Positions 1 through 32,512 of a stretch of 32,512 nucleotides of DNA are shown piece after piece. The notes beneath the pieces were generated by a model that was given only the letters and a program-made list of their open reading frames with translations, was not told the DNA's origin and ran no database searches. The stretch covers positions 1 to 32,512 of the forward strand of contig JAGWAD010000012.1 of NCBI GenBank assembly GCA_018302105.1, written 5' to 3'. Positions within the stretch are counted from its first letter, which is position 1. The number at the start of each line of letters is the position of its first letter. The DNA comes from Candidatus Woesearchaeota archaeon (GTDB lineage: Archaea > Nanobdellota > Nanobdellia > SCGC-AAA011-G17 > GW2011-AR18). The position numbers and the translations under genes are program-made.

Positions 1-2
1 GT

Positions 3-53
3 GAAGTTTTTACCAAGTCAACCACCTACAAAGTGTACTATTCAAATTTATAG
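3..53 (+). CDS. Possible 3' end of a gene entering from the left
   Basis: Frame 3 is open from the window edge and ends at TAG 51-53, directly before a hairpin. Frame 1 is also open to TAA 88-90, but it would run through the hairpin, so frame 3 is preferred. Only 16 residues are visible and no family can be recognised. Confidence 0.25.
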   Translation, partial: EVFTKSTTYKVYYSNL

Positions 54-87
54 GTTTATCCCCACAGCAAGCTATGGGGTATTAAAC
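54..87 (+). terminator. Stem-loop after the left-edge ORF
   Basis: Nested inverted repeat: GTTTA 54-58 pairs with TAAAC 83-87, and CCCCA 60-64 pairs with TGGGG 75-79. It lies immediately after a stop codon. There is no T-tract behind it, so it may be an mRNA 3' structure or an element-end hairpin rather than a classic terminator. Confidence 0.35.
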
Positions 88-158
88 TAAGATAAAATAT
101 ACTGTTGATCAGAATATTCTTTTATCATAGAAAATGTAAACTAAATTAATTTAATAAT

Positions 159-710
159 CTACTGTAATTCTCTTTTTAATGTCTTATGTGCATTATTTAT
201 TATCTTAAACTGTTCTGTACTTCCATTAGGCATATCAGGATGATATTCCTTTGCTAAGTCTTTATATTTCCTGTCTATTTCATCCATGTCTTTACTATCT
301 TCATTTACTCCAAGAATTTTCCTTGCTTCTTTACGTTTTTCTTCAACATCTTTATTTTCAGTAAATTCACCAATAAATTCTTCCATTGTTTTTTGCTTAT
401 TTAATAATTTATTAACTTCCAATTCTATTACTTTAGAAACAACATAAAGATTTTCAACAAAGGTATTACATAAGTTATAACTATAATAAAGTCTATGCCC
501 ATCAATGAACCATAAAGCAGATGCCTGTGCTTTCTTTAATCCATAAATTTCTTCTGAAACATCAACATAGCCTTCTAAAAGGTCAATCTTTGACAGATTA
601 GCAATAATAAGTTCTCTAAATTGCTGTACTCTCCTGTTAAAAGAATCTTTTACATTAGGAAGGTTAAACTCATTTCCCTTAGCTTTTATCATTACCATAA
701 AATATGTCAA
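159..710 (-). CDS. J-domain protein with the J domain at the C-terminus
   Basis: 183 aa. The last ~60 residues form a J domain: a helix with ARKILGV, a basic helix II, the HPD motif (KEYHPDMPNGS) and a helix III ending TLKREL. J domains stimulate the ATPase of Hsp70. The first ~120 residues are predicted helical and not recognised; the Gly/Phe region and zinc-finger domain of DnaJ are absent, so this is a specialised co-chaperone and not canonical DnaJ. Start codons at 710, 698 and 692 are all possible. A TATA-like ATATATAAATAG around 735-748 on this strand favours a leaderless transcript from about 710. The next gene is divergent, with its start at 789. Confidence 0.75.
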   Translation of the reverse strand: MTYFMVMIKAKGNEFNLPNVKDSFNRRVQQFRELIIANLSKIDLLEGYVDVSEEIYGLKKAQASALWFIDGHRLYYSYNLCNTFVENLYVVSKVIELEVNKLLNKQKTMEEFIGEFTENKDVEEKRKEARKILGVNEDSKDMDEIDRKYKDLAKEYHPDMPNGSTEQFKIINNAHKTLKRELQ

Positions 711-788
711 TTAGGAAAATTCATAAAGTGATCTATTTATATATTTATAAGATAATTTTATGTTACAACAATATTTAAAAATAGATTC

Positions 789-1160
789 ATGCTTATTAAT
801 CAAATGCAAGAAATAGATCTAATAAGATTGTATATTGATAAAATGCTGAATAATGGCTACAAAGTTAATGCACTTGGTAGAATGCAATTAAAAGATAGTT
901 ATCAATACCAAATTCACATTGCAAGTGGAGAAATAACATTACAGGATGATTATAAAAAAGGAAAAACAATAGAAAATTTAGAAGGATTAAAACTTTCAGC
1001 AGAAGTTTTTCAGATTATAAGAGAAAACCCTGAATTGAAATATGAACTTCATTTCTTATGCAAAACAAGAATAGAATTGGAAGATAATGGACAAACATTA
1101 GATGCAATTGTTAATTTTCATAATGAGAATTTAGAACAAAAAAAAAACTTGCAGAATTAA
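789..1160 (+). CDS. Hypothetical protein, 123 aa
   Basis: Soluble protein with no recognised family. It begins with a helix (MQEIDLIRLYIDKML) followed by alternating strand-like segments, and has no membrane segment or cysteine motif. It is divergent from the J-domain gene, and the shared 78-base spacer is A/T-rich with TATA-like sequence in both directions. It ends 28 bases before the convergent VWA gene. Codon usage (AAA/GAA/ATA-rich) matches its neighbours, so it is probably a real gene. Confidence 0.6.
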   Translation: MLINQMQEIDLIRLYIDKMLNNGYKVNALGRMQLKDSYQYQIHIASGEITLQDDYKKGKTIENLEGLKLSAEVFQIIRENPELKYELHFLCKTRIELEDNGQTLDAIVNFHNENLEQKKNLQN

Positions 1161-1188
1161 CAAGATAAACATTTATTTTATTAAATTA

Positions 1189-2295
1189 CTATAATGCATA
1201 ATAATCTTCTAAAACAATCTTATCTAAATTCTCTAAATCTTTTATAATATACAATCTTCCATTTCCAATTTCAACAATTTTTTTAGCTAAATCAATCCCT
1301 TCTTTTAATTCTATTCCAATAACAGAAGTAGTAATTCCTAAAGCAGCAGCCCTTTCAACAAAATTCAAAGTATTCCTATTCGGATCATCTCCAACATTAG
1401 GACTTGCATCACTTATTAAAACCAAATGTTTTGTAACATCCTCTTTAGGAAACATTTCAATAGCTTTCTCAATAGTCAATGCAATATCTGTTTGTTTTTT
1501 AGCCCTTACTTTTGCTATGTTTTTTAAAAATAAGCTAAAATCATTAGTTGGATGAACAGCTTCTTCTATATCACTTCCAAAAACTAATAAACCAACTTTA
1601 TCATTTTCATCCATTGCTTTATAAGCCAAAGCTATTCCGGCTTTTTTGCATAATTCTATTTTCTTTCCTTTCATACTGCCAGAAGCATCTAATGCATAAA
1701 TAATAAATATTCTTCCCTTATTATCTCTTTCAAAAGTCATTAGGTCTTGAGTTTCTAAATTAACATGCACTCTTCTCAATGCTTTTTTAATTGAAGCTTT
1801 TATAGCAACATCCCTGTACCTATCATGTTTTCTAAAAGGCCTTACATTTTCTTTTTCACCATACATAAAAGCCTTCTTAGTCTTTTTCTCTCCCAAACCT
1901 TTAGCTTGTAGATTATTAAGTTCTTGCGTATATAAAACTAAAGAAGCTAATTCATTCCCCCTATCAGTTATTGTTCCTTCTTTATCAATCAGGTTTTCTT
2001 CTTCTAATTCTTTTGCTTTTTCTTTTAATTTCTTTTTTAATTCACTTCTAAATTCTGGAAATCTTATATTTTTAGAAATTGCATTTGGATCATAACCTGA
2101 AGCAAGCCTCATTAAACTTTCTCCATATATTGTTTCTGCATTTTTATAATCATTAACTATTCTCTCAAACATCATGTCTGGATTAAATGCAAATAACCCT
2201 TGGTTTGCAGCAGCATCCAATAACATTCCCTGCGCTATTTTTTCTTTTTTTCCTTCTATAATTGAATGGCTTAATCCTTCATCAGAACTATCCAT
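1189..2295 (-). CDS. VWA-domain protein, partner of MoxR ATPase
   Basis: 368 aa. The C-terminal half is a von Willebrand factor A domain with a complete MIDAS: D203-x-S205-x-S207 (DASGS), T269 (KKQTD) and D296 (ISDAS). The N-terminal half is charged and helical. VWA proteins encoded next to MoxR AAA+ ATPases act with them in metal-dependent assembly or chaperone-like remodelling. The gene follows the MoxR gene on the same strand, 46 bases after its stop. The reading frame stays open upstream of this ATG into the end of the MoxR gene (to about 2400) but has no ATG, GTG or TTG there. The ATG at 2295 is therefore used, though a non-standard earlier start cannot be excluded. Confidence 0.85.
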   Translation of the reverse strand: MDSSDEGLSHSIIEGKKEKIAQGMLLDAAANQGLFAFNPDMMFERIVNDYKNAETIYGESLMRLASGYDPNAISKNIRFPEFRSELKKKLKEKAKELEEENLIDKEGTITDRGNELASLVLYTQELNNLQAKGLGEKKTKKAFMYGEKENVRPFRKHDRYRDVAIKASIKKALRRVHVNLETQDLMTFERDNKGRIFIIYALDASGSMKGKKIELCKKAGIALAYKAMDENDKVGLLVFGSDIEEAVHPTNDFSLFLKNIAKVRAKKQTDIALTIEKAIEMFPKEDVTKHLVLISDASPNVGDDPNRNTLNFVERAAALGITTSVIGIELKEGIDLAKKIVEIGNGRLYIIKDLENLDKIVLEDYYAL

Positions 2296-2341
2296 TACAC
2301 CTTCTTGTTCATCACCTTTCTGTATTTCATTTACCTCAGTG

Positions 2342-3358
2342 TCAGGGAACTTTAATATCTCCGGATTTAGAATCTTCTCTAAATTTTTTAAATTCCTTTT
2401 CTATAAATTCCTTTGTATTTGTTAAATATCTTATACTTGGTTTTAATCTAATCCTATGTGCTACAACAGAATTAAAAGCTTCAAAAACATCATCCATATT
2501 TACTTCTTTTCTATTATTTAATAAAGCATTAGCTTGCGCACGTTCGTATAGTCCAAGTGACGCCCTAACACTGGGAACTCTTTCTAAATTTTGATTCTCT
2601 CTTAAGTCTCTTACAAAATCTAAAGAAATCTCCAGTATATTTTCTGGGAATTTTATTTCTTTAAGTGATTCACCTTTATTTTTCACAATTCTTTTTTCTA
2701 TTTCCAAAGTTTCAGGATATTTTATAAAAACAAAATCAAACCTGTCTAATAATACTTCACTTAATTTTTCTGTTGCTGCAAAATCTTCTGGATTCATTGT
2801 AGCTAAAAAAATAAAGTTTGCAGGTATTGGTACATCATAACTTCCTAGTGTTACATATCCTTCTTCTAAAACTTGTAATAATGCATTCTGTAATTTTTCA
2901 GGAGCCCTGTTTAATTCATCAAAAAATAAAACACCATTATTTGCTTTGAAAATCTTTCCAGGTGTAAAACTTTCAATTGATAAGGGACCAAGTTTCATAG
3001 CTTTTATTGGATCAATATCTCCTAACATATCCTCGACTGTCAAGTCTGGACTTCCTTGCATTCTGACAAATCTTTCTTCTCCCTTCAATTTCTTAGTTTT
3101 AGGTTTTGAATTTCTGCATTCAGGACAAAAAGGTTTTTTTGGATCACAATGATAATTACAGTCATTAACTTCAATCTCAGGCAGATTCCTTGCTATATTC
3201 TTAGCCAAAGTAGTTTTACCAATTCCAGGTGGTCCAACTAATACAACATGCCTTCCCATTATTAAAGCTGAAAGTATCTGTTTCTTAGCTTCTTCCTGCC
3301 CATATATCTCTGTAAATATGTCTTTATGTCTTAATTCCTTAAATGTTTCATTTAGCAT
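2342..3358 (-). CDS. MoxR-family AAA+ ATPase with a four-cysteine insert
   Basis: 338 aa. Walker A GPPGIGKTT at 42-50, Walker B VLFFDEL at 143-149, sensor 1 region FLATMNPEDF (184-193) and arginine-finger region LLDRFDF are all present, as in MoxR/Mg-chelatase I-type ATPases. Between the Walker motifs is an insert with C67, C71, C78 and C81, which looks like a small metal-binding knuckle. A similar Cys-containing insert occurs in some ATPases of the chelatase/MoxR group. Its probable role is ATP-driven remodelling of a target together with the VWA protein encoded just downstream. Length is normal for the family. A/T-rich TATA-like sequence lies at about 3376-3388 on this strand. Confidence 0.9.
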   Translation of the reverse strand: MLNETFKELRHKDIFTEIYGQEEAKKQILSALIMGRHVVLVGPPGIGKTTLAKNIARNLPEIEVNDCNYHCDPKKPFCPECRNSKPKTKKLKGEERFVRMQGSPDLTVEDMLGDIDPIKAMKLGPLSIESFTPGKIFKANNGVLFFDELNRAPEKLQNALLQVLEEGYVTLGSYDVPIPANFIFLATMNPEDFAATEKLSEVLLDRFDFVFIKYPETLEIEKRIVKNKGESLKEIKFPENILEISLDFVRDLRENQNLERVPSVRASLGLYERAQANALLNNRKEVNMDDVFEAFNSVVAHRIRLKPSIRYLTNTKEFIEKEFKKFREDSKSGDIKVP

Positions 3359-3435
3359 GCGGTTACATTTACATCAATATTTATAAAGCTATTTGTAATT
3401 AAAATTTTGAAAAAGGTTTATATATGTAAAGGATA

Positions 3436-3559
3436 TTATTGCTTTTCAAATTTATCTTTAACTCCTAAAATCCATTCCCTAAAATCTTTAGCTGCATCTT
3501 TTTAGAAATTTAGGTTCTAAATGCTTTAATCTATTAACTTGAATCAAGTAATCAATTAC
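3436..3559 (-). pseudogene. Short frameshifted ORF remnant
   Basis: On the minus strand one frame reads ...YLIQVNRLKHLEPKFLK and then needs a one-base shift at an A run (near 3503) to continue as DAAKDFREWILGVKDKF, ending at TAA 3436-3438. Both halves look coding, so this is probably a broken small gene. A TATA-like TTTATAAA around 3582-3592 lies upstream on the same strand. No family is recognised. The rest of the 3359-3638 spacer holds only A/T-rich promoter-like sequence. Confidence 0.35.
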
Positions 3560-3638
3560 AATAAAATAAAAGCAAGATATTAATTTATAAAGATTATTAA
3601 CAGTTAAATTAATTAATCTAAAATATACTTTGAATACC

Positions 3639-4439
3639 ATGAAAAAAGAAATTCAAAAGCTTCTGAAAGATTTAGAAAAGAAAAATAAAATAAAAATATT
3701 ATTTGCAGTAGAAAATGGAAGCAGAGCTTGGAGAATGGAAAGTGAAGACAGTGATTATGATGTAAGATTTGTTTTTAAAAAAGAATTAAAAAAATATATT
3801 TCAATTGAACAGCCAAATGATGTAATTAACGCCTCTTTTGATAATTCCTTCAAACCATGTAATCCAGAAGGTGCTTTAATAGACATTTCAGGTTTTGATA
3901 TTTTTAAATTTGTAAAACTATTATTAACATCAAATCCAACAGTAATAGAATGGCTTAATTCAGATATTATTTATCATGGAAAACAAAATAAAGTTTTAAA
4001 ACATTTTGCAATTAATAACTTTAATCCAATTGCATTATATTATCATTACAAATCATTATCTAAAAATAATTATTTAAAATATATAAAAACAGGACAGCAT
4101 GTAACAGGGAAAAAATATCTTTACACATTTAGGGGATTAATAAATTCAAAATGGGTAGAAGTAAAAAATACAATACCCCCAATTAGATTTACAGAAGCAT
4201 TGGAAAAAATAGATAAAATAATCCCAAATTCAGTTTTAAAAGATATTAAAGATTTAATTGAATTGAAAAAGAAAGGATTTGAAAAAGACAAAATAAAAAA
4301 TAATTATTATCTTGATAAATATATTGAATCCTTTTTAAAAGAAGAACCAAAAATTAAACAAAAAGAAAATCCAAAAAATAAAGAAATCTTAAATAAAGAA
4401 TTAAGAAATATTATTTTAAGCTATAGAAAATTCAGATAA
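3639..4439 (+). CDS. Nucleotidyltransferase, RlaP/YcgL-like (COG3541 type)
   Basis: 266 aa from ATG 3639; a TTG nine bases earlier (3630) is in frame. The Pol-beta nucleotidyltransferase signature is clear: G27-S28 (AVENGSRAW) followed by D39-x-D41 (SEDSDYDVRFVF). The following region (SGFDIFKFVKLL..NPTVIEWLNSD) is typical of the YcgL/RlaP group, predicted nucleotidyltransferases linked in other organisms to RNA ligases and RNA repair. Substrate is unknown here, and no RNA ligase gene lies nearby. The Lys-rich C-terminus overlaps the convergent gene by 24 bases (4416-4439). Confidence 0.8.
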   Translation: MKKEIQKLLKDLEKKNKIKILFAVENGSRAWRMESEDSDYDVRFVFKKELKKYISIEQPNDVINASFDNSFKPCNPEGALIDISGFDIFKFVKLLLTSNPTVIEWLNSDIIYHGKQNKVLKHFAINNFNPIALYYHYKSLSKNNYLKYIKTGQHVTGKKYLYTFRGLINSKWVEVKNTIPPIRFTEALEKIDKIIPNSVLKDIKDLIELKKKGFEKDKIKNNYYLDKYIESFLKEEPKIKQKENPKNKEILNKELRNIILSYRKFR

Positions 4440-4727
4440 TTTTTGTTCCAAATCAACGTCATTAAATACACCTTCCCTATTTGATTTATCGACAATTAAT
4501 TGTATGGCTTCAGCTAATCTTTGAGCCTTGTTTAATATATCATTATCATTTTCACCAATAAGATTATTAGAAGAAAAATATTTTATTCTATGGCCTTCTT
4601 TTTTATAAACTGATATTTGTTTATCATTTTTTTCAATAGCCCAGTCTAAATGAACAAAATATCTGCTGGGAAGTTCAGATCCATTTGCTCTTTCAAAAAT
4701 ATAAGTCTCTATTCCATATTTTATCAT
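4416..4727 (-). CDS. Hypothetical protein, paralogue of the 4769-5089 product
   Basis: 103 aa with no recognised family. It aligns along its whole length with the next gene upstream: M-(I/E)-K-x-(G/A)-(I/L)-x-TYI...R..G...P.RY near the start, and LIVDKSN / LIIEKSN near the end. The two genes are a tandem duplication on the same strand, 41 bases apart. Predicted as a strand-rich N-terminal half followed by a long helix (AQRLAEAIQLIVDKSN). The 3' end overlaps the convergent nucleotidyltransferase. Confidence 0.6.
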   Translation of the reverse strand: MIKYGIETYIFERANGSELPSRYFVHLDWAIEKNDKQISVYKKEGHRIKYFSSNNLIGENDNDILNKAQRLAEAIQLIVDKSNREGVFNDVDLEQKLSEFSIA

Positions 4728-4768
4728 AAAGGTCTAGGATTTAGCTATAATTTATAAATCTATTCTTT

Positions 4769-5089
4769 CTAATCAAAATTATTAATAAAATTCTTAAATA
4801 ATAATTTATCTAAAGAATCGCAATCAAGTTTGTCTTCTTCATTTGATTTTTCAATAATTAAGTTTATAGAGTTTACCAATAACTTACTTTTCTCTTGAAG
4901 TTGTTCTTCATTTTGAGCAGAAATATGTGTAAGAGCAAAATAAGCCATTATAAATTTCTTATCTTCAAAAAATTGAATTTCTCTTTCACACCCATCTTTA
5001 AAAAAACCATATAATTGTTTATATCTTAATGGATAATCCAGTCCTTCAGGTCTCTGCAATATATAAGTTCTTAAAGCAAATTTTTCCAT
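4769..5089 (-). CDS. Hypothetical protein, tandem paralogue
   Basis: 106 aa and the upstream member of the tandem pair. It shares the pattern TYI.(E/Q)R..G...P.RY at residues ~8-23, an (I/M).YF.....I motif mid-protein, and the C-terminal helix NLIIEKSNEEDKLD. Divergence between the copies is high, so the duplication is old. Function unknown. TATA-like sequence (ATATTTATAAAT) is present around 5107-5120 on this strand. Confidence 0.6.
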   Translation of the reverse strand: MEKFALRTYILQRPEGLDYPLRYKQLYGFFKDGCEREIQFFEDKKFIMAYFALTHISAQNEEQLQEKSKLLVNSINLIIEKSNEEDKLDCDSLDKLLFKNFINNFD

Positions 5090-5206
5090 TAATAAAAGAA
5101 CTAATTTAATATTTATAAATATGATTGTAAAAGATTAGTTATTTTACTGTTTACATTTGCAAAGTTAAAAGAAAAAGCTTTTATACTGCTATAAATTTAG
5201 AATAAT

Positions 5207-5533
5207 ATGCAGAACTTGAATAAAAAAGAGGAACAACCCAAAGAAGAAAAGCATTCTAATGAAAAAGATTTAAGCAGACAATTAGTAGTTTTAATAGAAT
5301 CAAATAATCAGTTAATAAATAGAATTGATAAACTAGTTTCATTATTTGAAGAAGCTTCTAAGCATGTTAGTGAAGTAGAATCTACAGAAGCAAAAGTAAA
5401 TGCACTGGCTTCAAAATTAGAAAGTTTATTAGATCAAAATAAGACATTAGCACAAGGATTATTATTATTAGAAAAATACATAAAGGGAAAAACAAGGTTA
5501 AGTGGAGAACCTCAACCAATGCAGTATCAATGA
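5207..5533 (+). CDS. Coiled-coil protein, probable pilus/secretion accessory
   Basis: 108 aa, highly charged start (many K/E) and then a heptad-like helix from about residue 22 to 95 (LVVLIESNNQLINRIDKLVSLFEE; LASKLESLLDQNKTLAQGLLLLEKYI). There is no signal or membrane segment. The stop overlaps the start of the next gene (ATGA, 5530-5533), so the two are translated together. Because the partner carries a secretion-ATPase N-domain, an accessory role in a type IV pilus-like machine is inferred from context only. Translation starts about 25 bases after A/T-rich promoter-like sequence. Confidence 0.6.
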   Translation: MQNLNKKEEQPKEEKHSNEKDLSRQLVVLIESNNQLINRIDKLVSLFEEASKHVSEVESTEAKVNALASKLESLLDQNKTLAQGLLLLEKYIKGKTRLSGEPQPMQYQ

Positions 5534-6390
5534 AAGAAGAACCATTTTTTTTGGTAAATGAATTTCTAGAAAATGAAAAAAAAGAATTAGAAAATATAGT
5601 AAATAGGTTAGAAAGTAAAAATTTTAAGCATGAAGAAAGAGCTATTTTCCTGAAAAATTTCACAAATGAAATATTTAAGGCATATAAAAATAAGAGAACA
5701 AGATTTGTAAAAGAAAATGAAGAAGATAAAAAGAAACTAGAAATTCTAAAGTTAAAAAAACAAAAAGAATTATTGTTGCTTCAGTTGAAACAATTAGAAT
5801 CCTTGGATAATTTAAAAGAAGAAGAAAAAGTAAAAAAAGATTTGATATTGTCAAAATTAACAAATAAAGCTTTGGTAACTTCCAGTTTTACAGGAACAAA
5901 TTATAAGATTAATGAACCAGAATTAAATGAAAAAGATATAAAATTATTAAATGAAATTAAAAAAGACTGCAAAGAAATAATAGATGACAAAGAAAAACTA
6001 AATGATTTAATTAAGGAAAATGCAAAAAATAATAAAATTAATTTTAATGAAGAATATTTTGATAAAATCAGGTATTACTTAATAAGAGATATAAAAAAAT
6101 TTGGAAAAATATCTCCATTATTAGAAGATAAAAATATAAAAGAAATAACCTGCAATGGCCCAGATATGTCTATAAATATAAATTATCAGGATAAAAAAGA
6201 CATACCAACAAATATTATTTTGGATTCAGATAATGAAATCAATGAAATAGTAATAAAATTTGCTGAATTAGCAGATCAAAAAATAAATACAGAAAACCCG
6301 TTCTTAAACTTTAGATTTAATAACTTAGAAATCCAGGCTACAATAAACAATAAATTCTTAAAGCCAAAATTTATAATTGTAAAAAAATAA
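5530..6390 (+). CDS. Orphan N-domain of a FlaI/PilB-type secretion ATPase
   Basis: 286 aa. Residues ~1-110 are charged coiled coil. Residues ~175-286 match the N-terminal domain of archaeal type II/IV secretion ATPases: YYLIRDIKKFGKISPLLED, NIKEITCNGP, then PTNIILDS...EINEIVIKFAELADQKI.....P.L..RF....IQAT. The protein stops at KPKFIIVKK, where family members have TFTIRKF and continue into the RecA-like ATPase core. No Walker A, Asp box or Walker B follows, and the next 90 bases contain no ATPase sequence. It is either a genuine stand-alone adaptor domain or an old truncation. It is tightly coupled to the coiled-coil gene before it. Confidence 0.7.
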   Translation: MKEEPFFLVNEFLENEKKELENIVNRLESKNFKHEERAIFLKNFTNEIFKAYKNKRTRFVKENEEDKKKLEILKLKKQKELLLLQLKQLESLDNLKEEEKVKKDLILSKLTNKALVTSSFTGTNYKINEPELNEKDIKLLNEIKKDCKEIIDDKEKLNDLIKENAKNNKINFNEEYFDKIRYYLIRDIKKFGKISPLLEDKNIKEITCNGPDMSININYQDKKDIPTNIILDSDNEINEIVIKFAELADQKINTENPFLNFRFNNLEIQATINNKFLKPKFIIVKK

Positions 6391-6399
6391 TTTTAAGGT

Positions 6400-6474
6400 T
6401 TATTTTTTTATTTTACTTCCCACTTCCAAAGGATCGTAATCAACTATAGGCGCTCTATAAGAATATGGTTTCAT
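6400..6474 (-). CDS. Possible 24-aa micro-protein
   Basis: ATG 6474 to TAA 6400. Sequence starts MKPYSYRAPIVDYDPLEVG. It follows the stop of the upstream ORF (6481) by six bases on the same strand, which would allow translational coupling. The Pro/Tyr-rich composition is unlike random A/T-rich sequence. No Shine-Dalgarno site is visible. Short enough that chance is possible. Confidence 0.3.
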   Translation of the reverse strand: MKPYSYRAPIVDYDPLEVGSKIKK

Positions 6475-6480
6475 AATGTG

Positions 6481-6891
6481 TCATTTTTCTTGTTCAAGGT
6501 TAGGTATGTAATCTTGTAGTTTAATAAATTCAAACTTATCAAATTCTGGGCATTTATAAGTAATTATCTCTCCTATTTTAGGCTGATTTGATCGTAGCAT
6601 TGAATCAAGATAAGTATTCATTAATCTAAAATATAATTCTAAATCTTCTTGGTTGCCTTCCCTTATTTCACAAAAATCATCTTTATTAATTACATTATTA
6701 ACACAAGATAAGTTTAAATAATCTTCAATAAAATTAGGAACACGCTTAATATTACTAGACCCTAAAAGTTCCATACTTGCCAAATGTTTTTGTAAATCTA
6801 ATTGTCTTTCTGGAGCATTATGTCTTTGTATTCTATCATATTATGATCCATTAGTAACTTGTATGTTAATTCTATCTTGTAAATCTGTCAT
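6481..6891 (-). pseudogene. Hypothetical gene interrupted by an in-frame TAA
   Basis: From ATG 6891, preceded by a good Shine-Dalgarno site (AAGGAG around 6901-6906), the frame reads MTDLQDRINIQVTNGS, then TAA at 6841-6843, and resumes in the same frame as YDRIQRHNAPERQLDL... through to the stop at 6481. The full frame would encode about 136 residues. The downstream 100 residues could be re-initiated at ATG 6783, but that ATG has no obvious ribosome site, while the interrupted frame has one. This suggests a nonsense mutation in a once-intact gene. No family is recognised. It follows the Cys-rich membrane protein gene (stop 6926) as a probable operon. Confidence 0.55.
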
Positions 6892-6925
6892 TTTATGTTT
6901 CTCCTTTATTTCTAATTAGTAACAA

Positions 6926-7639
6926 TCATTTAATAGCCTCATTTAATTCAATATAATCATTTTTTCTCTTAATAATCTGTCTTCTCTCAAGTTTTAATAA
7001 AGCAGAATTTAACTTTTCTTTTGTAAATCCCAAATTTCCCATAATTTCATCCTGCTTTAATTTTCCATTTTCAATTATCAGATTAACAATTCTTGCTTCA
7101 TCTTTAGTAAGTTTACGTATTATATCATCCAAAAAAGCATCTTTTTTTATTTCAGGCTTTTTCTCAATATTATTTTTAGTTAAATCTTCTTTTTTAAAAA
7201 ATTTGTATTTAGAATCAAAAATATATAACAAAATAGCCAATATTAATAATATAGTCAATCCAATTAATGTAATTAATAATTTTGGCTTGTCATTATTTTT
7301 AGCATTAGAGTAATAAACATTTTCATTTTTAACTGTAATATTATCCTGGTTATTCTCAGAAGTAAAATAAGCAATATTATTAATTATTTTAGTATTAATG
7401 CCTTTTTTACATTCATTAGAACAACAAACAACATTATCATAATTTTTCAATAATACACTATTACAGGTTTCATCTTCAAAACAAACATCACCATTTAGTA
7501 AATTGCAAGGACAATCCTTATCACCATTAGGACATTTTGAATTGCATCCATCTCCAACACTGCATCCAAAATCAGTTTCATTTGCACTAAAGATTACAGG
7601 AATAATTACTAAAAAAATAATTAATATCCTTTTTATCAT
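6926..7639 (-). CDS. Secreted Cys-rich / membrane / winged-helix protein
   Basis: 237 aa in three parts. A signal peptide (residues 1-18, MIKRILIIFLVIIPVIFS) leads to an extracellular segment with ten cysteines (26, 32, 36, 43, 45, 53, 59, 72, 73, 77). A single membrane helix covers ~121-141 (LLITLIGLTILLILAILLYI). A cytoplasmic winged-helix domain covers ~175-235 (LTKDEARIVNLIIENGKLKQDEI...LERRQIIKRK). This layout suggests a one-protein sensor that couples an outside signal to DNA binding. Such membrane-anchored winged-helix proteins are common in archaea, but the ligand is unknown. It starts 40 bases past the end of the Lrp-type gene on the same strand, with its own TATA-like sequence. Confidence 0.7.
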   Translation of the reverse strand: MIKRILIIFLVIIPVIFSANETDFGCSVGDGCNSKCPNGDKDCPCNLLNGDVCFEDETCNSVLLKNYDNVVCCSNECKKGINTKIINNIAYFTSENNQDNITVKNENVYYSNAKNNDKPKLLITLIGLTILLILAILLYIFDSKYKFFKKEDLTKNNIEKKPEIKKDAFLDDIIRKLTKDEARIVNLIIENGKLKQDEIMGNLGFTKEKLNSALLKLERRQIIKRKNDYIELNEAIK

Positions 7640-7679
7640 ATAATTATAATAATAAGTCAGTTTAAAAAAGTTATTAAAT

Positions 7680-8153
7680 TCAGGATAAAGAGCCTGTCAG
7701 TTTGACATACTCATACCTTCCTAAAAATTCTTCTTTTCTCAGCTCTTCTATTATATAGTATATTTCCTTCTTCTCAATCTTAAAATTATTTTCAAGCTGT
7801 TCAACAAAGAACTCAACATCCTTAATTTCCTTAAACACAACTTCTATTAAAAAATCAAATCCATTATTTATTCTGTATAAAGAGTTTATAGCCTTATTAT
7901 CAATTAAAAAATCCCTTAACTGATCTCTTAATTCCTTCTTGACTTTAATTACTATATTTGCCCTTGTATTAAACCCAAGCCTTGTAAAGTCTAACAAAGC
8001 AACATATTTCTTTATCACTTCACCTTCAAAACCCTTAAGCTTCTTATGCAAAGTAGTTACAGGAATATATGTTTTCCTGCTCATATTTGTCAGACTTTCC
8101 CTCCCATTTTCTCTTAATCTTGATAAAATAATTAACTCATTTTTTTCTACCAA
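7680..8153 (-). CDS. Lrp/AsnC-family transcriptional regulator
   Basis: 157 aa. The N-terminal winged helix is ELIILSRLRENGRESLTNMSRKTYIPVTTLHKKLKGFE; the ligand-binding RAM/AsnC domain follows (TRANIVIKVKKE....FLIDNKAINSLYRINNGFDFLIEVVFKEIKDVEFFVEQLE). Family members are dimers that bind palindromic DNA, often in response to amino acids. The start is TTG at 8153: a strong Shine-Dalgarno site (GAGGTGAT, 8160-8167) lies at the right distance and no in-frame ATG is near. Divergent from the AbrB-PhoU gene, with a perfect palindrome in the shared spacer that probably serves auto- or cross-regulation. Confidence 0.8.
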   Translation of the reverse strand: MVEKNELIILSRLRENGRESLTNMSRKTYIPVTTLHKKLKGFEGEVIKKYVALLDFTRLGFNTRANIVIKVKKELRDQLRDFLIDNKAINSLYRINNGFDFLIEVVFKEIKDVEFFVEQLENNFKIEKKEIYYIIEELRKEEFLGRYEYVKLTGSLS

Positions 8154-8179
8154 TTTAAATCACCTCTAAAAATATAACA

Positions 8180-8202
8180 TTAGATATGCAATTTATATCT
8201 AA
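8180..8202. promoter_or_regulatory. Palindromic operator candidate between Lrp and PhoU-like genes
   Basis: TTAGATAT (8180-8187) and ATATCTAA (8195-8202) are a perfect 8-bp inverted repeat with a 7-base spacer. It lies just upstream of a TATA-like GTTATATAC (8211-8219) that is about 25 bases before the PhoU-like start at 8242. Size and symmetry fit an Lrp-type dimer site. Confidence 0.5.
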
Positions 8203-8241
8203 TCCTTAAAAGTTATATACTACCTTATAACTAAATAAACA

Positions 8242-9195
8242 ATGAAAAGGAAAATAATTCAGCTTGCAGGAAAAACTTCAGTCATTTCTTTACCAAGCAA
8301 ATGGGTTAGAGAATGTAATATTAAAAAAGGTTACGAATTAGAAGTTATCGAACAGGGAAAAGAATTATTAATCAAGACAGAAACATTTAAAACAAATGAA
8401 AAAATTTCTATGGATATAGCAGATTTCAATGAAATGACATTAAGATATTCATTATCGGCACTACATAAAACAGGTTATGATGAAATAATTCTATTTTATT
8501 CAAATCAAAAACAAGTAGAAATAATACAGGATATGGTAAAAAACCTGCTTTTAGGATTTATAATAATAGAACAAAACTCAAAAAAATTAATATTAAAAAG
8601 TATAACTTTAGATGTAGAAGAAGAATTTGATCCAACATTGAGAAGAGCATTTTTAGTTTCTATTTCATTAGCAGACTCAAGTTTGGGAATATTGGAAAAT
8701 AATCCTTCAGATTTAAAATCATTAATACATCTGGAAAAGACAAATAATCAATTAACAAGTTTTTGTATGCGTTTAATAAACAAAGGAGATTATAAATCAA
8801 AAAAGAACATACAGTTTATTTCAACAATAGTCTGGTCATTAGAAAAAATATCTGACCAGTATAAATATATCTGCATTGAATTAAACAATAATCAGGAAAA
8901 AATTAATAAGGAAATATTCAATATTTACAAAGAAGTTAACAATTTTTTCAGATTATACTATGAATTATTCTATAAATTTGAAATATTAAAATTTAATGAA
9001 GTGTCAGATAAAAGATTCGAAATTATTAAAATGATGAATAACATTTCAATAAAAAATAAATCAGAAAGCAGATTATTAAATCACCTGAATGCAATTTTAT
9101 CAAAAACAGCAGATCTCTCATCATCTATCTTTGGATTGAGGCATTATGATTTAAAAGAATGCAAGATAAATGAAAAGCCGCTTTCTCAAGATTAG
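8242..9195 (+). CDS. AbrB-type DNA-binding plus PhoU domain regulator
   Basis: 317 aa. The first ~45 residues are a SpoVT/AbrB swapped-hairpin domain (KRKIIQLAGKTSVISLPSKW..... KKGYELEVIEQGKELLIKT). The rest is a helical PhoU-like region (two long bundles; DPTLRRAFLVSISLADSSLG). This fusion is the usual archaeal phosphate-uptake regulator architecture. No phosphate transporter gene lies in the window, although the partial ORF at the right edge could be an ABC ATPase. The transcript appears leaderless. The last 71 bases overlap the convergent 742-aa gene. Confidence 0.85.
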   Translation: MKRKIIQLAGKTSVISLPSKWVRECNIKKGYELEVIEQGKELLIKTETFKTNEKISMDIADFNEMTLRYSLSALHKTGYDEIILFYSNQKQVEIIQDMVKNLLLGFIIIEQNSKKLILKSITLDVEEEFDPTLRRAFLVSISLADSSLGILENNPSDLKSLIHLEKTNNQLTSFCMRLINKGDYKSKKNIQFISTIVWSLEKISDQYKYICIELNNNQEKINKEIFNIYKEVNNFFRLYYELFYKFEILKFNEVSDKRFEIIKMMNNISIKNKSESRLLNHLNAILSKTADLSSSIFGLRHYDLKECKINEKPLSQD

Positions 9196-11353
9196 TATAT
9201 TCTTTTCTGTATTTAGAATATTCTTTATTAAATTCTGATTCTAATATCTGGACTGCAGAAGAAGCATTTTTCAAAGCATTTTTTCTTGAATTAATATCTA
9301 TAAAATTTCTATTATACATCTCAAAAGCCCTTAAAATAATAGAATTATAAAATGCAAGTTTATACTCACTATTATCAACATAAATACCTTTATTCTCACA
9401 ATAACTATTTCTATGGTTTTCTAAAATTATATCAATCTCATCTTTGGAAAAGCAATCATGAAAACAAATCAAGCTTGCAGTATCATAAGTTAAGGATATT
9501 TTTTCACCAGGTTCAGTATCAAGCATAACAATTTCTTTATTTTTGGTAACAATCCAATTGCCGGAATTAGCATCCTTTTTATACACTTTGGGCATTAATC
9601 CAAGAAAATCAACAATAGGAACAAGATTATTGCAAATAATATCTACTTGATCTTTTTTTAAATTAGTTTTATCTAATCTTGAATTTAATACATTCAGATA
9701 ATCTCTTTCAGGTTTTAGAATTATTTCATCTATTTTTGCATGCACTAAACCAAGAAATTGGGCTGCACTTACCATACTTTCTAAATCTTTAATCCCATTA
9801 TCAAGTCTGTCTTTGAGCAAATCTCCTTCTGCCATTTCCATAGTATAGAAACAGCCAAAATCATTTTCAGTTATGCATATTGGATCTGGAACTTCATAAT
9901 TATCATTATTATTTATAATTTCCTTAATCATTAAATTCATTTTAATCTCTTCTTCAAAATCTGGCCTATTACCTTGTTTGCTTATTATTTCTGTACCAAG
10001 AAAATTATCTTTAAACAATAATATTTTTCTCTTACTTTTTTCTTTATAAGCCACAGAATGTTCCTTAAGAGCCATACTAACAGATTTCGCTTTTTGCAAT
10101 TTTGCAGAATCACTAAATCCAAGAATTTCTAGTGCATTTCCATATAAATATCTCATCTTGTAATCTTGCGGATTATCATCAGTAAATCTTTTGACCTTCT
10201 CAAGCCCATTTTTATTTTTGTTAAGAAGTGAAATAAATGCTCCTTCAATGCCTGAATTTGTTATTGAACTAAAGTATCTAAATAATCTATCTAAATAAAA
10301 AATTTGCTTAAAATAACTTAAATAACTAATAGAATCATTTCGTTTTCTTAATAATTTTGTAGCTTTTCCATAATATGTATAAGCATTTTCTTGACTTCCA
10401 TTTTTATAATGCAGATTTCCTAATATAATTAAATTTTCAGCTTTTCTTTCTGCACTATCAGGCAATTTTGCAGCTTTTTTTTGGTTCTCAATAGCATTTT
10501 TAAGATTTCCAGTGATTTTGTCATATAAACTCACGGTTCTATATTTAATTGACCTGATGCTATGGCTGTGCAAGAAAGATGCAGCTAAAGATAATCCAGC
10601 AAAAGCAACACCGGCATACAATGAAGCATAGAGGCTGTTAACTATTAACCATGAAGGAGCATCAAGTTTATTTGCTGAATAAATATTATTATAGTTCTGA
10701 AAGAATTGATATGCTCCTATACTACTGCTGACTAGAATTGGATGTTCAAATAAAGTGTTATAAACTTTTTCAAGATTAGAAGTAAAAAAATTTTTAGAAA
10801 TTCTTTTCATTCTTTTTACATTTCTCAGATTCCTAATCCCTATATCTGTAAAAGCCATGACTAATGGAATAGCAAGTATAAAACTAGCTGAAACTTGTCT
10901 CCTTAAATGATATGGAATATTATCAACTGAAATTAAAGGTATATTGGCAAGACCGGCACAAGCAGCAATAATACTGGGATTATCCAATGTCCAGTTATAT
11001 AATCTATCAATTAAATTCTTTCCATTTTTAAATTTTAAAGAAGCCCCTTCAAAATAATATTGTCTTAAAGCATTAAATGTAATATATGCAAGTGCAGATG
11101 ATGCCATAATAAAAGATTTATCCGCAGGATCATATACTACATATTTTCCAATACCTGCAAAATCATTCTTTGTCATATAATCAGAAACAATTTGAAAAAA
11201 ATAATCACATCCAAAATAAATTCCTAAGCTTGCTAGAATTGGATGTTTTGTTATATCATGAAAAGTATCTCTAATAATCGAGTCTCCACCTGTAATTTTT
11301 TTAATTTTAGAAATTTCACTTTCAACAATGTCTTCTAAAAATGTATTCTTCAC
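9125..11353 (-). CDS. Multi-pass membrane, TPR and APH-like kinase fusion
   Basis: 742 aa. The N-terminal ~270 residues hold about six hydrophobic segments (for example HPILASLGIYFGCDYFFQIV and LYASLYAGVAFAGLSLAASF). A TPR-like region follows (AENLIILGNLHYKNGSQENAYTYYGKATKLL, ~290-330). The C-terminal ~300 residues resemble the aminoglycoside-phosphotransferase/choline-kinase fold: FYTMEMAEGDLLKDRL hinge, LVHAKI, catalytic-loop-like DANSGNW (~595) and a metal-site-like VMLDTE (~612). The usual HGD of the catalytic loop is replaced by KDA, so activity is uncertain. Possibly a membrane-bound phosphotransferase or pseudokinase. Overlaps the convergent PhoU-like gene by 71 bases. Confidence 0.65.
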   Translation of the reverse strand: MKNTFLEDIVESEISKIKKITGGDSIIRDTFHDITKHPILASLGIYFGCDYFFQIVSDYMTKNDFAGIGKYVVYDPADKSFIMASSALAYITFNALRQYYFEGASLKFKNGKNLIDRLYNWTLDNPSIIAACAGLANIPLISVDNIPYHLRRQVSASFILAIPLVMAFTDIGIRNLRNVKRMKRISKNFFTSNLEKVYNTLFEHPILVSSSIGAYQFFQNYNNIYSANKLDAPSWLIVNSLYASLYAGVAFAGLSLAASFLHSHSIRSIKYRTVSLYDKITGNLKNAIENQKKAAKLPDSAERKAENLIILGNLHYKNGSQENAYTYYGKATKLLRKRNDSISYLSYFKQIFYLDRLFRYFSSITNSGIEGAFISLLNKNKNGLEKVKRFTDDNPQDYKMRYLYGNALEILGFSDSAKLQKAKSVSMALKEHSVAYKEKSKRKILLFKDNFLGTEIISKQGNRPDFEEEIKMNLMIKEIINNNDNYEVPDPICITENDFGCFYTMEMAEGDLLKDRLDNGIKDLESMVSAAQFLGLVHAKIDEIILKPERDYLNVLNSRLDKTNLKKDQVDIICNNLVPIVDFLGLMPKVYKKDANSGNWIVTKNKEIVMLDTEPGEKISLTYDTASLICFHDCFSKDEIDIILENHRNSYCENKGIYVDNSEYKLAFYNSIILRAFEMYNRNFIDINSRKNALKNASSAVQILESEFNKEYSKYRKEYTNLEKAAFHLSCILLNHNASIQR

Positions 11354-11413
11354 AAAAATTAGCTGAAAGTTGAGTTTAAATAAATTTTTATAATCTAAAA
11401 TATTATTTATATC

Positions 11414-12148
11414 ATGATAAAGAATTCATTTATATTTTTAAAGGGGATAAGTTCAAGAAAAGAACAAAATCTATGGAAATCAGGAATAAAAAACTGGGAC
11501 GATTTTTTAGAAAAGGATAAAATAAAATCAATCTCAAAAGAAAAAAAGGAAATTTATAATAATGAAATATTAAATGCTAAAAAATTATTATTAGGGGAAA
11601 ATAATGAATTTATATTAAAATTCCCAAGTAATGAAAATTGGAGATTATATGAGTATTTTAAAAATGAATGTATTTATTTAGATATAGAAATAGGGAAAAA
11701 TTACAAAGATATAATATTAATTGGGTTATTTGACGGAATTAATACGAAAACAATGGTAAAAAATTACAATTTATATAAAGAAAATTTCCTAAATGAAATT
11801 AAAAATTACAAATTAATAATAAGTTATAATGGATCAGCCTTAGATATTCCTGCAATAGAAAAATATTTTGGGATAAAAATAAATATTCCGCATATAGATC
11901 TAAAACATTCATGTCAAAGATTAGGTCTTAAAAATGGATTAAAGGAAATAGAGAGAAATTTAGGCATAAAAAGACCTGAAAATCTTTACGGAAGGCCATA
12001 CAATGCATATAAAGCATTTTTAGCATCAGGAGATAAAGAATATCTAGAATTATTAATAAAATATAATGAAGAAGACATAATAAATCTAAAGCCCATTATG
12101 GAATATTGTTATAATAAATTAAAAGAGAAAATTTATATATCTTTTTGA
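11414..12148 (+). CDS. RNase H-like exonuclease, YprB/COG3359 type
   Basis: 244 aa. An N-terminal ~50 residues (FLKGISSRKEQNLWKSGIKNWDDFL) resemble a helix-hairpin-helix-like unit, followed by a DEDD-type 3'-5' exonuclease fold. Putative metal ligands are D90 and E92 (YLDIEIG), D144 (YNGSALDIPAIE), D162 (HIDLKH) and D221 (YNEEDIINL). The pattern matches the predicted ribonuclease H-like domain of YprB. It probably acts on DNA or RNA ends. Twelve bases separate it from the DUF2203 gene, so the two likely form an operon. Confidence 0.8.
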   Translation: MIKNSFIFLKGISSRKEQNLWKSGIKNWDDFLEKDKIKSISKEKKEIYNNEILNAKKLLLGENNEFILKFPSNENWRLYEYFKNECIYLDIEIGKNYKDIILIGLFDGINTKTMVKNYNLYKENFLNEIKNYKLIISYNGSALDIPAIEKYFGIKINIPHIDLKHSCQRLGLKNGLKEIERNLGIKRPENLYGRPYNAYKAFLASGDKEYLELLIKYNEEDIINLKPIMEYCYNKLKEKIYISF

Positions 12149-12160
12149 ACTAATAATGAT

Positions 12161-12568
12161 ATGGAACTGCCAAAATATTTCACATTAAATGAAGCAAAAA
12201 AATTATTGCCTGATCTAAAGCCAAGAATATACAAATTAATGAAATTAAATAAAACATTATCATTAATCCAATCCGTGGATATTGATTCAGACGATCCAAT
12301 ATTGGACATAGACTTGGCAGTTATGGATTTGAACAAAAATTACTTTAAAAAAATGTACTTATTTTACAAAGAACTTTCAGAAGTAACAAAATTAGGTGCA
12401 GTAGTAAAAGATATAGATGAAGGTTTAGTAGATTTTTATTCAAAATATCAGGGAAGAGAAATACTTCTTTGCTGGAAATTAGGTGAAAAGAATATAGATC
12501 ATTGGCATGAATTGAATACAGGATTTAACAATAGAAAACACATTAAGTTATTAAAAAAACAAAATTAA
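12161..12568 (+). CDS. DUF2203 family protein
   Basis: 135 aa, usual family length. It begins with the hallmark YFTLNEAKKLLPDLKPRI and carries the C-terminal signature VKDIDEGLVDF...GREILLCWKLGEKNIDHWHELNTGF. The conserved Asp, Trp and His residues suggest a binding or catalytic site, but the family has no known function. It lies 12 bases after the exonuclease gene, and its stop overlaps the end of the convergent TrmB gene by four bases. Confidence 0.85.
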   Translation: MELPKYFTLNEAKKLLPDLKPRIYKLMKLNKTLSLIQSVDIDSDDPILDIDLAVMDLNKNYFKKMYLFYKELSEVTKLGAVVKDIDEGLVDFYSKYQGREILLCWKLGEKNIDHWHELNTGFNNRKHIKLLKKQN

Positions 12569-13281
12569 TCTTTTCTTATATTCCACAATAAATTAAAATA
12601 ATTTCTGAAACCGTCTGCAAATTCTTTTTGTCTTATTAAAATTGCAATAGGTTCATTTGTCCATACAACTAAACTGACATTATCACCGTAAATATAAGTT
12701 GACATCAAAGAAGAATTACCATCTTTAAGATATTTGATTTTAGCCAGAGGGATTTTTTTAATATAACTTAATTTTTTTGCACCTTCATCAAATAATATTT
12801 TTATATGGATCTTTTTTTCAACTCTTGCAGCATCAAATCTTGGAAAATAAAATTTTATTATCTCATTTACATCAATACCTTTGCTTAACATCAGGATTTC
12901 TTTTCCGTTTTTAATTTGGTCATCAAAAACTGATTTTAATGCCTGTTTACCCCTAAAAAACAAAGTCTCTCTTTTGTCTTTAGTAGATTTATAAAAAGAA
13001 TTCATTTCATTAATAACATTTAATAATAGTCCTTCTTTTTCTCTTAAAATATCAAATAATCTCTCAGGATTTACAGCTTCAAAATATTTTTTATTATCTT
13101 CAGTAATATAACTTACTAATCCTTTTTCCACTAATCTTTCAATTGCATCATAAACAGTTCTCCTGTGTATCCCTGTTTCTTTTGTTATCTTTCCAGCCAG
13201 AGAAGTTCCTTTTTTTAATAATGCAATATAAACTTTAGATTCAGTTTCAGTTAATCCTAATGACAATAGTGCTTTTTCCAT
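12565..13281 (-). CDS. TrmB-family transcriptional regulator
   Basis: 238 aa. The TrmB winged helix is at 1-75 (LLSLGLTETESKVYIALLKKGTSLAGKITKETGIHRRTVYDAIERLVEKGLV), then a short coiled segment and a C-terminal PLD-like effector domain. TrmB proteins sense sugars or related ligands in archaea. The C-terminal part is shorter than in sugar-binding TrmB (~340 aa), as in many small family members. A GGTGAT...ATCACC palindrome lies 38-53 bases upstream of the start, suggesting autoregulation. Confidence 0.85.
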   Translation of the reverse strand: MEKALLSLGLTETESKVYIALLKKGTSLAGKITKETGIHRRTVYDAIERLVEKGLVSYITEDNKKYFEAVNPERLFDILREKEGLLLNVINEMNSFYKSTKDKRETLFFRGKQALKSVFDDQIKNGKEILMLSKGIDVNEIIKFYFPRFDAARVEKKIHIKILFDEGAKKLSYIKKIPLAKIKYLKDGNSSLMSTYIYGDNVSLVVWTNEPIAILIRQKEFADGFRNYFNLLWNIRKD

Positions 13282-13318
13282 ATATTTCCTTATTTTAAAT
13301 AAATTATAATCTTCATGT

Positions 13319-13334
13319 GGTGATTTATATCACC
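13319..13334. promoter_or_regulatory. Palindromic operator candidate upstream of TrmB gene
   Basis: GGTGATTTATATCACC is a perfect inverted repeat (6-bp arms, 4-base spacer). It lies between the TrmB promoter region and the TATA-like sequence (ATATTTAAAT, ~13338-13348) of the structured RNA candidate, so one site could control both directions. Confidence 0.45.
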
Positions 13335-13379
13335 TCAAATATTTAAATTTTTCTTTTTCAGTAATTATTATAAGAAAAT

Positions 13380-13454
13380 GGATGCTGTGCTATTCTACTC
13401 ATACTTTTAATGGCTATCTACCCCAATTTATAGCCCAAAAGAAGCATAGCATCC
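13380..13454 (+). ncRNA. Candidate structured small RNA, 75 nt
   Basis: GGATGCTGTGCT (13380-13391) pairs with AGCATAGCATCC (13443-13454): 12 positions with a single G-U/mismatch. Inside is a second hairpin, GGCTAT 13412-13417 with ATAGCC 13430-13435. A TATA-like ATATTTAAAT about 35 bases upstream is at a reasonable distance for a start near 13372. No ORF covers this stretch. It is not a tRNA (no T-loop) and lacks clear C/D boxes. An H/ACA-like fold was considered, but no ACA follows the stem. Confidence 0.4.
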
Positions 13455-13502
13455 TAAACTTAATTTAGATATGTTTATAAATATTTTATTTAGAATTCTC
13501 TG

Positions 13503-14585
13503 ATGGAAATAAATGCAAAATTCAAAAATTATATTAAATCTCTAAAAGAAGAAGACAATATAGCGATATTTTATCATGCATTCTGCACAGATGGTTTATG
13601 TTCATGTGTTATAATATCAAAAGCAATAGAAAAAATAACAAAAATAAAGCCAAAATATCATATACACCATAAATTTTATGAAATAACTGATGAAACAATA
13701 GACTTTATTAAAAAAGAAAAAATAAAAAAAGCAATTTTTGTAGATATAAGTTTAGATGCAAAACCTGAAAAAATAACAGAGGCAGGCCAGTATGCAGATA
13801 TTTTAATTATTGACCACCACAAATTCAAGAAAGATTTAAATTCAGATAAAATAACTTTTGTGCATAGTGAAATAATAAAAAAAGATTTAGATGGCGCAAA
13901 ATATCCAGCATCTAAATTAGTATATGATTTATTCTCTGAGATAGAAAATATCAGTTATTTGGATTGGCTGTCAGCAATTGGTTTAGTAAGTGATATGGGA
14001 TATAACCAATGGCCTGAATTTGTAAATAATGTCCAAATAAAATATAATTTAAAGACAGATAAAGAAGTTTTTAAAACCGAAATTGGCAAAGCAGGAGTAC
14101 TGATTAATACAAGTAAAATGATCTCAAATGAAAAAGATACAGCCTTTGATATTATTTATAATGCCAAGTCAATAAATGATATTCTAGAAAATGAAACTCT
14201 AAAGAAATTCGAATTTGAATCTAAAAAAGAGATAGATAAATTTGTTAAAGAAAGCAATAATGCAGAAAGACATGGAAATTTAATAATATATCAAATAGAG
14301 CCAAAATATAAAATAGGTTCAACACTGTCTACAATATTAAGTATAGAAAAATTCAAAGATAAGACAGTAATTGTAATAGAAGAAGAAAATGGCAGATATA
14401 AAATAAGTGCAAGAGATCAGACACAAAAAATAAACTTAAATGACTTTTTGAAAGAATTAACTAAAGATTTTGAAAATTCATCTGCTGGCGGTCATATACC
14501 TGCTGCAGGAGCAAAAATAATGAAAAAAGATCTTAAATTATTTAAAGAAAGATTAATAGGAAATTATAATAACTTCAACAAGTAA
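13503..14585 (+). CDS. DHH-family phosphoesterase
   Basis: 360 aa. The DHH catalytic domain has FYHAFCTDGLCS (D30), FVDISL (D81) and IIDHHKF (D104-H105-H106), and the C-terminal DHHA1 domain has SSAGGHIPAAGAKI. Relatives hydrolyse short oligonucleotides, cyclic dinucleotides or pAp, or act as single-strand exonucleases. Motif I has CTDG where many relatives have DPDG, which may affect metal binding. The TATA-like TTTATAAATATTTT (13474-13487) predicts a leaderless transcript. The 3' end overlaps the convergent lipid-kinase-like gene by 22 bases. Confidence 0.85.
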   Translation: MEINAKFKNYIKSLKEEDNIAIFYHAFCTDGLCSCVIISKAIEKITKIKPKYHIHHKFYEITDETIDFIKKEKIKKAIFVDISLDAKPEKITEAGQYADILIIDHHKFKKDLNSDKITFVHSEIIKKDLDGAKYPASKLVYDLFSEIENISYLDWLSAIGLVSDMGYNQWPEFVNNVQIKYNLKTDKEVFKTEIGKAGVLINTSKMISNEKDTAFDIIYNAKSINDILENETLKKFEFESKKEIDKFVKESNNAERHGNLIIYQIEPKYKIGSTLSTILSIEKFKDKTVIVIEEENGRYKISARDQTQKINLNDFLKELTKDFENSSAGGHIPAAGAKIMKKDLKLFKERLIGNYNNFNK

Positions 14586-15154
14586 ATTGTTAATCCTGAA
14601 AATAATGGGATTGTTATATTATCATTAAGAAAAAATTCTTTGTGTTTTAATTCTAAACTCTCAACAACCATTCCTACTAAACTGGCTAATATTGCTTCTT
14701 TATAACTTACAAAAATTAAAGCTGCTATCGAAGCCATGATAAAACCAGCCAGTGTTCCCTCAATTAATTTCTTTTTATTTATTGGGTTTTTTACTTTTCC
14801 AAAATGTATTCCAACCAAAGGCCCAATTGCATCTCCAACAACCATTATAGCTATTGAAGCAAATGCAATATTTCTTTCAAATAATAATAAAGCCAGTATG
14901 CATCCAAATAAATAAGTTAAAGCTCCTTTTCCAGGAAATCTCTTCCTATCATGTTCCCTATCTAAATGATCTAAAATCCATGATAAAATAGGAATATTAA
15001 ATTTTATAGAAATTACAGATAACAATAATCCCCCAATAAATAATACAACTAAAACTAAAAGGTTTATTAAATTAAAATATAACAATATAAGTAAAATTAT
15101 TCCTGCTATTAAATGAAATAACTGCCTTTTAATTTCTTTTATATTAAAATCCAT
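14564..15154 (-). CDS. CTP-dependent lipid kinase-like membrane protein (SEC59/DGK1 type)
   Basis: 196 aa with about six membrane segments. The signature of the dolichol kinase / CTP:diacylglycerol kinase group is visible: RKRFPGKGALTYLFG, VVGDAIGPLVGIHFGK, KKKLIEGTLAGF and DNITIPL. It probably phosphorylates a membrane isoprenoid or archaeal lipid alcohol using CTP. Length is normal for the short archaeal members. Its own TATA-like sequence (ATTTATAAATGT) lies just upstream. No lipid-synthesis gene is adjacent. Confidence 0.8.
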   Translation of the reverse strand: MDFNIKEIKRQLFHLIAGIILLILLYFNLINLLVLVVLFIGGLLLSVISIKFNIPILSWILDHLDREHDRKRFPGKGALTYLFGCILALLLFERNIAFASIAIMVVGDAIGPLVGIHFGKVKNPINKKKLIEGTLAGFIMASIAALIFVSYKEAILASLVGMVVESLELKHKEFFLNDNITIPLFSGLTIYLLKLL

Positions 15155-15281
15155 ATATATTTATAAATGTCACATAATTTAAATTTATTTATTTATAATC
15201 AGTATTAAAACATATTATTTTAATTATTTAAGTAAAAAGAAATATAGTAAGATTAATAATATTCTAAATATAAAATATTTT

Positions 15282-16985
15282 ATGAAAAACCATGAGATCT
15301 CAGAACTATTAATGAAAATAGCAGACCTGTTAGAATTACAGAATGAAAATAGGTTTAAATTAATTGCATATAGAAATGCAGCAATGTCAATAGAAAATTT
15401 ATCAGAAGATATCTTAGATATTTACAAAAAAAATAAATTAGAAGAAATACCTGCAATAGGAAAAGGAATAGCAGAAAAAATAGAAGAATTTTTAGAAACT
15501 GGAAAATCAGAATATTTAGAAAAATTAAAAGAAAAAACACCAATAGAAGAATCTTTAATGCATTTAGAAGGATTAGGCCCAAAAAGATTAAACTTATTAT
15601 ATAAAAAATTAAATATTAAAACAATAAAAGACTTAGAATATGCAGCAAAGCATAGAAAGATAAGAAAATTAATAGGATTTGGGGAAAAAGCAGAACAAAA
15701 TATTCTAAAATCAATTGAATTCTCTGCAGAACAAAAAAGATTTCCTTTAGGTTTAGTCTGGAAAGATATTAAAGAACTTGAAAACAAAATTAAAAATATA
15801 TCAAATGTAGAAAGAGTTGAAATATGCGGTTCTGCAAGAAGGATGAAAGAAACAATAGGGGATTTAGATATTCTGGCAATAAGCAATAAACCGATTTTAG
15901 TTATGGATTCTTTTATAAAATTACCAGAAGTAAAAAGAATTTTAGCAAAAGGTGAAACTAAAAGCACAGTTATTTTAAAAAATAATATGCAGGTTGATTT
16001 AAGGGTTCTGCCAAAAGAAAGCTTTGGAGCTGCAATGCAGTATTTTACCGGAAACCAAAACCATAATATTAAATTAAGAAAAATTGCAATATCTAAAAAC
16101 TATAAATTAAGTGAATATGGTTTGTTTAAAGGAAATAATATTGTAAAAGCTAAAGATGAAATTTCAATATACAGATTATTAGGATTAGAATATATTGAGC
16201 CTGAATTAAGGGAAGATACAGGAGAAATAGAAGCAGCACAAAATAATAAACTTCCAGACTTAGTGCAAATATCTGATATTAAGGCTGATTGTCACATGCA
16301 TACAACTGAAACAGATGGGACAAATATAATGGAAGAAATGATAGAAGCAGCCATTAAATTAAAAAGAGAATATATTGTTTTCACAGATCATACAAAAGGA
16401 TTAAGATTTATCAATGGAATGGATGAAAAAAGAATTTTAAAACAAATTGAAAAAATTAAGAAAATGAATAAAATCTACGGAAGCCGCATCACAATATTAA
16501 GCGGTGTTGAATTAAATATTATGGATTCAGGAGAACCAGATATAGAAAATAGAGTATTGAAAAAATTAGATGTAGTTATAGCCTCAGTACATTCAGGATT
16601 TAAGGAACCAATAGATAAAATAAATAAAAGGGTAATAAAAGCAATGGAAAATCCTAACATAGATATTATTGGCCATCCAACAGGAAGGTTAATCAATAAA
16701 AGAGAACCATTCCAAATAGATATTGATTTAATTTTGGATAAAGCCAGAGAAACTAATACTTGCATGGAAATAAATTCCTATTATGACAGGTTAGATTTAA
16801 AGGACATCCATATTAGGAAAGCAGTAAAGAAAAATGTAAAATTAATTATTAATACAGATTCACATCACACTTCTCATTTAGATTTTATGAAATTTGGAGT
16901 TGCACAGGCAAGAAGAGGTTGGGCAGAAAAAAATAATATTTTAAACACATTAGAATTAGATAAATTTTTACAAAAATTAAAATAA
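15282..16985 (+). CDS. polX: DNA polymerase/3'-5' exonuclease PolX
   Basis: 567 aa, the full length of bacterial/archaeal PolX. Pol-beta part: helix-hairpin-helix units at ~53-70 and ~95-112, then the nucleotidyltransferase motif CGSARRMKETIGDLDIL with catalytic D194 and D196 and third Asp D239 (QVDLRV). C-terminal PHP domain from ~335: DCHMHTTETDG, FTDHTKG, GVELNI, ASVHSG, GHPTGR and NTDSHH, giving the metal cluster for 3'-5' exonuclease/AP-endonuclease activity. It fills gaps in base-excision repair, and the next gene is an Ogg2-type glycosylase, so the pair forms a repair cluster. Confidence 0.95.
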   Translation: MKNHEISELLMKIADLLELQNENRFKLIAYRNAAMSIENLSEDILDIYKKNKLEEIPAIGKGIAEKIEEFLETGKSEYLEKLKEKTPIEESLMHLEGLGPKRLNLLYKKLNIKTIKDLEYAAKHRKIRKLIGFGEKAEQNILKSIEFSAEQKRFPLGLVWKDIKELENKIKNISNVERVEICGSARRMKETIGDLDILAISNKPILVMDSFIKLPEVKRILAKGETKSTVILKNNMQVDLRVLPKESFGAAMQYFTGNQNHNIKLRKIAISKNYKLSEYGLFKGNNIVKAKDEISIYRLLGLEYIEPELREDTGEIEAAQNNKLPDLVQISDIKADCHMHTTETDGTNIMEEMIEAAIKLKREYIVFTDHTKGLRFINGMDEKRILKQIEKIKKMNKIYGSRITILSGVELNIMDSGEPDIENRVLKKLDVVIASVHSGFKEPIDKINKRVIKAMENPNIDIIGHPTGRLINKREPFQIDIDLILDKARETNTCMEINSYYDRLDLKDIHIRKAVKKNVKLIINTDSHHTSHLDFMKFGVAQARRGWAEKNNILNTLELDKFLQKLK

Positions 16986-17107
16986 TATTTACAGAATAGA
17001 ATAAGATAAGATATTCAGTTCTTAATAACTAGATTATCTAAAAATAGTATAAAGATTATAGTCTTAACAACAACAAAGTTTATAAAATAAATATTTACTT
17101 TATAGTC

Positions 17108-17755
17108 ATGCCATTCAAAGAACTAGATTATCTGAAGAAAAGTTATGGTGAAAGAAAAGAGGTAATTAAGAATAGGTTAAATTATTTTAAATCTATAATT
17201 AACGAAGATGAAAAAAGAATTTTTGCTGAACTATGTTTTTGTTTATTAACACCGCAATCCAGAGCAAAAATATGTGATAGGGCAATCCAGAATTTAGTAA
17301 AAACAAATTTATTATATACAGGTACTGAAGAGGATATTAAAACATATTTAGTTGGTGTGAGGTTTAGTAATAACAAGTCAGGATATATAAAAGAAGCAAG
17401 AAATCTGTTTACAAAAGATAAAGCCTTAAAAATAAAAGAGAGGGTCACTTATTTTAATAATACAGCAGAATTGAGAAAGTGGTTTGCAGACAATGTCAAA
17501 GGTTTTGGATTAAAAGAGTCTGCTCATTTCTTAAGAAACATAGGCATTTATGAAAACTTAACTATCCTAGACAGGCATATTTTAAAAAATCTAAACAAGC
17601 ATGGAGTTATAGAAGAAATTCCAAACCCTTTATCAAAAAAACAATACCTGGAAATAGAACAAAAATTCTTAGAATTCTCCAGACAAATCGGCATCCCGGC
17701 TGAAGAGTTAGACCTATTATTTTGGTCAGAACAGACCGGCGAAGTATTTAAGTAA
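17108..17755 (+). CDS. ogg: 8-oxoguanine DNA glycosylase/AP lyase, Ogg2 type
   Basis: 215 aa, full length for archaeal Ogg2 (COG1059). The helix-hairpin-helix with catalytic Lys is KGFGLKESAHFLRNIG (K136), followed by the catalytic Asp in ILDRHIL (D155). The family-specific C-terminus AEELDLLFWSEQTGEVFK is intact. It removes 8-oxoguanine and nicks the abasic site. It stands 122 bases downstream of polX on the same strand with A/T-rich promoter-like sequence between them, so co-function in base-excision repair is likely even if transcription is separate. Confidence 0.92.
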   Translation: MPFKELDYLKKSYGERKEVIKNRLNYFKSIINEDEKRIFAELCFCLLTPQSRAKICDRAIQNLVKTNLLYTGTEEDIKTYLVGVRFSNNKSGYIKEARNLFTKDKALKIKERVTYFNNTAELRKWFADNVKGFGLKESAHFLRNIGIYENLTILDRHILKNLNKHGVIEEIPNPLSKKQYLEIEQKFLEFSRQIGIPAEELDLLFWSEQTGEVFK

Positions 17756-17803
17756 AATAGTAAGATTTAAGAAATTTATTTTTTACTAAAAAGTAGTTGC
17801 AAA

Positions 17804-18412
17804 ATGGAAAATACAGGAAATTACAGGAATACACCATTTTATACTCATATAATTAGATATGCAGTTGATGGTTTTGCTCATTATTTTTTAATGAGGGATT
17901 TAGAAAGAGCACTAAATACAGGCAGCAGAATAGATGAAGTATTAGAAAATCATAAAATAAACCTTGACCATAAAGATATAAACATAAGAAATGGATTTAA
18001 AGGCTCAATTGATTATATTAGAAGAATAGGTATAGATATACCAGAAGAAAGGGAAGATAATATTATTTATTTTGATATAGATTATACAAATAGAATTTTG
18101 CATTCAATTTGGGCATTAAATCGAAATGAATCAAGAGATATAATAAATAGATTATGGAAAATAGAAGACTTCTATAATAGGGATTTAATAAGAAAAGGTA
18201 AAAAGTTTGGAAAAGAGTTAAATCAGGAAGCATTTGTTATTTATTTTATGCAAATTGGTGGTCATTTAAATTTAAAGTCAAAAACAACAATCATGGAATC
18301 AAGAGAAAATTTGTTAAGAGCTTTAAAATATAAAGAATATTACCGCAATTGGATTAATCTTGTAGAAAGATGCCCTTCATTAGTTGATGTACAGCAAGCA
18401 ATAAGGAACTGA
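17804..18412 (+). CDS. Hypothetical helical protein, 202 aa
   Basis: No family recognised. Mostly helical and rich in Arg, Asn and Ile, with no membrane segment or obvious catalytic motif. The N-terminal helix includes YAVDGFAHYFLMRDLERAL. It begins 48 bases after the glycosylase gene and could be co-transcribed. The last 59 bases overlap the end of the convergent P-type ATPase gene. Confidence 0.65.
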   Translation: MENTGNYRNTPFYTHIIRYAVDGFAHYFLMRDLERALNTGSRIDEVLENHKINLDHKDINIRNGFKGSIDYIRRIGIDIPEEREDNIIYFDIDYTNRILHSIWALNRNESRDIINRLWKIEDFYNRDLIRKGKKFGKELNQEAFVIYFMQIGGHLNLKSKTTIMESRENLLRALKYKEYYRNWINLVERCPSLVDVQQAIRN

Positions 18413-20918
18413 TTAATACAATATAAATTAAATCAATGAATAATAAGTCTACAGTGTAAAACAAGTCATTAAATAGATAGATTATCACTAATTGCAGTAT
18501 AAAAGAAGTTAAGATGCCAACAATAAGCCACTTATTCTTAAATAAAGCATTGCTTAAAATAGATTTATTTCCTAAACTAAAACTAAAAGATGCAAATAAC
18601 TGCGACACTACTAAAGCAAAGAATGCAACAGTCTGTGCATAATTAAGCCCAATTTTGCTTAAATAAAAATAAAACAAAGACAAAGTTATTCCTGATATAA
18701 TAAATGCTATAAAGACCATATAAAAAAATTCATTATTGCTCATTATATTTTTATCTTTGTTCCTTGGTTTATTGTTCATAATATCACTATCAACAGGCCC
18801 AACACCTAAAGCTAATGCAGGAAAAACATCAGTCAGTAAATTAACAAGTAAAATTTGTATTGCAATTAGAGGCAATGGCATTCCAAATATTAAAGCCAGT
18901 AAGATCACAAGTACTTCAGCCAGATTGCATGATAATAAAAATTTAATAAATTTTTTTATATTATTATAAATACCTCTTCCTTCTTTTACAGCTTCTGCTA
19001 TTGTTACAAAATTATCATCCAATAAAATTATATCAGAAGCTTGTTTAGCAACATCAGTACCAGACCCGATAGCAACGCCAATGTCAGCTTTTTTCAAAGC
19101 CAATGCATCATTTACACCATCACCAGTCATTGCAACTATATCTCCTCTTGATTTAAAAGCTTCCACAATCTTAATTTTATGTTGCGGATTAACTCTTGCA
19201 AATATAGAAACAAAATCTAATTTTCTTACAAGGTCAGTTACAGAAATAACCTCAAGCTCTTCACCATTTATAACTTCTCCTTCTATCCCCAGTTTATTTG
19301 CTATTGCTTTTGCAGTTATCTCATAATCACCAGTTATCATAACAACCCTTATTCCAGCTAATTTACATTCTTCTATAGATTTAATTGCTTCTTCTCTTGG
19401 AGGATCAATCATTCCAGCCAATCCTGAAAATACAAAGTCTTTGCCATTTTCTGAATAAGCCATCCCTAAAACTCTTAAAGCCTCAGAAGCCATTTTTTTA
19501 TATGCTTCATGGATCTTATTTTTCTCTTCTTTATCTAATTTAATATATTTATTATCCATTTCTGCATATTTACATTTATTTAAAACAACTTCAGGAGCAC
19601 CTTTCATATAAGAAATAGTTTTATTCTTATTTTTGTGTTCTGTAATCATGAATTTATTTTCAGAATTAAATGGAATTTCTTTTATCCTTTCATATTTAGG
19701 AATATCTTTTGCCTTTGCACTCATAAATAATAAAGCCTTTTCAGTTGGATCAGAAGGACCATCAAAATTAGAATTATTACACATTGAAGAAATTTCTAAT
19801 AATCTTAATATCTCGCTATCAGCTATTCGTTTTCCACTATAAAGAAACTCACCATTTTTAGAATAGCCAGAACCTGTAACATCAATAAACTTATTATTAA
19901 TATATAACTTTGTAACAGTCATTTCGTTTTTAGTTAAAGTTCCGGTTTTATCAGAACAAATAACATTTACACTGCCTAATGTTTCTACTGCAGATAATTT
20001 TCTTACTAAAGCATTTCTTTTAAGCATTCTTTGTGTACCTAAGGCCAAAGTTATTGTTATTACTGCTGGCAAACCTTCTGGAATTGCAGCAACTGCCAAA
20101 GCAACAGCAATGAAAAAAGAATCAAACAACTTATTTCCATTTGCATATCCTAAAACAAATATAATTAAAACTAAAAATAAAATAGAAATTGTAATTTTTT
20201 TTCCAAATAAATTAAGCTGTTTTTGCAAAGGAGTTTCTTTTTCATATTCTTCTTCCACACCTTTCGCTATCTTTCCTAATTCTGTACTTAATCCTATATT
20301 TATAATAACTGCTCTTCCCCTTCCCCTTATAGCAATAGTTCCTGAAAAAACCATATTTTTTTGATCTGAAATTACACAATCTTTGTTTATTTCTTCAACA
20401 ATCTTATTCACAGAAACAGATTCCCCAGTTAGACTCGATTCATCAATTGCAAGTTCATTTGATTCAATTACCCTTGCATCTGCAGGTATAAAAGATCCTT
20501 CTTCTATAATAATCACATCCCCAGGAACCAGTTCAGAAGATGGAATTTGTTTAATCTTTCCAAATCTTATAACTGTAGCAACAGGGGTTGAAAGTTTTTG
20601 CAATGCTTCTATCGCTTTTTCAGCTTTGTATTCCTGAAAATATCCCAAAAAAGTATTTATTATTACTACAAATAAAATTACTAGTGAATCTTTAAATTCC
20701 CCAAAAATTAGTGATATTAAAGCAGCTGCAAGTAAAACATAAACAATAAAACTTTTTAATTGCGATAATAATAATTTGATCTTTGAAATTTTCTTGAATT
20801 TTTTTATTTCATTTTTTCCATATATCGCAAGCCTATTTGCTGCTTCATTATCACTTATCCCATTAATAGTAGAACTTAGTTTAACTAGTACCTCTTTTAC
20901 TTTCCATTTATAATACAT
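18354..20918 (-). CDS. P2A-type cation-transporting ATPase (Ca2+-ATPase-like)
   Basis: 854 aa, full length. Actuator loop DESSLTGES (TGES 164-167), M4 motif AIPEGLP (280-284), phosphorylation site CSDKTGTLTKNEMT (D323), hinge TGDGVNDALALKKADIGVAIG, and M6-type NLLTDVFPALALG are all present. An N-terminal cation-ATPase domain precedes M1. These features point to the Ca2+/PMR1-SERCA branch. Ion choice is inferred; Na+ or Mn2+ are possible. The C-terminal four membrane helices are intact. It is transcribed away from the tRNA-Ser gene and overlaps the convergent hypothetical gene by 59 bases. Confidence 0.92.
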   Translation of the reverse strand: MYYKWKVKEVLVKLSSTINGISDNEAANRLAIYGKNEIKKFKKISKIKLLLSQLKSFIVYVLLAAALISLIFGEFKDSLVILFVVIINTFLGYFQEYKAEKAIEALQKLSTPVATVIRFGKIKQIPSSELVPGDVIIIEEGSFIPADARVIESNELAIDESSLTGESVSVNKIVEEINKDCVISDQKNMVFSGTIAIRGRGRAVIINIGLSTELGKIAKGVEEEYEKETPLQKQLNLFGKKITISILFLVLIIFVLGYANGNKLFDSFFIAVALAVAAIPEGLPAVITITLALGTQRMLKRNALVRKLSAVETLGSVNVICSDKTGTLTKNEMTVTKLYINNKFIDVTGSGYSKNGEFLYSGKRIADSEILRLLEISSMCNNSNFDGPSDPTEKALLFMSAKAKDIPKYERIKEIPFNSENKFMITEHKNKNKTISYMKGAPEVVLNKCKYAEMDNKYIKLDKEEKNKIHEAYKKMASEALRVLGMAYSENGKDFVFSGLAGMIDPPREEAIKSIEECKLAGIRVVMITGDYEITAKAIANKLGIEGEVINGEELEVISVTDLVRKLDFVSIFARVNPQHKIKIVEAFKSRGDIVAMTGDGVNDALALKKADIGVAIGSGTDVAKQASDIILLDDNFVTIAEAVKEGRGIYNNIKKFIKFLLSCNLAEVLVILLALIFGMPLPLIAIQILLVNLLTDVFPALALGVGPVDSDIMNNKPRNKDKNIMSNNEFFYMVFIAFIISGITLSLFYFYLSKIGLNYAQTVAFFALVVSQLFASFSFSLGNKSILSNALFKNKWLIVGILTSFILQLVIIYLFNDLFYTVDLLFIDLIYIVLISSLLLAVHQLMKGIFLQD

Positions 20919-20983
20919 AAGATTAAATAGAAATTATAATTTATTAAATGTTTCTTTATTAAAATAAAACGCCAAGGGTGGGA

Positions 20984-21035
20984 CTATCAATCATTAAGAG
21001 GCACTAAGCCATAATCATGATAGTGCTTAATGGTA
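20984..21035 (-). other. tRNA-Ser intron 2 in the T-loop (about 52 nt)
   Basis: Between T-stem strands there are 59 bases instead of 7. The extra part folds into its own stem: CATTAA with TTAATG and GCACTA with TAGTGC, separated by a CTC bulge. TCAA of the T-loop can pair with TTGA at the 3' end of the insert, giving a four-bp helix with bulge-like segments on both sides, roughly a bulge-helix-bulge. The boundaries given assume splicing between positions 59 and 60; the exact cut could shift by one or two bases. Confidence 0.65.
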
Positions 21036-21067
21036 TTTGAACCCACAAGTCCTTTCGGACGCAGGAT

Positions 21068-21081
21068 ATTTACACCATTTT
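21068..21081 (-). other. tRNA-Ser intron 1, canonical position 37/38
   Basis: The 14 bases after A37 must be removed to leave a seven-base anticodon loop. TTGC in the loop can pair with GTAA in the intron (one G-U pair), giving a four-bp helix next to the anticodon stem and a three-base bulge ATA on the 3' side: a bulge-helix-loop substrate for the archaeal tRNA-splicing endonuclease. Cutting in the bulges restores TTGCTAA. Confidence 0.75.
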
Positions 21082-21155
21082 TAGCAATCCTGTGCCATAC
21101 CAGGTTAGGCGACCTTGGCGTCTATAATCCTTAGTTTATATTCCCTATTTAAACC

Positions 21156-21716
21156 TTACTTCAAGCCCAGTAGATCGGCAAGTAACTTTCTGGAAACTGA
21201 ATCAAAGAATTTGAGGATATAAGACTTATAAGATTCGTTTTCTAAGTATTGTAGTGTAAGTTGTTTCTGTCTTAATCTTTGGTGTGTTACCAGATTATAT
21301 TTCTGCCTTAACTCTAAATTCTTGGTATTCCATTCTTTTTTCTTTGTGTTAGTTTTCTCAAGATTATTTTGTCTGTAAATCTTATCCCTTAATAGCTCTT
21401 TTTCTCTATTATTTAGGTAATATTGTCTTTTTCTTTCTAGTATTACTTCTTTTGATAATTTAGCTCTTAACTTATTTAGTTTGAAAAACTTTCTGAATCC
21501 GATAAATGCTCTGTTTTCTTCTTTAGACTTTAGTTTGTTTAATTCTTCTTGAATAAACTGTTCTATTTCTATTGTTCTTTGTTGTTTATTCCATTCTAAG
21601 AAATCTCTTAATTCTATTTCTTTTTCAGGATAAAGTTTTGAACATAAAGCACATTTATATTTTGGCCTATTTGAAAGAAGTACTAACTTGTAAGAGCATT
21701 TTGGACATCTTGGCAT
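21156..21716 (-). CDS. Zinc-ribbon protein with long basic helical tail
   Basis: 186 aa. The N-terminus is a zinc ribbon, CPKC (4-7) and CALC about 15 residues later, in the style of transposase or transcription-factor ribbons. The rest is strongly basic helix with repeated patterns such as RKRQYYLNNREKELLRDKIY and RQKYNLVTHQRLRQK, as in nucleic-acid-binding proteins of mobile elements. No nuclease motif is seen. It sits directly upstream of the tRNA-Ser gene on the same strand. Likely DNA or RNA binding; link to a mobile element is only inference. Confidence 0.6.
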   Translation of the reverse strand: MPRCPKCSYKLVLLSNRPKYKCALCSKLYPEKEIELRDFLEWNKQQRTIEIEQFIQEELNKLKSKEENRAFIGFRKFFKLNKLRAKLSKEVILERKRQYYLNNREKELLRDKIYRQNNLEKTNTKKKEWNTKNLELRQKYNLVTHQRLRQKQLTLQYLENESYKSYILKFFDSVSRKLLADLLGLK

Positions 21717-21784
21717 AAGAAATAGAAAGCATAACTTATACTTATATTTTATTAAAACGTTTTGAAATTATAGTAAAATAAAAT

Positions 21785-22396
21785 CTAGCCTTCTCTTTTT
21801 TTACTAAAATCGTGAAATATACCTTCGCCTTCTAAATAATTTAAGTATCCTTCTAAATCTCTAAGAAATTCTCTTCTTTGTTCTGGAATTTTACAATCAT
21901 CATATCTTTTTTGTAATTCTCTTGCATAGGTATTTGTTTGTCTTTGTGTTTCTATTCTTAGTCTGTCCATTAATGTTTTGTATGTTTGTTGGTCATTTCT
22001 TTCTTGAGAATCAAATTCTCCATCCAGTCTTCCAAATTTTCTATAATAAGAACTAAATTCAGGTTCTGATTGTGATACTTCTTGGAATACTGGATTATTT
22101 TCATCAATAGTTAAAATTCTAAATAATCTTGCAAGTTTTTCAAGTTCAGTAGGAGTATATATAAAATTTTTAGAAACTTCAGTTGAAGCTCCTAAACATT
22201 TTCCTGTTCTTGCACTTATTAAAAACCCTAAAGCACCACCTGCACGATTATACCCTAATGATTCATATATTCTCTCAGATAAATCTTGGGTTGACATTCC
22301 CAATTTGCGAATAGCTGATTTAATTTCTTTACTTACTTTCGCTCTTAAAACTCTTGTTCCGCCAGTTTTATCATATCTATCCTTGCCAACTTTCAT
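21785..22396 (-). CDS. Hypothetical protein, last gene of five-gene operon
   Basis: 203 aa, not recognised. A basic N-terminus (MKVGKDRYDKTGGTRVLRAK) is followed by a possible helix-turn-helix-like stretch (EIKSAIRKLGMSTQDLSERI), then a Gly-rich segment with one Cys, and a long charged helical C-terminus (LMDRLRIETQRQTNTYARELQKRYDD). It may bind nucleic acid, but no family supports this. It begins five bases after the stop of the preceding gene on the same strand. Codon and base use are visibly less A/T-rich than in the flanking housekeeping genes. Confidence 0.6.
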   Translation of the reverse strand: MKVGKDRYDKTGGTRVLRAKVSKEIKSAIRKLGMSTQDLSERIYESLGYNRAGGALGFLISARTGKCLGASTEVSKNFIYTPTELEKLARLFRILTIDENNPVFQEVSQSEPEFSSYYRKFGRLDGEFDSQERNDQQTYKTLMDRLRIETQRQTNTYARELQKRYDDCKIPEQRREFLRDLEGYLNYLEGEGIFHDFSKKREG

Positions 22397-22401
22397 TTTT
22401 A

Positions 22402-22635
22402 TTATTCATTCATTATTTGTTTTCTTTTATACGCTTCTTCTAAAGCTAAATAAGTAGTATATGCAATAGCAAATATTGAACGACCACCAGCAAATGCATC
22501 ATCCGGCATAAAACGAAATTCTCTTGCAAGATCATCAAGTTGAGCTCTAGCTCTTGGTAAATCATTACTTTGGATAACTAATTGAGTATCATCAATAATA
22601 TCTAGTAAAAGTTGTTTGTATTTGTCTCCTTTCAT
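22402..22635 (-). CDS. Hypothetical small helical protein in five-gene operon
   Basis: 77 aa from ATG 22635. A TTG at 22650 overlaps the previous stop and would add five residues, but the ATG has a purine-rich AAGGGAAG site about four bases before it and is preferred. All-helical by eye (LLLDIIDDTQLVIQSNDLPRARAQLDDLAREF ; IAYTTYLALEEAYKRKQ). No family recognised; such helical hairpins often act as subunit adaptors. Confidence 0.6.
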   Translation of the reverse strand: MKGDKYKQLLLDIIDDTQLVIQSNDLPRARAQLDDLAREFRFMPDDAFAGGRSIFAIAYTTYLALEEAYKRKQIMNE

Positions 22636-22646
22636 TTTACTTCCCT

Positions 22647-23411
22647 TCAAATTCTAGATTCAATTCCTGAATTTACTAAATCTTGATTATCTTTAGAAAC
22701 AACTCCGATGAGAGTATGACATTCTCCTTCAGGAAGATATCCAAATGCTGAATAAGCTCCAATATTCCCATCAAAGTGTTTAATAAAGTCGCTTTCACCA
22801 TCAATCATACTAAAATGTATAAAATGAACTCCCTTTAATTTAGGTAAGTTTATTCCAATTACCTTATTAAAATCTTTGCCTAGTGATTTACAAACATCTT
22901 TTATATAATCTCGTACTAATGCTTGGTTTTCATTTGCTAAGAATGATAAAATTTCTTCTCTCTTTTCTGGCAGTGCATAATGATCCTCTCCAAATAAATT
23001 AAATTCATGTTGTGCAATGGTAAAACCGTTTACGCAATCATATTCAGACTGCAGAAGTGGCACACCTGCTCCAAAATAGACACCGTCATTTGTTACCAAT
23101 TTATCACCATCATAAAACGAACTAGTTCTTCCATTCATAAATCTATCAAGAACCGATTTTGGCATTTGCTGTAATAATTTTACTTCGCTTTCATTATGAT
23201 TAACGAAGATTATACAAGAAGTATCAATACTATTTTCTCTTAAATCTTTTTTATCTTTCGGCAAGCCATTTATCCTTTGCTCCATAAGCTCTGAAGGAGT
23301 AATAAGCTCACGACCATCACGCAATAATCTTGGCAACATAGTTGTTATCGAACCTCTATATCTTTGATATTTTTTTACTTCTCTTATTACAGTTGCATAA
23401 TCTTGGTTCAT
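22647..23411 (-). CDS. Hypothetical 254-aa protein, largest in five-gene operon
   Basis: No recognised family. The N-terminus is basic (REVKKYQRYRGSITTMLPRLLRDGREL). The middle and C-terminal parts alternate strands and helices with several His, Asp and Glu residues (FTIAQHEFNLFGEDHYALPE ; GVHFIHFSMIDGESDFIKHF). Clustered His/Asp could form a metal site, but the spacing matches no family known to me. Start ATG 23411 overlaps the upstream stop (ATGA), and a GAGGAAAA site precedes it. No membrane segment or signal. Confidence 0.6.
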   Translation of the reverse strand: MNQDYATVIREVKKYQRYRGSITTMLPRLLRDGRELITPSELMEQRINGLPKDKKDLRENSIDTSCIIFVNHNESEVKLLQQMPKSVLDRFMNGRTSSFYDGDKLVTNDGVYFGAGVPLLQSEYDCVNGFTIAQHEFNLFGEDHYALPEKREEILSFLANENQALVRDYIKDVCKSLGKDFNKVIGINLPKLKGVHFIHFSMIDGESDFIKHFDGNIGAYSAFGYLPEGECHTLIGVVSKDNQDLVNSGIESRI

Positions 23412-23779
23412 TTATTTTCCTCTTCTCTCTCTTTGTAAAACTGTACTGGAATGTAAACATCATTACTTCCTTTGTTATCATATATTCCTACATGTGTATT
23501 GACTGTTCCACTATCTTCTCCTACAACATAAGCTACTGCATTATCTGGAACCACTAAATTATAATTTCTTTCTCTCGCTCCTCTGAAATCTTCTGCTGTA
23601 ATTTGAAATGGCGATACTTCACTGCCCATTACTCCTCTTTCTCTTCTAAAAATAACAGGAGCTTTTGTTGAAACTAATCCTCTTCTGTTTGCTTCAAAAC
23701 TTGTTATCTGCTCTAATGTTTTAGGAAATCCATTTAATGGTAAATCTATTCTTGATACTGTTATTTTATCGTTTGCCAT
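23408..23779 (-). CDS. Hypothetical beta-rich protein in five-gene operon
   Basis: 123 aa from ATG 23779; an ATG at 23806 is in frame but lies inside the previous gene. The later start is chosen because a strong Shine-Dalgarno GGGAGGAG (23786-23793) precedes it by six bases. Sequence alternates short strands with Gly/Asp/Asn turns (YNLVVPDNAVAYVVGEDSG ; THVGIYDNKGSNDVYIPVQF), suggesting a beta-sandwich-like fold. No cysteines, no signal peptide and no recognised family. Its stop overlaps the start of the 254-aa gene. Confidence 0.6.
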   Translation of the reverse strand: MANDKITVSRIDLPLNGFPKTLEQITSFEANRRGLVSTKAPVIFRRERGVMGSEVSPFQITAEDFRGARERNYNLVVPDNAVAYVVGEDSGTVNTHVGIYDNKGSNDVYIPVQFYKEREEENK

Positions 23780-23780
23780 T

Positions 23781-24032
23781 TTATTCTCCTCCCAACTTAT
23801 CTTCAATGTTCTCTTTATAGTGTTCTTTTAATTCTGGGAATATATCAAATAATCTTCTTTTTGCACCTTCAAAGGATGCTAGTGCTTCAGCAGGACCCCA
23901 AAGTCTTATTGGATCATCAGTTGGCTTTCCAACACACTGTCTTAATGCTTCTAAACCACTCTTTCTATCTGCAATTGCATAATCTAAACTTACCACATAT
24001 TCTAACAATCTTGGAATATAGTCTTCTGTCAT
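23781..24032 (-). CDS. Hypothetical 83-aa protein, first gene of five-gene operon
   Basis: Helical protein (RLLEYVVSLDYAIADRKSGLEAL ; FEGAKRRLFDIFPELKEHYKENI) with a Pro/Gly-rich middle. Not recognised. Its TAA is adjacent to the next ATG, and the Shine-Dalgarno site of the next gene lies inside its last codons, showing tight coupling. It is the promoter-proximal gene and probably translated from a short leader or none. Confidence 0.55.
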   Translation of the reverse strand: MTEDYIPRLLEYVVSLDYAIADRKSGLEALRQCVGKPTDDPIRLWGPAEALASFEGAKRRLFDIFPELKEHYKENIEDKLGGE

Positions 24033-24059
24033 TTTAATCTATAAAACGCAAATAAAACA

Positions 24060-24073
24060 AGTTTATAATACTT
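24060..24073 (-). promoter_or_regulatory. Promoter of the five-gene operon
   Basis: On the minus strand GTATTATAAACTTG, preceded by purine-rich CGAAA, is a good archaeal TATA/BRE match about 30-40 bases before the start at 24032. Upstream, the hairpin-like CACTTCATAGTG (24079-24090) could be an operator. The upstream operon ends at 24126, so this promoter serves a separate unit. Confidence 0.55.
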
Positions 24074-24125
24074 TCGCCACTTCATAGTGATTGTAAAAGA
24101 AAGGCTTTTTAGAAGTAAAAACCTC

Positions 24126-24740
24126 TTAAACTTCCATTTTAGAAAGAAAGGAAATAAATTTCTTGGAGTGCATTACATCTCCAAAAAACCTATTAAAAAT
24201 ATCCAAATAGTATCTTTCACTTTGTTTATTCATTGTTGCAACTAAATCTTTTAGGACAACAATTTGATATCCTTTTGTAAATGCACTTCTAACCGTTGTA
24301 TCAACACAAATATCTGTATTAACCCCTATAACAACAATTGTTTTTATTTTGTTTTCATTAAGAATGCCATGTAATTTTGGATTTGAAAATACATCATAAG
24401 TATATTTCTCTATTATAAATTCATTTTTTAAGGGTTTTAATTTATATAACTCCGATCCCCAAGAATTTGGGGAGCATACAGGTTTTAATTTTCCAGCATT
24501 AAACTGTCTTTTTAGGTTTTGAGGAGTAATATCTTCATGTTCAATTTGTTTAGTATAAATTACAAGAAGGTCATACCTTCGGATTTTCTTAATAAACTCC
24601 TCTATCTTTGGAGTAATGATTTGAGCAGGTTTAACATTTAATCCTTGCTGTGCAAATATTCCCTCATTATCACAAAAATCATTCTGAATATCAACTACTA
24701 AGACAGCAACTTTTTCAAAATCGATTTTTCTATTTTCCAT
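24126..24740 (-). CDS. Isochorismatase-fold cysteine hydrolase
   Basis: 204 aa. The cysteine hydrolase triad is complete: D17 (VVDIQNDF), K112 (IIEKYTYDVF) and C145 (GVNTDICVDTT). Family members include nicotinamidase, N-carbamoylsarcosine amidase and isochorismatase. The nicotinamidase metal site (D-x-H) is not evident, so an amide or ester hydrolase of another substrate is likelier. It overlaps the upstream methyltransferase gene by 11 bases and is the last gene of a four-gene operon. Confidence 0.85.
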   Translation of the reverse strand: MENRKIDFEKVAVLVVDIQNDFCDNEGIFAQQGLNVKPAQIITPKIEEFIKKIRRYDLLVIYTKQIEHEDITPQNLKRQFNAGKLKPVCSPNSWGSELYKLKPLKNEFIIEKYTYDVFSNPKLHGILNENKIKTIVVIGVNTDICVDTTVRSAFTKGYQIVVLKDLVATMNKQSERYYLDIFNRFFGDVMHSKKFISFLSKMEV

Positions 24741-25428
24741 TCATTTTCCTCGCCCGAAAAACTGCTAAAAAACTATAAACCCATAACACTTCTGGATTTT
24801 TAAAGCCCACTTTTCGTAATAAATCAATAGTTTCTATAACAGTTAATCTTGGATCTTTCTCTTCTTTTACCAAAATATCTTCTACAATTTTCTTATCAGC
24901 ACCACTTTCTAAAATAACTTTTTTTCGATAATCCATAAAATGCTTATCTATTTCTTTATCTTTCCAATCCATAAATTCTCCCCATATGAAAATGCCGTTT
25001 GGTTTTAACCATGTTCTTATTTTCTTAAGCAATTCTTTCTTTTTCGCTATAGACAAGTTATGAATAACGAGATTTGAAAAAATCACATCAAATTTTTGTT
25101 TTGATTCAAAATTTAATATATCTTGGCAAATAATATTTACCTTATTTTGAAATTTGATTAATCTTTCTTTAGAAACACTTGCCATCTCAGAAGAAAGTTC
25201 AATGCAAGTAATCTTTGAATTAGGTAATTTCTCAAAAATTAATTCTTCAATATTTCCAATACCACAACCAATATCTAAAATCTCTTTAGGGGATGTTATT
25301 GATAATAAATCAACAATCGTTTCAATCATTTCGTCATATCTAAGACCAAATCTTCTTATTTCTGTTAGATATTTATCTCCTGCGAAAGCTCCATAAAATT
25401 TTTTAATTTCTTTTTTATCCGTTTCCAT
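24730..25428 (-). CDS. SAM-dependent methyltransferase (class I)
   Basis: 232 aa. Motif I is ILDIGCGIGNIEEL (~50-63); the acidic end of strand 2 is ITCIELSSEM, and the post-motif region VIFSNLVIHNL fits class I methyltransferases acting on small molecules. The N-terminal cap (KKFYGAFAGDKYLTEIRRFGLRYDEM) is typical of methyltransferases of secondary metabolism. It is the third gene of the operon, 12 bases after the SDR gene and overlapping the hydrolase gene. Confidence 0.85.
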   Translation of the reverse strand: METDKKEIKKFYGAFAGDKYLTEIRRFGLRYDEMIETIVDLLSITSPKEILDIGCGIGNIEELIFEKLPNSKITCIELSSEMASVSKERLIKFQNKVNIICQDILNFESKQKFDVIFSNLVIHNLSIAKKKELLKKIRTWLKPNGIFIWGEFMDWKDKEIDKHFMDYRKKVILESGADKKIVEDILVKEEKDPRLTVIETIDLLRKVGFKNPEVLWVYSFLAVFRARKMNGK

Positions 25429-25440
25429 ATTATAAATTTA

Positions 25441-26154
25441 TTAGTTGTGGTTTTTTAATTTTCCTATTTTTCCTTCTGATGTAATAATATAAGTTGCACC
25501 AGATTCATTATTTTTTAAAGTTAATCTTACCACCTCATTTGCAATGTGTTTATGATCTGCTACAAGACCTTTAGACATACCAATTAATTCTTTTCTACCA
25601 AGCTTTTCAAATTCCTTTCTAATTTTATAATAGCCAGGCGTATCCATAGTAGGTACACATATACAGTTTATTATTATATTTTTATTTCGTTGTGCAAAGC
25701 CTTCTGTTAAAGTCCTCAACCCATGCTTAGAAATTGTATAAGGAACTAAATAATCACATCCGATTTTATATGACCATTGGCTACCAATTGTGACTATTTT
25801 CATGATATTCTTCTTTTGCAGTTTATCTTCTAATTTTTGCAATAGAAGGGCTATATAAACCACATTAGTAGAAAAAGACTTAAGCCAGTCATTTGTATTT
25901 AAGTTTATAAAATTCTTTGGTTTTGCAAATCCATAAACAAAAAATATTAGTTCGATATCTTTATTCTCTTTTAAGATTTTGTTAATACATCTTTTCCATA
26001 ACATTAAATTACTTAAATCGCATCTATAATGCAAATGATCTTTATAATGTATTTTTGATCTACTTACTGTTATTACTCCAATTCCATTGTTAATTAGATT
26101 ATCTGATATTTCTTTTCCAAATCCTTTTGTTCCACCAATAATTAGTGCTTTCAT
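25441..26154 (-). CDS. Short-chain dehydrogenase/reductase (SDR)
   Basis: 237 aa from ATG 26154. A longer in-frame start at 26250 lies wholly inside the upstream gene and adds a basic stretch unlike SDRs. The nucleotide-binding motif is IIGGTKGFGKEI (4-15), the strand-4 region FVYGFAKP replaces the usual NNAG, and the catalytic Ser/Tyr/Lys are in TIGSQWS and YTISKHG. It oxidises or reduces a small molecule with NAD(P). ATG overlaps the stop of the fusion methyltransferase gene (ATGA). Confidence 0.85.
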   Translation of the reverse strand: MKALIIGGTKGFGKEISDNLINNGIGVITVSRSKIHYKDHLHYRCDLSNLMLWKRCINKILKENKDIELIFFVYGFAKPKNFINLNTNDWLKSFSTNVVYIALLLQKLEDKLQKKNIMKIVTIGSQWSYKIGCDYLVPYTISKHGLRTLTEGFAQRNKNIIINCICVPTMDTPGYYKIRKEFEKLGRKELIGMSKGLVADHKHIANEVVRLTLKNNESGATYIITSEGKIGKLKNHN

Positions 26155-27083
26155 TTTTTCCTTGTGGTCATGACAGTTAATGGCCAATCTAATAGGTAAT
26201 ATTCTCCTTTTTTTTCTATTCCTAAAATTTCTTCTGCACCTTTCAAACATTCTTCGGGAGTTGTTTTCGTCATTCCATGAAGTTTATATAAAAATAAGCC
26301 AATGTCTTTTTTATTCTTAAATTTCCATTTCATGTTAACATCATAAAATTTAGGTTTTTCAAAACCAACTAAATAGCATAATGTTTCTGCGTATTCTCGG
26401 CTTAGAAAAGAAACTTCATGTCCAACTATGCAATATTTAGCAACTTTATCATCAAAATGTTTCGCTAATTTAGAACCTTGAAAAACATCACAAATAACGA
26501 CCCTTCTATTTTTCTTCAATACTCTATCCATATTTTCAAAAGATTTTGTTTTTTGTATTAGATGGTGCATTGTTCCAAAAGACCAAATTGCATCAACCTT
26601 GTCTTTTTCTAAATTAACAGTTTCAGAACCAAACTGAACAAATTGAATAACATCTATATTTTTCTTATTTAATTTTTTTACTGCTTCTAACTGTTCTAAG
26701 GAAGGATCTGAAACAATCAATCTTCCTTTTTCACCGATTAAATCTAAAATATGTTGAGAGAAGAATCCACTTCCAGCACCAATTTCTAAAATTCTCTCTC
26801 CATCTTTTGGTGATAAATACTTCTTCATACATTTAATGTCGTTTTCTCTCGTATTGGGAAATTCTTCCAAAGCTTCTTTATATAATTGGGATCTTACTCC
26901 GTCAAACTCTTGCTTCTTTGCGCCTACTCTTGAAAGTAAAATTTGTCCAGGTTCCGAAGTAACTTGAAGATCTTCCCCTTCATTTAATTGTGCTCTTGAA
27001 ATAGCTCCAACAGGAATGTTCACTTTATATTTGAAATAGGCATTTCCTTTGTATTGTCTTGATTTTTCTTTCAAGATTTTCAT
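26151..27083 (-). CDS. AbrB-like domain fused to a SAM methyltransferase
   Basis: 310 aa. Residues ~12-52 (YFKYKVNIPVGAISRAQLNEGEDLQVTSEPGQILLSR) have the pattern of a SpoVT/AbrB swapped-hairpin DNA-binding domain. From ~60 onward is a class I methyltransferase: ILEIGAGSGFFSQHI, LIVSDPSLEQLEA, and AIWSFGTMHHL as in methyltransferases of the UbiE/COQ5 style. First gene of the four-gene operon. The DNA-binding-like domain together with twin palindromes at its promoter suggests it regulates its own operon, perhaps in response to substrate or SAM. The fusion is unusual. Confidence 0.75.
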   Translation of the reverse strand: MKILKEKSRQYKGNAYFKYKVNIPVGAISRAQLNEGEDLQVTSEPGQILLSRVGAKKQEFDGVRSQLYKEALEEFPNTRENDIKCMKKYLSPKDGERILEIGAGSGFFSQHILDLIGEKGRLIVSDPSLEQLEAVKKLNKKNIDVIQFVQFGSETVNLEKDKVDAIWSFGTMHHLIQKTKSFENMDRVLKKNRRVVICDVFQGSKLAKHFDDKVAKYCIVGHEVSFLSREYAETLCYLVGFEKPKFYDVNMKWKFKNKKDIGLFLYKLHGMTKTTPEECLKGAEEILGIEKKGEYYLLDWPLTVMTTRKK

Positions 27084-27090
27084 ACTATTA

Positions 27091-27137
27091 TTTAGGTCTC
27101 TAAAAGTATAAAAAGCTTTCTATTTTAGGGCTCTAAA
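27091..27137. promoter_or_regulatory. Twin palindromes flanking the TATA box of the four-gene operon
   Basis: TTTAGGTCTCTAAA (27091-27104) and TTTAGGGCTCTAAA (27124-27137) are near-identical palindromes, 33 bases centre to centre (about three helical turns). The minus-strand TATA-like CTTTTTATACTTT (27102-27115) lies between them, with ATG at 27083. This is the geometry of a cooperative repressor that covers the promoter. Confidence 0.6.
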
Positions 27138-27145
27138 GAAATTAA

Positions 27146-27301
27146 TTATTTAGGCAGATTCTTTTTCAACAAATCTTCAATAAACTCAGAAATATCTATT
27201 TCTTTATCTATACAATGCTTCTTTACTCTCTTCCAAAGTTCTGGAGTTTTACAAGCATTATATTATTTCTGTAATTGTTCTGCATATGTTAGAGACATCA
27301 T
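27146..27301 (-). pseudogene. Small gene interrupted by in-frame TAA
   Basis: From ATG 27301 the frame reads MMSLTYAEQLQK, TAA at 27263-27265, then YNACKTPELWKRVKKHC...FIEDLLKKNLPK to TAA 27146-27148, 52 codons in all. A TATA-like TTTAAATA (~27322-27329) precedes it. The tail resembles small antitoxin-like proteins but is not diagnostic. Head-to-head with the truncated RelE-like ORF, with no room for a second promoter. Confidence 0.4.
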
Positions 27302-27304
27302 TAA

Positions 27305-27622
27305 GAGAAGTATTACAAATATTTAAATCAAGAAGCACCTAATTCTAAAATAGAGAAAAGCATACTAAATGCATTAGAAAAGAAAAAAGAATTAATAAAA
27401 ATGAACATGCACTATGGAGAACCAATAGCTAAAAAACTAATACCAAAAGAATACATAACAAAATATGGAGTAACTAATCTTTTTAGAGTTGAACTTCCAA
27501 ACTTTTGGAGAATGCTTTACACACTAACAGAAGGAGAAACAGAAATAGAAATAATAGCATTTGTACTGGATGTTATTGATCATGACAAGTATAACAAAAA
27601 ATTTGGATATGAGAAAAACTAA
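27305..27622 (+). pseudogene. RelE/ParE-like toxin, start codon lost
   Basis: The frame is open from 27305 to TAA 27622, giving 105 residues that look like an archaeal RelE-superfamily mRNA interferase: EKYYKYLNQEAPNSKI, then LIKMNMHYGEPIAKKLIPKE, NLFRVELPNFWRMLYTLTEG and IIAFVLDVIDHDKYNKKFGY. There is no ATG, GTG or TTG before 27401, and a TAA sits at 27302-27304. The first ~10 residues of the family are missing, so either it is a 5'-truncated remnant or only a 73-aa C-terminal piece is made from ATG 27401. No intact antitoxin gene is adjacent. Confidence 0.6.
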
Positions 27623-27763
27623 AATTTCCTACTTATCACTTCTCAATAGCATCCTTAATTTTATATATTGTAGTATTAAAGTTACAAAATAAAAGATAAG
27701 GCTTAAATTAAAAACAGAACAGATTTATTATTGTATATTTCAAAAAATCTATTTATTAGTTAA

Positions 27764-28036
27764 CTATAATCCAAAAGATTCAACAAACTGATTAATCTTC
27801 TTATATTCATCTACAAACTTAATGCCTTTATCAGTCAAAAAATAATATTTTTTTCCATCTTCTATATCTTCTTTAATTAATTCTTTTTCAATTAATTCAT
27901 TAACATACAATTTCATCTTATTATGAGCTAAATTAGATTTATACAACAAATGTGTTGGTCTTATTTTTCCATTTTTGTCTCTAATAGAAATAAGTATATC
28001 ATTCACTATCTGAAGCCTGTCTCTTCTAGCATTCAT
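27764..28036 (-). CDS. Winged-helix regulator (HTH_45-like)
   Basis: 90 aa. Compact winged helix of the archaeal type: RLQIVNDILISIRDKNGKIRPTHLLYKSNLAHNKMKLYVNELIEKELI followed by the wing KKYYFLTDKGIKFVDEYKKI. Such proteins bind DNA as dimers through a C-terminal helix. It overlaps the stop of the 7TM gene (ATGA) and is co-expressed with it, suggesting the membrane protein controls it. Confidence 0.8.
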   Translation of the reverse strand: MNARRDRLQIVNDILISIRDKNGKIRPTHLLYKSNLAHNKMKLYVNELIEKELIKEDIEDGKKYYFLTDKGIKFVDEYKKINQFVESFGL

Positions 28037-28698
28037 TGTTTATGCACCAATATAAGATTAACTAAAAGCATTAAATAACCAACCATCTGCAATATGACAC
28101 CACTAACATAAAACTGCGTGCTATAAAAAACTAAAGCAAATAATAAATGACTTGCTCCGAGTAAAAAAAAGCATGTAAAAACTAAGAAAGCCATATTAGT
28201 CTTGACTTTTCTATAATTATCATAAAAATAGGGCATTACATAAAACATTATTATAATAAAAGATATTAAATGAAAAAACATAAATGAATTTTTTGCTAAT
28301 AAAATAGTTAAGAATACAAGCAAAAACAATAAAGAAATTATTCTTTTACCTTGCAATTTTAACGTTAAAGCAACTAAAATAATATATCCAAGTAATGTAG
28401 TAAGCACATAAGTAAATAATGCTAATGCTGTAATCTGGTAACCAAATAATCTTGTATCTATGACTCCAAGCTTATGCAATAAATCATAATACATACCTAA
28501 ATTTGCAAATGATTTTAAAACTAATCCTAAACCAAGTAATAAAAATACAATATATAAGTAAAAATAGCTTTTCTTTCCAGTTAACTTATAAATTTTATAA
28601 CTGTAAAATCCAATTAATAAAGTTATGATTATTGAAATAAAATCAAATACACTGTCAAAACCAAAAAACCATATCGGACTGAAAACTAGCGATACCAT
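28033..28698 (-). CDS. Seven-TM-like membrane protein paired with a winged-helix regulator
   Basis: 221 aa with about seven hydrophobic segments and short charged loops (FISIIITLLIGFYSYKIY ; YLYIVFLLLGLGLVLKSF ; FLLVFLTILLAKNSFMFF ; VILQMVGYLMLLVNLILVHK). There is no transporter motif. The layout resembles 7TM receptor-type sensors, and tight coupling to a DNA-binding partner supports a two-gene membrane sensor/regulator unit. TATA-like ATATTTATATATGG directly before ATG 28698. Function otherwise unknown. Confidence 0.7.
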   Translation of the reverse strand: MVSLVFSPIWFFGFDSVFDFISIIITLLIGFYSYKIYKLTGKKSYFYLYIVFLLLGLGLVLKSFANLGMYYDLLHKLGVIDTRLFGYQITALALFTYVLTTLLGYIILVALTLKLQGKRIISLLFLLVFLTILLAKNSFMFFHLISFIIIMFYVMPYFYDNYRKVKTNMAFLVFTCFFLLGASHLLFALVFYSTQFYVSGVILQMVGYLMLLVNLILVHKQ

Positions 28699-28807
28699 AT
28701 ATAAATATCTAAAAAATAGTTTATAAGCTTTGTGAATTTTTACTCTTTAGTATTTCTTCATAATGTATTAATAAACAATTATTCTTATATTCCTTGGAGG
28801 TGTTGTT

Positions 28808-28909
28808 ATGGAAATTAAAAATGAGATGGTGCATGAGGATGAATTTTTTGTTCTTTATGGATTTTCTTTAAAAAGGGGAACAATATCGTTCAGGAGGTTG
28901 GCATATTAA
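28808..28909 (+). CDS. Micro-protein with strong Shine-Dalgarno, 33 aa
   Basis: ATG 28808 is preceded at seven bases by GGAGGTG (28796-28802), one of the best ribosome sites in the window. Product starts MEIKNEMVHEDEFFVLYGF and ends in a basic tail. Base composition is richer in G than the surrounding sequence. No family known. The next micro-ORF follows one base after the stop. Confidence 0.5.
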   Translation: MEIKNEMVHEDEFFVLYGFSLKRGTISFRRLAY

Positions 28910-28910
28910 A

Positions 28911-29018
28911 ATGAAAGATTATAAAAAATTCAACAGGAAAAAAATGCTTGATGAGTTACAGATAAACTGGATGCTGGCTCAGACAGAAAGAGAAGAAGAA
29001 TTATTTGCATCTTATTGA
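28911..29018 (+). CDS. Micro-protein, 35 aa
   Basis: ATG 28911 follows the first micro-ORF by one base, with AGGAGG at 28892-28897 (13 bases upstream, rather far). Product is MKDYKKFNRKKMLDELQIN and continues as one amphipathic, acid-ended helix. A terminator-like hairpin starts three bases after the stop, so both micro-ORFs form a complete small transcription unit. Confidence 0.5.
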   Translation: MKDYKKFNRKKMLDELQINWMLAQTEREEELFASY

Positions 29019-29020
29019 GC

Positions 29021-29063
29021 AATAGGTTTAATCCCTCGAATCTATTACTCTCTTTTTATTTTT
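29021..29063 (+). terminator. Hairpin and T-tract after the micro-ORF pair
   Basis: AATAGGTTT (29021-29029) pairs with GAATCTATT (29038-29046) over nine positions including G-U pairs, with an eight-base loop, followed by a T-rich tract (29049-29063). Confidence 0.5.
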
Positions 29064-29104
29064 TAATTAGTAAAGTTTAATAAATCATTAATTAGTTATT
29101 TAAC

Positions 29105-29299
29105 ATGGATCTGGAAAAGCAGGATTGGAATAAAATTAAAGATAAATTAGATTTAACTCGAACAGATATTAGAGATTTGGTAGATTTAATTGATAAAAAT
29201 TTTGTAAAAAAAATTAAATCAAATAATTATACAGATACAGAAATTATAAAAAAAAGAATCGATAGTTGGGACAATGAAATTATTAAAACAAAAGACTAA
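29105..29299 (+). CDS. Hypothetical protein, 64 aa
   Basis: Charged, helical small protein (DWNKIKDKLDLTRTDIRDLVDLIDKNFVKKI). The ATG is preceded by A/T-rich promoter-like sequence (GTTTAATAAATC around 29079) about 25 bases upstream, fitting a leaderless transcript. It converges with the uS10 gene 34 bases away. No family recognised; the length leaves some doubt. Confidence 0.45.
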   Translation: MDLEKQDWNKIKDKLDLTRTDIRDLVDLIDKNFVKKIKSNNYTDTEIIKKRIDSWDNEIIKTKD

Positions 29300-29333
29300 T
29301 AATAAAAACAAGATTAAAATACTTTTTTAGGAA

Positions 29334-29645
29334 TTAACTATCTAATAAATTAATCTCAATATTTACACCTTTAGGTAAAGGAACTCTCATTATAAGTCTT
29401 AAAGCCCTGTCATCAACACCTAAATCAATTAATCTTTTATGTACTCTCATTTCGAATCTGTCAAAACTGGCTTTTCCATCACCGCAAGGACATTTTCTTG
29501 TGGTAATTTTTAATTTTTTAGTTGGTAAAGGAATAGGACCTCTGATTACAGTGCTTGTTTTTTTTGCTATATCTACTATTGCATTGATTACTTCATTTAA
29601 TTTATCTATTTCCGCACTTGCTAATTTGATTCTTGCCTTTTGCAT
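29334..29645 (-). CDS. rpsJ: Ribosomal protein uS10
   Basis: 103 aa, normal archaeal/eukaryal length. Diagnostic stretches: [59 protein letters not shown] and the C-terminal [15 protein letters not shown]. It is part of the small-subunit head. Archaea usually encode uS10 after EF-1alpha in the str cluster; here no EF-1alpha is next to it and the upstream neighbours are a toxin-antitoxin-like pair. A private TATA-like TTTAAAAATACC (~29659-29672) overlaps the end of the upstream gene. Confidence 0.97.
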
Positions 29646-29669
29646 AAATTAAAGGAAAGGCAGGTATTT

Positions 29670-29900
29670 TTAAACCTTTCTAAGCTTCTTAAACAATTCA
29701 GGATAACCTTTAAGATTTTTAATATCATAAATTTTAGCTATCTTCTCTTCACCATTTTCTTCTTTTAGCAATTCTTCTATAAAATTATAAGCTTTCTCAA
29801 ATTGGCTGTTTATAAATTCTGTATGTACTTCTTTCCAATTCTCATTTTTATTCATATAATTAATCCACCTTAATATAAAATCTTCCCTACTTTTCTCCAA
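29670..29900 (-). CDS. Small partner of nucleotidyltransferase, possible antitoxin/toxin mate
   Basis: 76 aa, charged and helical (FILRWINYMNKNENWKEVHTEFINSQFEKAYNFIEELLKEE), ending KGYPELFKKLRKV. It overlaps the nucleotidyltransferase gene by 14 bases. Two-gene units of a small helical protein and a minimal nucleotidyltransferase are typical of toxin-antitoxin modules, but this partner matches no family I can name. Confidence 0.6.
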   Translation of the reverse strand: MEKSREDFILRWINYMNKNENWKEVHTEFINSQFEKAYNFIEELLKEENGEEKIAKIYDIKNLKGYPELFKKLRKV

Positions 29901-30453
29901 GTTTAATTCTCCTGATAAAACCTTTGATTTTAATTATTTCATCTTCATTAATATTTTCTTTGAAAATTTCTCTTAAATGTCTAGCATCTTCTAAATCTTT
30001 ATTTGATTTCAAATATTCTTCTTTAAATGCAATATTCATTTCTATACTGCCAAACCAGACATCTAATCCTGTTTTTTCTAATTTTATTCTAGTTTTTAGC
30101 TGATATTCATCTAGTTCATCTTTAGCAAATTTAATTTCCATTTCAGGCAAAGGCTTGTTTTTAAAAGTATATCGGACACTTAAATCACTTATCAAATATT
30201 CATATATTTCCACAAAGTTGTCAGATTGCACACACACAAAATTATTATCAATTAGTTCTTCATGAAGTTTTATGAATTTATTTTTATCTAATTTTTCCAT
30301 AATCATATCAATATCTTCAGTTGCTCTTACTCTTCCAGTAGAAATAGCAAGAAAACCAGAAACAATAATATACTTGCAATGTTTTTCTATGATTTTACAA
30401 AATTCTTCACAAAAATTGTCTAAGATATTTTTATTAGTTATTCCCCTTATCAT
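29887..30453 (-). CDS. Nucleotidyltransferase, AbiEii/DUF6036-like
   Basis: 188 aa. The fold signature is YIIVSGFLAISTGRVRATEDIDMIM (S32-G33, then D47-x-D49), with a likely third carboxylate at GLDVWFGS (~D127). The C-terminal helices end FIRRIKLGEK. Minimal nucleotidyltransferases of this sort act as toxins or as antitoxin-type enzymes by modifying tRNA or partner proteins. The start lies divergent to the HIT-family pseudogene at 30505. Forms a probable two-gene module with the overlapping 76-aa gene. Confidence 0.75.
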   Translation of the reverse strand: MIRGITNKNILDNFCEEFCKIIEKHCKYIIVSGFLAISTGRVRATEDIDMIMEKLDKNKFIKLHEELIDNNFVCVQSDNFVEIYEYLISDLSVRYTFKNKPLPEMEIKFAKDELDEYQLKTRIKLEKTGLDVWFGSIEMNIAFKEEYLKSNKDLEDARHLREIFKENINEDEIIKIKGFIRRIKLGEK

Positions 30454-30504
30454 TAAATCTAATAATCAAAACAAATATATAAAACTAAGCAATCAATAAA
30501 TAAA

Positions 30505-30924
30505 ATGGATTATCCATTCTGTAATATAAGCAAAGAAAAAATAAGAATATTAATAAGAAAATGAAAAAGTTTTGGTAATATTCAGCAGTCCAAGATTAAT
30601 GCCAGGACATTTATTAGCCGTGCCAAAAAACATATAGAAAAAATCTCAGAGTTAGATGAAGGAGAGCAAAAAGAATTATTCAAAACAACAATAGAATTTC
30701 AAGAGCTTATATTAAAAAATATTTCGAAAGGTTGTGGCATAAGACAAAATTACAGACCTTTCCAAAAACAAGATAGTCTAAAAGTTAATCATTTTCATAT
30801 CCATTTACAGCCAAGAGAATTATTCGATGAACTATATGAAAAATGTCAGATTTTTGAAAAACAAATTTTTAAAGATTTGAATAAGGAAAAATTAGAAAAA
30901 TATTTTAAATTATTACCAGATTAA
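30505..30924 (+). pseudogene. HIT-family protein with two compensating frameshifts
   Basis: ATG 30505 begins MDYPFCNISKEKIRILI, then TGA unless one base is skipped near 30556. The +1 frame continues ENEKVLVIFSSPRLMPGHLLAVPK, and a one-base deletion in the A run at 30125+500 (30625-30630) returns to the first frame: KKHIEKISELDEGEQKELF through to TAA 30922-30924. The histidine triad FHIHLQP is intact. Total length is 140 codons, normal for HIT nucleotide hydrolases. An intact TATA-like box (~30473-30484) remains. Either a recent pseudogene, sequencing error in homopolymers, or much less likely programmed frameshifting. Confidence 0.8.
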
Positions 30925-31068
30925 ATCTTAAAATCTAATTTAATTATACTTATTGAATTATCTCCAGGATATTTTATCAAACCAGAAATTACTTTTTACA
31001 ATATCTAAAGTTTCATCAAATTCATTACAACTCTTTACCCCATATAAGAAAGTATCTGTAATATCCAT
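30921..31068 (-). pseudogene. Small ORF with a likely frameshift
   Basis: From ATG 31068 the frame reads MDITDTFLYGVKSCNEFDET...KSNF. A one-base shift then gives a second coding-like run GLIKYPGDNSISIIKLDFKI ending at TAA 30921-30923; without the shift the frame stops after 36 residues. A TATA-like box shared with the uS12 promoter lies about 25 bases upstream. No family recognised. Confidence 0.35.
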
Positions 31069-31089
31069 AAAAAAATTACTATGAAAAGA

Positions 31090-31100
31090 TTTATAAAATA
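31090..31100 (+). promoter_or_regulatory. TATA box of uS12 gene
   Basis: TTTATAAAATA is centred 26 bases before ATG 31121, predicting a leaderless mRNA. Read on the other strand it is also TATA-like, for the small minus-strand ORF starting at 31068. Confidence 0.6.
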
Positions 31101-31120
31101 TAACCAAGCTTCAATTCACA

Positions 31121-31558
31121 ATGGGAAACAAGCCTAATGGATTAATGTCTGGAAAAAGATTAAAAGATAGAAGAAAAAATGCTAGGTGGAGTAGTAAAAA
31201 CTACGTTAGAAAAACTTTAAACTTAAAAACAAGAGCAGACCCATTAGCAGGCAGCCATCAGGCAAAGGGAATTGTTTTGGAAAAAAGACAAATTGAAGCA
31301 AAACAGCCAAACTCTGCCATGAGAAAATGTGCAGTAGTTCAATTATTAAAAAATGGAAAACATATTACTGTTTTTATTCCTGGAGATAATGCTCAAAAAT
31401 TCATTAACGAACATGACGAAGTTTTAATTGAATGTATTGGTGGAAAAATGGGAAGAGCAAAAGGAGATATTCCATGTGTTAGATGGCAGATAATAAAAGT
31501 TAATGACCAAAGCTTAAATGCCTTATTATCGGGTAAGATTGAGAAAGGTAGGAGATAA
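31121..31558 (+). CDS. rpsL: Ribosomal protein uS12
   Basis: 145 aa, the archaeal/eukaryal form (S23e type). Conserved decoding-centre segment KQPNSAMRKCAVVQL is present, as are GKHITVFIPGDNAQKFINEHDEVLIE and GRAKGDIPCVRWQIIKV. In most archaea uS12 is followed by uS7, EF-2 and EF-1alpha; none is next to it here. The following gene is an unrelated 162-aa protein. A leaderless start with good TATA box supports ATG 31121. Confidence 0.97.
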   Translation: MGNKPNGLMSGKRLKDRRKNARWSSKNYVRKTLNLKTRADPLAGSHQAKGIVLEKRQIEAKQPNSAMRKCAVVQLLKNGKHITVFIPGDNAQKFINEHDEVLIECIGGKMGRAKGDIPCVRWQIIKVNDQSLNALLSGKIEKGRR

Positions 31559-31624
31559 ATTTTTAATATACCTTTCTTATTTCACATAAAGTTAAAAATA
31601 GGTTTTATAGTAGAATATATCAAA

Positions 31625-32113
31625 ATGGTAAATCTTATTGAATTATTAAAAGGAAATATTGGTAAAGATAATACCCAAATGGTTAGTTTCTTCAATAATA
31701 TGATCCAATCAAAAGAAGCAAAAGCATATAAAATAACAAGAGAAGGATTAAATAAAATAGAAGAAATTGAAGAGCACATACATAAAAGTTTTATGTTTGA
31801 AATTCTGCAGGATAAAAATAGGTATATCGTTCATATAACTAGTTATGGCGACTTAGTTTATAATGACGGAGAATCACAAACTGTTTATAATCATTGTACT
31901 ATGCATAAATTAACAAAACAATTTATTCCTAAAATTGAAAATACTGAAATGATTTCAGATCAGGACATTACTGCAAGATTTAAAATTAATTATAAAGAAA
32001 ATTGGGAGTCAAGAGATGAGGCAGATTATATTGCATCCACAAAAGGAAATTTTTTAATATATGGTGAAAAGGATGAACTATTTACAAAAATTCATGAGTT
32101 TTTAAAAAGCTAA
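31625..32113 (+). CDS. Hypothetical protein, 162 aa
   Basis: Not recognised. A helical N-terminal third (NMIQSKEAKAYKITREGLNKIEEIEEHIHKSFMFEIL) precedes a strand-rich part (RYIVHITSYGDLVYNDGESQTVY ; NFLIYGEKDELFTKIHEFL). No membrane segment or metal motif. It lies 66 bases after the uS12 gene with TATA-like TTTTATAGTAGAATATA in between, so probably transcribed on its own. Confidence 0.6.
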   Translation: MVNLIELLKGNIGKDNTQMVSFFNNMIQSKEAKAYKITREGLNKIEEIEEHIHKSFMFEILQDKNRYIVHITSYGDLVYNDGESQTVYNHCTMHKLTKQFIPKIENTEMISDQDITARFKINYKENWESRDEADYIASTKGNFLIYGEKDELFTKIHEFLKS

Positions 32114-32160
32114 ATTTTATATCTTTTTAATATAGGTTTTCTAATGAATAAACTAGAATT

Positions 32161-32310
32161 ATAACATTTAACAAAGCAATAGAATAAATTAAAGAGGATT
32201 TTGGATTAAAACTTACTTTAATAGAATTAGTTGCCTTGAAGAATTATGTAAAACCAGTAATAGAAAAAGATAACAAATTTAAAAAAAAGAAAATTAATAG
32301 AGAACTTTGA
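32161..32310 (+). pseudogene. Broken small ORF with in-frame TAA
   Basis: The frame ITFNKAIE, TAA at 32185-32187, IKEDFGLKLTLIELVALKNYVKPVIEKD...INREL to TGA 32308-32310 looks coding throughout, but has no start codon before the stop (ATA at 32161 where ATG would be expected). Probably a decayed gene of about 50 codons. No family recognised. Confidence 0.4.
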
Positions 32311-32329
32311 ATAATTAAACAAAATTAAT

Positions 32330-32402
32330 GGATTAAGCAAGTTTGCTTAATCCCGTAAGAACCCAGGTTCTTACATTCTCCTGTAAAATATAGTTGTTTT
32401 AC
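32330..32402 (+). other. Three tandem hairpins
   Basis: Hairpin A: GGATTAAGCA (32330-32339) with TGCTTAATCC (32344-32353). Hairpin B: GTAAGAAC (32355-32362) with GTTCTTAC (32367-32374), loop CCAG. Hairpin C: GTAAAA (32383-32388) with TTTTAC (32397-32402). A and B are perfect. They sit between a decayed ORF and the promoter of the next gene. Could be a terminator of the left unit, an element end, or a cis-acting RNA/DNA structure. Confidence 0.6.
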
Positions 32403-32412
32403 CGTCGATAAA

Positions 32413-32451
32413 GATATAAATTAGTTTAGTTCTATATTTATTAGAGGTGAT
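32413..32451 (+). promoter_or_regulatory. Promoter and Shine-Dalgarno of right-edge gene
   Basis: TATA-like GATATAAATTA (32413-32423) is followed by the strong Shine-Dalgarno GAGGTGAT (32444-32451), seven bases before ATG 32458. The same GAGGTGATTT string precedes the TTG start at 8153. Confidence 0.6.
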
Positions 32452-32457
32452 TTTATA

Positions 32458-32512
32458 ATGAATGAAATATTTTCTCTTAAACAATTTGGAGTTAGCATTG
32501 GGTATGAAAGGA
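32458..32512 (+). CDS. 5' end of a gene, possibly an ABC transporter ATPase
   Basis: Eighteen codons are visible: MNEIFSLKQFGVSIGYER. A first strand of the form FSLK-x-FGVSIG is often seen at the start of ABC ATPase subunits, before the A-loop. That is a weak hint only. The start is well supported by the Shine-Dalgarno site. Confidence 0.5.
   Translation, partial: MNEIFSLKQFGVSIGYER

Follow-up and report, generated by a model that had tools for sequence, protein, structure and literature searches.

A candidate bulge-helix-bulge intron in the T-loop of a tRNA-Ser(GCU) gene from Woesearchaeota and related introns at position 59/60

The analyzed window, a 32,512-nt stretch of DNA from a Candidatus Woesearchaeota archaeon, contains on its minus strand a class II tRNA-Ser(GCU) gene that is interrupted twice, by 14 nt in the anticodon loop and by 52 nt in the T-loop. 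The T-loop insert is very probably an archaeal bulge-helix-bulge (BHB) intron at tRNA position 59/60. It interrupts an otherwise intact tRNA, its removal in silico restores that tRNA, and genes for the EndA endonuclease and the RtcB ligase are present in the genome.

The initial annotation described a class II tRNA-Ser(GCT) in which every stem is perfect, and a base-by-base layout confirmed all of the pairs: 7/7 in the acceptor stem (GCCAAGG/CCUUGGC), 3/3 in the D-stem (GCC/GGC), 5/5 in the anticodon stem (CAGGA/UCCUG), 4/4 in the variable arm (GUCC/GGAC), and 5/5 in the T-stem (GUGGG/CCCAC). Read along the minus strand, the 5′ part of the gene runs GCCAAGG UC GCC UAACCUGGUAU GGC A CAGGA UUGCUA and is followed by intron 1, AAAAUGGUGUAAAU. 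After intron 1 come A UCCUG CGUCCGAAAGGACUU GUGGG UUCAAA, the 52-nt insert, and U CCCAC CCUUGGC G. The T-loop is 59 nt long instead of 7 (7 + 52), as first annotated, with the insert at exactly 20984-21035. Excision of intron 2 leaves the 7-nt loop UUCAAAU found in intronless orthologues, and the T-loop portion contributed by exon 3 is identical to theirs.

Table 1. Features of the tRNA-Ser(GCU) gene (positions in the window; intron borders and motif elements are predicted)
Feature	Position	Strand	Basis or remark
Pre-tRNA-Ser(GCU), whole gene, 150 nt	20970..21119	-	5′ end at 21119, discriminator G73 at 20970; stems all paired, gene kept in seven genomes with compensatory changes
Exon 1, tRNA positions 1-37, anticodon GCU	21082..21119	-	Layout; ARAGORN after splicing
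Intron 1, 14 nt, canonical position 37/38	21068..21081	-	Sequence reading; ARAGORN i(40,14)
Intron 1 central helix, UUGC (32-35) with GUAA; relatives GCAA or GUAA			Sequence and alignment reading
Exon 2, tRNA positions 38-59, ending in T-stem 5′ strand GUGGG and UUCAAA	21036..21067	-	
Intron 2, 52 nt, T-loop position 59/60	20984..21035	-	R1/R2 covariance-model matches; splicing restores the tRNA
Exon 3, U60, T-stem CCCAC, acceptor CCUUGGC, G73	20970..20983	-	
BHB central helix, exon strand U54-U55-C56-A57	21038..21041	-	Pairs with intron 3′ end, 108 introns
BHB central helix, intron strand 5′-UGAU-3′	20986..20989	-	U.U mismatch with U54
5′ bulge, A58 A59 then U	21035..21037	-	Putative cut after A59
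3′ bulge, AG then U60	20983..20985	-	Putative cut after G; AG|U in 85/108 introns
Candidate TATA-like box UUUAAAUA, ~26 nt upstream of the gene	21145..21153	-	Upstream sequence reading

Neither ARAGORN nor Rfam found the unspliced Ser(GCU) gene in the window. When the T-loop insert alone was removed, ARAGORN called a tRNA-Ser(gct) with a 14-nt intron. Removal of predicted introns from a first set of loci gave an ARAGORN tRNA in 36 of 38 cases. For a second set, a tRNA was called over the junction in 57/62 spliced sequences, compared with 1 unspliced sequence and 2/186 sequences of an upstream-shuffled control; ARAGORN isotype labels may be wrong if the anticodon arm is disrupted by additional introns. 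In the genome to which the window belongs (98% complete), only 11 tRNAs passed the Rfam cut-off. Genomes of this DPANN phylum look poor in tRNAs because standard finders miss genes with T-loop introns, and a short covariance model comprising the T-arm and intron recovers many of the missed genes.

The motif at 59/60 has the T-stem as its outer helix, bulges AA|N and AG|U, and a central helix in which U54-U55-C56-R57 faces the 3′ end of the intron. The inner helix begins at the second intron base and contains compensatory changes. This 3-4-3 geometry is accompanied by covariation. Across 12 introns, 93.3% of cells were paired, and the covariation score was 0.304 versus 0.128 for shuffled alignments (0/500); sliding the structure by one to three columns abolished the signal. 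With 24 distinct model-aligned rows, 94.8% of cells were paired and the score was 0.343 versus 0.127 for shuffled alignments, with two-sided changes at every one of the six inner pairs and at the one between exon base 57 and the intron, although this alignment was fitted to the BHB structure and is hence biased towards it. Among 108 introns, base 57 and its partner were A-U in 104 and G-C in 4, with no exceptions, and C56-G and U55-A were invariant; these introns came from a model favoring the same pairs, and the missing mismatches are partly a selection effect. An additional G-C case at base 57, with UUCG facing CGAA, was seen at another locus of the same genome (L232). Pair 54 was U-A in 97 of the 108 introns, and the ten U.U and single C.U combinations all belonged to the window's own family. 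Thus, one of the four central pairs in the window gene is U.U, and its motif is slightly imperfect, while the general 59/60 motif is a textbook BHB.

The borders of the insert had been noted at the outset for their TCAA/TTGA pairing. It is indeed present, but the BHB and the covariation both point to another register, UUCA (54-57) with UGAU, which includes the U54.U mismatch. An intron bounded differently (such as UUCAAAN|...|CCC, or with a cut shifted by one base), or one removed in a fixed order with intron 1, is very improbable. The repeated A/U residues near the 5′ bulge would allow a one-base register shift, TCAA/TTGA forms four Watson-Crick pairs in the window's family, and intron 1 is able to pair with intron 2. 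Nevertheless, U60 directly follows the intron, before the 3′ T-stem strand, in 108/108 cases; UGAA stands opposite UUCA in other families; and position 59/60 alone gives a 7-nt loop, a pyrimidine at 60, and the same cut in each bulge. The UCAA/UUGA register of the central helix was ruled out by the UGAA of other families and, further, because only 59/60 yields a 7-nt loop with equal cuts.

For an intron at 59/60, the T-stem would serve as the outer helix, U54-U55-C56-R57 and the intron 3′ end 5′-YGAW-3′ would form the four-position central helix, and the inner helix would lie inside the intron. A single EndA would cut each 3-nt bulge (A58 A59|N and AG|U60) after its second base, and RtcB would join the exons to give the loop UUCAAAU. 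Both the cutting and ligation of the RNA and the identity of the enzyme are predicted here from sequence.

The thermodynamic fold of the precursor does not display this motif. The precursor of the window's gene folds more stably than expected by chance (z = -4.8), but its minimum-energy structure differs from the splicing fold: ACUAUCA pairs with UGAUAGU in the naked precursor, and the BHB is not formed. When the T-arm was folded in isolation, the T-stem and inner helix formed and the central helix stayed open. Counting against the intron reading are this fold, the U54.U mismatch in the window's own family, and the enzyme type, for which a preference for strict canonical motifs has been reported (PMC4033280). 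The mid-intron ACUAUCA (window positions 20983-21015 span both elements) is invariant and complementary to the 3′-border UGAUAGU in all seven genomes of the family that carry the insert. Its pairing competes with the splicing fold, and introns of other isotypes are without it. Intron 1 (21068-21081) can also pair with the 5′ end of intron 2 (21028-21035) through AAUGGUGU/AUACCAUU, and similar pairing is possible in most of the seven species. In a swap test, own pairs averaged -5.3 kcal/mol and swapped pairs -4.1 kcal/mol, with 230 of 5040 permutations as good; the result is borderline, and the pairing was dropped as a claim because it is too weak.

To assess conservation, the 150-nt gene was searched against its own genome and 40 relatives. 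The gene, insert included, aligned at 80 to 89% with six genomes of the same family (G002, G003, G006, G007, G008, and G009), so that the T-loop insert occurs at one position in seven Woesearchaeota genomes, its own among them. The alignment contains compensatory changes in the acceptor stem (GCCAAGG/CCUUGGC to GCCGAGG/CCUCGGC) and in the T-stem (GUGGG/CCCAC to GCGGG/CCCGC to GGGGG/CCCCC). Elsewhere in the order, families frequently have a compact Ser(GCU) whose T-loop region reads UUCAAAUCCC, the exact product predicted for splicing at 59/60. The search matched no second Ser(GCU) gene in the 98%-complete genome, which speaks against the decayed copy that another intact gene would have implied, and AGY codons make up 32% of serine codons in the open reading frames of the window. 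It is very improbable that the gene is a decayed copy or pseudogene with its T-loop broken by an insertion while an intact Ser(GCU) elsewhere does the work. The failure of tRNA finders on the unspliced gene would fit decay, but the stems are intact with compensatory changes in seven genomes, no second Ser(GCU) was matched in the genome, AGY codons are in use in the window's open reading frames, and many other isotypes carry the same type of insert. The compensatory changes, the conservation of the insert, and the compact orthologues that match the splice product strongly disfavor decay or an assembly accident.

Just as improbable is a mature tRNA that retains the insert, whether as an extra arm or as a larger T-loop. 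The insert does have a stem of its own. However, the elbow formed by the T-loop and D-loop requires a 7-nt T-loop, the pairing between exon and intron covaries, orthologues without the insert keep exactly UUCAAAU, and relatives have introns of anywhere between 12 and 69 nt at this site. A remnant of a group I intron, a mobile element, or an assembly artefact can practically be discounted: rRNA genes of Woesearchaeota do contain group I introns (PMC6125680), but the insert has only 52 nt, Rfam models matched neither it nor a group I catalytic core within it, and it is present in independent assemblies of several species.

Some members of the family carry further inserts in the same gene. A third insert of ~30 nt lies in the acceptor stem, 3′ of the T-stem and before CGGCG, in Ser(GCU) of G002 (L014/L083) and G003 (L016/L084), making three introns in one gene. 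Ser(GCU) of G009 (L017/L085) has a 21-nt D-loop insert and likewise three introns.

Introns at 59/60 are not restricted to Ser(GCU). The window's own genome contains six clear examples, in Ser(GCU), Ser(UGA), genes called Ile, Cys, and Gly(GCC) by ARAGORN after splicing, and one isotype-ambiguous gene on contig C4. Two weaker examples are on C26 (an Ala-like body that ARAGORN calls Thr) and C28 (a Ser-like body). D-arm or anticodon-arm inserts are present in many of the genome's other tRNA genes (L012, L074-L079). Across the phylum, covariance model R2 matched 104 of 371 genomes and 86 of 259 genera (E ≤ 0.01); its E-values are approximate, some four false matches are to be expected, and strict filters drop weak true ones. 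Four bacterial control genomes gave one match (E = 0.002), a control of little use because these genomes had been chosen via a chance pattern match. A pattern search with TTGATAGTCC had suggested a narrow distribution, limited to the window's own family and one match in G039; this was rejected when the covariance model revealed the wider UGAAAG form. No tRNA surrounds the G039 match, and the same holds for locus L121 of G039, which was dropped.

The 108 introns are 12 to 69 nt long (median, 28 nt). By a simple count, ~67 have the two-sided motif with a 3-nt 5′ bulge, 10 have a 2- or 4-nt bulge, and 31 have no simple inner helix. The shortest introns are of the relaxed hBH type, with a fold made up of the T-stem, a 3-nt bulge, the central helix, and a loop. 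G024 and G065 each have two tRNA-like loci with 12-nt T-loop introns (L117, L118), one locus of each pair having G57-C instead of A57-U. In G094 (L167), neighboring tRNA-Lys and tRNA-Asp genes carry identical T-loop introns, and G006 (L123, L183) has near-identical introns in two genes called Leu and Cys. Such sharing between isotypes resembles the intron transposition described for Thermoproteales (PMC4033280) and suggests recent transposition or conversion. An intron ending in UGAAAG|U would bring its own pairing partner and could settle in any isotype, since UUCR is present in the T-loop of almost all tRNAs; this would fit the spread of the introns across isotypes in the phylum, which may have occurred by transposition.

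Position 59/60 is among the listed noncanonical sites (PMC4090602), and reviews mention BHBs in the T-loop and acceptor stem (PMC6379350). The noncanonical BHB introns of Thermoproteota (PMC4090602, PMC4033280, PMC6379350) share with those described here the 59/60 position, BHB borders, the presence of several per gene, and the occurrence of similar introns in different isotypes within one genome. They differ in that the hosts here are DPANN archaea, Woesearchaeota and members of their phylum, and the enzyme is without CSL; the 3′ consensus UGAAAG|U, derived from DPANN introns, may be a further difference. Within the DPANN, Nanoarchaeum equitans and ARMAN-1/2 were the only archaea previously listed with multi-intron tRNAs (PMC4033280). 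They too have introns away from 37/38, in multi-intron and split tRNAs, but they use (alpha-beta)2 or epsilon2 enzymes, in contrast with the one alpha-type gene found here. A literature search on Woesearchaeota or Pacearchaeota and tRNA introns, with subscription papers mostly outside its reach, returned no account of the 59/60 class. The proposal that prompted this work, a second, T-loop intron with BHB-type borders in a DPANN genome, is supported by comparative sequence analysis. Its claim to widen the known range held in part: multi-intron tRNAs of DPANN were already known, but the phylum-scale extension of 59/60 introns, known from other archaea, to Woesearchaeota and relatives was not found in the literature searched.

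The initial annotation also took the intron to imply a broad-specificity splicing endonuclease, which the genome did not bear out. PF01974 (EndA) matched in 38 of 41 genomes, this one included, with one gene each except for two in G040. The EndA of the window's genome (G000:C23) has ~211 aa and both EndA domains, and a PF01974 search found no second EndA gene there at E ≤ 10. Among solved structures, this protein is closest to the N. equitans alpha subunit and the M. jannaschii alpha4 enzyme (PDB 1a79); the latter is likewise encoded by one gene and has both domains, aligned Tyr/His/Lys, and a loop of nearly equal length. At the CSL/ASL site, the protein has 10 residues, compared with 9 in M. 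jannaschii and A. fulgidus and 19 in the CSL-grafted 3p1y, and neither a CSL (15 to 18 aa) nor an ASL (11 aa) was present. Loops of 9 to 10 residues were found in the other EndA proteins of the phylum wherever they could be parsed. Gene number and homology suggest an alpha4 tetramer; with one alpha-type gene matched, the PF01974 search gave no sign of a two-subunit (alpha-beta)2 or a three-unit epsilon2 endonuclease.

Relaxed BHB introns are reported to be efficiently removed only by (alpha-beta)2 and epsilon2 enzymes, while alpha4 is limited to the canonical BHB (PMC6379350, PMC4033280), and CSL or ASL accompanies diverse introns (PMC12397907). The geometry of the window's T-loop intron is near-strict, and no broad enzyme is needed for it. 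However, the genomes studied here have many introns off 37/38, some of them relaxed, and the relaxed short introns that occur beside a loop-less enzyme (e.g., in G024) do challenge the CSL/ASL rule, barring an undetected subunit or factor. The U.U mismatch showed no clear correlation with EndA loop length. We see an even balance of chances for a broader proposal, in which a single-gene alpha-type EndA lacking CSL and ASL would remove T-loop introns throughout the phylum, including hBH introns of 12 to 16 nt without an inner helix, and the UUCR of the T-loop would be half a splice motif and a landing site. If true, this would break a published rule, under which tRNA introns that are relaxed or diversified require (alpha-beta)2 or epsilon2 enzymes with an extra loop. 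The idea that the diversity of tRNA introns tracks endonuclease type is likewise put to the test by the distribution, as diverse introns occur here beside what is apparently the simplest, loop-less type.

The RtcB ligase gene is at G000:C8. Its match (G000:C8:7572-10394, minus strand) is split near residue 50 by ~500 residues within a 1005-aa frame, which probably represents an intein, and RtcB splits of a similar kind were seen in G012 and G010.
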